Assembly (NCBI GenBank): GCA_902780505.1
Contig: CACZFN010000023.1
Span: 1-59,282, forward strand
Source: an uncultured Ruminococcus sp.
GTDB lineage: Bacteria > Bacillota > Clostridia > Oscillospirales > Ruminococcaceae
DNA length: 59,282 nt
Direction: 5' to 3'
Part shown: in pieces, positions 1 to 59,282 of the stretch
Layout: each line of letters starts with the position of its first letter
Position numbering within the stretch: the first letter of the stretch is position 1
The notes under the pieces: model-generated
Seen by the model: only the letters and a program-made list of their open reading frames with translations
Databases searched by the model: none
Told to the model about the DNA's origin: nothing
Position numbers and translations under genes: made by a program

Positions 1-181
1 CCGCTTTGCGGACGGATTTTTAAAATTTATCGCCAAAGGCGATACCGCCGTTTTTATTTCTTATTTATTCTTTCTTCTTTTTTCTTTTAGCAGGCGCGGT
101 CATTTATAACGCAAAGACACTTCTGCCGAGATATCAGCAGAAGTGTCGGATATAAAACTTCTTTATTGCGCCTGCGCTTAT
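1..181. repeat. Dispersed ~180-bp repeat, copy 1 (inverted relative to copy 2)
   Basis: The segment is almost identical, in inverted orientation, to 5038-5220, with only scattered substitutions and a short variable stretch. It contains a perfect 11-bp hairpin (stem 116-126 with 137-147), a polypyrimidine run (about 57-90), a GCGGAC hairpin at the left edge and GCAGGCGC/GCGCCTGC inner ends (about 90 and 170). No coding potential is apparent. It lies just downstream of the GGDEF gene and could act as its transcription terminator. The true left end may lie outside the window. Confidence 0.85.
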
Positions 182-201
182 GCCCGCCTTTAATTATTCT
201 C

Positions 202-1845
202 TCACGCCATTGCCGATTTCATTTTGTTTTTACATTCGTACATTCTTAGATCCGCCACGCGCTCGGCTTCCTCGGGATCGTGGCTGCCTGCTTCATATTC
301 GGCAGTGCCGTATGCTATTTCAAGCCGCCTGTCACCGTCAACGGTTTCGTTGTATTCCTTTTGCAGCTCGTTAAAGCGCCTGATCCCTCTGTCAAGTATC
401 TCTGCGCAATTATCCCCGCTTATCACCACAAGGAATTCATCGCCGCCCATTCTGAACACCCGCTGACCTTCAAAGCTTTCCAGAAGTATCTCAGCCGCCG
501 CCGAGATATGGCTGTCGCCTGCCGCATGGCCGTAGGTATCATTAATAGCTTTAAGGCCGTTTATATCAAGCTGAATGAATATATACTGCCCGCTGTCCTC
601 ATGCTTTATGCGTTCTTCAAGTTCTTCAAGTGCGTTCCTGTTATAAAGCCCTGTAAGGCCGTCAGTATGGGCAAGCTTTTCCATTACCTCAAGCTCCATA
701 CCGCGCCTTGTAAGGTCAAACAGCTGCTGAAGTTCATATACCGCAAACACAAGTATGAACACCGTAAGCCCCATTCTTGAAAACTTGGCTGTATCCTGGC
801 TGCCGACCGCATAGTACCTTACAAGGTCTATGATACCGCCTGCAAACATCACAAGGAATGCGAATACAAGCTTTTTGTTAGGCATACGCCTTGAATGCCT
901 GATGTTTTTTGCAAGCAGATATATCACCGCGGCAACGCCGATAACTATAACGCCGTGTGTCAGGAAAAGAATATCATGATAATCCACCGCACCGATAAGA
1001 ACTGCTGTAAAAGTGAACAGGAAATTTGCAAGCGCAAGCGCAAGTGCCGCAAGAAAGACCTTACTCCCGAACGACTTTGTAAACGCCGCAATAAATGTAA
1101 GCACAGGCACAGGCAGAAGTATAAGTGCAGTATATTCAAGCACCCTTACAAACGACGGATTATCGCCGAACGACTGCGCCACCATTGAGCCGGAACTTGT
1201 CCATATACCCATTATTATGGCAAATGCCCCGAGGGAGGTGGATTCCACCCTGTGTGTATGATCCCTGTCAAAAACAATACCGAACATCACAAGGAACACA
1301 CCGAATATTATGATTATGGCACTGACAAGGAATTTATACAGGTTTTTGCTTAAAATATCGTATTCATAGTAACGCGCATTCTGAAGCTTCATCTGTCTGA
1401 AACACGTCCAGTTGGTTTTCACAAGGGCTTTATATTCTATTCTGAGTTCTGCCGTGTTTTCAAAAAACGGTATATTTACATAATGTATAGCGTCGCCGTA
1501 ATACTTGCCCTCTATACTCGAAAGCTTAGGATCAAATCTATATATCAGATCATCATCAAGATAGACCTTGAATATCAGGTTGCTCGTCTGAAAGCAAAGG
1601 CTTGCCCCGGACGCTTCATTGGCAGTCAGAAGCCTTTGTATACTTACTGTTTCCTCGCTCTTTTTTATGTCAAGCAGATCGGCATTCTTACCCGTCTGTG
1701 TATTCTCCCACCCTGCAGAGAGGTCATAATCCCTTACATTGGTATTCCCGTCGGGCATATGGTATGAAAAAGCGACAATGATAAACGTCACAGCAAATAT
1801 CATAACAAAGGCATTAAGCCATGATAACGCTTTTTTCACAAACAT
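202..1845 (-). CDS. Membrane-bound GGDEF-domain protein (probable diguanylate cyclase)
   Basis: 547 aa. The N-terminus has one membrane segment (about 8-28), followed by an extracytoplasmic beta-rich region (about 30-170), then about seven hydrophobic segments (172-375) like the 7TMR-DISM architecture, and a C-terminal GGDEF domain (about 385-547). The signature GGDEF is intact at 467-471, preceded by the usual DGLTGLYNR helix start, so synthesis of cyclic di-GMP from two GTP is likely. The RxxD product-inhibition site normally five residues before GGDEF is absent (SFEGQRVFR is found there). The ATG has a GGGGG ribosome site. The gene has its own promoter and is probably monocistronic; the ligand sensed by the N-terminal part is unknown. 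Confidence 0.9.
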   Translation of the reverse strand: MFVKKALSWLNAFVMIFAVTFIIVAFSYHMPDGNTNVRDYDLSAGWENTQTGKNADLLDIKKSEETVSIQRLLTANEASGASLCFQTSNLIFKVYLDDDLIYRFDPKLSSIEGKYYGDAIHYVNIPFFENTAELRIEYKALVKTNWTCFRQMKLQNARYYEYDILSKNLYKFLVSAIIIIFGVFLVMFGIVFDRDHTHRVESTSLGAFAIIMGIWTSSGSMVAQSFGDNPSFVRVLEYTALILLPVPVLTFIAAFTKSFGSKVFLAALALALANFLFTFTAVLIGAVDYHDILFLTHGVIVIGVAAVIYLLAKNIRHSRRMPNKKLVFAFLVMFAGGIIDLVRYYAVGSQDTAKFSRMGLTVFILVFAVYELQQLFDLTRRGMELEVMEKLAHTDGLTGLYNRNALEELEERIKHEDSGQYIFIQLDINGLKAINDTYGHAAGDSHISAAAEILLESFEGQRVFRMGGDEFLVVISGDNCAEILDRGIRRFNELQKEYNETVDGDRRLEIAYGTAEYEAGSHDPEEAERVADLRMYECKNKMKSAMA

Positions 1846-1924
1846 ACCCCCTTTTTACAATTATCTAATTGCCCATAAATGCAGTGATTACTGCCTGAGC
1901 ACGTATCTGCACCGGCATAAAGAA

Positions 1925-1972
1925 CAATGAATGAACATATTCATTATAACATATTATTTACAATTTGTAAAT
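1925..1972 (-). promoter_or_regulatory. Promoter of the GGDEF gene with overlapping palindromes
   Basis: On the minus strand, -35 TTTACA (1966-1971) and -10 TATAAT (1943-1948) are separated by 17 bp. A palindrome ATTTACAA/TTGTAAAT spans the -35, and an AATGAA-N4-TTCATT palindrome begins at the -10 and covers the expected start site, so an operator is plausible. Confidence 0.7.
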
Positions 1973-2021
1973 AGATTTTTGGCAAATTACTTAAAAAATT
2001 TGTAAAAAACTGTATCGGCAT

Positions 2022-2062
2022 AAAAAAACCGCAGGCTGTTTTTTACGGCCTGCGGCAAAAAA
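2022..2062 (-). terminator. Rho-independent terminator of the tRNA operon
   Basis: An 8-bp stem CCGCAGGC/GCCTGCGG (2029-2036 with 2048-2055) is flanked by A/T runs on both sides. It sits directly downstream of tRNA-Gly on the minus strand and may work in both directions. Confidence 0.85.
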
Positions 2063-2063
2063 A

Positions 2064-2139
2064 TGGAGCGGATTACGAGGCTCGAACTCGCTACCTCCAC
2101 CTTGGCAAGGTGGCGCTCTACCAGATGAGCTAAATCCGC
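2064..2139 (-). tRNA. tRNA-Gly (GCC)
   Basis: Read on the minus strand, the sequence folds into a full cloverleaf with a 7-bp acceptor stem GCGGATT/AATCCGC. The anticodon stem CCACC/GGTGG closes a TTGCCAA loop, so the anticodon is GCC. The 3' CCA is encoded. It is the last gene of a four-tRNA minus-strand operon. Confidence 0.95.
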
Positions 2140-2192
2140 TTGATTTATATTAAAGAGGCAAGGAGCATTATGCTTGCTCCTCACTTCTGTTG

Positions 2193-2268
2193 TGGTGCTT
2201 CCGGACGGAATCGAACCATCGACACGGGGATTTTCAGTCCCCTGCTCTACCTACTGAGCTACAGAAGC
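2193..2268 (-). tRNA. tRNA-Phe (GAA)
   Basis: Minus-strand cloverleaf with acceptor GCTTCTG/CGGAAGC. Anticodon stem GGGGA/TCCCC closes loop CTGAAAA, giving anticodon GAA. CCA is encoded at 2193-2195. Confidence 0.95.
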
Positions 2269-2271
2269 ATC

Positions 2272-2348
2272 TGGCGACCGGAATGGGGCTCGAACCCACG
2301 ACCTCCAGCGTGACAGGCTGGCGTTCTAACCAACTGAACTACCCGGCC
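2272..2348 (-). tRNA. tRNA-Asp (GTC)
   Basis: Minus-strand cloverleaf with acceptor GGCCGGG/TCCGGTC (two G-T pairs) and discriminator G. Anticodon stem CCAGC/GCTGG closes loop CTGTCAC, giving anticodon GTC. CCA is encoded at 2272-2274, only 3 bp from tRNA-Phe. Confidence 0.95.
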
Positions 2349-2400
2349 AAACGAACAGCCTACGCTTATCCGTTAAAAAAATCCCTATAAAAAGGGATTT

Positions 2401-2476
2401 TGGTGGAAACTATAGGGCTCGAACCTATGACCCTCTGCTTGTAAGGCAGATGCTCTCCCAGCTGAGCTAAGCTTCC
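2401..2476 (-). tRNA. tRNA-Val (TAC)
   Basis: Minus-strand cloverleaf with acceptor GGAAGCT/AGTTTCC. Anticodon stem TCTGC/GCAGA closes loop CTTACAA, giving anticodon TAC. CCA is encoded at 2401-2403. It is the first gene of the tRNA operon; the 52-bp spacer to tRNA-Asp carries an AAAATCCC/GGGATTTT hairpin, a possible processing site. Confidence 0.95.
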
Positions 2477-2677
2477 ATAAGGCTTGTGTTACTTGCGTTT
2501 CACAACATAAAATATTATACAACCATTCAGCCGATTTGTCAAGGGGTTTTTGAAAGTTTTTTGAGATTTGGCAAATTTAATAAAAGTTTTTGCGATGATT
2601 TATATAAAATATCCAAGTTGTTAAAAAGTGCCTTAAAAATATGCACATTATTATAATAATGTCAACACAAAAATGCA

Positions 2678-2728
2678 TTGCAAAAGCTGTGGGTTTATGG
2701 TATAATGAATGCAAACGCATTCATTATA
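2678..2728 (+). promoter_or_regulatory. Sigma-A promoter with a 12-bp-arm palindrome over the -10
   Basis: TTGCAA (2678-2683), 17 bp, TATAAT (2701-2706). A perfect inverted repeat with 12-bp arms (2701-2712 with 2717-2728, 4-bp loop) begins at the -10 and covers the start site: TATAATGAATGC-AAAC-GCATTCATTATA. It could be a repressor operator or a transcript-leader hairpin. The arms share AATGAA/TTCATT with the palindrome at the GGDEF promoter. Confidence 0.7.
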
Positions 2729-2836
2729 ATTTATTATAATGCCCTTGCAGATCCGCAGATCAGAGATCTGCTCCCTGCATATCGGGCAATTATATATTTT
2801 AATCAGTATTATAAACACCGCGGGTGAAGGTATCTT

Positions 2837-3382
2837 ATGAAAAAGTTTATCGCTGTTATTATATCGTGTGCGTGCTGTGCCGCATTTATCTCCTGTGACG
2901 GTAAGGATTCAAGTGAAGATGAAAACCTTTGGCTCGGCAACGACGGTCCTATAGTCGGAAGAATACTGATAGAAACCGATCACTACCTCGGTGCAGGGGT
3001 AGTGACAGGAACTGCAAAGTATGATGTTTATCGGACAGACATCAGAGCCGGAGATGACGTGATCTTAGACTTTTCTTCATATATGCAGATACTTGATTTC
3101 AGAGAGGGCGAGCGTATATACGGTGATGATTTTATAGACTTAACTCCACGTATTCTTGCCGATAACGGGATATATACGACTGACGAGGATTATATCGAAA
3201 AATCCAGGAAATTTATAAAAGATAACTCTCTCGTCAGCACTATCACAGAAACGGCAAAGGGTGATGTTGTTAAAGCTGAGTTCTATGCGGATAATGAAGG
3301 GCTTTATAAAAACAATGACGGGAAATATGTTATAGTGTCATCACACGTTGAAATGCATTATAAAGATAATAAGGAGACTTAA
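2837..3382 (+). CDS. Small secreted lipoprotein of unknown function
   Basis: 181 aa. A lysine-containing N-terminus and hydrophobic stretch end in a lipobox FISC (Cys about 20), followed by an acidic DGKDSSEDE linker, so the protein should be lipid-anchored on the outer face of the membrane. The rest is mixed beta/alpha and resembles small export-anchored proteins seen in Ruminococcus; no family is recognised. It is expressed from the promoter at 2678-2706 and separated from the next gene by 136 bp. The start ATG follows GGTGAAGG. Confidence 0.75.
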   Translation: MKKFIAVIISCACCAAFISCDGKDSSEDENLWLGNDGPIVGRILIETDHYLGAGVVTGTAKYDVYRTDIRAGDDVILDFSSYMQILDFREGERIYGDDFIDLTPRILADNGIYTTDEDYIEKSRKFIKDNSLVSTITETAKGDVVKAEFYADNEGLYKNNDGKYVIVSSHVEMHYKDNKET

Positions 3383-3518
3383 ACAATTTAAAAATAATTT
3401 AGCTCTCAATAGTGAATATATAATTCAAAACGAATGTAACAAATGGCTTGATGCAATGTATGGTCTGTTTAAAACAAACAATCACAATAAAATATTTAAT
3501 AAATGGAGGTAATAAAAA

Positions 3519-5006
3519 ATGAAAAACATTCCCGTTATCAAATTAGGCATGGTGGCAGTTTCAAGGGACTGCTTCCCTATGTCCTTATCCGAATCAAGGA
3601 GAAAGGTCTGTTGTGAAAAATACCGCGCTAAATACGGCGAGATATTTGAAGCACAGACAGTAGTTGAAAACGAACTTGATATGAAAAAAGCACTTAAAGA
3701 AGTAAACGACGCCGGCTGCAATGCCCTTGTTGTGTACCTTGGCAACTTCGGCCCCGAAACGAGTGAAACACTTCTTGCAAAATACTTTGACGGCCCTGTT
3801 ATGTTCGCAGCTGCCGCCGAGGACAGGTGCGGCCCGTCGCTTTGCGATTCAAGGGGCGACGCTTACTGCGGTATGCTAAATGCAAGCTATAACCTGGCAC
3901 TGCGCGGTATTAAAGCATATATCCCCGAATACCCGGTCGGCACGGCCGAGCAGGTGGCTGATATGATAGCTGAGTTTGTCCCCGTTGCAAGGGCGGTAAT
4001 AGGACTCAGGCGGCTTAAAATAATAACCTTCGGCCCGCGCCCGCAGGACTTCCTTGCCTGCAATGCACCGATAAAGCAGCTTTACAATTTAGGTGTTGAG
4101 ATAGAGGAAAATTCCGAGCTTGACCTCTTTGAAGCCTACAATAAGCATAAGGACGACGCCCGTATCCCTGACGTTATAAAGGATATGGAAAGCGAACTCG
4201 GCGAGGGCAACAAAATGGCAGGTATACTGCCCAAACTTGCACAGTACGAACTAACACTCCTTGACTGGATAGATGCACATAAGGGCGAACGTGAATTCGT
4301 TGCTATGGCAAACAAGTGCTGGCCTGCATTCCAGACACAGTTCGGCTTTGTTCCGTGCTACGTAAACAGCCGCCTTACCGCAAAGGGAATACCGGTCGCG
4401 TGCGAAGTTGATATCTACGGTGCACTCAGCGAATACATAGGCACCTGCGTAACGGAAGATGCCGTGACGCTTCTTGACATCAACAACACTGTCCCCGACG
4501 ATATCTATGAAGAAGATATCAAGGGAAAATTCCCCTATACACAAAAGGATACATTTATGGGCTTCCACTGCGGCAATACAGCTTCCTGCAAGGTAAGAAA
4601 CGCTGAAATGAAGTATCAGCTTATCATGCACCGCGGCCTTGAGCCTGATGTTGAACCCGATATAACAAGGGGCACACTTGAAGGTGATATCCTTCCGGGA
4701 GATATCACATTCTTCAGATTACAGTCAACTGCTGATGCAAAACTCCGTGCTTATGTTGCCGAGGGTGAAGTTCTCCCGGTTGCAACACGTTCTTTCGGCT
4801 CTATCGGCATATTTGCGATAAACGAAATGGGCAGGTTCTACAGGCACGTTCTTATTGAGGACAACTACCCCCACCACGGTGCAGTTGCCTTCGCACACGC
4901 AGGAAAGGCTGTTTTCAGCGTGCTTAAATACTTAGGCGTTGAAAAGGTGAACTTCAATCAGCCTAAGGGTATGCTCTACCCGTCCGAAAACCCATTTGAA
5001 AAGTGA
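3519..5006 (+). CDS. L-fucose/L-arabinose isomerase-family protein
   Basis: 495 aa, start ATG preceded by TGGAGG. The fold pattern follows the FucI/AraA superfamily: N-terminal Rossmann-like domains (about 1-180) and a C-terminal isomerase domain. Candidate Mn-binding residues are Glu296 (in CEVDIYG) and Asp320 (in LLDINN), 24 residues apart, exactly the spacing of Glu337/Asp361 in E. coli L-fucose isomerase. A histidine pair lies at 452-453 (YPHHG). It is shorter than FucI (~590 aa), so the substrate is uncertain; an aldose-ketose isomerase of fucose, arabinose or a related sugar is likely. It stands alone, without sugar kinase or transporter neighbours. Confidence 0.8.
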   Translation: MKNIPVIKLGMVAVSRDCFPMSLSESRRKVCCEKYRAKYGEIFEAQTVVENELDMKKALKEVNDAGCNALVVYLGNFGPETSETLLAKYFDGPVMFAAAAEDRCGPSLCDSRGDAYCGMLNASYNLALRGIKAYIPEYPVGTAEQVADMIAEFVPVARAVIGLRRLKIITFGPRPQDFLACNAPIKQLYNLGVEIEENSELDLFEAYNKHKDDARIPDVIKDMESELGEGNKMAGILPKLAQYELTLLDWIDAHKGEREFVAMANKCWPAFQTQFGFVPCYVNSRLTAKGIPVACEVDIYGALSEYIGTCVTEDAVTLLDINNTVPDDIYEEDIKGKFPYTQKDTFMGFHCGNTASCKVRNAEMKYQLIMHRGLEPDVEPDITRGTLEGDILPGDITFFRLQSTADAKLRAYVAEGEVLPVATRSFGSIGIFAINEMGRFYRHVLIEDNYPHHGAVAFAHAGKAVFSVLKYLGVEKVNFNQPKGMLYPSENPFEK

Positions 5007-5037
5007 TCGAAACCACAAAAACACCCGCCGCAGGCAA

Positions 5038-5220
5038 TAAGCGCAGGCGCAATATAGAAGTTTTATATCCGACACTTCTGCTGATATCTCGGCAGAAGTG
5101 CCTTCTTGTTACTTGAGTTTAGCGCCTGCTAAAATAAAAAAGAAGAAAGAATAAATAAGAAATAAAAACGACGGTATCGCCTTCGGCGATAAATTATTAA
5201 AATTCGTCCGCAAAGCGGAC
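5038..5220. repeat. Dispersed ~180-bp repeat, copy 2 (inverted relative to copy 1)
   Basis: Near-identical to the reverse complement of 1-181, including the GCAGAAGTG hairpin (about 5070-5100), the A/G-rich run and the terminal CGTCCGC/GCGGAC hairpin. It lies immediately downstream of the isomerase gene. Copies 1 and 2 bracket a ~4.85-kb segment in inverted orientation, which could recombine to invert the segment. Confidence 0.85.
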
Positions 5221-5232
5221 ACCTTGTTTATT

Positions 5233-5323
5233 CTTTATTCTTTCTTCTTTATTATTTATTCTTTTAGCAGCAGCGAACACAAAGCATAAATCTTAAAAAG
5301 CATCTATATCGCTGCTGCGCTTA
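5233..5323. repeat. Third, shorter member of the 1-181 / 5038-5220 repeat family
   Basis: It carries the same pyrimidine-rich left arm (TTATTCTTTCTTC) and the same CTTTTAGCAG ... CTGCGCTTA ends as copy 1, but with GCAGCAGCG/CGCTGCTGC arms and an unrelated, shorter interior. It is tail-to-tail with copy 2 and sits at the 3' end of the nif-like operon, where its stem may terminate transcription. Confidence 0.65.
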
Positions 5324-5339
5324 TCCCCGGCGGGCTTTT

Positions 5340-5675
5340 TTATACTATCAGCTTATCATTTATTATCTTTCCAAGCACTGCATCAATGCTGCCGCTTACC
5401 TCAAATACACGCACGTTTTTTTCTATCAGATATGCTGCCGCACCTGCACCTATCCTTTCAACAAGCAATGCGTCGCAGTCGGATAACAATTCTATTATCC
5501 TGTCAAACCTTGTTACGTCATGTCCGAGGGTATGCTGACACGCTGCCACTGCATCACGGAGTTCCTTATATTCATAACCGCTGTCACTTGTATCATAGAT
5601 CCTGAAAAACTTAGCGTGCCCGAAATGCTCGTTGACAGTCTGCCCGTCAGAAGTTGCAATAGCTATCCTTGCCAT
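5340..5675 (-). CDS. NifX/NafY-like (dinitrogenase Fe-Mo cofactor domain) protein 1
   Basis: 111 aa from ATG 5675, which has AAGGGG eight bases upstream; a GTG nine bases earlier is also open. The whole protein is one DiNase FeMo-co domain: opening MARIAIATSDG, then NEHFGHAKFF, a LLVERIGAGAAAYL segment and a short C-terminus. Such proteins bind nitrogenase-type iron-sulfur cofactor precursors. It is the last gene of the nif-like operon (12 bp after the NifK-like gene) and probably carries or inserts the cluster made by the NifB-like protein. The CxxH-type histidine in NEHFGHA is conserved with the second copy at 10268. Confidence 0.85.
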   Translation of the reverse strand: MARIAIATSDGQTVNEHFGHAKFFRIYDTSDSGYEYKELRDAVAACQHTLGHDVTRFDRIIELLSDCDALLVERIGAGAAAYLIEKNVRVFEVSGSIDAVLGKIINDKLIV

Positions 5676-5687
5676 ACGGCTCACCCC

Positions 5688-7028
5688 TTATTTATAGGTG
5701 GCAAGGGCGGTGTTGTAGATATCTTCTATGACTCTGAGCCCGCCTGTGTAGCCGACATAGTTTGTGGTAAGCACTATCCTGTAAGGTGTCGGACAGGCTA
5801 TGGATAAAAAGTCAGCATCGATCTCAGCGGCAAGCTCCTTGTCCCAGCCGCTTCCCATTATAAGTCCCCTGCCCTTGTGCGAAAGCCCTCTTATAACATC
5901 CTGCATTGCACCTGCATCGGGATCAAAATAAACAGGTATCTCACGCTTGTCAGAAGTTGCTTTTATGTCAGCTTCTATCTTTTCCTGATATTTAGCGGGA
6001 ACGTTGTCAACTATAAACTGTTCCTTCGGCACAAGCCCCGTTTCGTGAAGCAGGAACCTTGTAAGCCCCGCAACATACCCCGCGTCATGCAGAATGTGCA
6101 CATATGACGGCAGGCCGTACCTGAATTCAAGCAGGAATGTCGCTAAGTTGTCAAGCTCCTCATAGTACGCCTTTTCCTCCTCAGCGATAAACGCACGTGC
6201 TTTCTTTTCGTCTATCTCTGCACCCTGCGAAAGTGCAAATTCAAGCACGCCGTTCAAAAACCTTGTCGTTTCGTTGGCACCTATCGGAAGGTATCCAAAC
6301 TGATAATAAGGCTGTGAATACCTTCTTTGCAGGTTTTTCACTATCGGCTCACCGTACCACGGCGAAACAAATACATTGAAGTTTGCCTTCGGTATGCTCT
6401 GCCATTCCTTTACCCCGCCCGAATGCGGCCCGAAAAGGATATTCACTTTAAGCCCAAGCCCTGAAAGCAGGCGCTTGTATTCTTTCAGGTTGCCTTTCCA
6501 GAACTGATCCTGATACGGAATGGACGCTATAAGGTTTACAAGATTTTTGTCACTCCTTGCTTCGTTATCATCTTCAAAGCGGCTTACATACTGGTCAATT
6601 ATAGCATTTACCACTGCCGAATGTGACACATAGTTATTTGACTTGAATCCGGGCGTTTCAACGTGAACTATCGGCCTGTCTTCCTCGTATAAAAATTCAT
6701 CAGTGATACTTGCGACATCATCACCTACAATGCCCGCAGTACAGCCTGTGACTACTACCTGCAAGTCAGTATCAAGCACCTTGTAGGTGTTTCTGATTAT
6801 ATTCCTCAGCCTGTCTGTGCCGCCGAAAACGACCTCACGCTCACTGAAATTGGTACATGGCGCCGTTTCGCCGCCCGCATAGCCCGCCGAACGTTCAAAG
6901 AAGCCCTTTATCATGACACCGCACCCCGGGCCTGAATGAAGTATCGGCACAGCCCTCGGTATCGCCACCACAGTCTGCAATGCGCCGATAGCGCAGGTGT
7001 AGCGTTCCTGTTCTATTAATCCTGCCAT
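5688..7028 (-). CDS. Nitrogenase-like beta subunit (NifK-like; candidate MarK)
   Basis: 446 aa. Three cysteines match the NifK P-cluster ligands: Cys12 (YTCAIGA), Cys36 (GPGCG) and Cys96 (TGCTAGIVGDD); the spacings of 24 and 60 closely match Cys70/95/153 of A. vinelandii NifK. The protein is shorter than NifK (about 520 aa) because it lacks the N-terminal extension. It should pair with the NifD-like protein at 7042 and take electrons from the NifH-like protein. Gene order B-H-D-K and sulfur-metabolism neighbours point to a methylthio-alkane reductase rather than N2 fixation; other group-IV nitrogenase-like functions remain possible. Start ATG with AAGGAG. Confidence 0.85.
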   Translation of the reverse strand: MAGLIEQERYTCAIGALQTVVAIPRAVPILHSGPGCGVMIKGFFERSAGYAGGETAPCTNFSEREVVFGGTDRLRNIIRNTYKVLDTDLQVVVTGCTAGIVGDDVASITDEFLYEEDRPIVHVETPGFKSNNYVSHSAVVNAIIDQYVSRFEDDNEARSDKNLVNLIASIPYQDQFWKGNLKEYKRLLSGLGLKVNILFGPHSGGVKEWQSIPKANFNVFVSPWYGEPIVKNLQRRYSQPYYQFGYLPIGANETTRFLNGVLEFALSQGAEIDEKKARAFIAEEEKAYYEELDNLATFLLEFRYGLPSYVHILHDAGYVAGLTRFLLHETGLVPKEQFIVDNVPAKYQEKIEADIKATSDKREIPVYFDPDAGAMQDVIRGLSHKGRGLIMGSGWDKELAAEIDADFLSIACPTPYRIVLTTNYVGYTGGLRVIEDIYNTALATYK

Positions 7029-7041
7029 ATCTGTATCTCCT

Positions 7042-8511
7042 TTACTTGCCTAAGAATGTATAAGGCTCCTGCTCAAGCCACCATTTTGTATAAGGGTTGG
7101 TCGAATGTTTTGAAAGGTTTTTTACAAACTCGTCGTTTTCAATGGTTTCAAGTATCCTCTCACCGTATGCAACAAGCCCTTCATAACCCATTCCGAAGTG
7201 CTCGTCACCTATAAGAAGCGAAGGTATGCCGAGCTTTGCACCCCAGAGTGTCATTCCGCCGTGGCGTGCAAGCAGTATGTCGGGCTTTATACGGTTTAAC
7301 ACATTCACAAGTTCAAATTCCTGCTTGTTGCACACGTTGTAGTTGGGAACATCTCCGTAATCCTCGACCGTATGTTTAAGCGTGTCGGCGCGTTCGTCAC
7401 CGTTGTCATATTCGGGATCGTGGTGGAATATCGCTGCGCCCTGCGGTTCCATACCAAGCTCTTTTAACAATGCAAGCAGTGAATGCCCGTGTGATGCGCC
7501 TGCGGTGACATATGCAGTCCTGCCTTTAAGCTTCTCACGAAGTGCTTCTATCTTAGGAAGGTATTCCTTTTTCTTTCGTGCAAGGAATCTTTCGACTTCC
7601 TCCTCTTTGTGGATATGCTGACCGAGTTCCCTGAACCAGCGGTCTGTCTGCGCTATGCCGTATGGGGGCGAGTTCCTTATCTCAGGTACACCGAACCCCT
7701 GTTCAAGTGCCGCACCGAGGTATGAACCAAGCGTCGAGCAGGCCTGAACGGTAAGCGCCGCTTCTGATGAATAGCTTAAACTGTCAACAGTTGCAAACGG
7801 GGTAATATAGTTAGGCTCATAGCCGAATTCACCGAACCATTCCCTGAAAATATCACTTCCCCAGAAGTTTATCACATTTATGATATTGCGCTTTTGCCTT
7901 GCGGGTTTTATTATCTTTCTTGCAATGCCGTGATAGCCCGCATCAAAGCCGGACGTCCACATCTTTGAACGGAACCCTTCGCAGAATACCGCCACAACAG
8001 GTATGCCGAGCTCTCTCTGTGCGGCATTGGTTATGCTTTCTATATCATCACCTATAATGCCCGCCGCACAGGTGGTAATAACAAATATCGCACTCGGTTT
8101 TGCCCGCTTATGTACTTCACGTATAGCCGCTTCAAGCTTTTTGCCGCCGCCGTATATCGTGTCCTTTTCTTCAAGGTTTGTCGAAAAGATCTTTCTCTGT
8201 GTAGGGTGTTCAAGCTGTCTTAAATACGCATTTACCCTGTATGTGAACGCAAACTCGTGCAGGCAGGTAGAACACCCGACAGGCCCGTGTGAGATAATTG
8301 CGGCATCCTGAATAAGCGTCAGCGTACAAGCCGCATTTGAAGTGCCGCACCCAAGGCACTGTGAAAACGAACGGTTTTTGTCCTTCAGCTTGCCGCCGCA
8401 GCCCGAACAGGCTGAAACAAGTTCCTTCGCTGTACCCTGAAACCCCGTTATCGAGCCGAGTCTTATCTCCCTTATCTCGACCTCGGGGATCTGTAGATTT
8501 ACTTTACCCAT
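7042..8511 (-). CDS. Nitrogenase-like alpha subunit (NifD-like; candidate MarD)
   Basis: 489 aa. P-cluster-type cysteines are Cys55, Cys80 (GPVGC) and Cys148 (TTCAAGIIGDD), spaced as in NifD (62/88/154). Cys258 in a QACSTLGSYL segment aligns with the cofactor-binding Cys275 region of NifD, and His438 in GDEHFGMGYEG is a candidate for the second cofactor ligand. Extra cysteines near the N-terminus (35, 38, 52) are unusual. Presence of both P-cluster and cofactor cysteines separates it from BchN/ChlN-type reductases. Operon partner of the K-like gene (13 bp). The active cofactor is probably an all-iron cluster derived from NifB-co; this is inference. Start ATG with AAGGAG. Confidence 0.85.
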   Translation of the reverse strand: MGKVNLQIPEVEIREIRLGSITGFQGTAKELVSACSGCGGKLKDKNRSFSQCLGCGTSNAACTLTLIQDAAIISHGPVGCSTCLHEFAFTYRVNAYLRQLEHPTQRKIFSTNLEEKDTIYGGGKKLEAAIREVHKRAKPSAIFVITTCAAGIIGDDIESITNAAQRELGIPVVAVFCEGFRSKMWTSGFDAGYHGIARKIIKPARQKRNIINVINFWGSDIFREWFGEFGYEPNYITPFATVDSLSYSSEAALTVQACSTLGSYLGAALEQGFGVPEIRNSPPYGIAQTDRWFRELGQHIHKEEEVERFLARKKKEYLPKIEALREKLKGRTAYVTAGASHGHSLLALLKELGMEPQGAAIFHHDPEYDNGDERADTLKHTVEDYGDVPNYNVCNKQEFELVNVLNRIKPDILLARHGGMTLWGAKLGIPSLLIGDEHFGMGYEGLVAYGERILETIENDEFVKNLSKHSTNPYTKWWLEQEPYTFLGK

Positions 8512-8522
8512 ATGTTTTCTCC

Positions 8523-9407
<885 letters not shown>

Positions 9408-9410
9408 TTA

Positions 9411-10292
9411 TCAACCGTGTGAAAACGTGCTCTCTCTTGAAAGCCTTTTCAGGTCTATATATATCTGCTGTGAATAATCTGCCCCTCCGGGGATACCGAC
9501 TGCATCAGCCCTGCACCTCTGGCAGTGACGGAACACGTCGATATAGCGTGATGCTTTAAGTATTGCCCTTTCTATCTCGTAGCAGGTCGGCTCCCGGCAG
9601 TCTTTGAGCCTGTGCTGCGGTATCAGCGGGATAATATTGTATATGCTCGCCCCCGCTTCCGCCACTGTCATTGCTATCTTTTCGATATGCTCTGTGTTTA
9701 TATCGGGTACAAGCACTGTGTTCACCTTTACAGTAAGCCCTGCGTCGCTGACTTTTTTAATGCCCTCTATCTGCTGTGATATCAGTATCTCTGCGGCTTC
9801 TGTCCCGGTGTAATGCTTCCCGTGCCAGTATATGCCCGCATTCAGTTTTGCTTCTATTTCAGGATCTACCGCATTTACCGTGACGGTAAGCGAATCTATC
9901 CCGACATCAATGACCTCCTGTGCCTTTTCACTGAGCAGCAAACCGTTTGTGCTCATGCATTTCACAAGGTCAGGAAATCTTTCTTTTATAAGCCTGAATG
10001 TTTCAAGCGCATACGGGCTTGCAAGTGTGTCCCCGGGGCCAGCAATGCCCGCTACGTGTATCTCGGGACAGACTTTAAGCGCACGCTCAATAACATCTAT
10101 CGCCTCCTGCGGCTTTATCACCGTTGCCGCAACTCCCGGGCGCTGCTCATGTGCGTTGATACTCCTTTCGCAGAAGTTGCATTCTATATTGCACCCGGGG
10201 CTTATTGGCAGATGTATCCGCCCGTTGTTGCTTTTCGCGCCCCTTGCAAAACACGGGTGCTTTGTTGTCAGTTCTTCGTATGATATTGCCAT
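9411..10292 (-). CDS. NifB-like radical SAM protein (candidate MarB)
   Basis: 293 aa from ATG 10292, chosen because GGGAGGTGG lies six to seven bases upstream; an ATG five codons earlier is also open. Radical SAM CX3CX2C ligands are Cys34, Cys38 and Cys41. Other NifB hallmarks are HPC near residue 12, the AGPGD motif, STNGL, TVTVNA, and a C-terminal CQRCRADAVG. The C-terminal NifX domain of many NifB proteins is missing and may be supplied by the separate NifX-like genes. NifB fuses two [4Fe-4S] clusters with a carbide to form NifB-co (L-cluster), which the D/K-like enzyme could use directly since no NifEN is present. The start overlaps the end of the upstream NifX-like gene by 25 bp. Confidence 0.9.
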   Translation of the reverse strand: MAISYEELTTKHPCFARGAKSNNGRIHLPISPGCNIECNFCERSINAHEQRPGVAATVIKPQEAIDVIERALKVCPEIHVAGIAGPGDTLASPYALETFRLIKERFPDLVKCMSTNGLLLSEKAQEVIDVGIDSLTVTVNAVDPEIEAKLNAGIYWHGKHYTGTEAAEILISQQIEGIKKVSDAGLTVKVNTVLVPDINTEHIEKIAMTVAEAGASIYNIIPLIPQHRLKDCREPTCYEIERAILKASRYIDVFRHCQRCRADAVGIPGGADYSQQIYIDLKRLSRESTFSHG

Positions 10293-10639
10293 TTGTCCAC
10301 CTCCCATGTTCTGTCCTCAAGCAGCAGACAGAGTGCCTGTTCTATTTCAAGCGGTATCTGATAAAGCGCTGTGCCCTTCTGTCTGATAAAAGCGGCTGCG
10401 CCCTGCCCCGCCCTTTGTGCAACAATAGCACTGACATCACCAATCACATTCATAACCGCTTCAAAGCCCGCAGCTTCGTGTGTCCCGCCCTTGCATGGCG
10501 GCGGCACATCTCTTGCTTCAAGAAAGCTGTAATCCTCGTTTTCTGTATCAAGGCTGTAGATATAAAACTTTCCTGCACGCCCGAAGTGCTCGTTTACCTG
10601 CACACCGTCATTGCTTGCAAATGCTATTTTGTAGGTCAT
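10268..10639 (-). CDS. NifX/NafY-like (dinitrogenase Fe-Mo cofactor domain) protein 2
   Basis: 123 aa from ATG 10639 (AAAGGAAAG seven bases upstream; longer upstream reading overlaps the preceding gene). Same single-domain fold as the protein at 5340: opening MTYKIAFASNDG, NEHFGRAGKFYIY, then AIVAQRAGQGAAAFI. It carries an extra PPPC segment mid-protein. It lies between the MccA-like and NifB-like genes, so it probably handles or stores the NifB product. Two such proteins, one before B and one after K, bracket the core genes. Confidence 0.85.
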   Translation of the reverse strand: MTYKIAFASNDGVQVNEHFGRAGKFYIYSLDTENEDYSFLEARDVPPPCKGGTHEAAGFEAVMNVIGDVSAIVAQRAGQGAAAFIRQKGTALYQIPLEIEQALCLLLEDRTWEVDKWQYHTKN

Positions 10640-10652
10640 ATGCATCTTTCCT

Positions 10653-11561
10653 TTAAAATAAACCTGTGCTGAAATATCTGTCGCCCCTGTCAGGGAACAC
10701 AACAACGATATTTCCGCGCTCTGTCTTCCTTGAAAGCTTCAGCGCCGCAGCCATAGCCGCCCCTGATGACGAACCGACTATTATGCCCTCCTTTGCGGCA
10801 AGCTCTCTTACCGTTGCAAAGGCTTCTTCGTCTGTCACCTTTACGACCGTATCAACAAGCTTTATGTCCATAGTATCGGGAATAAAATCATTGCCGATAC
10901 CCTCGATATTATAGTCAAAGTGCTCTCCCCCGCCTATCGTGGAGCCTTCGGGATCTGCAAGCACGCCTTTGATGTCGGGGTTTTGCTCTTTGAGGTACCT
11001 TACTATCCCCGTGTAAGTTCCGCCGCTTCCCGCACCTGCAACAAGGTGTGTGATCTTCTCTCCCATATCCTCCCATATCTCTTTGCCTGTGGTTTCATAA
11101 TGGGCAAGCGGGTTTGCGGGGTTTTCAAACTGGTCAAGGGATATAGCACCCTCTATCTGAGCTTTGAGTTCTTCAGCCTTTCTGACAGCGCCGAGCATAC
11201 CCTCCTCTCTCGGGGTGTTTATTATCTCCGCCCCGAGCGCACGCATAAGCGCCTGCTTCTCCCGGGAGAATTTCGTAGGTACGGTAAATATCACTCTGTA
11301 CCCTTTGCCAAGTGCCGCAAAGGCTATGCCAAGCCCTGTATTGCCTGCTGTAGCTTCGATTATCGTGCCGCCTGGTTTAAGCTTTCCCTCACGTTCGGCG
11401 GCGGCTATCATATATTCGCCTATCCTGTCTTTGACAGAACCGGAGGGATTGTACATTTCAAGTTTAGCATAAATATTTACGTCGGGGGAACCCCCCATAT
11501 TGTTTATCCTTACTATCGGTGTATTGCCGATAAGCTTATGCATAGATGTGTAAACGCTCAT
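10653..11561 (-). CDS. mccA: Cysteine synthase / OAS-dependent cystathionine beta-synthase (MccA-like)
   Basis: 302 aa, PLP fold-type II. Lys44 in NPSGSVKDR is the expected Schiff-base lysine; the substrate loop EATAGNTG and the PLP phosphate loop GSGGTYTG are intact. Features such as KFSREKQALM and DQFENPANP are more typical of the MccA/CBS-like branch than of classic CysK. With the adjacent MccB-like enzyme this would run reverse transsulfuration, turning homocysteine and O-acetylserine into cysteine; direct sulfide use for cysteine synthesis cannot be excluded. Five bp downstream of the MccB-like gene and 13 bp upstream of the NifX-like gene, so co-transcribed with the nif-like genes. Confidence 0.85.
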   Translation of the reverse strand: MSVYTSMHKLIGNTPIVRINNMGGSPDVNIYAKLEMYNPSGSVKDRIGEYMIAAAEREGKLKPGGTIIEATAGNTGLGIAFAALGKGYRVIFTVPTKFSREKQALMRALGAEIINTPREEGMLGAVRKAEELKAQIEGAISLDQFENPANPLAHYETTGKEIWEDMGEKITHLVAGAGSGGTYTGIVRYLKEQNPDIKGVLADPEGSTIGGGEHFDYNIEGIGNDFIPDTMDIKLVDTVVKVTDEEAFATVRELAAKEGIIVGSSSGAAMAAALKLSRKTERGNIVVVFPDRGDRYFSTGLF

Positions 11562-11566
11562 TTTTA

Positions 11567-12724
11567 TCAGACCTCACTTTGTGCTATTGCGTTGTCAAGG
11601 TCAGCAAGGATATCGGTTATGTTCTCAATTCCGATCGAAAGCCTTATAAGCCCGTCTGTTATGCCGACCTTTTTTCTTATTTCCTCAGGGATAGATGCGT
11701 GTGTCATACTTGACGGGTGACACACAAGCGACTCTACCCCGCCTAAGCTTTCAGCAAGGGTGATAAGCGTAAGGCTTTCAAAGAACTTGTTTATATCATA
11801 GTTTTCTTTAAGTTCAAAGGATATCATCACGCCGCCGTTTTTAGCCTGCCGCCTGTTTACCTTATAGCCCCTGTCGGTTTCAAGCCCCGGGTAGTGAACA
11901 CTCTTTACAGCGGGGTGTGTGCTTAAAAACTTTGCAGCTGTCAGGGCATTCTGTACGTGCCTGTCAAGCCTTACGCCGAGCGTCTTTATACCTCTTATAA
12001 GCAGAAAGCTGTCAAACGGTGCAAGCACGCCGCCTGTTGAGTTCTGAATAAAGGCAAGCTTCTGTGCAAGCTCATCGGTGCTTACTACCGCAAGCCCTGC
12101 CACAACATCACTGTGCCCGCCTAAGTATTTTGTCGCCGAGTGAACGACAATGTCAGCACCAAGTTCAAGCGGTCTTTGAATATAAGGTGTCATGAACGTA
12201 TTGTCAACTATCACTAAAAGCCCGTGTCTGTGTGCAATATCTGCCACGGCACGAATATCCGTCACCGTCATAAGCGGGTTTGCGGGGCTTTCTATGAGCA
12301 CAGCTTTAACATCGTCAGTAATGTCAGCTTCAAAGCTTTCGGGGTTTTCGGTATCTGAAATAGTGTAGTTTATATTAAAATGGTCAAACACCTGATTTAA
12401 CAGCCTGAACGTGCCGCCGTAAACATTTGATGAAATAAGCACCCTGTCGCCCGAATGCAGCAGCGAAAACACCGCAGTTTCAGCCGCAAGCCCCGAAGCA
12501 AACGCAAAGCCCGCACAACCGCCCTCAAGGTCACTTATCAGCGCTTCAAGCGCTTCCCTTGTGGGGTTGCCTGTGCGGGAGTATTCGTACCCGCGCATTT
12601 TGCCAAGACCGTCCTGCTTGAATGTCGAGGTCTGGTAAATGGGAATGTTCACAGCCCCCGTTCTTTCGTCTATCGGTATGCCGCCGTGTATAAGTGTTGT
12701 TTCTATATTTTTATATACAGCCAT
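11567..12724 (-). CDS. mccB: Cystathionine gamma-lyase/gamma-synthase family enzyme (MccB/MetB-like)
   Basis: 385 aa, PLP fold-type I, Cys/Met metabolism family. Lys199 in SATKYLGGHSD binds PLP; YEYSRTGNPTR and the VDNTFMTP aspartate are conserved. Members include cystathionine gamma-lyase, gamma-synthase and homocysteine gamma-lyase; pairing with an MccA-like gene favours the lyase, giving cysteine from cystathionine. It is the first gene of the operon that continues into the nitrogenase-like genes, read from the promoter at 12783-12811. This places sulfur amino acid interconversion and the nif-like system under one control. Confidence 0.85.
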   Translation of the reverse strand: MAVYKNIETTLIHGGIPIDERTGAVNIPIYQTSTFKQDGLGKMRGYEYSRTGNPTREALEALISDLEGGCAGFAFASGLAAETAVFSLLHSGDRVLISSNVYGGTFRLLNQVFDHFNINYTISDTENPESFEADITDDVKAVLIESPANPLMTVTDIRAVADIAHRHGLLVIVDNTFMTPYIQRPLELGADIVVHSATKYLGGHSDVVAGLAVVSTDELAQKLAFIQNSTGGVLAPFDSFLLIRGIKTLGVRLDRHVQNALTAAKFLSTHPAVKSVHYPGLETDRGYKVNRRQAKNGGVMISFELKENYDINKFFESLTLITLAESLGGVESLVCHPSSMTHASIPEEIRKKVGITDGLIRLSIGIENITDILADLDNAIAQSEV

Positions 12725-12782
12725 TGTTATCAGTTCCTTTCATAGTTTTCCTACAGATTTAGTGTAGTTTTGGTATGTGTAT

Positions 12783-12811
12783 ATTCTATCAAATCATAGG
12801 GGTTTAGTCAA
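12783..12811 (-). promoter_or_regulatory. Promoter of the mccBA-nif-like operon
   Basis: Minus strand: -35 TTGACT (12806-12811), 17-bp spacer, -10 TAGAAT (12783-12788). The first TGATAACGTTGTCA operator lies 10 bp upstream of the -35. Confidence 0.75.
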
Positions 12812-12821
12812 GATTGTATTG

Positions 12822-13027
12822 TGATAACGTTGTCAGCTGTGTCGTGATTTTCAGCCCGTTTGCCTGTCCGTCCCGCAAAACAGACCTGTCCTAAGTGAAC
12901 AGATTATTAAGCGCAGATTAAATCGCTCTGATTTATGATAACGTTGTCAGTGCAAACCCAGCGCAACTCAACAAGTAAGCATTAACTTACCAATACGCTT
13001 TTCGGCATTTTTGTGATAACGTTGTCA
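12822..13027. promoter_or_regulatory. Three LacI-type operators, TGATAACGTTGTCA
   Basis: Three identical 14-bp near-palindromes lie at 12822-12835, 12936-12949 and 13014-13027 (centres about 114 and 78 bp apart). The central AACGTT and the overall form match LacI-family operators. They lie between the sulfur/nif-like operon and the LacI-family gene. A different palindrome, TGAACGCGTTCT, follows at about 13056. Multiple spaced sites would allow looping. Confidence 0.8.
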
Positions 13028-13110
13028 CTCCCCCGCACAGCGTACCGGGCATTTGTGAACGCGTTCTTGTTTATAATAGTCATACCGGAAATGTACTATC
13101 CTGCCGGGCT

Positions 13111-13440
13111 TCCAGAGGTTAGAACGCTTGCGCTTTTGAGAGGTTAAAGGTTAGACAAGGAGTGCCTGCGGCACGATTTTTAAGGCAACACCGCACAAAG
13201 ATTGCGGTACAGTATACGGTTGCTTAGCTTTGCTAAGCACGCAGATTTTTCGTTAGATTGCCTAAATTTGCCGCAGGAATACTAACGTATTTCAAGGTAA
13301 ATTTGGGTAATATGACGGAAAATCTGCAAGTAGATGTGCCGCAAAGCCCTCAGGCGGTCTTTGTGTGGTGTTGCCTTAAAACTTTCGTCCGCTATGCGGA
13401 CTCATTATCTAACTTCTAACCTCTAATTTCTAACCTCTCG
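13111..13440. repeat. Composite intergenic repeat interrupted by a MITE-like element
   Basis: The left arm (13111-13181) has repeated purine-rich AGAGGTTAGA/AGGTTAAAGGTTAGA words and a GTGCCTGCGGCAC hairpin. The right arm (13378-13440) has a CGTCCGC/GCGGAC hairpin and CTAACTTCTAACCTCTAATTTCTAACCTCT, the complementary words. The arms therefore form an inverted repeat into whose middle the element 13182-13377 has inserted. The CGTCCGC hairpin is shared with the repeats at 1-181 and 5038-5220. No gene is seen here. Confidence 0.6.
13182..13377. mobile_element. MITE-like element, copy A (196 bp)
   Basis: Terminal inverted repeats open AAGGCAACACCGCACAAAGA and close as its near-complement. The interior matches copy B (23514-23673) in blocks such as GATTTTTCGT, GCAGG and TATGACGGAAAAT. 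No open reading frame is present. Likely a non-autonomous transposable element or a structured RNA repeat. Confidence 0.75.
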
Positions 13441-13489
13441 GAAAATAATTTTGTAAAAATTGATTTCCGTGCCGGGCTTCAGGCAGGGC

Positions 13490-13518
13490 TTGACATCTGC
13501 TGTAAATGGTGATATAAT
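13490..13518 (+). promoter_or_regulatory. Promoter of the LacI-family gene
   Basis: TTGACA (13490-13495), 17 bp, TATAAT (13513-13518): a perfect consensus. The start codon is 43 bp downstream with a GGTGG ribosome site. No copy of the TGATAACGTTGTCA site overlaps it. Confidence 0.85.
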
Positions 13519-13561
13519 CTATACTAAACATATATGAATACTTTAATATGGTGGTGATATC

Positions 13562-14626
13562 ATGTCATTAAAAGAGATAGCAAGGCTTACAGGTGTTTCG
13601 GTATCAACTGTCGGGCGTATACTCAGTGATCCCTCACGCAAGTGTGCAAACGAGGAAACGCGCAGAAAAGTCCTTGAAGCCGCAAGAGAGATAAACTATA
13701 TACCCAATGCCGCCGCACGAAGCCTGAAATCAGGCGGGAACCAGCAGGAAAAGATATACAGCATAGATATCCTGCTAACCCGTTTTGCACAGGAAGCCGC
13801 TGATCCGTTTTATGATGAACTTCTGATGCTTGCGGAAAAAGAACTCAGAAACAAAGGATGTATAGTTTCAAACGTATGGCATAAAGCCGAGTTTTCGGAT
13901 GAAAAGGCATCCGATATCGAAATGATCGTCGCTTCACTTTACAAAGACAGGGCAAGGCGTTCAGACGGGCTTATGATAATAGGCAAGTGCACCGCAAAGG
14001 CTGTGCGTGTGCTTAAAAAGTATGAAAAGAACATAATCACTATAAGCCGCAACTCCACGAATTATGAAGTTGACGAAGTGCTCTGCGACGGAAGTAAGAT
14101 AGCATCAGATGCTGTAAGCTATCTTGCAAGGCTCGGGCATACCAAAATAGCATATGTCGGCGACTGCCACAACGAAGCACGTTTCACAGGCTATCAGTCG
14201 GCAATGGTGAGGGGGCATCTCTCGCCGGATATCGACTATATTTTTGACACCGCCCCTAACGAAGAAAACGGGCTGCTTGCTTTTGAACATTTCTCAAAGC
14301 TTTCCGATCCGCCTACAGGCATATACTGCGCCAATGATATCCTTGCTATAGGTATGCTCAAAGCACTCAGCCGCAGAAGGCAGAGGGGCTACTGCCCTTC
14401 CGTCATAAGCTGTGACGATATCGACGAAGCACAGTATACCACACCTATGCTCACAACTATATCCCTGCCCAAAAACGAAATGGTGCGCTTTGCACTTATG
14501 CTTCTTCTTGACAGGATAAGCGGCGGGCATAAGATAGTTTCCCGCATTGAGCTTGAAGGCACACTTATAATACGTGAAAGCTGCCGCCCGCTCAGGGATA
14601 TGTCAGAACCCGAATACTATATATAA
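13562..14626 (+). CDS. LacI-family transcriptional regulator, probably of the sulfur/nif-like genes
   Basis: 354 aa. N-terminal LacI helix-turn-helix (1-25, SLKEIARLTGVSVSTVGRIL) and hinge helix (about 48-58, NAAARSLKSG), then a periplasmic-binding-protein-like effector domain (60-330) with YVGD and ICANDILAIG elements. Regulators of this family usually sense sugars or nucleotides. Here it is flanked on both sides by arrays of a perfect LacI-type palindrome lying beside the promoters of the mccBA-nif-like operon and of the O-acetylhomoserine sulfhydrylase gene, so it probably controls both. The effector is unknown; a purine or sulfur metabolite would be reasonable guesses only. Confidence 0.9.
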   Translation: MSLKEIARLTGVSVSTVGRILSDPSRKCANEETRRKVLEAAREINYIPNAAARSLKSGGNQQEKIYSIDILLTRFAQEAADPFYDELLMLAEKELRNKGCIVSNVWHKAEFSDEKASDIEMIVASLYKDRARRSDGLMIIGKCTAKAVRVLKKYEKNIITISRNSTNYEVDEVLCDGSKIASDAVSYLARLGHTKIAYVGDCHNEARFTGYQSAMVRGHLSPDIDYIFDTAPNEENGLLAFEHFSKLSDPPTGIYCANDILAIGMLKALSRRRQRGYCPSVISCDDIDEAQYTTPMLTTISLPKNEMVRFALMLLLDRISGGHKIVSRIELEGTLIIRESCRPLRDMSEPEYYI

Positions 14627-14673
14627 GTTTCTTATCACTGGTTATAAGTATTTTTTATATAAAACGCATTTTA

Positions 14674-14881
14674 TGATAGCGTTATCTTATATCGCACCCC
14701 CTGCGGCTGTGAATTTATCATAGCATGACGCCTGTAACAGCGCAGTTACGCGGAAAAGCTTTAAGATAACGTTATCATATTTTACATTTGTGCGCCAAAA
14801 TACGTTCTTCACCCTGCGCTTATTTGCATCATTTTTGCCTTCACGGCTCTGTCTTTTTCGCATTCTGTGCTAACGTTATCA
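14674..14881. promoter_or_regulatory. Three LacI-type operators upstream of the sulfhydrylase gene
   Basis: TGATAGCGTTATCT (14674-14687), AGATAACGTTATCA (14764-14777) and TGCTAACGTTATCA (14868-14881): variants of the site found three times on the other side of the lacI-type gene. The last lies 10 bp upstream of the -35 hexamer, the same relative position as at the mccBA promoter. Otherwise this 339-bp gap holds only a small lacI 3' hairpin-like stretch. Confidence 0.8.
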
Positions 14882-14891
14882 GTTTTGAGTA

Positions 14892-14920
14892 TTGATTTTA
14901 TTCCCGCCTTACGCTAAACT
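14892..14920 (+). promoter_or_regulatory. Promoter of the O-acetylhomoserine sulfhydrylase gene
   Basis: TTGATT (14892-14897), 17 bp, TAAACT (14915-14920). A CTAAACTTAG palindrome covers the -10. Confidence 0.6.
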
Positions 14921-14965
14921 TAGCATAACGCAAGACGTTAGTACACACGAAAGGAATTGATACAA

Positions 14966-16255
14966 ATGGCAGACTACAGATTTGACACAAAAAAGATAAA
15001 GGCAGGCTACAGCCCGCTCGACAACAATCAGGCTATATCCCCGCCGATATACCAGACAGCCGCCTATGATTTCAAAAGCACAGAACACGCACAGAACCTT
15101 TTCACCTACAAGGAAGCAGGCTACCTCTATACAAGGGTAGGCAACCCGACGGTAAACTATTTTGCTGAGCGCGTAAAAGCCCTTGACGGCGCAAAGAACG
15201 CCGTTGCAGTAGGTTCGGGCATGGCGGCAATATCCTATACGCTTTTAAACCTTGCCGCAAAGGGCGGAACTATACTCGCATCTCCTTATGTTTACGGCGG
15301 CACGATAGATGCGTTTGACAGGCTGTTCCCCGAACTTGGCGTGAGCATAAAGATAACCGACGCCGTTTTGGAACCCGAAAGGCTTGAAAAGGAGATAACC
15401 GATGATGTAAAGGGCATATTTGTCGAGTCACTTTCAAACCCGAATGCTTATCTGCTTGATATCGACGCTATATCGGAAGCGGCACACCGTCACGGTGTAC
15501 CTGTTGTAGTTGACAACACTGTAGCCACACCTTACCTTTACAGACCGCTTGAACACGGTGCGGATATAGTTGTGTATTCCGCAACAAAAGGGCTTACAGG
15601 CCACGGCAACATTATAGCGGGGCTTATACTTGACAACGGAAATATGTCCTATTATACAAAAGAACGCTACCCGCAGTTTTACGAGCCTGTGGTAATGCTC
15701 GGCGGCAAGGCGGCTAAAGATATATTTGCAGATAACTTTTTTATCTTCCGCGCCATACTTGTTTATCTGAACCTCTTAGGTGCGGCACTTTCCCCGCAGG
15801 ACGCATATCTCGGCATAATAGGGCTTGAAACGCTCTCAGAACGTGTATCAAAGCAGTCAAAAAATGCCGCAGAGATAGCCGCCTACCTTGAAAACTCACC
15901 CGCAGTCGAATGGGTAAGACACCCGAGCCTTGACAGCTATAAGTTCAAAGCCCTTGCAAATAAGCACCTTACAAACGGCGGCGGAGGGGTACTGTCGTTC
16001 GGGATAAAAGGGACCGCAAAGCAGGAGGAGGATTTCCTCAACAACATCAGGCTTTTCCACTATCACGTAAACCTGGGCGATGCAAGGTCGCTTATAGTTG
16101 ATTCGCCCAACACCACACATTCAGAGCTTACCGATGAAGAAAAACGCCTTGCCGATATCCCCGCAAACCTTATCCGCATTTCCGCAGGCCTTGAAGATGC
16201 AAAAGATCTTATCGAGGATCTCGAACAGGCATTCAAAGCCGCAGGGCTGTTATGA
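14966..16255 (+). CDS. O-acetylhomoserine (thiol)-lyase / sulfhydrylase
   Basis: 429 aa from ATG 14966 (AAAGGA seven bases upstream; a TTG three codons earlier is disfavoured). PLP-dependent Cys/Met metabolism family with the longer insert (FFIFRAILVYLNLLGAALSP) typical of O-acetylhomoserine sulfhydrylases. Lys208 in SATKGLTGHGN binds PLP; YLYTRVGNPT and VDNTVATPY are conserved. The enzyme joins O-acetylhomoserine with sulfide (homocysteine) or methanethiol (methionine). With the nitrogenase-like system it would capture methanethiol released from methylthio-alkanes, matching the Mar pathway. Single-gene unit closed by the terminator at 16268. Confidence 0.9.
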   Translation: MADYRFDTKKIKAGYSPLDNNQAISPPIYQTAAYDFKSTEHAQNLFTYKEAGYLYTRVGNPTVNYFAERVKALDGAKNAVAVGSGMAAISYTLLNLAAKGGTILASPYVYGGTIDAFDRLFPELGVSIKITDAVLEPERLEKEITDDVKGIFVESLSNPNAYLLDIDAISEAAHRHGVPVVVDNTVATPYLYRPLEHGADIVVYSATKGLTGHGNIIAGLILDNGNMSYYTKERYPQFYEPVVMLGGKAAKDIFADNFFIFRAILVYLNLLGAALSPQDAYLGIIGLETLSERVSKQSKNAAEIAAYLENSPAVEWVRHPSLDSYKFKALANKHLTNGGGGVLSFGIKGTAKQEEDFLNNIRLFHYHVNLGDARSLIVDSPNTTHSELTDEEKRLADIPANLIRISAGLEDAKDLIEDLEQAFKAAGLL

Positions 16256-16267
16256 TCAAATATCCGG

Positions 16268-16293
16268 GCCACTGTTTTTACAGTGGCTTTTTT
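16268..16293 (+). terminator. Rho-independent terminator after the sulfhydrylase gene
   Basis: GCCACTG/CAGTGGC stem (16268-16274 with 16281-16287) with a TTTTTA loop, followed by a T run. Confidence 0.9.
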
Positions 16294-16573
16294 CTTGTGC
16301 AAAATCTACGGCAAATCTCGGATTTTGCATTTTTTGAATGTTATTCCTGCATTTTCGGCAGCCTGATAATTCATTTCGGGCAATATCCTTCATAAATATA
16401 TATGTATTTTATTACCGTGGTGTGTACGTCTGAAATAACACAAAGACACTAAAAGCCGTCAGTTAATAAGTCTTTATGTGAAAAGTGTATGAAAATCGCA
16501 AACATTATAGCTTTTCTTTTTATCTGTTTAAAAAACGTTCAGAAAAATATTTTGCAGGATTTGCTTTTTGCTC

Positions 16574-16602
16574 TTGCATTTTTGTATATACTGTGCTATA
16601 AT
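16574..16602 (+). promoter_or_regulatory. Promoter of gltBD
   Basis: TTGCAT (16574-16579), 17 bp, TATAAT (16597-16602), 34 bp before the gltB ATG. The preceding 280 bp holds the terminator above and a weak hairpin (about 16439-16480), nothing else. Confidence 0.8.
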
Positions 16603-16636
16603 CATTACAATATATTTTCTGAAAGGGTGAAAACTA

Positions 16637-19600
16637 ATGAACGTGCAAAAGGATCAAAACACTCCGACACTCGGCACCTATAAGGGGAACACGCTTTACT
16701 CAGAGGCTTTCGAGCATGATGCCTGCGGTATAGGTGCGGTAGTGAACATCAGGGGCGAAAAAACACATAAAACAGTGGAGGACGCTCTTACTATCGTACA
16801 GACACTTGAACACCGCGCAGGCAAGGACGCAGAAGGCAAAACAGGTGACGGCGTGGGTATTCTTTTGCAGATATCACATAAATTCTTTTCAAAGGCAGCA
16901 AAGAACGAACTCGGCTTTTCGCTCGGCAATGAACGTGATTATGCTGTAGGTATGTTCTTCTTCCCGCAGCGTGAGCTTGACAGGCTTCAGGCAAAGAAGA
17001 TGTTTGAGCTTATAGCAGAAAAGGACGGGCTTGAAGTCATGGGGTGGAGGAAAGTCCCCTCACGCCCCGAGGTGCTCGGCAGCAAGGCTGTTGAATGTAT
17101 GCCGTATATCATGCAGTGCTTTATCAGGCGGCCTGAAGGTGTTGAAAAAGGCCTCCCCTTTGACAGGCGCCTTTACGTTGTAAGGAGAGAGTTTGAGCAG
17201 TCAAACGAGGATACCTATGTCGTTTCGCTCTCAAGCAGGACTATCGTTTATAAGGGAATGTTCCTTGTCGGTGACCTGCGGCTTTTCTTTGATGACCTGC
17301 GTGACAGTGATTATGAATCGGCTATAGCTATGGTGCACTCACGCTTTTCTACCAACACAAACCCCAGCTGGCAGCGTGCCCACCCGAACAGAATGATAGT
17401 CCACAACGGCGAGATCAACACGATAAAAGGCAACGCCGATAAAATGCTTGCCCGTGAGGAACGTATGCGCTCTAAATATCTGGAGGAGGATATGGACAAG
17501 CTCATGCCTGTTGTAAACACAGAAGGCTCCGACTCGGCTATGCTTGACAATACCCTCGAATTTCTTGTAATGTCCGGTATGGATCTCCCCCATGCAGTTA
17601 TGATAACAATTCCCGAACCGTGGGATAACAATAAGAATATGTCCCGCAAAAAGCGCGAATTCTACCAGTATTACGCAACTATGATGGAACCCTGGGACGG
17701 CCCCGCATCCATACTCTTTTCAGACGGTGATGTTATGGGCGCTGTCCTTGACAGAAACGGTCTGCGCCCGTCAAGGTACTATGTGACGACTGACGGCTGT
17801 ATAATCCTTTCAAGCGAAGTCGGCGCTCTGCCGATAGAACCTGAGCGTATAGCTTCAAAGGAAAGGCTCCGTCCCGGAAAGATGCTTCTTGTTGATACCC
17901 GTGAGGGCAGGGTGATAGATGACAAAGAGCTTAAAGACTATTACGCTTCCCGCGCACCGTATGGCGAATGGCTCGACAAGGGGCTTGTAAAGCTCAAAGA
18001 CCTGAAAATACCAAACGAGCGTGTCCACGAGCATGGTGAACCTTTGAGAAAACAGCTGCAAAAAGCCTTCGGGTATACATATGAGGAGATAATGACTTCG
18101 ATCCTGCCAATGGCACAAAACGGCGCCGAGCCTATCGCTTCAATGGGCGCCGATACACCGATCGCTGTTCTTTCAAAACAGCCGCGCCCTTTGTTTGATT
18201 ACTTCAAACAGCTTTTCGCACAGGTCACAAACCCGCCTATCGACGCTATCAGGGAAAGCATCGTGACATCAAGCACAGTGTATATCGGTTCATCCGGCAA
18301 CCTGCTTGAAGAAAGTGCCGACAACTGCAAAGTGCTGAAAATACACAACCCTATCCTTACATCGACCGATATATTAAAGATCAAAAGTATACGCTTAGAA
18401 AGCTTCAAAGTAGCGGTGATCCCGATACTTTACTACAAGAACACAAGGCTTGAAAAGGCAATAAACAGACTTTTCATCGAAGCTGACAAGGCATATTCAC
18501 ACGGCGCAAATATCCTTATCCTTTCCGACAGGGGCGTTGACGAAAACCACCTCGCTATCCCTTCGCTGCTTGCAGTATCGGCACTTCATCAGCACCTTGT
18601 GGTGACAAAGCGCAGGACTTCGCTTTCTATGATCCTTGAAAGCGGCGAGCCGCGTGAGGTACACCACTTTGCGGCACTTTTAGGCTATGGCGCAACAGCC
18701 GTGAACCCCTACCTTGCACAGGAAACTATCCATGAGCTTATTGACCGTGATATGCTTGACAAGGACTACTATGCGGCAGTTGACGATTACAATAACGCTG
18801 TGGTTCACGGCATTATAAAGATAGCTTCAAAAATGGGCATCTCGACTTTGCAGTCATACCTCGGTTCACAGATATTTGAAGCGATCGGGCTTAGCCGTGA
18901 AGTCGTGGATAAATACTTCACAGGCACAGTCAGCAGGATAGGCGGGCTTACACTTTCGGATATCGAAGCCGTCAGTGATAAGCTTCATACTGCCGCTTTT
19001 GATCCGCTCGGACTCGGCACAAATGACGAGATCCCCTCACTCGGTTCACATAAATCAAGAAGCGGAAAGGAAAAGCACCTTTATAACCCGCAGAGCATCT
19101 ATCTTCTGCAATCGGCAGCAAGAACAGGCAGCTACGAAAAGTATAAGGAATACTCACGCCTTATAAACGAAGAATTGTCGCCTGTGAATATACGCGGGCT
19201 GCTTGAATTCAACTACGCAGATACACCGCTGCCGTTAAGCGAAGTCGAAAGCGCCGAAAGCATTGTAAGAAGATTTAAAACGGGCGCTATGTCATACGGC
19301 TCTATATCGGGGGAAGCCCACGAAACACTTGCCCTTGCGATGAACCGCCTGCATGGGAAATCAAACAGCGGTGAGGGCGGCGAAAGCACAGAGCGGCTGC
19401 TCACCAAAGGCACGTCACAGGATAAATGCTCGGCTATCAAGCAGATAGCTTCGGGCAGGTTCGGGGTAACTTCAAGATACCTTTCATCTGCTGATGAATT
19501 GCAGATAAAAATGGCGCAGGGCGCAAAGCCCGGCGAGGGCGGGCACCTTCCCGGCAAAAAGGTTTACCCGTGGATAGCAAAGACAAGACATTCCACACCG

Positions 19601-21208
19601 GGCGTGTCGCTCATCTCCCCCCCGCCTCACCACGATATATACTCGATAGAGGACTTAGCACAGCTTATCTATGACCTTAAAAACGCAAACCGTGATGCAA
19701 GGATATCTGTCAAGCTTGTAAGCGAATGCGGCGTCGGCACGGTAGCAGCAGGCGTTGCAAAGGCTGGTGCTGCCTGCATACTTATATCGGGATATGACGG
19801 CGGTACCGGTGCTGCCCCGAGAAGCAGCATATACAACGCAGGCCTTCCGTGGGAATTAGGCCTTGCTGAAGCACACCAGACACTTATCTTAAACGGGCTT
19901 CGTGACAAGGTGACTATTGAAACGGACGGAAAGCTTATGACAGGCCGTGATGTTGCCGCAGCCGCAATTCTCGGCGCAGAGGAATTCGGCTTTGCGACCG
20001 CACCGCTCATAGCGCTCGGCTGTGCTATGATGCGTGTCTGCAACCTTGACACCTGCCCGTTCGGTGTTGCAACACAAAACCCCGAACTGAGAAAGCGCTT
20101 TGCGGGCAAGCCCGAATATGTTATAAACCTTATGATGTTCATAGCCGAGGAATTAAGGGAATACATGGCAAGGCTCGGCGTAAGAACAGTTGACGAACTT
20201 GTCGGCAGGACTGACCTTTTAAAGGTAAAAGACGATCTTTCCGGCCACGCCGCAGAGCTTGACCTTGATGCTGTGATAAACAGGGATTTTGCTTCATACA
20301 GGGTGGCATATGATAAGAAGAAGCTTTATGACTTCGGCCTTGAAAAGACGCTTGATATGTCAGTGCTCGAAAAGAAGCTGTCAGAAGCACTTGATAAAAA
20401 GCAGAAGTCCGAAATATCAGTAAATGTCACAAATACCGACAGAAGCTTCGGTACGATGTTCGGCTCGCTTATCACAAGAAAATACAACGATACACTTGAT
20501 GACGATACCTTTGTTGTCAACTGCAAAGGTGCCGGCGGGCAGTCCTTCGGGGCGTTCATCCCAAAAGGGCTGACACTCTCACTAAAAGGCGATTCAAACG
20601 ATTACTTCGGCAAAGGACTTTCGGGCGGCAAGCTTATAATCACCCCGCCGGAAGAATGTGCTTTTGAAGCCGACAAAAACATCATAATCGGCAACGTTGC
20701 CCTTTACGGCGCAACAAGCGGCAAGGCATTTATAAACGGCATTGCAGGCGAGCGCTTCTGTGTAAGGAATTCGGGCGCCCAGGCTGTATGCGAAGGTGTC
20801 GGCGACGACGGGTGCGAATATATGACAGGCGGAACTGTTGTCATTCTCGGTGATACAGGCAAGAATTTTGCCGCAGGAATGTCGGGCGGTACTGCATATG
20901 TTCTTGACGAGAACAGCGACCTCTACACAAAGCTCAACGAAGAACTGATCCTGTTTACAGATGTTACAAGCGAACGTGATATCACAAAACTCAGAGCGCT
21001 AATAACCGAACACTATCAGGCAACAGGTTCAAAAAAGGCCGAAATGATACTTAACGATTTTGATAACTATATCAGGAAATTCAAAAAGATAATCCCCCGT
21101 GATTACAAGCTTATAACGGCAACGATAGATGCGCTTAAAAACACAGGCAAGACAGACGAACAGGCACAGATAGAAGCCTTCTATCAGCTTGTAGGTTCAA
21201 AGGCATAA
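16637..21208 (+). CDS. gltB: Glutamate synthase, large (alpha) subunit
   Basis: 1523 aa, full length for GltB. A short propeptide precedes Cys30 in HDACGIG, the nucleophile of the class II glutamine amidotransferase domain (30-430). The central and FMN-binding synthase domains follow (about 480-1220), with the [3Fe-4S] cysteines in MRVCNLDTCPFG, and a C-terminal GXGXG beta-helix domain (about 1260-1490). It makes glutamate from glutamine and 2-oxoglutarate with the small subunit encoded 18 bp downstream. Own promoter; ribosome site AAAGGGTGA. It is the main outlet for ammonia produced by the genes in the right half of the window. Confidence 0.97.
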   Translation: MNVQKDQNTPTLGTYKGNTLYSEAFEHDACGIGAVVNIRGEKTHKTVEDALTIVQTLEHRAGKDAEGKTGDGVGILLQISHKFFSKAAKNELGFSLGNERDYAVGMFFFPQRELDRLQAKKMFELIAEKDGLEVMGWRKVPSRPEVLGSKAVECMPYIMQCFIRRPEGVEKGLPFDRRLYVVRREFEQSNEDTYVVSLSSRTIVYKGMFLVGDLRLFFDDLRDSDYESAIAMVHSRFSTNTNPSWQRAHPNRMIVHNGEINTIKGNADKMLAREERMRSKYLEEDMDKLMPVVNTEGSDSAMLDNTLEFLVMSGMDLPHAVMITIPEPWDNNKNMSRKKREFYQYYATMMEPWDGPASILFSDGDVMGAVLDRNGLRPSRYYVTTDGCIILSSEVGALPIEPERIASKERLRPGKMLLVDTREGRVIDDKELKDYYASRAPYGEWLDKGLVKLKDLKIPNERVHEHGEPLRKQLQKAFGYTYEEIMTSILPMAQNGAEPIASMGADTPIAVLSKQPRPLFDYFKQLFAQVTNPPIDAIRESIVTSSTVYIGSSGNLLEESADNCKVLKIHNPILTSTDILKIKSIRLESFKVAVIPILYYKNTRLEKAINRLFIEADKAYSHGANILILSDRGVDENHLAIPSLLAVSALHQHLVVTKRRTSLSMILESGEPREVHHFAALLGYGATAVNPYLAQETIHELIDRDMLDKDYYAAVDDYNNAVVHGIIKIASKMGISTLQSYLGSQIFEAIGLSREVVDKYFTGTVSRIGGLTLSDIEAVSDKLHTAAFDPLGLGTNDEIPSLGSHKSRSGKEKHLYNPQSIYLLQSAARTGSYEKYKEYSRLINEELSPVNIRGLLEFNYADTPLPLSEVESAESIVRRFKTGAMSYGSISGEAHETLALAMNRLHGKSNSGEGGESTERLLTKGTSQDKCSAIKQIASGRFGVTSRYLSSADELQIKMAQGAKPGEGGHLPGKKVYPWIAKTRHSTPGVSLISPPPHHDIYSIEDLAQLIYDLKNANRDARISVKLVSECGVGTVAAGVAKAGAACILISGYDGGTGAAPRSSIYNAGLPWELGLAEAHQTLILNGLRDKVTIETDGKLMTGRDVAAAAILGAEEFGFATAPLIALGCAMMRVCNLDTCPFGVATQNPELRKRFAGKPEYVINLMMFIAEELREYMARLGVRTVDELVGRTDLLKVKDDLSGHAAELDLDAVINRDFASYRVAYDKKKLYDFGLEKTLDMSVLEKKLSEALDKKQKSEISVNVTNTDRSFGTMFGSLITRKYNDTLDDDTFVVNCKGAGGQSFGAFIPKGLTLSLKGDSNDYFGKGLSGGKLIITPPEECAFEADKNIIIGNVALYGATSGKAFINGIAGERFCVRNSGAQAVCEGVGDDGCEYMTGGTVVILGDTGKNFAAGMSGGTAYVLDENSDLYTKLNEELILFTDVTSERDITKLRALITEHYQATGSKKAEMILNDFDNYIRKFKKIIPRDYKLITATIDALKNTGKTDEQAQIEAFYQLVGSKA

Positions 21209-21226
21209 GGGGAAGGAGTGAAAATT

Positions 21227-22711
21227 ATGGGAAACCCGAACGGATTTATGGAAGAAAGCCGCAAAGACGGCGGCGTGTTAAGCATAGAGGAGCGCATAAA
21301 AAACTATGACGAATTCCACACACCACTTGACAAGGAGAGTCAGCGCCTTCAGGCATCACGCTGTATGGACTGCGGCGTGCCGTTCTGTCAGGCAGGGGTA
21401 AAGCTTGGCGGTATGATATCAGGCTGTCCTTTAAACAACCTTATCCCCGAATTCAATGACCTGGTTTACAAGGGCGCATGGGAGGAAGCCTACAGGCGGC
21501 TTCGTGCTACAAATAACTTTCCCGAATTCACATCACGTGTATGTCCCGCTTTGTGCGAAAAGGCCTGCACCTGCTCGGCACACGGCGAAAGTGTTACTGT
21601 CAGGGCAAACGAATTTGCCATAATCGAGCACGCCTATTCACACGGCTTTGCATCAGCACACAAGCCCGAGGTCAGAACAGGCAAGCGTGTTGCAGTTATC
21701 GGCTCAGGCCCTGCGGGACTTGCCGCTGCCGACGAACTCAATCACCGCGGCCACAGTGTTACTGTTTTTGAGAAAAGTGACAGGGCGGGCGGTCTGCTTA
21801 TGTACGGCATACCGAATATGAAGCTTGAAAAATTCATCATCGACAGGCGTATAGATATTATGGAGCAGGAGGGTGTGGAGTTTAAAACAAGCACCCGTGT
21901 AGGAAAGGATATCAAAGCTGAGGATATCATTTCACAGTATGACAGAGTCATACTTGCCTGCGGCGCTTCAACACCGCGTGATATAAAGGCAAAGGGCAGA
22001 GATGCAAAAGGGATATTCTTTGCTGTGGATTTTCTGTCATCAGTTACAAAGTCACTGCTCGATTCGGGCTTTGAGGATAAGAAGTACACAGATACCAAAG
22101 GCAAAAACGTTATAGTTATCGGCGGCGGCGATACGGGCAACGACTGTGTCGGCACCTGTGTAAGGCAGGGAGCAAAGAGCATAATACAGCTTGAAATGAT
22201 GCCAAAGCTGCCTGACACAAGACAGCCCGACAACCCATGGCCTGAGTACCCGCGCATTGCCAAAACAGATTACGGCCAGGAGGAAGCCGCACACGTCTAC
22301 GGCGGAGATATCAGAAAGTATCAGACGACTGTAAAGGAATTTATCAAGGATAAAAACGGCAGACTCAAGGCAGTGAAGCTTGTAAAGCTGAAACCTGTAC
22401 GCGATGAAAAAACAGGCAGGCTGAATATGCAGGAGGAAGAAGGCAGCGAGTACGAACTTAAAGCCGACACAGCACTTATCTGTGCAGGCTTTACGGGCTG
22501 TGACAGCTCACTTGCCGGCGATTTCAAGGTAGAACTTGACACCCGCACCAATGTCAGGACCGCCGAAGGAACACACAGGACAAACATGGAAAATATCTTT
22601 GTCTGCGGTGATATGCATATAGGTCAGTCACTTGTTGTCAGGGCTATCCGTGAGGGGCGTGACTGTGCAAAGGAAGTCGATCTCTCCCTTATGGGCTACA
22701 GCAATCTGTAG
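21227..22711 (+). CDS. gltD: Glutamate synthase, small (beta) subunit
   Basis: 494 aa from ATG 21227 (GGAAGGAG eight bases upstream; a GTG three codons earlier is open). N-terminal [4Fe-4S] cysteine region (CMDCGVPFC near 50, CPALCEKACTC near 110), an FAD-binding motif GSGPAGLAAADEL (about 158) and an NADPH-binding GGGDTGNDC motif (about 305). It takes electrons from NAD(P)H and passes them to GltB. End of a two-gene operon with the terminator at 22724. Confidence 0.96.
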   Translation: MGNPNGFMEESRKDGGVLSIEERIKNYDEFHTPLDKESQRLQASRCMDCGVPFCQAGVKLGGMISGCPLNNLIPEFNDLVYKGAWEEAYRRLRATNNFPEFTSRVCPALCEKACTCSAHGESVTVRANEFAIIEHAYSHGFASAHKPEVRTGKRVAVIGSGPAGLAAADELNHRGHSVTVFEKSDRAGGLLMYGIPNMKLEKFIIDRRIDIMEQEGVEFKTSTRVGKDIKAEDIISQYDRVILACGASTPRDIKAKGRDAKGIFFAVDFLSSVTKSLLDSGFEDKKYTDTKGKNVIVIGGGDTGNDCVGTCVRQGAKSIIQLEMMPKLPDTRQPDNPWPEYPRIAKTDYGQEEAAHVYGGDIRKYQTTVKEFIKDKNGRLKAVKLVKLKPVRDEKTGRLNMQEEEGSEYELKADTALICAGFTGCDSSLAGDFKVELDTRTNVRTAEGTHRTNMENIFVCGDMHIGQSLVVRAIREGRDCAKEVDLSLMGYSNL

Positions 22712-22723
22712 CCAAAATATAAA

Positions 22724-22749
22724 GCCGTCCATATTTTTGGACGGCTTTT
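22724..22749 (+). terminator. Terminator of gltBD
   Basis: GCCGTCC/GGACGGC stem (22724-22730 with 22739-22745) and TTTTC tail. Confidence 0.9.
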
Positions 22750-22804
22750 CTGTTACTCGATATATTTTTCCCTGACATCTGCGTTTTATATAAGTTCTGA
22801 TTTT

Positions 22805-23017
22805 TCACCGAAGCTTTCCGCCCCCCGAGAAATAGTATGCAAAGTCATCATCAGCATACATTTGCCATACCTCGTCGGCGGTCATACCATCAAATTCTGT
22901 GCCGGCAGCGGATGAATCATAAAAACAGTTGTTCCCGCTTTCTTCCCCACTCGCACCACACCCGCACAAAACGAGTGCAAGAGCGGCAGGCAGTATCCTT
23001 CTTATATGCATCTTCAT
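22805..23017 (-). CDS. Small lipoprotein of unknown function
   Basis: 70 aa from ATG 23017 (AAAGTGA upstream; longer upstream reading overlaps the previous gene). The signal sequence ends in LCGC (lipidated Cys about 20), followed by a short acidic region with EVWQMYADDDFAYYFSG and a GGGK tail. Four bp after the YjbR-like gene, so co-transcribed. No family is recognised. Confidence 0.6.
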   Translation of the reverse strand: MKMHIRRILPAALALVLCGCGASGEESGNNCFYDSSAAGTEFDGMTADEVWQMYADDDFAYYFSGGGKLR

Positions 23018-23021
23018 TTTT

Positions 23022-23414
23022 TCACTTTCTTTTCCTGTCATCGGTCGTATCAAAGCTTATCCTTAAAAGCTCACATATATCTTCCATAGACACCCGCCCG
23101 TCAAGTGTGACGGAAAGCCAGTTTCCACGGCTTATGTGGTACCCCTTGTAATACCCCTCTCTTGTAAGCAGCATATCAAGCAAAAGCGTGTCTGAAAGCT
23201 TTACATTAAGCACATCAACTTTCCCGCTTAAAGCCTCCTCGCCCAGCTTTTCATAGGTGATATCCATAATAAGTGCAAACCACTTTCTGTTTTCCTTGTG
23301 CCTGAGCACTGCATAATTCGGGAACTTCGCCCATAGATATTCGGGTGCGGCAGCGTACATATCAAGTGCCGCTTTAAGAACTTTGTCCCTCAGCGTAAAA
23401 AACTCCCCTGTCAT
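23022..23414 (-). CDS. MmcQ/YjbR-family protein
   Basis: 130 aa. Matches the MmcQ/YjbR fold: LWAKFPNYAVLRHKENRKWFALIM, then DVLNVKL, GYYKGYHISRGNWLSVTLDG and a C-terminal helix. These small alpha/beta proteins have a CyaY-like DNA-binding fold; the function is not established. Ribosome site not strong (AATGACAGG). It sits with the small lipoprotein in a minus-strand pair. Confidence 0.85.
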   Translation of the reverse strand: MTGEFFTLRDKVLKAALDMYAAAPEYLWAKFPNYAVLRHKENRKWFALIMDITYEKLGEEALSGKVDVLNVKLSDTLLLDMLLTREGYYKGYHISRGNWLSVTLDGRVSMEDICELLRISFDTTDDRKRK

Positions 23415-23465
23415 TTTTCCCTCACCCCATAAAAAGTATACGCTAAACGCAGGTATTTGTCAAGA

Positions 23466-23510
23466 CAAAAAACACCGCCGCACAGCTGTTTGCAAAAGCC
23501 ATGCAGCGGT
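23466..23510 (-). terminator. Terminator downstream of the GH5 gene
   Basis: On the minus strand, stem ACCGCTGCA/TGCGGCGGT (23502-23510 with 23474-23482) followed by GTTTTTTG. MITE copy B separates it from the GH5 stop codon. Confidence 0.75.
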
Positions 23511-23513
23511 ATT

Positions 23514-23673
23514 AAGGCAACACCGCACGACTATTGTACGTCAGAAACGCAGTCGGATTTTTCGTCAGAGTGACTAAAAACGACGCAGGTTTACTGACGT
23601 AAGTCAAGGAGTTTTTGGTTACTATGACGGAAAATATGCAAGTTTATGACGTGCAGTCGTGCGGTGTTGCCTT
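23514..23673. mobile_element. MITE-like element, copy B (160 bp)
   Basis: Same terminal inverted repeats as copy A (AAGGCAACACCGCAC ... GTGCGGTGTTGCCTT), and shared interior blocks GGATTTTTCGTCAG, ACGCAGG, TATGACGGAAAAT and GCAAG. No reading frame. It lies within the 3' untranslated region of the GH5 gene, between stop codon and terminator. Confidence 0.8.
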
Positions 23674-23684
23674 TATGTCATTTC

Positions 23685-24821
23685 TTATCTCTGAGCCATG
23701 CCCTGTTCCATTGCCTTGTGAACAGCCTCCTGCATTCCGTCCACCTTATATGTAAGGGCAGTTCTGTCTATCTCGGTCCCCGCGTCCCACCATACGGGGC
23801 ACAGGTGATATTTAAGTGCCGTTTCGATAACACTTGATGTGTACTTTACAACAGCTTCAAGGTCTTTATCCTTGTGTGTGGCACCGAATTCGCCTACTAT
23901 AACAGGCACGCCCTTGTCAACATAGTTTTCTTTAAGCTTTTTCATCTGCCCGTCAAGGTACTGCATATCCTCGTCTGTGCCCCAGGATTCCTGATAGCCC
24001 CAGGTCGAAGTAAGGTCAGCTATCGCAAATGTCGAAGGCGAATAATAGTGTACCGAAAGTATCGTCCTGTCATCGCCGTCGGGCATTTTTATGCCGCCCT
24101 TGATAGTATTGTCAATGTCCGTCCAGTACCCCGCAAGCAAAAGATACCTTTCCTTGTTGTTTGAACCTGAATTTCTGATAAGGTCAGTAAACTCGCCGTT
24201 TATCTTGTTCATAAGCTCACAGCCCTTTTCAACGCCCAAGTCATCAAAGCCTATCTCGTTCATGGATTCAAATATAAGATGCTCGTCATAATCCTTGAAC
24301 CTGTCGGCTATCTGTGTCCATATCGCCCTGTACTTTTTCATGGTGCCGTCATAATCTGTTGAAGCCTTTGTAAGCCAGCTGTCCTCGTGGTGGATATTGA
24401 GGATGACATACATATCCTCCTCTATCGCCCAGTCAACTACCTCCTGCACCCTGTCAAACCACGGCTGCTTTATGGTGTAGTCATCACCTTCGGTGTGGTC
24501 TCCCCATGTCGTGGGTATGCGTATGGTGTCAAAGCCCTCGGATTTTACAAACTGAATAAGTTCCTTTGTCGCCTTCGGGTTGCCCCATGCGGTTTCGTAT
24601 TCAAGGTCATCGCTTACCCATGTGCAGTTTGTCGGATCAAGGGTGTTGCCGAGGTTCCAGCCTGTGCCCATATTCTCAACAAAAGCCTGCGTACTTGCCG
24701 CTGCGTGGAACTCCTTTTTGCCGCCCTTTGCTTCACTTTGCGACGAACTTTCACTCCCCCCGCAGGAAGCTGCCGATACAGCAAAAACCAAAGATAATGC
24801 CATGCAAAAAAATTTTTTCAT
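23685..24821 (-). CDS. GH5-family endoglucanase-like lipoprotein
   Basis: 378 aa from ATG 24821 (GGGAGGG seven bases upstream). Signal peptide with lipobox AASC (Cys20), a Ser-rich linker (21-40) and one glycoside hydrolase family 5 domain (about 45-370). The acid/base Glu189 lies in FESMNEIGF and the nucleophile Glu311 in VIVGEFGA; GWNLGNTLD, RIPTTWG and ILNIHHED are also family motifs. No carbohydrate-binding or dockerin module is present, so it probably acts as a cell-bound enzyme on beta-1,4-glucans such as cellulose, xyloglucan or lichenan fragments. Monocistronic, with its own promoter. Confidence 0.92.
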   Translation of the reverse strand: MKKFFCMALSLVFAVSAASCGGSESSSQSEAKGGKKEFHAAASTQAFVENMGTGWNLGNTLDPTNCTWVSDDLEYETAWGNPKATKELIQFVKSEGFDTIRIPTTWGDHTEGDDYTIKQPWFDRVQEVVDWAIEEDMYVILNIHHEDSWLTKASTDYDGTMKKYRAIWTQIADRFKDYDEHLIFESMNEIGFDDLGVEKGCELMNKINGEFTDLIRNSGSNNKERYLLLAGYWTDIDNTIKGGIKMPDGDDRTILSVHYYSPSTFAIADLTSTWGYQESWGTDEDMQYLDGQMKKLKENYVDKGVPVIVGEFGATHKDKDLEAVVKYTSSVIETALKYHLCPVWWDAGTEIDRTALTYKVDGMQEAVHKAMEQGMAQR

Positions 24822-24850
24822 CACAATCCCTCCCTTGATATATCAATATT

Positions 24851-24879
24851 ATTATATCACCTGTGCTTTTATTTTTCAA
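24851..24879 (-). promoter_or_regulatory. Promoter of the GH5 gene
   Basis: Minus strand: TTGAAA (24874-24879), 17 bp, TATAAT (24851-24856), 30 bp before the ATG. Confidence 0.8.
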
Positions 24880-24987
24880 CTAAATAGTGTAAATATTCTC
24901 CATATTCAGCGTTTTACATCAATCAGCGCCCTCTTGTTTGTATAAAACGCCGTTTCATATTTTTATACAAAAAAGTATTTATATACT

Positions 24988-25016
24988 TTGACATTATCTG
25001 TATTTTGTGTTATAAT
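24988..25016 (+). promoter_or_regulatory. Promoter of the nucleobase salvage operon
   Basis: TTGACA (24988-24993), 17 bp, TATAAT (25011-25016): a perfect consensus. The leader is only about 30 nt, too short for a purine riboswitch. Confidence 0.85.
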
Positions 25017-25051
25017 TATGACAATAATCAACAGAATACGGGGTGAAGCAA

Positions 25052-25609
25052 ATGCTGCTTACAGATAAACAGCTCTATGAAGAAGGAATAAAAAACGTTC
25101 TAATAAGTGAAGATGACCTTCGTGCCGCCATTGCCGACTGCGGCAGACAGATAAGTGAGGATTACGAGGGAAAACCGCTGCTGCTGCTCAGTATACTCAA
25201 GGGCGCCTTTGTCTTTTTGTCAGACCTTTGCAGGGAAATAACCATTCCCTGCGAAATAGGCTTTATGGCTGCAAAAAGCTATTTTGAAGGCACATCCTCC
25301 TCCGGCGAGGTTGAGATAACCTATGATGTCATTCAGGATATAAGCAGATATCATGTTATCATAGTTGAGGATATCGTTGATACAGGGCGTACTCTTTCAA
25401 AAGTCTATGATATGCTGCTTGACAGAAAGCCGCTTTCACTTAAAGTCGTGACACTGCTTGATAAACCCGACAGGCGTGTTGTGGATTTTGATGCTGACGT
25501 ATCGCTTTTCACTATACCCGACAGGTTTGTTATCGGCTATGGGCTCGACTGCGGTGAATACTACAGAAACCTCCCGTACATAGCAGAATATAAACAAAGG
25601 GGTGAATGA
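25052..25609 (+). CDS. hpt: Hypoxanthine(-guanine) phosphoribosyltransferase
   Basis: 185 aa from ATG 25052 (GGGGTGA upstream). The PRPP-binding motif VEDIVDTGRTL (about residue 108) and the flexible-loop segment AKSYFEGTSSSGEV are typical of HPRT. It converts hypoxanthine and guanine with PRPP into IMP and GMP. One bp separates it from the purine permease, so uptake and salvage are linked. Confidence 0.93.
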   Translation: MLLTDKQLYEEGIKNVLISEDDLRAAIADCGRQISEDYEGKPLLLLSILKGAFVFLSDLCREITIPCEIGFMAAKSYFEGTSSSGEVEITYDVIQDISRYHVIIVEDIVDTGRTLSKVYDMLLDRKPLSLKVVTLLDKPDRRVVDFDADVSLFTIPDRFVIGYGLDCGEYYRNLPYIAEYKQRGE

Positions 25610-25610
25610 T

Positions 25611-26969
25611 ATGACAGAAAAGCTTTTCAGGCTTGGAGACCACGGCACTAATGTAAAAACAGAAATAATGGCGGGTATAACCACATTTATGACTATGGCA
25701 TATATCCTCGCCGTAAACCCGAATGTCCTTTCACAGGCGGGCATGGATCCTTCTGCGGTACTGCTTGCTACCTGTATTGCTTCGTTTATAGGTACTGTGT
25801 GTATGGGACTTATGGCAAACCTTCCCTTTGCGCTTTCGGCAGGTATGGGGCTTAACGCTTACCTTGCTTATACAGTCGTTCTGGGCTACGGCTATACATG
25901 GCAGACGGCTCTGCTTGCTGTGTTTATCGAAGGCGTTGTGTTTATAATCCTTTCACTTACCAAGGTCCGTGAGGCTATATTTGACTGTATACCGCTTGCA
26001 CTGAAAAAAGCCGTGTCAGTCGGTATCGGCTTGTTCATCTGCTTTATAGGTCTTCAAAACGCAGGGCTTGCAGTTGATTCCGCCACCCTTGTTTCACTGA
26101 TAGGTTTCAGGGACGATTTCTCTACTGCGGGCATATGTGCACTTCTTGCTGTAATAGGCACGCTCGGTATGGCTGTCCTTTATATAAAGAAAGTCCCCGG
26201 GGCTATCCTGATAGGTATTATCGGCACATGGGTACTCGGTATTATCTGTGAGCTTATCGGCATTTACAAGCCCGATGGCACGGCATACTTCTCACTTATA
26301 CCAAGCTTTTCAATGACGGATTTCTCCTCCCTCGGCAAGACCTTCGGCAAGTGTTTTGATGTCGATTTCAATGATGTTGGCATATTCAACTTTATAGTAG
26401 TGGTATTCTCCTTCCTGTTCGTTGACCTTTTTGATACTATCGGTACACTTATAGGTGTCAGCACAAAGGCGGGTATGCTTGATAAAGACGGCAAGCTCCC
26501 CGGTATAAAGCCGGCACTTATGGCAGATGCCGTCGCTACTACAGCGGGTGCTGTCCTCGGCACATCGACCACCACGACTTTCGTCGAATCCGCAGCAGGT
26601 GTCGGCGCAGGCGGCAGAACCGGCCTTACCGCTATAACCACGGCTTTTCTGTTCCTTGCATCAACGCTGCTTGCACCTGTGTTCATTGCTATCCCGTCGT
26701 TTGCAACAGCACCGGCACTTATACTTGTGGGCTTCCTTATGTTTTCAACTATCACCGATATAAAGTTTGATGAAAAAAGCTTTGCATCAGCTATCCCCGC
26801 ATACCTGTGCATTATAGCTATGCCGCTTTTCTACAGCATATCAGAAGGTATCGCTTTAGGCGTTATATCCTATGTTGTAATAAACCTTGCCTGCGGCAAA
26901 CGTAAGGCTATAAACCCGCTTATGTATGTTCTTGCCGTACTTTTTGTGCTCAAATATATTTTCCTGTAA
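25611..26969 (+). CDS. NCS2-family purine permease (PbuG/PbuO, AzgA-type)
   Basis: 452 aa from ATG 25611 (AAAGGGG upstream). About 12 hydrophobic segments; AzgA-branch signatures include the opening KTEIMAGITTFMTMAYIL, SAGMGLNAYLAYTVV, and VDLFDTIGTLIGVS followed by TSTTTTFVESAAGVGAGGRTGL. It imports hypoxanthine, guanine or adenine by proton symport. Second gene of the salvage operon. Confidence 0.92.
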   Translation: MTEKLFRLGDHGTNVKTEIMAGITTFMTMAYILAVNPNVLSQAGMDPSAVLLATCIASFIGTVCMGLMANLPFALSAGMGLNAYLAYTVVLGYGYTWQTALLAVFIEGVVFIILSLTKVREAIFDCIPLALKKAVSVGIGLFICFIGLQNAGLAVDSATLVSLIGFRDDFSTAGICALLAVIGTLGMAVLYIKKVPGAILIGIIGTWVLGIICELIGIYKPDGTAYFSLIPSFSMTDFSSLGKTFGKCFDVDFNDVGIFNFIVVVFSFLFVDLFDTIGTLIGVSTKAGMLDKDGKLPGIKPALMADAVATTAGAVLGTSTTTTFVESAAGVGAGGRTGLTAITTAFLFLASTLLAPVFIAIPSFATAPALILVGFLMFSTITDIKFDEKSFASAIPAYLCIIAMPLFYSISEGIALGVISYVVINLACGKRKAINPLMYVLAVLFVLKYIFL

Positions 26970-26985
26970 GAAAAGGAGTTTTACA

Positions 26986-27546
26986 ATGACTTATACACTT
27001 AATGTTGCGGGTATCACCCGTGAGCTTCCCCTTTGCAAGGCAACAGACACACTTGATATTGCCGCTTTTATAATGTTTTCAGATGTTGAGCTGACTGTTA
27101 AATGCACAGAAGCACTCCTGGAAAAATGCCCCGCTTTTGATATCATCATAACAGCTGAATCAAAGGGCATACCCCTTGCCTATGAAGCCGCAAGGCAGTC
27201 CGGCAAAAACTATGTCGTAGCAAGAAAATCAACTAAGCTTTATATGACCGATCCGATATCAGTAAATGTAAAATCCATAACCACAGACAGGCTTCAGACA
27301 CTTTACCTGTCAAAAGAGGACGTTTCAAGGATAGAGGGCAGGCGTGTCCTTATACTTGATGATGTTATAAGTACAGGTGAATCACTTACTGCACTTGAAA
27401 AGCTTGTTGACGCTGCCGGCGGGAAGATAGCCGGCAAGGCCGCAGTTCTGGCAGAAGGCGAGGCAGCCGGCCGTGATGATATTATATTCCTCGAAAAACT
27501 GCCCGTATTTCCAAGGCAGGCGTTAAATGATCAAGAAAGGAAGTAA
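26986..27546 (+). CDS. Phosphoribosyltransferase-family protein (adenine PRTase-like)
   Basis: 186 aa from ATG 26986 (AAAGGAG). The PRPP loop LILDDVISTGES (about residue 125) and the segment ITAESKGIPLAYEAARQSGKNYVVARKS follow the adenine phosphoribosyltransferase type, but the protein has an unusual N-terminal part and a KLYMTDPISVNVKS segment before the loop. Such proteins are often annotated only as PRTase. Placed between the purine permease and upp, it probably salvages another base, such as adenine or xanthine. Confidence 0.8.
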   Translation: MTYTLNVAGITRELPLCKATDTLDIAAFIMFSDVELTVKCTEALLEKCPAFDIIITAESKGIPLAYEAARQSGKNYVVARKSTKLYMTDPISVNVKSITTDRLQTLYLSKEDVSRIEGRRVLILDDVISTGESLTALEKLVDAAGGKIAGKAAVLAEGEAAGRDDIIFLEKLPVFPRQALNDQERK

Positions 27547-27552
27547 CAGAAA

Positions 27553-28182
27553 ATGGGAACAGTTATGATGATCGACCACCCGCTTGTAAAGCATAAGATA
27601 TCACTTCTGCGTGATGAAAACACCGGCACAAGGGATTTCAGGATACTTGTTGAAGAAATAGCAATGCTTATGGGATATGAAGCACTTCGTGACCTGCCTA
27701 CCGAGGAAGTGACGGTAAAGTCGCCGATATGTGAGTCAAAACAGCCTGTGATCGCGGGCAAAAAGCTTGCGGTCGTGCCTATACTGCGTGCAGGTCTTGG
27801 TATGGTGAACGGTATACTTGCACTTGTGCCCTCGGCAAAGGTAGGGCATATCGGCCTTTACCGTGATGAAGTCACTCACGAGCCACACGAGTATTACTGT
27901 AAACTCCCTGAAAATATCGGCGAGCGCCTTGTTATCCTTCCAGATCCTATGCTTGCCACAGGCGGCTCTGCTATCCAGGCAGTGGATTTTATAAAGGCAA
28001 AGGGCTGTAAGAGCATAAAATTCATGTGCATCATCGCTGCCCCCGAAGGTCTTGAAAAACTAAAGACCGCCCACCCAGATATAGATATCTACGTAGGTTC
28101 TCTTGATGAACATTTGAACAAAAACGCCTATATCGTCCCCGGACTCGGCGACGCAGGCGACAGGATTTTCGGCACCAGATAA
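27553..28182 (+). CDS. upp: Uracil phosphoribosyltransferase
   Basis: 209 aa, family-typical length. [22 protein letters not shown] at the N-terminus, [11 protein letters not shown], the PRPP-binding [10 protein letters not shown] loop and the uracil-binding C-terminus [16 protein letters not shown] are all intact. It makes UMP from uracil and PRPP. Last gene of the four-gene salvage operon, 6 bp after the PRTase gene. Confidence 0.97.
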
Positions 28183-28207
28183 AGCACAGGCTATCGTCAG
28201 CATAAAT

Positions 28208-28265
28208 AAAAGGCTCAGGCGTCTTATCGGAAAGCTTTCCGGGGTAAAACGCCTGAGCCTTTTTA
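28208..28265 (+). terminator. Terminator of the salvage operon
   Basis: Long stem: AAAAGGCTCAGGCG (28208-28221) pairs with CGCCTGAGCCTTTTT (28250-28265), with an inner GGAAAGCTTTCC hairpin. Effective in both directions. Confidence 0.92.
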
Positions 28266-28292
28266 TGGATACCAAAAACACCTTCGGCGTTT

Positions 28293-29123
28293 TCAGCTCT
28301 TTTTTCTAAGAAGGATAAACGCTGTAAGTGCCGCCGCGCAGATCATTCCCGCGCACACTATAATAGTTTGCAGACCACTTTCATCATTCTCAGCATCTGT
28401 GTTTTTCACCTGTTCTACCGAGGGCTGTGTATTCCCTGCACTGACAGGGCTGCCGCCTGCGGCATCGGCTGACTGTTGCTTAAAGCCTTCGCCCATAAGG
28501 GATATAAACTCATCTTTTGTGTATACTGTGCCGTTTTTGCTTGTAAGCTCACTGTCACCAAGTGTAAAGTACGGTATAACATACTCCTCACCGAAAGATT
28601 TGAATGCCGCAAGGTTCACACCTGCCGTACCGTCCTGATAAAGCCTTACGTCCGATACCTCGCGGGACTGCTGCAGCTTTTCATCAAGCTCTGTCCTGTC
28701 AAAATTAAACTTTGCACTGTCTTTGCTTCGTGAATCATCATAGATAAAGCTGTCAGTCACAGAAAAGCTGCCGTTTTCATCAGGTGAAAGGTATATCTCA
28801 CCCGTGTTTTTGCCATTGTCAAAGGAAACGATGTAAAACGGCTTGTCGCTGTCAAGTGCTGCATTAAGATCGCCGCCTTCGATAAACTCCTCAAAATCAA
28901 GCCCGTAGACTTCATTAGCAGTATCTATATCATAACCCTCAAAAACAAATCCCTTGTCAAGCACGCCTTTTTTGCTTTCAAGTGAGCCCTCTATCGCCGC
29001 ATTGAGCTGTGCTTTTGTGTCCTCGCCGACTTCGGGCACTGCACTTTTTGCAGCAGCACCTATAATACTTGTACAGCCCACCATAAATGAAGCAAGTACA
29101 CCTGCTATTATTCTTCGTTTCAT
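28293..29123 (-). CDS. Cell-surface protein with signal peptide and C-terminal membrane anchor, unknown function
   Basis: 276 aa. N-terminal hydrophobic signal (about 5-24) containing VGC, which could be a lipobox; an extracytoplasmic acidic domain with beta-strand repeats; a Ser/Gly/Pro/Gln linker (about 212-242); and a C-terminal membrane helix (about 250-270) ending LLRKKS. No LPXTG motif. No family is recognised. Monocistronic with its own promoter. Confidence 0.75.
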   Translation of the reverse strand: MKRRIIAGVLASFMVGCTSIIGAAAKSAVPEVGEDTKAQLNAAIEGSLESKKGVLDKGFVFEGYDIDTANEVYGLDFEEFIEGGDLNAALDSDKPFYIVSFDNGKNTGEIYLSPDENGSFSVTDSFIYDDSRSKDSAKFNFDRTELDEKLQQSREVSDVRLYQDGTAGVNLAAFKSFGEEYVIPYFTLGDSELTSKNGTVYTKDEFISLMGEGFKQQSADAAGGSPVSAGNTQPSVEQVKNTDAENDESGLQTIIVCAGMICAAALTAFILLRKKS

Positions 29124-29168
29124 AGTATCAGCCTCCTGTTTACAATACAGTTACCATATGCTAACTAT

Positions 29169-29197
29169 ATTGTACCACTTTTTATAACACCTGTCAA
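29169..29197 (-). promoter_or_regulatory. Promoter of the surface protein gene
   Basis: Minus strand: TTGACA (29192-29197), 17 bp, TACAAT (29169-29174). Confidence 0.8.
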
Positions 29198-29248
29198 TAT
29201 ACGTTTTTCACAAACGCTCTGCCCGCTTTATAACAATTTACATAAAAG

Positions 29249-29460
29249 CACCCCCGCAAATACGGGTGTGTGTATAAAAGAACTTACGTGTTTTACTGGG
29301 GGAAACCCTTCCCGAAAAAGGGTTCTCCCCCATGCCCCTTTCCTAAAACTTTTGACCTGTTATTTCATAAAGGGCGTAATGCCCTTTATAAAAAATAAAT
29401 TAGAAGTCTTTGGAAGGGGGTTCGGGGGATGAACCTCCATTAAGGAAGAATGTCGAACCG
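29249..29460. repeat. Hairpin-rich intergenic segment at the left edge of the replicon region
   Basis: Three foldback units with no gene: ACCC..GGGT (29249-29271), GGGGGAAACCCTTCCCG/AAAGGGTTCTCCCCC (about 29299-29332) and ATAAAGGGC/GCCCTTTAT (about 29369-29391) followed by A/T. G-rich GGAAGGGGGTTCGGGGG (about 29411-29427) is complementary to the earlier CCCCTTTCC. It resembles an intergenic repeat; it also marks the change to AT-rich plasmid-type sequence. Confidence 0.5.
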
Positions 29461-29472
29461 ACCACTATATCA

Positions 29473-30180
29473 TTATAAATCGGCTGTGCCTTCGGGTGCA
29501 GCCGTTGATTGTTTGTTGTTTACAAAATAATTATAGATATCTTCCGGTGTAATATCATTCGTAATAGGTTCATTGTTTTCATCTTTTTTAAACACTAATG
29601 TTGATTTTAAATCAGGGTACTCGTTAGCATCATATCCTGTTTTCAACACAGCAAAGAGATATCTTGACAATTCAATTACATTAAACTCACTGTTATATAA
29701 TGCTATTAACCAAACTATGTTTAAGTCACCACTATTGTGAACAATGAATTCCCTATGGTCAATTTTTAGAATTGTTTTTAAACGTGCTAAATACTCATTC
29801 CTTTGCATAATATCATATGCTCTTTTGACCAAAACAATATTATCCACTAAAGCATATAGTGCTTTCTGAATATTTCTTGACCTAAAATCCTGATTGTTTT
29901 TATCGTATTGGAGAAATACACCTGATCGTATTGCTCCTTTTGTCATTTCTGAATTTAATCGATCTATATGCATACAACTTTTAATGATAAAGAGGTATGC
30001 ACCTAAAGAATCTTTTTTGCTTACGGTAAAATCAGTATCAATTTTATCAGGAAAAGCTTTGTAGTAGTTACTTGCCAAAGCATAAAATGGATATATTTTT
30101 CCATCTGTCTTTTGTGTAAGGTGAGCTAAATTATGCGAAATTTCTTGTACAACTATCTCGTCCCATCGCTTATACGACAA
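29473..30180 (-). pseudogene. Unrecognised protein, apparently missing its 5' end
   Basis: The longest open stretch starts at a TTG (30180) with no ribosome site. The same frame stays open a further ~110 bp upstream, past the parB stop, until a TGA inside parB, without an ATG. The protein (235 aa from TTG) is helical and charged, with low GC and AT-rich codons unlike the metabolic genes around. No domain is recognised. The likeliest reading is that a deletion or insertion joined the 3' part of this gene to the 5' part of parB. Confidence 0.5.
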
Positions 30181-30278
30181 ATCAGTATGAATATTCAGTT
30201 CTGTTTTAAGTACGGTTATAATATCTTCAAACGAATAAAATGTATTTATCCAATTATTCGTAGGAAGATCTGCGTTAC

Positions 30279-30647
30279 CTATAACCGCATCCTTAAAGCT
30301 TCTTTGTCATTAAAGTCACAAACTCGGCAAAGGATAGTTTTATATCCCAGCCGCTGAAGTGCAATGTATCTCTTATGACCTGAAAGCAACTCGTATTTGC
30401 CACTGTCAAGCTCTCTGACAGTGGCAGGCGTAAGCTGTCCCATGCTTTTGATAGACTCTGTAAGCCTGTTCAGTTCGTCCTCGTCAATGTTAAAAGGCTG
30501 TGCAACGTTATTGTCGCTATAAAACTCTATTTCCGTGAGCGGTATCTCCGCATTATCTTTGACTATTCTGCTTTCCTCAATAACAGTATCTTCTGTCAGA
30601 GCTTTTGTACGGCTCTGAGATGTTGCTAGTATCTTATCAAATTTCAT
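30279..30647 (-). pseudogene. ParB-family partition protein, truncated after the N-terminal domain
   Basis: 122 aa from ATG 30647 (AAAGGGTG upstream). It contains the ParB/Sulfiredoxin-like N-domain: PLTEIEFYSDN near residue 37, then NIDEDELNRLTESIKSMGQLTPATVR and the box II YELLSGHKRYIALQRLG. The reading frame stops right after EALRMRL, where ParB proteins continue with LADTNLNQRE and a helix-turn-helix. The DNA-binding and dimerisation parts are therefore missing. Four bp after parA. Confidence 0.75.
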
Positions 30648-30651
30648 ATGC

Positions 30652-31440
30652 TCACACCCTTTCCTCAATTTCTGCTGCAAGTTCCTTGTACTGGGCTGAC
30701 ACCCTATTACGCTGTGCTGAACTCAGCACCACAGCTTTTTCTTTCATAGGTGACTCAGCTACAGCCGACATTTGCTCTATGTATGTTTTGAATACCAACT
30801 CACCATAGGTATTGTCAATCATTTCTTTTGTATTTTTGCAGATATTAGTTCTGCCGTACATTGTTGTAACAATTCCAAGAATGCTAAGGCTGTCATTCAG
30901 TTCTTCCTGAATTTCCTTGACCTGAAGTATCAAATTTTGCAAAGCCCCAAAAGACATAGGCGAAGCCTGACAAGGTATAAGCACATGGTCTGCGGCAGTC
31001 AGAGCATTGTCAAGCATAACATTTAGACTTGCAAGGCAATCAATTATAACGTAGTCATAGTTCTCTATGATTTCCTTGCCCTTTGCAAACGCTCTTTTCA
31101 ACACTGTTTCCTTAGACCTTACCGAAATGAGGTCTTTCTCAAGCTTGTTCATTGCGTTAAGCTCTGAGGGTATGAAGTCGATTTTGTTGACATCATTATG
31201 TACGATATAATCTGAGATATTGCAATCACGCTTGTTGATAACGTTATACATCAGTCCTGCAATATTCTTTTCAGCCGCATAACAGCCAAAGAACTGTGAC
31301 AGTGACTCCTGTGGGTCAAAGTCGATAATCAGGACCTTGCGTCCCCTGATAGCAAGTGCAACACCTGTGTTGATAGCTGTGGTAGTCTTTGCAACTCCAC
31401 CCTTCTGATTAGCTACTGCAATAATTTTTGTGTTCTTCAT
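30652..31440 (-). CDS. parA: ParA-family partition ATPase
   Basis: 262 aa. Deviant Walker A KGGVAKTTT (13-21), Walker A' IDFDPQ (about 39-44) and Walker B YVIIDCLASL (about 129-138) define a ParA/Soj-type ATPase. The sequence is short, without an N-terminal DNA-binding domain, so it is the type Ib/Soj form. It segregates plasmids with a ParB partner. Upstream lie the structured leader (31486-31553) and the iteron array. Ribosome site AAAGGA. Confidence 0.92.
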   Translation of the reverse strand: MKNTKIIAVANQKGGVAKTTTAINTGVALAIRGRKVLIIDFDPQESLSQFFGCYAAEKNIAGLMYNVINKRDCNISDYIVHNDVNKIDFIPSELNAMNKLEKDLISVRSKETVLKRAFAKGKEIIENYDYVIIDCLASLNVMLDNALTAADHVLIPCQASPMSFGALQNLILQVKEIQEELNDSLSILGIVTTMYGRTNICKNTKEMIDNTYGELVFKTYIEQMSAVAESPMKEKAVVLSSAQRNRVSAQYKELAAEIEERV

Positions 31441-31485
31441 TTTAACATCGTCCTTTCAGATATCTTGTGTTCTTCATAATAATCT

Positions 31486-31553
31486 AAAAAAGCATAGAAA
31501 AGGCAGATGAAGAACACTAAATCTGCCTGTCAGGGAGCTACCCTGTTCTATGC
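31486..31553 (-). ncRNA. Three-way-junction leader RNA / terminator-attenuator upstream of parA
   Basis: An outer 8-bp stem GCATAGAA/TTCTATGC (31492-31499 with 31546-31553) encloses two hairpins: AGGCAGAT/ATCTGCCT (31501-31508 with 31521-31528) and CAGGG/CCCTG (31531-31535 with 31541-31545). On the minus strand it is followed by TTTTTT (31486-31491), as in an intrinsic terminator. The 12-nt loop of the larger hairpin is complementary over about 11 nt to 31466-31478, just before parA, so an alternative fold exists. Likely a regulatory leader or counter-transcript controlling parA expression or copy number. Confidence 0.6.
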
Positions 31554-31556
31554 CAT

Positions 31557-31574
31557 GATGATGAAAACATCATC
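31557..31574. promoter_or_regulatory. Palindrome GATGATG-AAAA-CATCATC, possible parS or ParA operator
   Basis: Perfect 7-bp arms with a 4-bp centre, followed by further ATCATC words to 31585. It is located just upstream of the parA leader, the usual place for a partition operator. Confidence 0.4.
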
Positions 31575-31635
31575 AAAATCATCACCGACAAGCTGTTAGT
31601 GACAATTTTCATGTTGCTTTTTTCAGCGATCCGCT

Positions 31636-31690
31636 ACTTATATACTTTAAGATACTTTAATTACTTTAATTACTTATATATACTTAGGGA
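31636..31690. other. AT-rich segment, candidate DNA unwinding element
   Basis: Repeated ACTTTAA/TTACTTTAATTACTT words and TATATACTTA form a strongly AT-rich tract beside the iterons, as in iteron-controlled plasmid origins. Confidence 0.55.
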
Positions 31691-31732
31691 GGTCGCAAAC
31701 AGCGTAGATACGCCATTTCAAGCGTTTAAAAA

Positions 31733-32050
31733 CCACTTTTTCCTAACGCAGCGACCACTTTTTCCTAACCAATCGACCACCTTTTCCTAACCAAAAGCCA
31801 CTTTTTCCTAACGAAAAACCACCTTTTCCTAACGTAGCGACCACTTTTTCCTAACTTTCAACACACTTTCATGTTTTAGAGCCACTTTTTCCTAACTTTC
31901 AACAATTCAGAGCAGAAAAATCTGTTTTTTGTCTGTGTAAAGACCACCTTTTCCTAACGAAAAACCACCTTTCCCTAACTTTCAACACACTTTCGTGTTT
32001 TAGAGCCACTTTTTCCTAACTTTAAAAACCACCTCGTTAGGAAAAGGTGG
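31733..32050. repeat. Iteron array of a plasmid-type origin (15-bp CCACYTTTTCCTAAC)
   Basis: Ten direct copies start at 31733, 31755, 31777, 31798, 31819, 31841, 31882, 31944, 31965 (variant CCACCTTTCCCTAAC) and 32006. The first six are spaced 21-22 bp, two helical turns. One inverted copy, GTTAGGAAAAGGTGG, lies at 32036-32050 beside the rep stop codon. A longer block, TTTCAACACACTTTCRTGTTTTAGAG, is also duplicated (about 31857 and 31980). The array lies directly downstream of the rep gene; it is the expected Rep binding region. Confidence 0.9.
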
Positions 32051-32053
32051 TTT

Positions 32054-32866
32054 TTAAATCGGGGCGTCAGGTTCAGCCCAACTTTCATTCCATTCTGTGG
32101 TTGTTGTGATAATATCATAGTAATCATCACACGGCAGAAAACATTCGCTTCTGCCGAGAAGAATGAATGAAACTCCCTCAACGGCTCTTCCATTCTTGTG
32201 ATACTTGGCTGTCAGCGTGAACTCTGATGTATCAGAGTTGTTGATTTCAATAATAGCCTTGCTAAGACACTTATCCTTGAATTGGCTGAATTTTAACAGC
32301 TTATCCTCACAGCCCATAAGCTGTCTGAGCTGTTCAATCGAGTACTCAAACTTGTGTTTACTGCTTGAAAAGAAACTCGCTTTGAAGTCGGAAAGCAATA
32401 TCTCATATAGCCTGATGACATAGACAGATTTGAAATTCAGGATACTGCCTATCTCATACTGCGTATAGAATCCTTTTTGTTGCAAAACAAAAGGCTTAAC
32501 GTCATCGTTAAGCCTGATCGTAAGTATTCCATTGTTGCATGAGCAGGAAGAAATAAGGTTGATTTTTAACCAATTTTCACGATTTCCCTTGCCACCTGTA
32601 TTGATCTTGATAAAAGCCTGCATAAGCTTATCCGTAAGCTCATTGATATCACCATACATGGACTTAGGTTTCATTCCGAGATACTCCGCAAGGTCCGTTA
32701 TCTTGCAAGTGTATGTTTCCAATCCCATATCTGAGGGCTTTATTTGCGAAATTAATAACCGAAAAATCTTATGCTGCCACAATGTCAGCATATCCTGCTT
32801 GCCCTTGACCATGCTGTTTGACATGACTATTTTGAAGTCCTTATTCAAAACCAACGCATTGCCCAT
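32054..32866 (-). CDS. Rep_3-family (RepB-type) plasmid replication initiator
   Basis: 270 aa. Two winged-helix repeats: the first (about 10-130) opens with LVLNKDFKIVMSNSMV and includes LTLWQHKIFRLLISQI and LAEYLGMKPKSMYGDINELTDKLM; the second (about 140-240) includes IGSILNFKSVYVIRLYEILL and YSIEQLRQLMGCEDKL with FKDKCLSKAIIEIN. This is the initiator type that binds iterons. The gene looks intact, with ribosome site GGGGGAG. Together with the iterons, the AT-rich region and parA it forms a complete replication module. Confidence 0.92.
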   Translation of the reverse strand: MGNALVLNKDFKIVMSNSMVKGKQDMLTLWQHKIFRLLISQIKPSDMGLETYTCKITDLAEYLGMKPKSMYGDINELTDKLMQAFIKINTGGKGNRENWLKINLISSCSCNNGILTIRLNDDVKPFVLQQKGFYTQYEIGSILNFKSVYVIRLYEILLSDFKASFFSSSKHKFEYSIEQLRQLMGCEDKLLKFSQFKDKCLSKAIIEINNSDTSEFTLTAKYHKNGRAVEGVSFILLGRSECFLPCDDYYDIITTTTEWNESWAEPDAPI

Positions 32867-32902
32867 GATTTCTCTCCCCCTTTGTCATTTATTTCTTCAA
32901 AA

Positions 32903-32935
32903 GACTTGAGTGTTCAAGTCCCGTTTGCCGCACCA
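32903..32935 (+). other. tRNA-3'-end-like sequence, possible attachment-site remnant
   Basis: TTCAAGTCCCGTTTGCCGCACCA (32913-32935) looks like the T-loop to CCA end of a tRNA gene, but no cloverleaf can be built from the sequence upstream. It also forms a small hairpin (GACTTGA/TCAAGTC, 32903-32920), so chance is possible. Integrating elements often leave such tRNA 3' copies. Confidence 0.3.
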
Positions 32936-32945
32936 AGTTGGAAAG

Positions 32946-33033
32946 CTTGCAAATCCTTTATTTACGAGGGTTTGCGAGTTTTTTTTACAATAAAAACAGC
33001 TTCCGAACAGCCACTGACAACTGCTCGGAAGCT
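32946..33033. terminator. Two facing terminators between rep and the MATE gene
   Basis: Plus-strand hairpin TTGCAAATCC/GGGTTTGCGA (about 32947-32976) followed by eight T. For the minus-strand array ending with the MATE gene, stem AGCTTCCGA/TCGGAAGCT (32998-33006 with 33025-33033) is followed on the minus strand by GTTTTTATTG. Confidence 0.75.
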
Positions 33034-33046
33034 AATGCTTTACCTA

Positions 33047-34426
33047 TCATATATCGCTTATCCCTACACTATCTTTCTTCTTGCACATGATCCTATACCC
33101 CACTCTCCCGTAAATAAAACTCAGAACCCAGCCTGCCGGCATTGACAGCCATACTGCCGATACGCCTATGACCGATACCAGAGCGTAGGTGAAAATAATT
33201 CGGAACGTGAGATTTATTATGCTTCCGGATAAAAACAGCTTCAAACACCCAAGTCCCCTTAACATTCCGTTGAAGCTTGAATTTATTCCCATTATCATAT
33301 AGCAAAACGCAAGGTCTGTCATGTAGCCCATGCCTGTTTCTATGGCGGAAGCTGAGGAGCTTGACAAGTCCATAAAAAAGCCTAAGAATCGCCGCCTGAG
33401 AAGCATTATCACTGCAAATTCTATCACCGCTATGCCTGCGCATAACAGCACGCTCGCCTTGTAGCCCTCTCTGATACGCTCTTTTTTGCCTGCCCCAAGA
33501 TTTTGTGCCGTGTAGGTGGATACCGCATTTCCGCAAGCTATGAACGGCATTATGGCAAAGGAATCTATCTTTGAAGCCGCCGTGTACCCTGCAAGCACGT
33601 CCGAGCCAAAGGGATTGACCGCAGACTGCACTATTAACATTCCCACCGACACCACTGACTGCTGTATCACCGATACTGCCGCATAGGACGACATCTCTTT
33701 TAACACTGCCCCCGAAAAGAAGCTGAACTCTGCTTTTTCTGTGTCTTTTCTGTATACCTTGTCAGTAAGAAGCAGAAACGATATCACTGCCGATACTCCC
33801 TGAGCAATGAAAGTCGCCCATGCCGCACCTGATACGCCCATGGAAAATCCACCTACAAACAAAAGGTCAAGCCCTATGTTCAGCAAAGAGGACATCACAA
33901 GCAGATGAAAAGGCGTCTTTGAGTTGCCAAGGGCACTAAATACCGACGATTGCACGTTGTAAAGAAACATAAACGGCATACCTAAGGAATATATCCGCAG
34001 ATAGTCCGCAGCGTCATTTATGATATTCTGCGGCGTTTTCAGAAGCCTTAAAAGCGGCATACTAAGCACCACACCAAGCACCGCTATCAACGCTGCGACC
34101 ATAAGTGAAAATATCAGCACAGTGGAAATGCCCGTCTTGACCTTTGACTTGTTCCCAGCACCGCAGTATTTCGCTATAAGCACCGATGTTCCTATGCCCG
34201 TACCAGTTGCAACGGCTATCATGACCATTGTCACTGCAAAGGAAACTCCCACCGCCGCAAGAGCTTCGTCACCATTTATCTTGCCCACTATTATGGTGTC
34301 CATGGTGTTGTAAAGCTGCTGAAAAAGGTTTGCAAATATAAGAGGCTGTGCAAATCGGAATATTATTTTCTTAGGGTCGCCCTCTGTCATTATTACATTT
34401 TCTGGCTTATTCTTCAAATTCTTCAC
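33047..34426 (-). CDS. MATE-family multidrug/metabolite efflux transporter
   Basis: 459 aa, about 12 membrane segments in two homologous halves. The opening GDPKKIIFRFAQPLIFANLFQQLYNTMDTIIVG is typical of NorM/DinF-like MATE proteins, as are VGVSFAVTMVMIAVATGTGIGTSVLIAKYCGAG and AYTAASKIDSFAIMPF. Exports organic cations in exchange for Na+ or H+. The GTG start overlaps the adenine deaminase gene by 20 bp; an ATG at 34390 is an alternative. As the last gene after a guanidine-hydrolase-like gene it could export a cationic guanidino compound; that is inference. Confidence 0.88.
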   Translation of the reverse strand: MKNLKNKPENVIMTEGDPKKIIFRFAQPLIFANLFQQLYNTMDTIIVGKINGDEALAAVGVSFAVTMVMIAVATGTGIGTSVLIAKYCGAGNKSKVKTGISTVLIFSLMVAALIAVLGVVLSMPLLRLLKTPQNIINDAADYLRIYSLGMPFMFLYNVQSSVFSALGNSKTPFHLLVMSSLLNIGLDLLFVGGFSMGVSGAAWATFIAQGVSAVISFLLLTDKVYRKDTEKAEFSFFSGAVLKEMSSYAAVSVIQQSVVSVGMLIVQSAVNPFGSDVLAGYTAASKIDSFAIMPFIACGNAVSTYTAQNLGAGKKERIREGYKASVLLCAGIAVIEFAVIMLLRRRFLGFFMDLSSSSASAIETGMGYMTDLAFCYMIMGINSSFNGMLRGLGCLKLFLSGSIINLTFRIIFTYALVSVIGVSAVWLSMPAGWVLSFIYGRVGYRIMCKKKDSVGISDI

Positions 34427-36161
34427 CGCCTGTGAATGTGGGTATGTATCTTTGCTGGTTTACGTCAAAAAGCCCTTTCTCCGTCAGCCCCACCTCCGGG
34501 ATAGTCTGACACAGCGACACTGTAAGCACCGCCGTCATACGCTGTATGTTTCCGCCTGTGAGGGCAAGGGCTTCTCTGAAAGCTTTCTGTGCCTTTATCT
34601 CGCCTGTGATGTTTTCACCGCTTAGTATGCCTGCCACTGGAAGGGAGTAAAGCCCTGCCACCTTGCCGTCAATAGCCATAGCCGCACCGCCGCCGTTGGC
34701 TTCAACAACTTTCACAGCGCAAAGCATATCCGCAGGGGCAACGCCCGATACAACGACATTATTGCTCTCCTGAGCAAAGCTTGCGGCAACAGCTCCCCTT
34801 TTAATGCCAAGACCTTTTATAAAGCCACTGCCTATCTCACCACTCCTGCCGAAACGCTCCACAACGAATATGGGCAGAATATCGGCTTTTGTATCACCAC
34901 ATACAATGCCGTTGCTGACTTCAAGTCTGCCTTTTACAAGCCTTGTGACTATGCCACCCTCGGGCATTTCAATTGCATTTGCAGTAACATAGCCCCTCTC
35001 AAAGCCTGCTTTTATCTCAAAAGAATGGCTGTCAAGCCCTCTGGGCAATATCACAGTGTTTTTAAGCTCAGGATAGCGAGTTATGTCAAACTCATGCCTG
35101 CAAAGAAACTCGCCGTTTTCAGCCACAAGCCTACCCTGATGATAGACCTTTTTCACTGTCATATTTTCAAGGCTATCCATAAGCAGAAAATTCGCCTTTC
35201 TTGAGGGAGCGACCGAGCCTATGATATCGTCAACACCATAGTGCCTTGCAACGTTGAGAGTTGCCATTTTTATTGCTGACACAGGGGAAATACCGCATTT
35301 CACTGCAATGCGCAGAGCATTATCTATACAGCCGTTTTCCTTTATATCCTCCGCAGACTTGTCATCAGTGCAGAACATTATATCGTCCGTAGGGATATGA
35401 TTTTTTACTATCCCCTCGCAAAGAGTTCGGCAGTTCGGCTCTATAGTTCCCTCTCTTACCAACACCGCCATTCCGCAGGCTAGCCGCTGCTCAAGGTCAC
35501 TTATGCTTTCGCACTCATGGTCGTCACAAAGCCCGGCGCAAGCCGCCTGCTGAACGTCACGAAATCCCATTGACGGACAGTGACCGTTCACCTTTACACC
35601 TGCCCTTTTTGCCGCGCCGAGAAGCTTTATTATCTCCTCATTCCCCACCACAGCACCGCTTATCTCACCCACAGTTTTCGCCCTGCACTCTTTGATAACA
35701 TTGGTGATATCGTCTTGCGTTTTCAGGGTGGAAAGATACTGCGAAGAAAGCTGCAAAAAGCTTTCTATGGGCATTTCCCCAAGCATTTCGCATATAGCTT
35801 TTATGCCCTTAAGACCAAGTGTATTGGACATCTGCATAGGGTCAAAGAATACACAGCCCGTTCCGTGTGGCACTGCGCCCTCGCAGTATGCAAAAGGCGT
35901 GAGCTTTGAGGACTCTATGTGCATATGAGCGTCGATAAAAGAAGGCGCAAGATACATTCCTCTGCAATCAATAAACTCTGTTGCTCTAGGCTCAAAGTCA
36001 GGGCAAACTGCGGCGATAATGCCGTTTTTTACCCCCACCGAGCCGCTGTCTATTATCCGTTCTCTGTAAACGTCAACTATTCTTGCGTTGTAAAAATAAA
36101 TATCAAAAGGCAGCTTACCCTTAGCCGCCAGTATAAGTTCCTTTAGCTGCCGATCATTCAT
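34407..36161 (-). CDS. ade: Adenine deaminase
   Basis: 584 aa, the usual length for bacterial AdeC. Amidohydrolase metal ligands in IDAHMHIESS (about 77-86), EISGAVVGNEE (about 165), NGHCPSMG (about 193) and CTDDKS (about 265); the C-terminal AdeC domain contains VVVSGVAPADMLCAVK and MAVLTVSLCQTIPEVGLTEKGL. It converts adenine to hypoxanthine and ammonia. It sits 28 bp after the guanidine-hydrolase-like gene and overlaps the MATE gene, so the operon gathers nitrogen-releasing hydrolases. Hypoxanthine could enter the hpt route in the left block. Confidence 0.92.
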   Translation of the reverse strand: MNDRQLKELILAAKGKLPFDIYFYNARIVDVYRERIIDSGSVGVKNGIIAAVCPDFEPRATEFIDCRGMYLAPSFIDAHMHIESSKLTPFAYCEGAVPHGTGCVFFDPMQMSNTLGLKGIKAICEMLGEMPIESFLQLSSQYLSTLKTQDDITNVIKECRAKTVGEISGAVVGNEEIIKLLGAAKRAGVKVNGHCPSMGFRDVQQAACAGLCDDHECESISDLEQRLACGMAVLVREGTIEPNCRTLCEGIVKNHIPTDDIMFCTDDKSAEDIKENGCIDNALRIAVKCGISPVSAIKMATLNVARHYGVDDIIGSVAPSRKANFLLMDSLENMTVKKVYHQGRLVAENGEFLCRHEFDITRYPELKNTVILPRGLDSHSFEIKAGFERGYVTANAIEMPEGGIVTRLVKGRLEVSNGIVCGDTKADILPIFVVERFGRSGEIGSGFIKGLGIKRGAVAASFAQESNNVVVSGVAPADMLCAVKVVEANGGGAAMAIDGKVAGLYSLPVAGILSGENITGEIKAQKAFREALALTGGNIQRMTAVLTVSLCQTIPEVGLTEKGLFDVNQQRYIPTFTGGEEFEE

Positions 36162-36189
36162 AAGCTGCCTCTTTCAGATACAAATATTA

Positions 36190-37287
36190 TCAGTGTTTAT
36201 ATAGCGACTTGTTCAGCGCAAGATTGCAAAGCACATTGATTATACATCTTGACGCCGCAAGTGAAGTTATCTCGCTCACATCAAACGGAGGAGATACCTC
36301 CACAACGTCCATTCCACAGATACCGGGAGCTGTCACGAGCTTGAGAAGCCTTAAAAGCTCTCTCGGGAGCATACCGCCAAAATCAGGTGTGCCAGTACCT
36401 GGGCAGAAAGCAGCTTCCAGAACGTCTATATCAAGGCTCACATACACTGCCTTACAGCCCTTCCATGCGATATCGAGGGCAAGCTCTGCCACCTTGTCGA
36501 TACCATACTTATCGATATCCTCCATTGAGATCGCAGTACAGCCGCTGTCACGGGTGAATTTTGACCATGACTTACAGCAGTTTCCGCCTATGCCTATCTG
36601 CACAAGATTTTTTGCGCTGAGGTTAGGCAGGTGAGTGGAATGATACCATTCTGTGCCGTGCATTTTTTCGTCCATTTGGATAGCGTCGCAATCACTGTGG
36701 CGGTCGATATGGATAACGCCGATATTGCCGTCGATATACTTTGAAATGCCCCTGAGCGTAGGGAAAGTGGTAGAGTGGTCGCCACCAAGAACGATAGGCG
36801 TTACTCCCTGAGAGAATATATATCCTATGCCCTTTGTTATCTGGTCGAAAGTCTTTTCGGCATTTGCAGGAAGTGTGTAAATATCTCCTGCGTCGCAAAG
36901 CTTTATGTTTTCGTATAGGTCAACGCCATAGTCAGGGTTGAAAGGGGATATCTGCGAAGAAGCGTGTCTTATGCCGGCAGGACCAAGTCTTGTGCCTGAG
37001 CGGTTTGACGCACCGCTGTCATATGGGATACCCACCACTGCAACGTCATATTCCGACACCTTATGGATATCCTCGCAGAAAGGGCTTCTGAGAAAAGTTT
37101 CGTGGCTTGTGTATGTAGGGCCGAGATTTGTTCTTGCAAAACAGCTCATGCCCTCGCTTTTAATGCTGTCCGCAGGCTCTAATCCAAGCTCAACGGCTCT
37201 CTTTGCCATTGTAGGAAATCTTGTGTTGCCAAATTCATCAAATCTTGCCGCCGTTTTCATGGCGTGCAGTTCATTTCTGTCTATCAT
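36190..37287 (-). CDS. Ureohydrolase-family enzyme, candidate guanidine hydrolase (GdmH-like)
   Basis: 365 aa from ATG 37287 (GGGAG nine bases upstream; ATG 37293 overlaps the merR stop). Arginase-fold metal ligands are present: GGDHS (His171), HIDRHSD (His193, Asp195, His197, Asp199) and SLDIDV near 273. It has an N-terminal extension of about 80 residues and features I recall from the Ni-dependent guanidine hydrolase of Synechocystis (Sll1077): CDAGDIYTLPAN, EKTFDQITKGI, DRH instead of DAH, MDEKMHGTEWYH and AKNLVQIGIGG. Arginases and agmatinases lack these. Expected reaction: guanidine to urea plus ammonia, feeding urease. Agmatinase activity cannot be excluded from sequence. Confidence 0.75.
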   Translation of the reverse strand: MIDRNELHAMKTAARFDEFGNTRFPTMAKRAVELGLEPADSIKSEGMSCFARTNLGPTYTSHETFLRSPFCEDIHKVSEYDVAVVGIPYDSGASNRSGTRLGPAGIRHASSQISPFNPDYGVDLYENIKLCDAGDIYTLPANAEKTFDQITKGIGYIFSQGVTPIVLGGDHSTTFPTLRGISKYIDGNIGVIHIDRHSDCDAIQMDEKMHGTEWYHSTHLPNLSAKNLVQIGIGGNCCKSWSKFTRDSGCTAISMEDIDKYGIDKVAELALDIAWKGCKAVYVSLDIDVLEAAFCPGTGTPDFGGMLPRELLRLLKLVTAPGICGMDVVEVSPPFDVSEITSLAASRCIINVLCNLALNKSLYKH

Positions 37288-37289
37288 GA

Positions 37290-38189
37290 TCATTTCTCCC
37301 TGCTTTCTTTTATAAGCGGAAACTGAAGCTCCGCAATAGTTTCATCACTGTTGTCCGTAAGGGTTATGTCTATACGGTATATCATCACCCCGACGTTTCC
37401 AAGGGTGTAGCCATGCTCCTGTGCAAGACAGCGCATTTTCATTATAAGCTCACCGAAATAGCTGTAGCAATTTCTGTGAAAAGCGCAAACGTATTTTCCT
37501 CCTGCCACTGTTGTGAAGCTTTCCTTGTCAGCCTGATCTGCCGAGCAGAACACCATAGGACAGACCTCGGAGTCCATATCGTCAGGGTCAACTGAGTTTT
37601 TTATGGTCATTGCCACCTTATCAGTGGCAAGCACAGGCGAAGTTCCGCCTATAGCCTCCTCAAGCTTCATAAACTCTATACCAGTGAGATTTGTTCTGAA
37701 CTTGTTGCTCTCCCCTTTGAGGGCATATCGTTCAGGAAGCTCCTTTATAACAGGGTCATCAAGCTTGAAATCTGTGTTGTTAAGCTCTCTGATAAATTTA
37801 AGCTTTTCTTTCAGCACACGGCTTATTTCAAGCTTATCCGCTATCTCCTGCTGTAAAAGCTCATAACGCTGTCTGAGAACACGCTCGGACTTTTCAAGGT
37901 TTCTGTCGCTGAAATAGTCCTCTATTTCTTTCAGTGATAAGTTCAGACTGCGAAGCTCTTTTATAGTGCCAAGCTTTTCACACTGCTGTGCCGAATAAAA
38001 CCTCCGCCCTGTGAGCTTGTCAACATAGTCAGGTCTTAAAAGCCCTATCTTATCGTAATATCTAAGCCGTTCGGTAGGTATGTTTCGATACTTTGCTATC
38101 TCGGTTATGCTCAGAAGCTTTTCCCCATTCGGGACAAGCTGTCCGTTTTCGTCTGTATAAAACACAGTGTATTTCATATCATCAGTCAT
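37290..38189 (-). CDS. MerR-family regulator with GyrI-like effector domain
   Basis: 299 aa. The winged helix MerR domain (about 27-95) has ITEIAKYRNIPTERLRYYDKIGLLRPDYVD and RRFYSAQQCEKL, then a coiled-coil dimer helix (about 95-145) and a C-terminal effector-binding domain (about 150-295) like BmrR/BltR, which bind organic cations. It is embedded in the operon: 32 bp after the amt-PII gene, with its TGA overlapping the region before the guanidine-hydrolase-like gene. A cationic guanidino compound would suit the domain; not shown by sequence. Confidence 0.85.
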   Translation of the reverse strand: MTDDMKYTVFYTDENGQLVPNGEKLLSITEIAKYRNIPTERLRYYDKIGLLRPDYVDKLTGRRFYSAQQCEKLGTIKELRSLNLSLKEIEDYFSDRNLEKSERVLRQRYELLQQEIADKLEISRVLKEKLKFIRELNNTDFKLDDPVIKELPERYALKGESNKFRTNLTGIEFMKLEEAIGGTSPVLATDKVAMTIKNSVDPDDMDSEVCPMVFCSADQADKESFTTVAGGKYVCAFHRNCYSYFGELIMKMRCLAQEHGYTLGNVGVMIYRIDITLTDNSDETIAELQFPLIKESREK

Positions 38190-38221
38190 ATCTTGTCCCC
38201 CATTCCAATTATTATGGCAGC

Positions 38222-39892
38222 TTATTCAAGAGCCTGCTCGTCCTCTGCCCCTGTTCTTATCTTCACAACGTTTGCAACGTCATAAACAAATATCTTTCCG
38301 TCGCCTATCTTGCCCGTATAAAGCACCTTTCTGATAGTGTCGATAAGAAGTCCAAGAGGAACAGTGCTTATAACTATCTCCACCTTTATCTTAGGCAGAA
38401 GCCTTGATTCAAGCTCAGAGCCTCTGTAAAGCTCAGTGCTTCCTTTTTGTATTCCACAGCCGCTCACCTGTGTAACTGTCATACCTGTTATATCAAGCTT
38501 ATCCAAAGCATTTTTCAGCATCTCGAACTTTGCGACGTTCATAAGAACGACCACCTTGTGCATCTTTCCGTCCGCCTTGTAGTCAGAAGCGTTAAGCTCT
38601 GAGGCTTCGTCTATAGCCCTCACCTTTGAAGGCTCGTCAGCGGCAGCGGTGATGAACTGAGCAGTGTTGAGAAGATCCGCATAGCTGCTTGAAAGTCCAT
38701 GCTCGCACTTGTCAAGACCAACTATCTCTGTGTTCTCGCTAACTCTCAGACCCATTGTTTTCTTTATCACTGTGAACATTATCACCATAATAAGCGCTGT
38801 CCATGCCGCCACTGAAAGCACGCCTGCAAGCTGTATAAGCAGATCCTTCGGGCTGCCTGAATATATAAGGCCGCTTTTCTTTGCGAAAACGCCCGTCATA
38901 AGCGTTCCCCATGCTCCGCACAGACCGTGAACACTTACCGCACCCACAGGGTCGTCAGCCTTTAGCTTTGTTATAAGCTCAACACCAAACACCATTACAA
39001 AGCCTGCTGTTATGCCGATAAAGAATGCTCCTCCTGCCGAAACTGTGTCACAGCCTGCGGTTGAAGCCACAAGTCCTGCAAGTGCTCCGTTAAGGGTCAT
39101 TGTCACGTCAGGCTTGCCGTAGCGCACCCATGTGATGAACATTGCAGCTATTGCGCAAGCCGCCGCAGATATGTTTGTGTTAAAGAAGATATCCCCAAGC
39201 TTTGCCGCCGCATTGTCGCCCTGAGCGGTGAGAAGCGAGCCACCGTTAAATCCGAACCAGCCTATCCACAAAATGAATATGCCCAAAGCTCCGATAGTGA
39301 GATTATGTCCCGGTATGGCTCTCGCCTTGCCGTTTTTATCAAACTTGCCTATCCTTGCTCCCACAAGCAGCGCACCTATAAGTGCGGTAGTTCCGCCAAC
39401 AACGTGAACGGCAGTTCCGCCTGCGAAATCGTGGAAGCCTATACTTTTGAGCCAGCCTGCACTGTTCCATATCCAGTGACCTGTTATAGGATAAACTATT
39501 CCGCTCATAACAGCCGAATATGTAAGATAAGCCTTGAACTCTGTTCTACCTGCCATTGCTCCTGAAACTATAGTCGTGGCAGTTGAGCAAAAGACAGTTG
39601 CGAACATAAGGAACACTCGCTTAGGCAGATCTCCTGCGGCTGCAAACTTTCCTGCTGCGAACAGGCTTGGCGTTCCGATAAATCCTCCTATGGAGTCGCC
39701 ATACAAAAAGCTGAAGCCGATAACCCAGAAAAGAACAGAGCCTATGCAGTAATCCATAAGGTTTTTCATTATTATGTTGCCTGCATTTTTTGCTCTGGTG
39801 AAGCCTGTTTCCAGCATTGCAAAGCCTGCCTGCATAAAGAATATCAAAGCTGTGCAGAGAAGAACCCACACGGTATCCAGAGATGAATACAT
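38222..39892 (-). CDS. Ammonium transporter fused to a PII signalling domain
   Basis: 556 aa. Residues 1-400 are an Amt/Mep/Rh channel of 11 membrane segments, with FMQAGFAMLETG, the twin pore histidines (in VHVVGGTT and VSVHGLCG) and D near 150. After a ~45-residue linker, residues 444-550 form a PII domain: VVVLMNVAKFEMLKNAL, a T-loop QKGSTELYRG, and B-loop TGKIGDGKIFV. The T-loop position of the uridylylated tyrosine is Leu (RGSEL), so control is likely by ATP/ADP/2-oxoglutarate only. The fused PII could plug the channel when nitrogen is plentiful. The ATG lies 29 bp after the binding-protein gene. Confidence 0.92.
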   Translation of the reverse strand: MYSSLDTVWVLLCTALIFFMQAGFAMLETGFTRAKNAGNIIMKNLMDYCIGSVLFWVIGFSFLYGDSIGGFIGTPSLFAAGKFAAAGDLPKRVFLMFATVFCSTATTIVSGAMAGRTEFKAYLTYSAVMSGIVYPITGHWIWNSAGWLKSIGFHDFAGGTAVHVVGGTTALIGALLVGARIGKFDKNGKARAIPGHNLTIGALGIFILWIGWFGFNGGSLLTAQGDNAAAKLGDIFFNTNISAAACAIAAMFITWVRYGKPDVTMTLNGALAGLVASTAGCDTVSAGGAFFIGITAGFVMVFGVELITKLKADDPVGAVSVHGLCGAWGTLMTGVFAKKSGLIYSGSPKDLLIQLAGVLSVAAWTALIMVIMFTVIKKTMGLRVSENTEIVGLDKCEHGLSSSYADLLNTAQFITAAADEPSKVRAIDEASELNASDYKADGKMHKVVVLMNVAKFEMLKNALDKLDITGMTVTQVSGCGIQKGSTELYRGSELESRLLPKIKVEIVISTVPLGLLIDTIRKVLYTGKIGDGKIFVYDVANVVKIRTGAEDEQALE

Positions 39893-39920
39893 TATCGCAC
39901 TTCCTTTTTCATATTATTTC

Positions 39921-41555
39921 TTATTTTGCCACATGAACGTCTGCGTAACTGAAGTTATACCAGAACATCGGGCTTGGGTCATATGTGAACTTATCGCTTA
40001 CTGCGTAAACATCAGATGATGTGTAAAGTCCAAGGTAAGGGCACTCATCAGCAAATATCTTATATGCGTCAGTATAGTAACCCATTTTCTCAGCGTCGTC
40101 TGTTGTCTGAGCCGCTTTATCAAGAAGTCCGTCTACTTCTGTGCTTGACCAAAGTGTTTCATTCGTTCCGCCCTCGCAAGCGTTAGAGCCTGCATATAAT
40201 GTCTTTAACATTCCCATAGGGTCAAGGAAGTCTGACATCATGTATGTGCCGACTGCGTTGTAATATCTCTCGCCGTTATCCTTTGTCTTGTAGCCGAACA
40301 TATAGCTGAAGATATCGCTGTCAGGCACTTCCACAAGATTCATAGTGATAGAGCCACTTGCGTCTACCATTGACTTGAGAAGCTCAGCCTGCTTCTGCGT
40401 CTGTGAAGTCGTATAGAAATCAAACTCAAAGCCGTCAGGATACTTTGACTTTGCAAGACATTCCTTTACCTTGTCATAATCCTGAGTATAAACATCGCTT
40501 TCGGCGATAGTTGAATCCCACTTATCCTTATCCATATACATCATGGATTCGCTCATTGGAACAACAGCCGACTGCTTTGCATAATCGCCGCCGATAGTTG
40601 TTGTTATCTGGGAACGGTCGATACAATATGCAACAGCCTTTCTTGCCCACTCGTCATCAAACGGCTTTGAAGCTGTGTTGAATGCGATATAGTTTGAAGT
40701 CGTTCCCTCGCATGAGAGGATATTGAAGTTCTGACAGCTCTGATATACAGACATAACGCTGTTTGACATACCCTCGACAAAGTCTATCTGTCCGCCCTTT
40801 GCCGCAAGTGCTAATGCGCTTTCGTCCTCGATAACGTAATATTCTACCTTGTCGATATCGAGAGTATCAGGGTCGCCCCACCAGTTTTCGTTCTTTTCAA
40901 GAACTATCTCGCTTCCTGATGACCATGAAGAAAGCTTGTAAGGACCTGTGCCGACAGTCTTTCCGTCAGCAGTGCCGTACTTGTCGCCTTGCTCCTCTGT
41001 TACAGACTTCTCGACTATAGTGCAGGCTGATGTTGCAGGAACATACTGCCATGATGAGTCAGGCTGCTTAAGATGAACTGTCAGCGTCCAAGTATCGTTG
41101 TCGGCTTCAAAGCTGTCAACGTTTGCAAAAAGATAGCTCATATAATAGTTGTCTTCTGTTACTCTGTTAAGAGAATAAAGCACATCGTCCATTGTCATTT
41201 CATTGCCGTCTGAGAACTTTACTCCCTGTCTTATCTTGTATGTGTATGTAGTATCGTCAACCTGCTCCCAGGATTCTGCAAGGGCAGGCTCAACTGTTGT
41301 GCCGTCATGTGAGAAGTTAAGAAGCGTGTCATAGCAGTCATAACCTGTGAGAGTTGCTGCCACGATAGTGAAGTCGGCAGGGTCAAATGATGACGGCTCC
41401 TGAGTATAGCCTACTCTGAGAACTGTCTCTGAATTTCCTCCTGAAGAACCTGAGCCTGAACCGGAACCTGTGTTGTTGAAGCAGCCTGTCATACAGCTTG
41501 AAACTGTTATTGCCAATGCAGCAGCGGCCGCGATCTTGCGTGAGAATTTTTTCAT
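39921..41555 (-). CDS. Family 5 extracellular solute-binding lipoprotein (peptide/nickel-type)
   Basis: 544 aa from ATG 41555 (GAAAGGAAAG upstream; the longer reading enters the ATPase gene). Signal peptide with lipobox VSSC (Cys21), a Gly/Ser linker, then the SBP_bac_5 fold: RVGYTQEPSSFDPADFTI, ALAESWEQVDDTTYTYKIRQGVKFSDG and AYCIDRSQI. Binds peptides or other small cationic or polar solutes outside the cell for the importer encoded upstream. Located between the importer genes and amt-PII, which suggests the ligand is a nitrogen source. Nickel binding cannot be excluded. Confidence 0.88.
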   Translation of the reverse strand: MKKFSRKIAAAAALAITVSSCMTGCFNNTGSGSGSGSSGGNSETVLRVGYTQEPSSFDPADFTIVAATLTGYDCYDTLLNFSHDGTTVEPALAESWEQVDDTTYTYKIRQGVKFSDGNEMTMDDVLYSLNRVTEDNYYMSYLFANVDSFEADNDTWTLTVHLKQPDSSWQYVPATSACTIVEKSVTEEQGDKYGTADGKTVGTGPYKLSSWSSGSEIVLEKNENWWGDPDTLDIDKVEYYVIEDESALALAAKGGQIDFVEGMSNSVMSVYQSCQNFNILSCEGTTSNYIAFNTASKPFDDEWARKAVAYCIDRSQITTTIGGDYAKQSAVVPMSESMMYMDKDKWDSTIAESDVYTQDYDKVKECLAKSKYPDGFEFDFYTTSQTQKQAELLKSMVDASGSITMNLVEVPDSDIFSYMFGYKTKDNGERYYNAVGTYMMSDFLDPMGMLKTLYAGSNACEGGTNETLWSSTEVDGLLDKAAQTTDDAEKMGYYTDAYKIFADECPYLGLYTSSDVYAVSDKFTYDPSPMFWYNFSYADVHVAK

Positions 41556-41583
41556 GATAACTTTCCTTTCTTCAAAAGATTTA

Positions 41584-42603
41584 TTACATATCCGAAGCAG
41601 TCTTGCTGCGGTCAATGCCTAGTGGGAAATGACAGGCAACGTAATGCCCGTTTCCAATGTCTTTGAGCTTTGGCGTGCGGTTGTCGCACAAGCCCTCTTT
41701 GAAATATCTGCACCTGCCTGCAAAGCGACAGCCCTCGGGGATATCCACTGCGTTCGGTATATCTCCCTCCAGCAGGATATGGTTCTTATTTTCAAGAGGG
41801 TGTTCCTTTGGCTTTGCTGAAATAAGTGCCTGAGTGTAAGGGTGAGCAACGCTGTTATATACCTGCTCCACCGTACCCATTTCCATTACCGCTCCCAGAT
41901 ATACCACCGCTATCCTGTCGCAAACGTGACGGACAACGTTCAGATCATGGGAGATAAAAAGTATCGTCTGCCCTTTATCCTCTTTCAGGTCGAGCATAAG
42001 ATTCAATATCTGCGCCTGCACAGAAACGTCAAGTGCCGAAACAGGCTCGTCTGCAAGAATGAAATCAGGCTCCAGCATAAGCGCCCTTGCTATTGCAAGC
42101 CTTTGGAGCTGACCACCCGAAAGGTCTTTAGGATATCTTGTGAGCAAGTCCTCCGGAAGCGCTATATACTCCATAAGCTGTTTTATCCTCGCCTTGTAGA
42201 CCTCAGGCTTTATCTTATGCACCTTTGCAGATTCTTCAAGGCTAAAGCGTATAGTCTTTTTCGGGTCAAAGGAAGCAAGAGGGTTTTGAAAGACCATTTG
42301 CATTCTTGAACGCAGTTCCTGCTGTTCCTTGCGGCTCACATGAGTTATGTTTTTGCCGTCAAAATATATCTCGCCTGAATCAACGTCGATAAGCTTCAGA
42401 ACGCATCTTCCTATGGTTGATTTGCCCGAGCCGCTCTCGCCTATTATGCCGAATATCTCGCCTTTGTAGATATCAAAGCTAACATCATCAACGGCATGGA
42501 TATATCTCGTCTTTGCCTTTGCAAGCTTGTAATTGTCAAGGCAGAAATACTTTTTCAGATCTCTGACGCTTATAAAAGGCTGTCTGTCTTTTTCTTTGCT
42601 CAT
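41584..42603 (-). CDS. Oligopeptide-type ABC transporter ATPase (OppF/DppF-like)
   Basis: 339 aa from ATG 42603 (GGGAGGTGA upstream); the ATG overlaps the stop of the preceding ATPase gene (ATGA). Walker A GESGSGKST (about 63-71), Q-loop, signature LSGGQLQR, Walker B FILADEP and the H-loop ISHD are intact. The C-terminal oligo_HPY extension with a cysteine cluster (GCRFAGRCRY...C) separates it from short NikE-type ATPases. Partner of the OppD-like protein. Confidence 0.93.
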   Translation of the reverse strand: MSKEKDRQPFISVRDLKKYFCLDNYKLAKAKTRYIHAVDDVSFDIYKGEIFGIIGESGSGKSTIGRCVLKLIDVDSGEIYFDGKNITHVSRKEQQELRSRMQMVFQNPLASFDPKKTIRFSLEESAKVHKIKPEVYKARIKQLMEYIALPEDLLTRYPKDLSGGQLQRLAIARALMLEPDFILADEPVSALDVSVQAQILNLMLDLKEDKGQTILFISHDLNVVRHVCDRIAVVYLGAVMEMGTVEQVYNSVAHPYTQALISAKPKEHPLENKNHILLEGDIPNAVDIPEGCRFAGRCRYFKEGLCDNRTPKLKDIGNGHYVACHFPLGIDRSKTASDM

Positions 42604-43595
42604 TGTGATGTCACCTCCCGCCACTTGAAGCAAGCTGTGCTGTGTCCCTCAGACACATTTTCTGTAACAGGCACGCAGCTTCTGCATTTATCGTCAGCAT
42701 ACTTACATCTTGGTGCAAAGGCACAGCCCTTGAACTTTTCATACAGAAGCGGAGGACTGCCAGGTATGCTTTTCATTCTTTTTTCTGTGTCGCTCTCTCT
42801 TGGATTGCTTTCAAGGAGCGCCTTTGTGTATGGGTGAGCAGGGTGGTCGAAAATATCCACAACGCTTGCGGTTTCAACAGCCTTTCCTGCATACATTACA
42901 GTTACGCTGTCGCAAATCTCAGCCACAACACCAAGGTTGTGAGTGATGAATATTACCGACGTTCCGCTTTCCTGCTGGAGCTTTTTTATAAGCTTTAGTA
43001 TCTGCGCCTGGATAGTAACATCAAGCGCCGTGGTAGGTTCGTCTGCAATAAGAAGCTTCGGCTCGCATATAAGCGCCATTGCTATCATTATTCTCTGTAA
43101 CATTCCTCCGCTCATTTCAAACGGATACTGCTCGTATCTTTTCTCCGCAGGTGTTATGCCTATCTTTTCAAACATCTCGATGACCTTTTCTCTTGCTTCA
43201 CGGCGATTTAAGTTTTTCTTCGCCCTTAGCATTTCTGCTATCTGCTCGCCTGCTTTCATGATAGGGTCAAGGGAAGTCATAGGGTCTTGGAATATCATTG
43301 CGGCTGTGCTGCCCCTGAAATCACGGAGCTGCTTTTTGCTCATTGCAAGAACATCCTTCTCGCCGCTGTCATCTCTTATGTAGATATCCCCTGCATATCT
43401 GGTGGTCTCCTCGTTATGGAGCCTTATGACCGACTTTGATGTTACACTTTTTCCGCAGCCGCTCTCGCCTACGATACCATGTATCTCCCCTTGCTTCACT
43501 TCAAGGTCAACGCCCTGAACGGCGTATACGATACCTCTAACTGTCATAAAGTCTACAGAAAGGTCTTTTATTTCAAGAACGTTTCCTTTTTTCAT
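42600..43595 (-). CDS. Oligopeptide-type ABC transporter ATPase (OppD/DppD-like)
   Basis: 331 aa. Walker A GESGCGKS (about 44-51), signature MSGGMLQR, Walker B LLIADEP, H-loop FITHN, and an oligo_HPY C-terminal extension with four cysteines (GCAFAPRCKY, KCRSC). Forms the ATPase heterodimer with the OppF-like protein. Start ATG 3 bp after the permease gene. Confidence 0.93.
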   Translation of the reverse strand: MKKGNVLEIKDLSVDFMTVRGIVYAVQGVDLEVKQGEIHGIVGESGCGKSVTSKSVIRLHNEETTRYAGDIYIRDDSGEKDVLAMSKKQLRDFRGSTAAMIFQDPMTSLDPIMKAGEQIAEMLRAKKNLNRREAREKVIEMFEKIGITPAEKRYEQYPFEMSGGMLQRIMIAMALICEPKLLIADEPTTALDVTIQAQILKLIKKLQQESGTSVIFITHNLGVVAEICDSVTVMYAGKAVETASVVDIFDHPAHPYTKALLESNPRESDTEKRMKSIPGSPPLLYEKFKGCAFAPRCKYADDKCRSCVPVTENVSEGHSTACFKWREVTSQ

Positions 43596-43598
43596 CTT

Positions 43599-44510
43599 TT
43601 ACGCCTCCCCATTTGCCTTAACTGCTGAAAGCTTCTTTATGCCGTGTTTCTTTTCGTATTTCTTGAATGACGGAAGCTTTCTTGATGACGGGTCAAGATA
43701 GTTCTGAACACCGTCGCTGAAAAGGTTTATGGATACTGTTACAAGTATTACGCATATTGCAGGTATAAAAAGCAGTGCCGAGCTATTATAAAGGTTGCCC
43801 ATGCCGTCACGGAGAAGCGTTCCCCAGTCGGCATTCGGAGCCTGAACGCCAAGTCCCAGAAAGCTAAGAGTAGCCATTGATGTGATAGCCGTACCGATAT
43901 CAAGTGTGAACTGCGATATCATAGGTGTGATGATGTTCGGCAGGATATGCACGAAAATTATCCTTGCGTCTGAAAAGCCCATTGATTTGCAGGCTTCAAC
44001 ATACACCGCCTTTTTCTCTGTCATTATCATTGATCTTGCGGTTTTTGTTGTAAGAGGGATATAAGAAATGCCTATGGCGATGATACCTGTCATCATGCCC
44101 TTTCCCATTACCGCAATAAGGATAAAGGAAAGAAGAAGCGGCGGTATTGCGCTTATAACGTCCCACACCCTCATTACGATACTGTCAAGAGGACCTCTGT
44201 AGTATCCGCATATAAGCCCAAGAGGAACACCTATTACTACCTCTATGGCAACTATGAGAAAGGCATTCAGAATGGAAGTTCTTGCACTGCATATGAGCCT
44301 TGAAAAAAGATCTCTGCCAAGTCCGTCAGTTCCGAAAATGTGTCCCTCAGAAAAGGCGGGAGCATATATGGCATTCACGTCTGTGGCAAGAGGGTCATAC
44401 GGTGCGATAACGCTTGCAAAGAGCGATACGAAAACTATGACCGCAAGGAATATTCCCGTCACCGCCACAACAGGTGTGAAAAACGTTCCTGCTTTATTTT
44501 TCTTCTTCAT
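43599..44510 (-). CDS. Oligopeptide-type ABC transporter permease (DppC/OppC-like)
   Basis: 303 aa from ATG 44510 (AAGGTGGG upstream; upstream reading overlaps the other permease gene). Five to six membrane segments; the N-terminal OppC domain motif PYDPLATDVNAIYAPAFSEGHIFGTDGLGRDLFSRL is conserved; inner-membrane EAA loop KSMGFSDARIIFVHILPN at about 205. Forms the channel with DppB-like protein. Confidence 0.93.
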   Translation of the reverse strand: MKKKNKAGTFFTPVVAVTGIFLAVIVFVSLFASVIAPYDPLATDVNAIYAPAFSEGHIFGTDGLGRDLFSRLICSARTSILNAFLIVAIEVVIGVPLGLICGYYRGPLDSIVMRVWDVISAIPPLLLSFILIAVMGKGMMTGIIAIGISYIPLTTKTARSMIMTEKKAVYVEACKSMGFSDARIIFVHILPNIITPMISQFTLDIGTAITSMATLSFLGLGVQAPNADWGTLLRDGMGNLYNSSALLFIPAICVILVTVSINLFSDGVQNYLDPSSRKLPSFKKYEKKHGIKKLSAVKANGEA

Positions 44511-44523
44511 TAATAATCCCACC

Positions 44524-45468
44524 TTATTTAAGATCAACTCTCGGATCAAGAACGGTATAAAGTATGTCGATAACAAAACTCATTACAAGATAAGCTCCAA
44601 GCATGAAAAGCACAAGTATCTGAACTATGGGGAAATTGTTTTCCTCTATCGCCGATATGAGCAGACCGCCTATACCGGGAAGAGAAAAGACCTGCTCAAC
44701 TATTACTGTCGAGCCTATAGAGCCTGCTATCATATATCCTGCAACTGTTATAACAGGAATAACGGCGTTGTGAAAAGCGTGCTTGTAGGTTATGTTGCTT
44801 TGCTTTAATCCCTTTGCAGCCGCTGTTGCGATATAGGGGGATTGAAGCTGATTTATCATGTTGCTTCGTGTGATACGTCCAAGCATCGCAACGAACGTCA
44901 GCGCCATTATCAGGCTCGGTATCATTATACGCTGTAAGAACTCTCCGAAATTTGTATATGTTCCGATAAACGAATATCCAGGAACGTACTTTGTCATGAA
45001 AAAAAGTATCAGTATGCTTACCAAAAATGACGGCGCACCTGAAAGCACAAGCATAAGTCCTGAAATTGCTGCGTCTGAGGGTTTACCTTTTCTCAGCGCC
45101 GCTGCAACTCCCATTATAACAGCTATCACTGAGCCTATGACGGAACTCATTATCACAAGTCCGAATGTTATTGGAAGCCTTGACATTACAAGACCTTTTA
45201 CGTCCTGACCGTCAACATAGTCTGTGCCGAAGTCGCCTGAAAGAACTCCCTTTATCCACCTGAGATACTGTATATGCACAGGGTCGTCAAGGTGATATTT
45301 TTCTGTAAGAGCCTGCCTGAGTTCAGGAGTGGATTGATTGTTTCCTATCATTACTGTGAGAGGGTCTGCGTCTGACATTCTCAGAACAACGAACACCAGA
45401 AAGGATACCAAAAACATTATGACTATCATTGAAAGCAGCCGTTTGATTATAAATCTGAACCTTTTCAC
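44524..45468 (-). CDS. Oligopeptide-type ABC transporter permease (DppB/OppB-like)
   Basis: 314 aa with GTG start (GAGGAATG upstream). N-terminal motif FIIKRLLSMIVIMFLVSFLVFVVLRMSDADP and EAA loop AAAKGLKQSNITYKHAFHNAVIPV mark DppB. First gene of the minus-strand array permeases-ATPases-binding protein-amt/PII-merR-ureohydrolase-ade-MATE; gaps within the array are short (overlaps up to 32 bp), so one long transcript is likely. Confidence 0.93.
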   Translation of the reverse strand: MKRFRFIIKRLLSMIVIMFLVSFLVFVVLRMSDADPLTVMIGNNQSTPELRQALTEKYHLDDPVHIQYLRWIKGVLSGDFGTDYVDGQDVKGLVMSRLPITFGLVIMSSVIGSVIAVIMGVAAALRKGKPSDAAISGLMLVLSGAPSFLVSILILFFMTKYVPGYSFIGTYTNFGEFLQRIMIPSLIMALTFVAMLGRITRSNMINQLQSPYIATAAAKGLKQSNITYKHAFHNAVIPVITVAGYMIAGSIGSTVIVEQVFSLPGIGGLLISAIEENNFPIVQILVLFMLGAYLVMSFVIDILYTVLDPRVDLK

Positions 45469-45743
45469 TTTACATTCCTCCTATATTTACAGCTGCACTT
45501 TGCAGGATTTTCTTGTTTGACTTTCATTTTGCTTTTTGAAAATAATTTACTCCACGAAACTTTTCTTTCGATATACCTATGATATATCCTGTAGCAACTA
45601 CAACTGCAATATTTAAAATCAGTCATTCTATATTTTATATATAAACTTTTTATTAACGCAAGCTGTCTTTTAAACTTACAGAAAATGTTGTATGAATAAA
45701 GAAGTTTTATATCCTGCATTTTGTTCATATTCACAAATGTAAG
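45469..45743 (-). promoter_or_regulatory. AT-rich leader/promoter region of the peptide importer array
   Basis: 275 bp with no gene. On the minus strand a weak promoter candidate is TTGCGT (about 45655-45660) with TATAAA 16 bp on (about 45633-45638). Small hairpins are possible (CGAAA...TTTCG near 45554-45570), but no known guanidine or other riboswitch signature was seen. Confidence 0.35.
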
Positions 45744-45776
45744 AAAAGAGGGGCGCTCCAAAGCAGAAGCCCCCCA
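45744..45776 (-). terminator. Terminator after the cytidylate-kinase-like gene
   Basis: On the minus strand GGGGC stem pairs with GCCCC (about 45771-45775 with 45750-45754) followed by TCTTTTCTT. It separates the two minus-strand arrays. Confidence 0.7.
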
Positions 45777-45806
45777 CAAATGAAGATTTGGTAATCAGTA
45801 GAAAGC

Positions 45807-46412
45807 TTAGTCCTCGAACATCTTTCTTGCAGCGAAGCATATCATCTCGGCAGTGAGATCAGTGCCGTATTCGCTTACGTCGATCATAAGATGTTTGTTG
45901 TCACGGTCACCACGATTTTTGCCTGTGACGTATTTATAATAGTTGTGGCGCTGGCGGTCAACACGTTTTATGAGCTTGTCAGCCTCCGGCCATGAAAGGT
46001 CATAAGTTTCACACATATGCTTTATCCTTGCTTCCAAAGGCGCATAGAGAAAAACATTCATGTGGTTTGGATATTCTCTGAGAACATAGTCTGCACATCT
46101 GCCGAAGAATATGGCGGATACACGCTTGTTTGCAAGATCTCTGATGATATCGACCTGCGCTTTTACAGCCTTGTCGGAATAAAACTGCGTTGATGAGCCG
46201 TAGCCGAATGACTTCAGCAGGCGGTCAGCGTTCTTGTCAAGCATTTCCTCACTGTCAAGAAACGAGTCACGGCTTATGCCTGCACGCTCCGCCGCCATAT
46301 CTACAAGATCCTTGTCATAAAACTCCATGCCAAGCTCAGCAGCCGCCTTTCTTGCGACCTCTCTTGCGTTGCAGCCGAACTCACGGCTTATGGTAATAAT
46401 AAACTTTTTCAT
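45807..46412 (-). CDS. Cytidylate kinase-like family protein
   Basis: 201 aa. Opens with ITISREFGCNAREVARKAAAELGMEFYDKDLV, the signature of the Cytidylate_kin2 family, in which the Walker A lysine is replaced; FFGRCADYVLREYPNHMNVFLYAPLEARIKHM and RQRHNYYKYVTG follow. Family members are P-loop kinases of unproven substrate. Last gene of the minus-strand array from the agmatinase, 3 bp after the TRIC gene. Ribosome site AAAGGAG. Confidence 0.85.
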   Translation of the reverse strand: MKKFIITISREFGCNAREVARKAAAELGMEFYDKDLVDMAAERAGISRDSFLDSEEMLDKNADRLLKSFGYGSSTQFYSDKAVKAQVDIIRDLANKRVSAIFFGRCADYVLREYPNHMNVFLYAPLEARIKHMCETYDLSWPEADKLIKRVDRQRHNYYKYVTGKNRGDRDNKHLMIDVSEYGTDLTAEMICFAARKMFED

Positions 46413-46415
46413 AGT

Positions 46416-47126
46416 CTATGCTCCTTTTTTATTTATGAGATTTTCTTTCGTGGCGGCTATCCTCCGCTCCTGTCTGGCTTTTATCTGGATCTTCGGCAAA
46501 TTCCAGCCGAATTTCACCGACATGAGCCTTAGGGAAAACGTCACCGCAAGGCTCACCATGCAGGCAGGCATGAACGACATCATGCCATAGCAAAGCAGAA
46601 AAGCCGCTGCACCTGTGGCAGAAGCGCAGGCATAAATGTTGCCCACAAATATCTCAGGCTTCTTGTTCACGAAAATATCCCTGAGAACTCCGCCCCCAAC
46701 GCCTGTTATAACTCCCGAAAACACAAGCAAAAAAGTGTTGTCTGACACGCCGCTCCTCATTGCCGCTGTTATACCTGTAACAGTGAAAATGCCAAGCCCT
46801 ATAGTATCGAGCATGAGCATTGCAGTATCATAAAGCTTCAACGCCTTGCCCCCCAGGTCGCCTTTTACAGCCAAGGCAGCAAACACAAGCACCGATATCA
46901 AAGCCGCCGCACTCATTGCAAGGGGGTCACGAAACGCCGCCACAGGGTGACTTCCAATGACGATATCACGCATTATCCCACCGCCCACAGCCGTTGTCAC
47001 TCCTATTATTATAACGCCGAAAAGGTCAAAACGCCTTTTTATCGCTGTCAGCGCACCGCTTGCCGCAAACGCTGCAGTGCCGATAAGTTCAAGTATCGTA
47101 ACGATAACATCAAAACGCTCATTCAT
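46416..47126 (-). CDS. TRIC-family (UPF0126/YadS) membrane channel protein
   Basis: 236 aa with about seven membrane helices in two repeats; each repeat carries the GGG..RD motif (GGGIMRDIV near 48 and GGGVLRDIF near 136). Bacterial TRIC proteins form trimeric monovalent cation channels; some relatives have been linked with glycine movement. The start overlaps the regulator stop (ATGA). The basic C-terminal tail (KARQERRIAATKEN) is cytoplasmic. Confidence 0.9.
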   Translation of the reverse strand: MNERFDVIVTILELIGTAAFAASGALTAIKRRFDLFGVIIIGVTTAVGGGIMRDIVIGSHPVAAFRDPLAMSAAALISVLVFAALAVKGDLGGKALKLYDTAMLMLDTIGLGIFTVTGITAAMRSGVSDNTFLLVFSGVITGVGGGVLRDIFVNKKPEIFVGNIYACASATGAAAFLLCYGMMSFMPACMVSLAVTFSLRLMSVKFGWNLPKIQIKARQERRIAATKENLINKKGA

Positions 47127-48397
47127 TCAACGTCCCTGCCTGCATATTTGTGTATCTTCCGCACCGCCGTCGCCTGACTTATGCCAAGCTTCTGTGCCAC
47201 AGCCACAGATGTTCTGTATTTTTCATAGGCTCTCATCACAAGTCCGCTTTCGTAAAATTCAAGCATATCCTTTAGGGAAGCATTCTGTGCAAATACCTCA
47301 GACGAACCGCCTGTTATCCTGTCAGGCAAGTCGAAAACGTCCACCTTTTTCTTCTCGGTAGTAAGAACGATACGCTCGATAGTCCTATGCACCTCGTCGA
47401 TATTTTCCTTCCAATCATATCCCAACAAACAGCCCATGGCACGAGGCGTGAACTCAACGCTCCGTGAGTATTTCTTGTTTGCCGAGCCGAGATAATAGTC
47501 GATAAAGCTTTTAAGATCCTCAGCACGCTCGCCAAGAGAATACATCTGCACCTGATAAGGCTCGAACTCGCTTATAAACTCCTCCGACAGCTTGTCAGCA
47601 CCTTTAAGCTCCTCCACTGAATGTTCAGAAAGCCCCACAGGCACAACGCCTGCTTTTGCGCATTTTTCAAGGACTGCCCTTTGAAGCCTAGGCGACAGCC
47701 TGTCTATATGCTTTATTATCACAGCGTAAATGCCCGAAAGCGGCGATATCATCGACCTCTCTCCAAGAAGCTCCTTTTCTATGACTTCTTCCCCGACAGG
47801 TGCGCAGTCATAGGTGTAAAGCGTTCCTTTTTTGCCGTATATAGTGGAAGCAAGATAGCTTTTGCCGCTTCCCGTCGGACCATAGATGTAACATGGACAG
47901 CCTGCGTCACAGAAAACTCCTGCAAGCCGCCTTGCATCTCTTGAACGGCTGCTTTGGGCGATATAACGCTGTCCGCCGTCACGTCCTGTCATAAGCTCTA
48001 TTTCATCAAGAAGCTTTTTGTTCTGATACTGCAAAACATTGTAACGCTCCCGCAGGTCGTCAAAGCCTGTTATCTCCCAAGAGGAATAGCTTATTATCAT
48101 CTCAAGCTCTCCGTCCTTGAATACCGGTATTCCCGTGACAAAAGTTTCGTCATTGTCAACGCCTTTTTGCACTGTTGTGACACGCTTGTGGCTTTCAAAA
48201 ACCATTTGCGTCACGCAAGGGGAAAACATCTTCATCATTTCCTCTGAGCCTGCGAATTTACCTATTATGTCAGAGCCTTTTACGCTTCTGCCGCTGAGAT
48301 AGGAGTTTGAAACAAATCTGAACACTCCGCTGCCGTCGGCAATAGTCACTCCTGGGTGGATACTTTCGAGAATGTGCCCTAGCTGCTCATAATCCAT
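47123..48397 (-). CDS. TyrR-like regulator: PAS, degenerate AAA+ and Fis-type helix-turn-helix
   Basis: 424 aa. A PAS-like sensor (about 1-110), a coiled linker (112-135), an AAA+ domain (about 140-370) with intact Walker A GPTGSGKS (173-180), and a C-terminal Fis-like HTH (about 385-420, SVAVAQKLGISQATAVRKIHKY). The GAFTGA loop that touches sigma-54 is missing (ELLGERSMISPLSG stands there) and Walker B is degenerate (VIIKHIDRLS), so it is probably a sigma-54-independent, TyrR-like regulator. Likely controls the ABC importer, agmatinase or urease genes; the TATTCA-N4-TGAATA palindromes at 52751-52935 are candidate sites. Confidence 0.85.
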   Translation of the reverse strand: MDYEQLGHILESIHPGVTIADGSGVFRFVSNSYLSGRSVKGSDIIGKFAGSEEMMKMFSPCVTQMVFESHKRVTTVQKGVDNDETFVTGIPVFKDGELEMIISYSSWEITGFDDLRERYNVLQYQNKKLLDEIELMTGRDGGQRYIAQSSRSRDARRLAGVFCDAGCPCYIYGPTGSGKSYLASTIYGKKGTLYTYDCAPVGEEVIEKELLGERSMISPLSGIYAVIIKHIDRLSPRLQRAVLEKCAKAGVVPVGLSEHSVEELKGADKLSEEFISEFEPYQVQMYSLGERAEDLKSFIDYYLGSANKKYSRSVEFTPRAMGCLLGYDWKENIDEVHRTIERIVLTTEKKKVDVFDLPDRITGGSSEVFAQNASLKDMLEFYESGLVMRAYEKYRTSVAVAQKLGISQATAVRKIHKYAGRDVE

Positions 48398-48428
48398 TTG
48401 TCTGCACTCCTTTCTGCGGCTTTATAGT

Positions 48429-49208
48429 TTACACATTAAGTATCTTTGAGAAGAACTGCTTTGCACGGTCGCTCTTAGGGTGCTTGAACACTTCCTCAGG
48501 GGTGCCGTCCTCGATAACATAGCCGCCGTCCATAAAGCAGACTCTGTTTGCTACCTCTGCCGCAAAGCCCATTTCGTGTGTGACAACTATCATTGTCATT
48601 CCTGCCTGAGCCAGGTCTTTCATAACGTTCAGAACTTCGCCAACGAACTCAGGGTCAAGGGCGGAAGTCGGCTCGTCAAAGAGTATGACCTCAGGCTCCA
48701 TTGCAAGGGTCCTCGCAATAGCCACACGCTGCTGCTGACCGCCTGAAAGCTGAGTAGGATAAGCGTCTGCCTTGCCGTCCATTCCAACTCTCGCAAGAAG
48801 CTCCATGGCTTTCTTCTTTGTTTCTTCCTTGTTAGCCTTTTTAACCTGAACAGGACACTCCATGACGTTTTCAAGCACTGTTTTGTGCGGCCAAAGGTTA
48901 AACTGCTGGAACACCATTCCAACGTTCTTTCTTATGACCTTTGCAGCCTTTTCGTTGAGCTTTTTGTTGTGCTTGTCCTCGTCGATGCCCTTCAGGGAAA
49001 CTCCGCCTATATCTATCTCGCCTGATGTCAGCTCCTCGAGATAGTTCAGGCATCTGAGAAAAGTGCTTTTGCCAGAGCCGCTAGGGCCGATAACGCTTAC
49101 CACCTCGCCCTTGTAAATATCCATATCTATTTTTCTGAGGACCTTAAGCTCCCCGTAATTCTTTGCCAGATCGTGAACCGATATAACAGGCTTTCTGCTT
49201 TCAGCCAT
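48429..49208 (-). CDS. Polar amino acid ABC transporter ATPase (GlnQ/HisP-like)
   Basis: 259 aa. Walker [10 protein letters not shown] (about 43-51), Q-loop [16 protein letters not shown], signature LSGGQQQR, Walker [15 protein letters not shown] and H-loop VVTHEMGFA are all intact. FQQFNLWPH is typical of the polar amino acid family; the substrate may be arginine, histidine, glutamine or another amino acid. It powers the two permeases encoded upstream. Confidence 0.95.
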
Positions 49209-49230
49209 TGTATTTTACACTCCTTTTTTG

Positions 49231-49890
49231 TCAGATAGCAACACGGTTGTTGTGCTTTTCTATACATCTTGATGCGAACTCAATAACAAGGTTCAGCGCC
49301 CAGTAAAGAACGCCTGCACAGATATAAACTATCAGAGGGCTGAAAGTTATACCGATAGCCTCTTTTGTCATCATTGTCATTTCTGCAACTGTGATGATAG
49401 AAAGGATAGATGAGTCCTTAACAGTCTGAACAAACTGTCCTGTCAGTGACGGAACGATTATTTTCAAAGTCTGAGGGAAAATTATTCTCACCATTGTTTT
49501 AAATCTTGACATTCCCATTGCATATGAAGCTTCAAACTGTCCCTTTGGGATAGCGCTGACGCCGCTTTCAAGGATAACTGCGGTATAAGCCGCTGTGTAC
49601 ATTCCAAGAATTATAACGCCTGTTGAGAACGCTGAAACGTTCAGACCAAGAGCAGGGAGTCCGTAATATGCAAGATATACCTGCACCATAAAAGGGGTGC
49701 ATCTGAATATCTTTATAAACGCCCTTGCGATAAGCTCAACAGCCTTGTTTTTTGAAAGGCACATATAGCCTACCGCCGAGCCTAACACCATTGCAATAAG
49801 GATAGACAGCACCGATATTGCCGCCGTTGTTCCAAGACCCTGTAAAAGCAGCGGAAGCGCTATTTCCGCAACGTGCATAAATTCGTCCAT
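49231..49890 (-). CDS. Polar amino acid ABC transporter permease 1 (HisM/GlnP-like)
   Basis: 219 aa with five membrane segments. Opening LPLLLQGLGTTAAISVLSILIAMVLG and EAA loop ASYAMGMSRFKTMVRIIFPQTLK are family-typical. Ribosome site AAGGAGG. 14 bp after permease 2. Confidence 0.95.
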   Translation of the reverse strand: MDEFMHVAEIALPLLLQGLGTTAAISVLSILIAMVLGSAVGYMCLSKNKAVELIARAFIKIFRCTPFMVQVYLAYYGLPALGLNVSAFSTGVIILGMYTAAYTAVILESGVSAIPKGQFEASYAMGMSRFKTMVRIIFPQTLKIIVPSLTGQFVQTVKDSSILSIITVAEMTMMTKEAIGITFSPLIVYICAGVLYWALNLVIEFASRCIEKHNNRVAI

Positions 49891-49904
49891 ATTATTGCGC
49901 CTCC

Positions 49905-50567
49905 TTATCTTCTTTCAAGTCTTTTCTTCTGAAGCTTTACAAGCTCTTCAAGTCCTGCGCAGATAACAAAATACATAACTGCGATAGCAATATAGAAAGG
50001 CAGGTTTATGTATGTCTGCGTAACAAGACGCTGAGCCGTTCTTGTAAGCTCTACGATTGCCAACACAGAAAGCATCGGCGACACCTTTATAACGTTTATG
50101 AACTCGCTTGTTAGCTGCGGCAAAGCTACCTTGAATACCTGTGGGAAAACTATCCTCATTAGTATCTTTGGCTCGCTCATGCCCAAGGCTCTGGCCGCCT
50201 CCGTCTGACCCTTTGGCACAGCCGTAAGACCGCCACGGATTATTTCTGCGATAAATCCGCCGCTGTTAAGGCTAAGAGCGATTATGCCTGACGCCAGGTT
50301 TGAAAGGTTTAGACCCATTACTGCAAGCGCCTGATATATAATGTATATCTGCACCAGCACAGGTGTGCCACGGACAAAGCTTATATAAACTGCGACTATC
50401 TTTTTCAGTATCCTTGAAGGAAGCGAGTCGCCGCCCATTCTCATCACCGAAAGCAGTATACCAACGCAAAGCGCTATAAGTATCGCTGCAACGGATACGA
50501 ATACTGTATAGCCAAGACCTTTCAGCAGCAGGTCTTTATAATGCCATACTATGTTGAAATTCTCCAT
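49905..50567 (-). CDS. Polar amino acid ABC transporter permease 2 (HisQ/GlnP-like)
   Basis: 220 aa from ATG 50567; the frame is open to 50615 but without a better start. Five membrane segments; LLLKGLGYTVFVSVAAILIALCVG and EAA loop AARALGMSEPKILMRIVFPQVFK. The ATG lies inside a 17-codon leader frame (50549-50602) in another frame, which carries the strong AGGAGG, so translation may be coupled to it. Confidence 0.93.
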   Translation of the reverse strand: MENFNIVWHYKDLLLKGLGYTVFVSVAAILIALCVGILLSVMRMGGDSLPSRILKKIVAVYISFVRGTPVLVQIYIIYQALAVMGLNLSNLASGIIALSLNSGGFIAEIIRGGLTAVPKGQTEAARALGMSEPKILMRIVFPQVFKVALPQLTSEFINVIKVSPMLSVLAIVELTRTAQRLVTQTYINLPFYIAIAVMYFVICAGLEELVKLQKKRLERR

Positions 50568-50602
50568 TGATATATAATGCTCCGCCGTTTGCGACGGAGC
50601 AT
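50549..50602 (-). CDS. Possible 17-residue Arg-rich leader peptide over a hairpin
   Basis: ATG 50602 follows AAAGGAGGAA (AGGAGG at 50605-50610, close spacing). The peptide begins MLRRKRRS and ends at TAG 50549, 18 bp past the permease ATG. The CGT-CGC-AAA-CGG-CGG codons form one side of an intercistronic hairpin GCTCCG/CGGAGC (50579-50600). Such a leader could slow ribosomes when charged tRNA-Arg is scarce and expose the permease start. It may also be a chance frame over an ordinary mRNA-stabilising hairpin. Confidence 0.3.
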   Translation of the reverse strand: MLRRKRRSIIYQWRIST

Positions 50603-50624
50603 TTCCTCCTTTCAAAGGTGCTTT

Positions 50625-51516
50625 TTACTCGGCAGGGATATAATCGCTCTCAGGCAGGTCAACGGCTTCACCAAACCATTTCTTCTGGAGCTCTGCAAGA
50701 GTTCCGTCCTCTTTGAACTTGTGTATCTCAGAGTTGATATAGTCAGAAAGCTCTGTGTCTTCCTTACGAACAGCCCATGATACCCAAGTGTCTGTACCGA
50801 CCATTTCAGCCTTGCCTGAATCGTCAGCCACTATCTCATAATCGTCAGGATTCTTCATTACAACTGCGGCGCAGCTTGCATAGTTCTGAGCAACAAGGTC
50901 TATCTTGCCGTTCTTAAGCTCTGCAAAAGCCTCAGGGAATGAGTCGTATTTGAGCAGTTCAGCATAGCCGTCCTTGCCCTCTGACTTTAGCTTCTCGTTG
51001 AATTTCTTTGTATCGTCCTCATTGTAGCAAGAAGTCTGTGTGCCGACCTTTTTGCCCGACATATCTTCGATAGACTTGATGCTGTCATCGCCCTTTCTCT
51101 TTACGAAAACTGTAGTTCCGTTCTGGATAGGATAAGTCATCGTGTACTTGCCTGCACGTTCAGCAGTTACGCCGAGTGTTGCTCCAACAACGTCATATTT
51201 CTTTGCTTCAAGTCCTGCAAGTATTCCTTGAAACGGCAGGTCGATATAATCAAGCTCTACCCCCAGATCGTCGCAAATCTTAGCGAACAGATCTGCGTTG
51301 TAGCCTATGATCTTATCGCCGTCCATGTTATTCAAAAGGCTCATAAGCGGCTTCTGTCGCAACTGTGAGCTTACCGTTTTCCTTGATCTGATCCAGTGTG
51401 AGCGGACCTGCGTTCTTGCTGCTTCCGCAGGCTGTAAGACATCCTGCCGCAAGTACCGAAGCCACTGCCACTGCACAAACTTTTCTTAAAATTCCAAATC
51501 TTCTTCCGCTTTTCAT
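50625..51516 (-). pseudogene. Polar amino acid-binding lipoprotein, split by a 1-base frameshift
   Basis: Two overlapping frames form one family 3 solute-binding protein. The first (from ATG 51516) gives the signal peptide, lipobox LTAC and GKLTVATEAAYEPFE, then hits TAA; the second continues with MDGDKIIGYNADLFAKI to the end at 50625. An expected TAC codon reads TAAC: one extra base at 51328-51329. Without it the protein would be about 296 aa with YDVVGATLGVTAERAGKYTMTYP and a KIDLVAQNY segment. It is either a recent mutation inactivating the importer, or a sequencing error. Confidence 0.85.
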
Positions 51517-51556
51517 AACTGATTCCAACCTTTCACTTACTTTTCTAAATAATTCG

Positions 51557-51601
51557 GAGCGCTGACAAGCCGGACACCCTAGTGCCGCCGTCAACGCTCC
51601 G
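51557..51601. promoter_or_regulatory. Long intercistronic hairpin between agmatinase and binding-protein genes
   Basis: CGGAGCGCTGAC (51557-51568) pairs with GTCAACGCTCCG (51590-51601), with an inner GGACAC/GTGCC stem. No T-run follows on the minus strand, so it is not an obvious terminator; it may stabilise the mRNA or partly terminate. Confidence 0.45.
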
Positions 51602-51648
51602 TTGCGTTTGATATTATATTTATTGGAGAGTGAATTATTTTTCTATCT

Positions 51649-52611
51649 TTATTTTCTCTTGCCGATCTTCTTCTGATAAGCAAGGATAGACATGAACTCA
51701 AAAATGATATTTGCGCCCATATAAGCTGTTATCTCTGAGTGGTCATATGGAGGAGCAACTTCTACTACATCAAAGCCTGTGAAGTTCAGGTCTTTCAGCG
51801 CTCTTATATATTGAAGTGTTTCAAAGGAAGTAAATCCGCCCACCTCAGGAGTACCTGTACCTGGTGCATAAGCCGGGTCAACAAAGTCGATATCGAATGT
51901 AAGGAACACCTTGTTGTCGCCAACCTTTTCCTTTATGACCTTGAGAAGATCTTCAGGAGAATATGTGTGGAGCTTGTCCCCTGGGATAACCGTGAAGCCA
52001 AGGTCTGCGGCGATCTTGAAATCGTCAGGATCGTAAAGAGAACCTCTCATGCCAATCTGAACCGACTTCTCAGGATCAATAATACCCTCCTCCATTGCTC
52101 TTCTGAATGGTGTGCCGTGATTGTATTTCTGACCGAAAACCGTATCGCACAGGTCAAGGTGTGAATCGAAATGCACAAGGCTTACCTTTCCATGCTTCTT
52201 TGCGATAGCTCTAAGCTCGCCAAGGGTGATAGCGTGGTCGCCGCCAATGCTTATTGGAACTGCACCGCATTCAAGAACACCGTCCAAGGTCTGCTCGATA
52301 GCTGAATATGTTTCGTGGATATAATCAGGGATCACAGGAACGTCGCCAAGGTCTGCGCCCTTGAGTGAATCCATAATGTTGACGCCCATTGCAACATTGT
52401 TAGGCTTTATCATTGCCGAGATGTTTCTTACACCGTTAGGACCAAATCTTGCGCCTGCTCTGAAAGAAGCGGCGGTATCGAATGGTATACCAACGATAGC
52501 GAAATCCAATCCCTCTGCTGAGGTCGCGTGAGGAAGCCTCATGAAATTACCCATATTACAAAAACGAGGAGAGCCTGAGGCGCTCGGTGGCTGACAATTG
52601 TTGTTGATCAT
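51649..52611 (-). CDS. Agmatinase-family ureohydrolase
   Basis: 320 aa, usual agmatinase length. Mn ligands: GGDHAIT (His about 122), HFDSHLDLCD (about 145-154) and FDIDFVDPAYAPGTGTPEVGG (about 238). DFAIVGIPFDTAASFRAGARFGPNGVR is typical of agmatinase/guanidinobutyrase. It releases urea from agmatine (giving putrescine) or from another guanidino acid. First gene of the minus-strand array with the amino acid importer and the TyrR-like regulator, and divergent from the urease operon. Ribosome site AAAGGAAAG. Confidence 0.9.
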   Translation of the reverse strand: MINNNCQPPSASGSPRFCNMGNFMRLPHATSAEGLDFAIVGIPFDTAASFRAGARFGPNGVRNISAMIKPNNVAMGVNIMDSLKGADLGDVPVIPDYIHETYSAIEQTLDGVLECGAVPISIGGDHAITLGELRAIAKKHGKVSLVHFDSHLDLCDTVFGQKYNHGTPFRRAMEEGIIDPEKSVQIGMRGSLYDPDDFKIAADLGFTVIPGDKLHTYSPEDLLKVIKEKVGDNKVFLTFDIDFVDPAYAPGTGTPEVGGFTSFETLQYIRALKDLNFTGFDVVEVAPPYDHSEITAYMGANIIFEFMSILAYQKKIGKRK

Positions 52612-52750
52612 TTGAGGTCACTTTCCTTTCAAAATCACTGAGGAACATATCCGCATGACCGTTCAAGTCATTTCTGAATTGCTCTATGTGCAGAATTATA
52701 TCACCATTCCTGCAAGTTGTCAAGAGCTATTTTTCAATTTTTCTGAAAAT

Positions 52751-52935
52751 TATTCACTTTGGAATAAGCTTTGTTATCACTTATATAGCGTATTTACGCT
52801 ATTTCGTCCATATCAAAATCGAAACTATTCATTTTTGAATAGTTTCTTTGTGCAAATCTACAAATGGCAATAATGCAATATTCAGATGTCAGACTTTCAT
52901 TTTGTTCACATCTATTTTTTATTCAAAGCTGAATA
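52751..52935. promoter_or_regulatory. Three TATTCA-N4-TGAATA palindromes between agmatinase and urease operons
   Basis: Sites lie at 52751-52766 (TATTCA-CTTT-GGAATA), 52826-52841 (TATTCA-TTTT-TGAATA, palindrome extended to 52821-52846) and 52920-52935 (TATTCA-AAGC-TGAATA). Centres are 75 and 94 bp apart. The last is 25 bp upstream of the urease -35. Another palindrome, ATAGCG-N6-CGCTAT, lies at 52785-52802. The arrangement suits a dimeric activator or repressor shared by the divergent operons. Confidence 0.65.
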
Positions 52936-52960
52936 AAATAAGAATTTTTCATTAACACTA

Positions 52961-52989
52961 TTGCCAAATAAAAAGCTCTGTGCTATACT
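52961..52989 (+). promoter_or_regulatory. Promoter of the urease operon
   Basis: TTGCCA (52961-52966), 17 bp, TATACT (52984-52989). Transcription should start near 52996, about ten bases before a strong terminator-like hairpin. Confidence 0.75.
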
Positions 52990-53005
52990 GATAATCAAAG
53001 CAATG

Positions 53006-53061
53006 ACGCTCTTATAACCGATACGGCAATGCCTGTCGGTTTATAAGGGCGTTGTTTTTTT
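53006..53061 (+). terminator. Leader terminator/attenuator of the urease operon
   Basis: ACGCTCTTATAACCGA (53006-53021) pairs with TCGGTTTATAAGGGCGT (53036-53052) with one bulge; the loop contains GGC-AAT-GCC. TTTTTTT follows at 53055-53061. It lies between promoter and first gene with no gene of its own, so it should stop most transcripts unless antitermination occurs. No tandem ANTAR-type hairpin or T-box was found. Confidence 0.75.
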
Positions 53062-53110
53062 ATTATCACTAGGTCAAACTCAGAAAACAATTTTGAAAGG
53101 AAGTTTTATT

Positions 53111-53521
53111 ATGGCTTGTTTTTTAGTACCAGCAACAGAAGCGATCGTTACAACTATTGTGGCAAAGGCAGTAAAGTCTCACGAGGCAAAGACAGAGGAG
53201 CAGACAAAGGTCAAAGCTCTTTCGGAGGACAAGCTTCCTCTTTCTAAAAAGATAACAAGGCTCTCAGGCTTTCTGTGGGGCGGCTCAGGACTTTTGGCAT
53301 TTGAGCATCTGTGGCATGGCGAGATATCACCGTTCTTCCCATTCCTGACAGCGGCTAACGACCCTTCGGAAATGGCAGTAGCATTCCACGAAATGGCGAC
53401 TGTCGGAACATCAATGGCTGTTCTTGTGACAGCGGTATGGGCTGTGCTGACGGTGGTGTCTGACAAGATACTGAAACGTAAGCCAAAAAAGACTGCAAAG
53501 CTGGGCGGTGACGCCGTATGA
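53111..53521 (+). CDS. Small membrane protein at the head of the urease operon, unknown
   Basis: 136 aa from ATG 53111 (GAAAGGAAG upstream). Three hydrophobic segments (about 2-18, 48-64, 92-112), a polar charged stretch (20-45) after the first, and a basic tail KRKPKKTAK. The start MACFLVPATEAIVTTIV is distinctive; similar short proteins occur in Clostridia but I know no function. It resembles neither UreI, UT nor HupE/NikM-type transporters. Its position before ureAB and its coupling with the next gene suggest a two-subunit membrane factor, perhaps for urea or nickel. Confidence 0.7.
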   Translation: MACFLVPATEAIVTTIVAKAVKSHEAKTEEQTKVKALSEDKLPLSKKITRLSGFLWGGSGLLAFEHLWHGEISPFFPFLTAANDPSEMAVAFHEMATVGTSMAVLVTAVWAVLTVVSDKILKRKPKKTAKLGGDAV

Positions 53522-53835
53522 CACTTCTTATCACTCTCATAGCAGCCGTTATCATTACCATAGTATGGTACACATCACCAAAAGCCAGAAATCTTAAAGT
53601 GGGGCTGATGTGCTATATGTACTGGGGCGCATCTATAATGTGGCTCGTGGACGCACTTTTTGAATACAAAGAGCAGGGCGCAGGATATTTCACCCCTGCC
53701 ACCGCAGACATGATAAACGACAGCTTTTTAGGAATCTGCGTTGTTGCACTCGGCACAGTCGTATGGCTCGGCACTATGCTCATAAGCGACCCTGAGGGAG
53801 TAGTAAAAAAAGCCCTTACAGAGAAAAAGCAGTAG
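53518..53835 (+). CDS. Second small membrane protein of the urease operon, unknown
   Basis: 105 aa. The ATG overlaps the stop of the previous gene (ATGA), so the two are translationally coupled. Three hydrophobic segments (about 1-18, 29-48, 68-90) with conserved-looking YMYWGASIMWLVDALFEY, and an acidic/basic C-terminus. No family recognised. Probably acts as a complex with its upstream partner. 33 bp before ureAB. Confidence 0.7.
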   Translation: MTLLITLIAAVIITIVWYTSPKARNLKVGLMCYMYWGASIMWLVDALFEYKEQGAGYFTPATADMINDSFLGICVVALGTVVWLGTMLISDPEGVVKKALTEKKQ

Positions 53836-53868
53836 AGACACTATACTATATAAATAGGAGGAATAATA

Positions 53869-54549
53869 ATGCGACTTGTTCCAAGAGAGCAGGATAAGCT
53901 TATGCTCCATTATGCGGGCATGCTTGCCCGTGACCGAAAGGCACAGGGATTAAAGCTCAACTACCCTGAAGCTGTGGCATACATAAGCATGGAAGTAATG
54001 GAAAAAGCAAGAGCAGGAGCGTCAGCCGCTGAGCTTATGCAATACGGCACAAAGCTTCTTACCGCTGATGACGTCATGGACGGCGTTCCTGAAATGATAC
54101 ACGAAATACAAATAGAATCCACAATGCCCGACGGCACAAAGCTTGTGACAGTACACAACCCTATCAAGGGTGCAAGCAAGCTTCACCCAGGGGAATTTAT
54201 CGTTGAGGAAGGCACTGTCAAGCTCAACGAGGGAACAGAAAGCATTGAGCTTACAGTCTCAAACACAGGGGACAGACCTATCCAGACAGGCTCCCACTTC
54301 CACTTTTTTGAGGTAAACAAGGCTTTGGAGTTTGACCGCAAGGCGGCTTATGGTATGCGACTTGATATCCCCGCAGGCACAGCGGTAAGATTTGAACCGG
54401 GAGAGAAAAAGACCGTCCGTCTTATACCTATCGGCGGCGACCGCATAGGCTATGGTCTGAATGGTCTTGTAAACGGAAAAATGGACGATGAAAACATCAA
54501 GCAGGCAGCCTTTGAAAAGGCTAAAAAGCTTGGCTTCAAGGGGGTGTAG
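53869..54549 (+). CDS. ureA: Urease gamma and beta subunits, fused
   Basis: 226 aa. Residues 1-100 are UreA (gamma): [48 protein letters not shown]. Residues about 105-226 are UreB (beta): [36 protein letters not shown] and [18 protein letters not shown]. Most bacteria encode these separately; fusion is known from Helicobacter-type ureases. Three bp upstream of ureC, ribosome site GGAGG. Confidence 0.96.
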
Positions 54550-54552
54550 GAA

Positions 54553-56265
54553 ATGATCGAGATATCGAGAAAAGCTTACTGCGATATGTATGGTCCGACA
54601 GTTGGCGACAGGGTGCGCTTGGGCGACACTTCTCTTATTGCAGAAGTGGAAAAAGATTTGACAGTTCATGGCGATGAAGCAAAGTTCGGTGGAGGAAAAT
54701 CTCTCCGTGACGGCATGGGGCAATCCTGCAAAGCCACTGACAAGGAGTGCCTTGACACTGTTATCACAAACGCTCTTATCATCGACAGCACAGGCATCAT
54801 AAAGGCTGACGTTGGCATAAAGGACGGCAGGATAGCAGGAATAGGCAAAGCAGGCAACCCCGACATCATGAATGGCGTTGACAAAAACATGATAATAGGC
54901 GCTTCCACGGAAGCTATCGCAGGCGAGGGACTTATCCTCACCGCCGGCGGACTTGACACGCACATTCATTTTATCTCTCCAACTCAGGTGAGAACAGCCC
55001 TTTACAGCGGAATCACCACCATGATAGGCGGTGGTACAGGTCCTGCCGACGGCACCAATGCCACCACCTGTACACCCGGCGAGTTCAATATCCACAGAAT
55101 GTTGGAAGCCTCCGAAGACCTGCCAATGAATTTCGGCTATCTCTGCAAGGGAAATTCAAGCGACATCACAACTCTCGAGGAGCAGATAAAGGCAGGCTGT
55201 ATAGGCTTGAAGATACACGAGGACTGGGGCTCTACCCCTGACGTTATCGACCACGCACTTACTGTTGCGGATATGTATGACGTTCAGGCGGCTATCCACA
55301 CCGACACTCTTAACGAGGGCGGATTTGTTGAAGATACCGTCAATGCTTTCAAGGGCAGGACTATCCACACTTATCACACAGAGGGTGCAGGCGGCGGACA
55401 CGCTCCTGACATTATCAGAGCGGCAGCGTTCCCGAATGTTCTCCCTTCCTCAACGAACCCTACAATGCCTTACACCGCAAACACTCTTGACGAACATCTG
55501 GATATGCTCATGGTGTGTCATCACCTTGACAAGAACGTACCAGAGGACATTGCTTTTGCGGATTCAAGGATACGTCCTGAAACTATCGCCGCAGAGGACG
55601 TTTTGCACGATATGGGAATATTCTCAATGATGAGTTCCGACTCTCAGGCAATGGGACGTGTAGGCGAAGTCATCACACGAACATGGCAGACCGCTGACAA
55701 AATGAAGAAACAACGTGGCGCACTCCCTGAGGACAGCCAGCGAAACGACAATTTCAGAATAAAACGCTACATTTCAAAATACACTATCAACCCTGCTATA
55801 ACCCACGGCGTATCAGAATATGTAGGCTCAGTGGAAGTTGGCAAGGTGGCAGACCTTGTTCTTTGGAATCCTGCATTTTTCGGAGCAAAGCCTGACATGA
55901 TAATAAAGGGCGGATTTATTTTCGCATCAAAAATGGGCGACGCAAACGCTTCTATCCCTACCCCTCAGCCTGTGTGTTACACAGAAATGTTCGGTGGTCA
56001 CGGGCTTGCCCTTTCAAGCACCTGTATCACGTTCGTATCAAAATACGCCTACGAGGACGGCATAAAGGAGAAGCTTGGTCTTAAAAGGCAGGTGCTTCCT
56101 GTGAAGAACTGCCGAAACATCTCAAAGGCTGATATGGTATACAACAACGTCTGCGGTGATATAAGAGTAGACCCTGAGACCTACACTGTCACAGTTGACG
56201 GCGAAGTTATTACCTGCGAGCCTTTTGACGAGCTTGCATTGGCACAGCGTTACTTTATGTTCTAA
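54553..56265 (+). CDS. ureC: Urease alpha (catalytic) subunit
   Basis: 570 aa, full length. Ni ligands His137, His139 (THIHF), carbamylated Lys220 (GLKIHEDW), His249 (HTDTLNE), His275 (HTYHTEG) and Asp363 (SSDSQAMGR), plus flap Cys322/His323 (VCHHL) are all in place (numbering three above Klebsiella UreC). It hydrolyses urea to ammonia and carbamate in the cytoplasm as part of (UreABC)3. Of 24 proline codons, 17 are CCT, unlike genes in the left block. Catalysis needs UreE, F, G and D, all encoded downstream. Confidence 0.98.
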
Positions 56266-56280
56266 AGCGAGGAAACAAAA

Positions 56281-56769
56281 ATGATAGCAGAAAAAATATT
56301 AGGCAATCTCTCTGAAAGCACCACCTCTGTAGAAGTAGACACAGTTGAGCTTGATTGGTTTGAAGCCGAGAAAAAGCGCATAAGAAAAACCACCGCAGGA
56401 GGACGTGACATAGGCATTGCCATTGACGAAAACCTAAAGGACGGGGATATCATCTATCTTGACGATAAGCTTTGCGTAGCAGTGAAGCTCACAAGCTGTC
56501 CCCTTATAAAGATAAACGTTCACACTATGCAGGAAATGGGCAGGCTTTGCTTTGAGATAGGCAACAGGCATTTGTCACTTAAAATATCTGACGACAACGT
56601 GCTTATCCCACATGACGAGCCTACAGAAAAGCACCTGAAAAACCTCGGCTTTGAGTGCGAGAACATCATAGGCAGATTTGACGATTTTATCGTCTGCAAA
56701 GCTCACGGACACTCACACAGCCACTCCCACGAGCATGGGGAACATCATCACCACGAACATTCACACTAA
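56281..56769 (+). CDS. ureE: Urease accessory nickel-binding chaperone UreE
   Basis: 162 aa. N-terminal peptide-binding domain (1-75, TAGGRDIGIAIDENLKDGDIIYLDD) and C-terminal metal-binding domain (76-145); a very His-rich tail at the end (about 143-162, HGHSHSH then HHHHEHSH) stores nickel. Delivers Ni(II) to UreG. 15 bp after ureC. Confidence 0.95.
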   Translation: MIAEKILGNLSESTTSVEVDTVELDWFEAEKKRIRKTTAGGRDIGIAIDENLKDGDIIYLDDKLCVAVKLTSCPLIKINVHTMQEMGRLCFEIGNRHLSLKISDDNVLIPHDEPTEKHLKNLGFECENIIGRFDDFIVCKAHGHSHSHSHEHGEHHHHEHSH

Positions 56770-56785
56770 ACGGAGCTGATAAAAA

Positions 56786-57460
56786 ATGACCGATACCGCA
56801 GGACTTATTCACATTCTGCAAATATGCGACAGCCTTTTCCCTGTGGGTGCGTTCACGCTTTCAAATGGGCTTGAAACCTACGTTCAGCATGATATCATCA
56901 CTTCGCCAAAAGGGCTTGAAGAATATCTCCATTCTTACATCTCAGTGCTGCCCTACAATGAGCTTGGTGCGGCGGCAGCGGCATACAATGCTGACGAAAA
57001 GGAGCTTTGCCGTCTTGATGAGATATACTCTGCGGCGAAAACACCATTTGAGATACGAAGCGGCTCAGAAAAGGTCACAAGGCGTTTTTTCAAAATATGC
57101 AACAATGGTCGGGAAAGCTTCACAGGGCTTTATAAAAGCCTGACTGAGCAAGGCATATGCAAGGGCCATCAGTGCATCGCCTATGGGCTTTATATGCGTG
57201 ACAATGGCATCGAGCTTTCAGAGGGGCTTGCGGTATACGGCTATTCCATATGCTCCGCCATAGTCACAAACTGCGTGAAGCTTGTACCTCTAAGTCAGCT
57301 TGCAGGGCAGAAAATTCTCGGAGAGAGCTTTGAGCTTATATCCTCCGCTTCAGAAAAAGCCCTTTCCACTGATATAAACGATATCGGCATAAGCGGCGCA
57401 GGCTTTGACCTGCGTGCAATGCAGCACGAGCGACTGTATTCAAGACAGTATATGTCATAA
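56786..57460 (+). CDS. ureF: Urease accessory protein UreF
   Basis: 224 aa, all-helical. LLHI..CDSLFPVGAFTLSNGLETYV near the N-terminus is the UreF signature, with GHQCIAYGLY at mid-protein and an SGAGFDLRAMQHERLYSRQYMS-like C-terminus. Forms the UreD-UreF-UreG complex that gates nickel loading. 16 bp after ureE. Confidence 0.95.
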   Translation: MTDTAGLIHILQICDSLFPVGAFTLSNGLETYVQHDIITSPKGLEEYLHSYISVLPYNELGAAAAAYNADEKELCRLDEIYSAAKTPFEIRSGSEKVTRRFFKICNNGRESFTGLYKSLTEQGICKGHQCIAYGLYMRDNGIELSEGLAVYGYSICSAIVTNCVKLVPLSQLAGQKILGESFELISSASEKALSTDINDIGISGAGFDLRAMQHERLYSRQYMS

Positions 57461-57496
57461 GCTATGATTTATATAATATAATAAGGAGTACCAAAA

Positions 57497-58108
57497 ATGA
57501 GCTATGTAAAAATAGGCGTAGGCGGACCTGTGGGATCGGGAAAAACCGCACTTATCGAACGCCTTACAAGAGAAATGTCAAAAGAATATTCCATATGCGT
57601 TGTAACAAACGATATCTACACCAAAGAGGATGCAGAATTTCTTACAAAAAACTCATGCCTGCCAGCTGACAGGATAGTTGGCGTTGAAACAGGCGGCTGT
57701 CCTCACACTGCCATAAGAGAAGACTGCTCCATGAACCTGGAAGCCGTTGACGAAATGGTGAAAAAGCACCCTGACACGCAGATCGTTTTCATTGAAAGCG
57801 GCGGCGACAATCTATCCGCCACATTCTCCCCTGACCTTGCAGACGCTTCTATCTATGTTATCGACGTTGCACAGGGTGAAAAGATACCAAGAAAAGGTGG
57901 CCCTGGCGTGACACGTTCCGACCTGCTTGTTATCAACAAGACAGACCTTGCGCCACTTGTTGGAGCTTCCCTTGAAGTAATGGCTTCCGACTCAAAGCGC
58001 ATGAGGGGCGACAGACCGTTTCTTTTCACAAATCTCATGAGCCGTGAGGGCGTTTCTCAGGTCATAGATTGGATAAAAAAATCAGTGCTTTTTGAGGATC
58101 TGAAATGA
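57497..58108 (+). CDS. ureG: Urease accessory GTPase UreG
   Basis: 203 aa. P-loop GGPVGSGKT (8-16), the nickel motif [11 protein letters not shown] (CPH, about 68-72), Walker B-like [12 protein letters not shown] and the base-recognition [12 protein letters not shown] hydrolysis drives nickel transfer into the apo-enzyme. 36 bp after ureF, ribosome site AAGGAG; the last codons overlap the start of ureD (ATGA). Confidence 0.97.
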
Positions 58109-58872
58109 ACGGCAGACTAAGCCTGTCAACAGCCTTTGACGGACAAAAGACCGTTACTGAGGACTTATATTTTGCTCCCCCTTTCAAGGTGTATTCACCA
58201 TTTTATGACCATAAAGGCTGGGCGAAATATATCTCAATGTGCGGCTCAGCAGGAGTATTGGCAGGTGACGAAAACGAGATAAAGCTTTTTGTGGGGGAAA
58301 ACTGCAAGGTCATATTCACAGATCAGGGCTATCAAAAGCTTTTCAACACAAACGGCGGCATATCAAAACAGAGCATAAAGCTTGTTGTGCGCAAAAACGC
58401 AAGGCTTTGCTATATGCCCCACCCTATTATGACTTTCACAGGCTGTGAGCATATCTCTATGGGCAAGGTGAACATCACAGAAAGCTCTGAGCTTATTTTC
58501 TCTGAGATATACTGCTGTGGCAGAACTGCAATGGGGGAGGAGTTTGGCTTGAAGCGCTTTCGCTCACGCACCGAGATAGCAATTGACGGCAGGGCGGATT
58601 TTATCGACAACACTCTTATCGACCCAGCCGCACTGCCCATACGGCAAAAAGGCTTTTTCGAGGGCTTCACCCACACGGGATTTATGTATATCTACACCCC
58701 TGACAAGACAATGCTGGAAAGCATTTACCAAGCCGACTACACAGGCGACCCTGACAGCGCACAGCTTTGCGCCACTCACACGGAACGTGGCATAGCCATA
58801 AGAGCCTTGGGACATTCGGGAGAAGAGATTTTTGACGCTTTTCAGCTCATTGCAGAAAAAATTCGCACATAA
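58105..58872 (+). CDS. ureD: Urease accessory protein UreD (UreH)
   Basis: 255 aa. [10 protein letters not shown], then [68 protein letters not shown] and a weak C-terminus are typical of UreD. Scaffold for UreF-UreG on urease. Last gene of the operon, overlapping ureG by 4 bp. Confidence 0.93.
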
Positions 58873-58915
58873 AAACAGCGGATAAAATATTGTTAAACTT
58901 TTCACAAATGATCAA

Positions 58916-58954
58916 AAAACCAGTGAAAGCCTGCTGTAGGCTTACACTGGTTTT
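58916..58954. terminator. Terminator after the urease operon
   Basis: AAAACCAGTG (58916-58925) pairs with CACTGGTTTT (58945-58954), with an inner AAGCC/GGCTT stem. Confidence 0.9.
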
Positions 58955-59075
58955 GTTATTTCTCACATCTCACAAGAGCCACGATCTCTGTTATGTTACA
59001 ATAGATCATAGACACCCAAAATAGAAAAACAACTCTCAATATGATATAATGTTAAGTACCACCAAAACAAATATC

Positions 59076-59282
59076 ATGAAAAGAGAGATTTCGTCAACGG
59101 GTAGTGAAATATTTTCACAAACACGGGGCTACAGAAGCTTCGATACGTTTCAAGGTGTGCCGTCAATCAGTGTATAATTGGGTGGCGAGGTATGACGGGA
59201 CTTGGAAAAGCCTGGTGGAGCGAAGCCACAGACCTCATCATCACCCAAAAGAGCATACACAAGCTGAAAAAGAGATGATTCT
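59076..59282 (+). mobile_element. IS transposase, 5' part only, apparent frameshift
   Basis: From 59087 a frame reads RFRQRVVKYFHKHGATEASIR, then a helix-turn-helix FKVCRQSVYNWVARYDG followed by the basic SLVERSHRPHHHPKEH, as in IS481/IS3-like helix-turn-helix transposases; it runs off the window. The only ATG (59076) is in another frame; removing one G from the GGG at about 59099-59101 would join them. A TATAAT (59045-59050) lies upstream. The 3' end and inverted repeats are outside the window. Confidence 0.6.

Follow-up and report, generated by a model that had tools for sequence, protein, structure and literature searches.

The window, a stretch of 59,282 nucleotides, comes from a rumen Ruminococcus of the R. 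albus group, kin of the cellulose-degrading Ruminococcus, and carries an eight-gene operon on its minus strand (12724-5340). The first gene (11567..12724) encodes an MccB-like PLP enzyme of the cystathionine gamma-lyase/homocysteine lyase type, and the second (10653..11561) a CysK/MccA-like PLP enzyme, either a cysteine synthase or an O-acetylserine-dependent cystathionine beta-synthase. These are followed by a NifX-like cofactor-binding protein (10268..10645; PF02579, 55.9 bits), whose ORF opens at 10705 and whose probable start at ~10645 was chosen by eye; a NifB-like, MarB-like radical SAM protein (9411..10307); a NifH-like reductase (8523..9380; TIGR01287, 461 bits, above the cut-off of 394); a NifD/MarD-like catalytic subunit of the group IV-A type (7042..8511, hereafter D); a NifK/MarK-like subunit (5688..7028, hereafter K), recognised by its MarK match and the K tree; and, as the final gene, a second NifX-like cofactor-binding protein (5340..5684; PF02579, 77.1 bits). 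The NifB-, NifH-, NifD- and NifK-like genes proposed in a sequence-only reading are all present at these positions, with family scores far above chance. Past the final gene lies a terminator-like hairpin (5205..5221, minus strand) with seven pairs and a T-rich tail, which is a consensus match of a kind found 14 times in 10 kb against 9.3 expected. The same reading had an O-acetylhomoserine sulfhydrylase next to the operon; a MetY-type gene is indeed there (14957..16255; TIGR01326, 450 bits, under the cut-off of 495), but on the plus strand, under the same operator as the operon. The two NifX-like genes, a LacI-family gene, the operator copies and a NifB without a NifX domain are additions to that reading.

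The eight-gene set is complete in 29 of the 35 R. albus-group loci, and the remaining six are without one to five of the operon genes, four of these being contigs of <8 kb. The cultured strain R. albus 8 has the operon (L029). In the relative L051, transporter genes, the sulfhydrylase, the LacI gene and the operon are contiguous, and the second NifX is unmatched. Across six loci, the D gene shows a pN of 0.05-0.09 versus a pS of 0.70-0.80, that is, small amino-acid change with saturated synonymous sites.

The three D cysteines proposed as P-cluster ligands (Cys55, Cys80, and Cys148) and the candidate cofactor cysteine (Cys258) hold up and do not vary across a 35-protein alignment, the first three lining up with the P-cluster cysteines of MarD. 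Those of K (Cys12, Cys36, and Cys96) are equally borne out and align with MarK cysteines. The cofactor-ligand equivalents in D are Cys258 (Mar Cys270) and Arg416-His417 (Mar Arg428-His429, on an extended loop), both present in all 56 window-type rows, and the equivalents of Mar Trp195, Phe199, and His375 are kept in the 35-protein alignment. In contrast, His194 and Gln74 of MarD are replaced by Met184 and Thr63. Among the 56 window-type rows, position 194 is occupied by Ile (28), Met (19), or Val (9), and position 74 by Gln (26), Thr (19), Met (7), Val (3), or a gap (1). The roles of residues in the Mar and nitrogenase active sites follow the accessible part of PMC12552129, where His194 and Gln74 are named near the Mar cluster and not stated as family-defining. 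The nitrogenase catalytic residues Gln191 and His195 are absent, the window D having Trp185 and Phe189, and its cofactor histidine sits on the Mar-type loop, not at the nitrogenase His442-type position. The clade offers natural active-site variants on one cluster scaffold, His in the R. rubrum type versus Ile, Met, or Val, which are useful for studying how nitrogenase-type enzymes select their substrates.

Both D and K match MarDK of Rhodospirillum rubrum far better than any solved nitrogenase; K scores 378 bits with MarK (9d9u_C) versus 61.7 bits with the runner-up, and D is also nearest MarD by fold comparison. The identity to R. rubrum Mar is 42% for D and 41% for K, whereas other Clostridia carry R. 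rubrum-type D proteins of 55-57% identity, and L052 carries both D types. The phylogeny of D and K suggested as a check on the earlier assignment was run: the proteins fall in a Mar-neighbouring clade, but not in the R. rubrum MarDK clade itself. The window D lies outside the six-row R. rubrum-type MarD clade (100/100) and is sister to it at 98/95, and the K tree likewise puts the window K beside, not within, the MarK clade. A direct grouping of R. albus-type and R. rubrum-type D was rejected (p-AU 0.006), and joining R. rubrum-type D to the entire gut half of the window clade was not (p-AU 0.44). On its sequence, the window D cannot simply be called an orthologue of MarD. It also groups with Paenibacillus D proteins, and its clade takes in a Heliophilum D (L071, 9001-10482) whose gene has K and nifH after it. 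Going by the text of PMC9147875, the L071 protein appears to be Heliophilum NflDK1, which was placed there with NfaDK of E. proavitum, reported to incorporate 15N2. Because this Heliophilum member lies in it, the window clade would correspond to group IV-A ("Nfa"), Endomicrobium being tied in through the text of PMC9147875.

The NifB-like protein gives 280 bits with solved NifB (7jma/7bi7) and keeps HPCF, CxxxCxxC, AGPGD, and a C-terminal CxxC in the alignment. It is a stand-alone radical-SAM protein in which the NifX domain is missing, and scores 265 bits on the NifB model, under the cut-off of 344. Both NifH cluster cysteines noted earlier are visible, in GCAGRG and DVVCGGF. The reported lack of NifEN also holds, a PF00148 search of the 98.6%-complete draft genome finding none. 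The other PF00148 matches in the host are four divergent genes on one contig (C12), of which three give 46-56 bits with NifE (cut-off 505) and the fourth has no match at E 1e-8. For NifV, the best score in this draft was 66.8 bits against a cut-off of 462.9, which 0 of 14 control genomes exceeded.

Reverse transsulfuration to cysteine had been proposed for the first two genes. The MccB-like gene fits this, but neither lyase and synthase nor CysK and MccA are separable by scores. The best NCBIfam model for the MccB-like enzyme is PRK07671 (541 bits, cut-off 594), with the cystathionine gamma-synthase model at 533 bits (cut-off 642); the lyase and synthase models are therefore 8 bits apart, both under cut-off, and the nearest solved chain is 4l0o, then 7d7o. 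The CysK/MccA-like enzyme is above cut-off with TIGR01136 (362 bits) and TIGR01139 (352 bits), compared with 351/510 bits for the longer cystathionine beta-synthase model, of which 307 of 457 positions are matched, and solved cysteine synthase and MccA-named chains score alike. Its gene is one of three above-cut-off copies in the genome, the other two being the further CysK genes of the host. The 2.82-Mb genome holds four PF01053 genes of >380 bits, with two strong ones besides those of the locus, and an MtnA gene with no salvage partner recognised beside it. An NIR_SIR sulfite reductase domain was not found in the host genome.

Three exact copies of a palindromic operator, TGAYAACGTTRTCA, lie upstream of the MccB gene (12822-12835, 12936-12949, and 13014-13027) and are the only ones in the genome. 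Two one-mismatch copies (14764-14777 and 14868-14881) lie upstream of the sulfhydrylase. The operator is also carried, again with one mismatch, by an SsuABC-type (SsuA-family) transporter on another contig (C21), and is thus common to operon, sulfhydrylase, and transporter. At up to one mismatch, it stands no more than 450 bp upstream of the MccB gene in 31 of the 32 loci examined; for the sulfhydrylase gene, the operator lies within that distance in 16 of 19, the window being included in both counts. It is missing at both places in L051, and at the sulfhydrylase in L023 and L052. Genome-wide, there are 12 sites (≤1 mismatch) versus 3 for the reversed pattern; five of the 12 are near neither operon, sulfhydrylase, nor transporter, and in one of seven genus genomes (G113) the sole exact site has none of those genes within 1.5 kb. 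The LacI-family gene (13562..14626, plus strand; NCBIfam LacI-family matches ≤144 bits, under cut-offs) has a homologue in 29 of the 35 R. albus-group loci and is missing in six because these end before its expected place. Its product is the likely reader of the operator, a pairing that we infer; sugars are common effectors of LacI-family regulators. Upstream of the MccB gene is also a sigma-70-like promoter, TTGACT-17-TAGAAT (12783..12811, minus strand; 10/12 consensus matches), of a kind found 21 times in 10 kb against 14.7 expected; in the Ruminococcus upstream alignment, TTGAC is conserved and the -10 region partly so. Neither the Ruminococcus operon nor its operator regulon turned up in the literature searched.

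Sulfur genes also surround D outside the R. albus group, where 35 of 47 loci were scanned for regulatory RNAs. Five of the 35, all clostridial, carry one: in L073 and L096 an S-box (SAM riboswitch) immediately precedes D, in L069 and L077 one opens a metNIQ-containing operon, and L094 has a T-box upstream of D. No riboswitch or T-box was recognised heading D in the other 30, nor in the window operon. Among 40 evaluated loci, a sulfhydrylase is near D in 22, MetNIQ in 15, CysK in 14, and MccB in 12, and SsuB-like genes lie within 9 kb in 15; the four PF01053 genes of >380 bits in the host's 2.82 Mb serve as the comparison. For eight of the 40, not one of these sulfur genes came up within 9 kb of D at the thresholds used, five of these loci being under 15 kb and L082, L096, and L108 not. 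Genomic context favours sulfur over N2. Given the SAM riboswitches, the T-box, and the operator shared with the sulfhydrylase, we argue that the IV-A clade serves sulfur; its other members, some of them put forward as unusual nitrogenases, resemble sulfur enzymes as well.

Most probably, as far as sequence can tell, the locus serves to scavenge sulfur by means of a nitrogenase-like IV-A reductase that cleaves C-S bonds to supply methionine and cysteine synthesis. An organosulfur compound would enter through the SsuABC-type transporter that shares the operator. NifB would build a carbide cluster of the [Fe8S9C] type, which the two NifX-like proteins, from their families, may carry. NifH would hand ATP-gated electrons via the DK P-cluster to the cluster on D, held by Cys258 and His417 according to the alignment. 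At this cluster, a C-S bond would be cut reductively and a small thiol freed, probably methanethiol. The sulfhydrylase could trap the thiol as methionine or homocysteine, the MccB/CysK-like pair could relay sulfur to cysteine, and the LacI-family neighbour would control the set through the TGAYAACGTTRTCA sites. Of the methylthio-alkane reductase first put forward, the likeness to Mar, the ligands for P-cluster and cofactor, and the sulfur-gene setting stand, but membership in the R. rubrum clade does not. A methylthio-alkane substrate is a lead only, because D and K lie beside the MarDK clade and Met184 and Thr63 differ.

A strict methylthio-alkane reductase, converting dimethyl sulfide, ethyl methyl sulfide, or 2-(methylthio)ethanol to methanethiol plus methane, ethane, or ethylene, is a substantial possibility, if one we would not presume. 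Mar is the nearest characterised enzyme, its ligands, Arg-His loop, and Trp195/Phe199/His375 are retained, the sulfhydrylase is under the same operator, MtnA is in the genome, and the p-AU of 0.44 is compatible with R. rubrum-type D grouping with the whole gut half of the window clade. Should the enzyme be Mar-like, rumen Ruminococcus would gain a methanogen-independent route to methanethiol and small hydrocarbons. Against this reading stand the lower identity of D compared with the R. rubrum-type copies of other Clostridia, the presence of both D types in L052, the two replaced residues, and importers that share the operator or adjoin the operon, which are hardly sensible for volatile substrates. 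More tentatively, the IV-A clade, with the proposed group IV nitrogenases included, might form a C-S reductase family of its own that acts on a charged organosulfur compound imported by the cell and not on volatile thioethers. One candidate in the rumen is a methylthio-sulfonate, for instance methyl-coenzyme M released by methanogens, which would be taken up by the SsuABC-type transporter.

The transporter would suit a sulfonate reductase releasing sulfite, like Isr of Rhodobacter capsulatus, which operates with SsuCAB (PMC11423573), and SsuB-like genes recur near D in relatives; this is nevertheless improbable. IsrD keeps a single P-cluster cysteine out of three and has no cofactor cysteine, and IsrB is closer to BciD than to NifB (PMC11423573), whereas the window D has all of these cysteines, together with a NifB-type radical SAM protein. 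In addition, sulfite would be a dead end unless the enzyme reduces it further, because no NIR_SIR domain was found in the host. An N2-fixing group IV nitrogenase, of the kind put forward for Endomicrobium proavitum and Heliophilum fasciatum NflDK1, would agree with the Heliophilum D beside nifH within the window clade and with the grouping of NflDK1 with the 15N2-incorporating NfaDK (PMC9147875), but we regard it as very unlikely. In the draft genome NifEN was not found and NifV was not above cut-off, Gln191/His195 are absent with the cofactor histidine on a Mar-type loop, many clade genes lie beside sulfur genes, some behind riboswitches, and R. rubrum Mar, which shares the ligands, is inactive on N2 (PMC12552129).

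Compared with MarBHDK of R. rubrum (PDB 9fmg and 9d9u), the C-S reductase system favoured here differs in its separate D/K clade and its Met184 and Thr63, in the two NifX-like and MccB/CysK genes of its operon, and in its LacI-type operator, shared with an SsuABC-type transporter. It resembles IsrBHDK as a group IV BHDK set for sulfur assimilation with an SsuABC transporter, but sulfite, the Isr product, is without evident use in this host. The IV-A Nfa/NflDK1 proteins of Heliophilum, Paenibacillus, and Endomicrobium have been proposed as nitrogenase or left without a function, and are cited as a likely N2-fixation enzyme in Endomicrobium and Heliophilum (PMC9147875); the Ruminococcus version, in contrast, sits in a transsulfuration operon, and R. 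albus 8 makes the sulfur-versus-N2 question testable in culture. IV-A genes were already tied to sulfur in a 2023 preprint, an earlier version of which mentions SAM riboswitches. MarHDK-like genes near type I mlp clusters, proposed for methionine salvage or methyl sulfide use in the accessible part of PMC10418091, belong by its naming to the same nitrogenase group and also have sulfur/methionine genes nearby. Unlike these, the window operon is without an Mlp/corrinoid methyltransferase gene, and the operator regulon does not appear in that part of the paper.

The sequence-only reading had proposed a nitrogenase-like operon joined to MccB- and MccA-like genes, and this arrangement was borne out. 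Eight closely packed minus-strand genes occupy positions 12724 to 5340, in the order MccB-like, CysK/MccA-like, NifX-like, NifB-like, NifH-like, D (the NifD/MarD-like subunit), K (the NifK/MarK-like subunit), and a second NifX-like gene, with a sigma-70-like promoter at the upstream end (12811-12783, minus strand) and a terminator-like hairpin at the downstream end (5221-5205, minus strand). The O-acetylhomoserine sulfhydrylase gene said to adjoin the operon was also found, at 14957-16255 on the plus strand, and a LacI-family regulator is encoded at 13562-14626 on the plus strand. The sulfhydrylase-LacI-MccB order of the window (11567-16255 compared) recurs in three related loci, L020, L027, and L029; the strands differ, the LacI and sulfhydrylase genes lying opposite to the operon in the window and on the same strand as the operon in the other three.

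Among the best 80 of 123 relatives, a sample hence weighted to close ones, the top relatives are Ruminococcus genomes, many from the ruminant gut and including R. albus 8, KH2T6, and AR67, with D proteins 93-96% identical to that of the window. Such identity raised the possibility of recent gene transfer between Ruminococcus species, which was set aside in view of the saturated synonymous sites; strong purifying selection acts on D, K, and NifH, and the identity of D reflects this constraint. Of the 35 R. albus-group loci, 29 have the complete eight-gene set, while the remaining loci miss one to five genes, four of these six being contigs shorter than 8 kb. Across the family, D matches at E 1e-60 occur in 11 of the 197 genomes sampled.

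Alignment of the regions upstream of the R. albus-group operons revealed a conserved palindrome, TGAYAACGTTRTCA, adjoining a conserved TTGAC. In the window, this operator precedes the MccB gene in three exact copies and the sulfhydrylase gene in two copies with one mismatch each, compared with a mean of 0.04 matches in shuffles. At no more than one mismatch, the whole genome has 12 sites for the operator and 3 for the reversed pattern. The 12 comprise the five in the window, a close pair on contig C21 (6012 and 6117), and five single sites near none of the named genes. The C21 pair immediately precedes an operon whose genes are SsuA-, SsuC-, and SsuB-like and which diverges from a LysR regulator gene. 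With the window counted, 31 of 32 loci have the operator within 450 bp ahead of the MccB gene (L021 was left out, having too little sequence), the exception being L051; for the sulfhydrylase gene the figure is 16 of 19 loci, those without it being L023, L051, and L052. In L051, where the operator is absent, transporter genes, the sulfhydrylase gene, a LacI gene, the operon, and a LysR gene are contiguous, and the second NifX is unmatched. An exact site is present in all seven genomes of the genus (7/7); one of them, G113, has a single exact site, with none of the named genes within 1.5 kb. No riboswitch or T-box was found on the window operon, and the host genome has one S-box (SAM riboswitch) in total, on contig C4.

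In the D tree (79 of 82 rows, the R. albus-group loci having been thinned beforehand), the window lies within a clade of 55 rows (100/98) whose sister group (98/95), a clade of 6 rows, comprises R. rubrum MarD and five D proteins of clostridial origin. The same picture emerges from the K tree (66 of 78 rows), in which a window-type clade of 44 rows (100/100) and an R. rubrum-type clade of 7 rows (100/100) are united at 96/89; both trees were built without E. proavitum, R. capsulatus, and BchN/CfbD sequences. The AU test rejected a direct grouping of R. albus-type with R. rubrum-type D (p 0.006) and did not reject one that unites R. rubrum-type D and the entire gut half of the window clade (p 0.44). 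The kinship with Mar, the methylthio-alkane reductase of R. rubrum, therefore held in part: in these trees the D and K clades adjoin the MarDK clade but fall outside the R. rubrum-type clade. Both types can occur in one genome. L052 carries two D proteins, one sharing 85% identity with that of the window and the other 57% with R. rubrum MarD, and in L080 a window-type D and K stand beside a K that shares 79% identity with R. rubrum MarK.

Of the 47 window-type loci from outside the R. albus group, 35 were scanned with Rfam, and five of these have a riboswitch or T-box heading the D genes. S-boxes immediately precede D in L073 and L096 and stand at the head of operons containing metNIQ, the methionine transporter genes, in L069 and L077, and a T-box lies upstream of D in L094; its specifier, in an alignment read by eye, appears to be UGC (cysteine). 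The S-boxes of L074 and L087 do not head D genes. Gene neighbours were counted in 40 loci, after six window-type loci had been dropped as near-duplicates or fragments along with L066, which has no full-length D; in that metagenome-assembled genome the D reading frame is in two pieces (933-2495). Within 9 kb of D, a sulfhydrylase gene was found in 22/40 loci, MetN-, MetI-, and MetQ-like genes together in 15/40, SsuB-like in 15/40, CysK in 14/40, MccB in 12/40, and PatB in 3/40; one or more of the sulfhydrylase, MccB, CysK, MetNIQ, and PatB genes occur in 32/40. In its 2.82 Mb the host genome encodes four proteins scoring >380 bits in the MccB/sulfhydrylase family; were other genomes similar, the chance expectation for such a gene would be about 3% per 20 kb.

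The sum of this evidence favours a predicted Mar-like reductive C-S lyase that feeds the sulfhydrylase and transsulfuration. The claim of a methylthio-alkane reductase is favoured as to the type of reaction and qualified as to the substrate: two changed cofactor-pocket positions of D (Met184 for His and Thr63 for Gln) and an importer under the same operator suggest a substrate other than that of R. rubrum Mar, an enzyme that has been expressed in a nitrogenase-deleted Rhodobacter capsulatus (PMC12552129). A nitrogenase role has been put forward for a likely member of the clade. The Heliophilum locus L071, where K and nifH come after a D of the window clade, matches NflDK1 as described in PMC9147875, whose authors assign NflDK1 to subgroup IV-A together with E. 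proavitum NfaDK and propose it as a nitrogenase. Because of this fit, we provisionally equate the window clade with IV-A, the link to Nfa coming from PMC9147875. A true nitrogenase is rejected for the window on its residues and the missing NifEN and NifV, although for NifV no protein passed the cut-off in the host or in any of 14 control genomes. Isethionate reductase (Isr of Rhodobacter capsulatus), the other relative considered, is rejected on the cysteines, the NifB type, and the apparent lack of a sulfite reductase. No NIR_SIR domain was found in the host, where the same search matched in 11 of 14 control genomes, so a host sulfite reductase is unlikely; a host unable to reduce sulfite would gain more from a thiol-yielding enzyme than from a sulfite-yielding one.

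A sulfur role for IV-A genes has been proposed before: PMC10418091, in version 4, suggests methionine salvage or methyl sulfide use for IV-A genes near mlp clusters. Version 3 is indexed with two mentions of "SAM riboswitch", a term absent from version 4, so the riboswitch link may already be in print in version 3. In the open-licence literature searched, we found neither the operator regulon, nor the Ruminococcus operon, nor a statement of conflict with a nitrogenase role of the clade.

A complete shunt from methylthioadenosine to methylthioethanol is not claimed for the host, because MtnA is present with no kinase or aldolase recognised in its 16-kb surroundings (reading frames read by eye), and the two class II aldolase genes adjoin genes that by eye resemble those of sugar utilisation.

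The host genome carries a second nitrogenase-like set on contig C12 (L100, 4384-17878), with two NifH-like and four D/K-like genes, flanked by HydE and, by eye, a HydF-like gene and HypF/HypD/HypE-like hydrogenase maturases. Of the four D/K-like proteins, three resemble NifE or BchB profiles weakly, and the fourth has no match at E 1e-8. Another clade of group IV D/K proteins, sharing about 40% identity with the D of the window, occurs in L103 (8846-11607), L104 (9179-11940), L105 (8041-10901), L094 (108-2880), and L096 (16004-18830); in the four rows that cover the site, the residue preceding the pocket His is Trp rather than Phe, and SsuB/SsuC-like transporter genes adjoin it in L094, L103, and L104. 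This clade is a candidate for another organosulfur reductase. D/K pairs of greater divergence, sharing 31-32% identity with the D of the window, are found in L108 (2481-5363), L078 (2709-5549), and L082 (5575-8436), where Arg-Asp or Arg-Glu replaces the Arg-His of the cofactor loop; in L108, from Chlorohelix, NifX and sulfhydrylase genes lie near the pair.

Separate from the sulfur operon, a nitrogen-related cluster at 34407-56265 of the window encodes an ammonium transporter fused to P-II, peptide-type ABC transporter proteins, an adenine deaminase-like protein, and the urease alpha subunit (54553-56265). Antisense to the urease gene, an Rfam match to 5_ureB_sRNA (54703-54992) may reflect conserved coding sequence alone.
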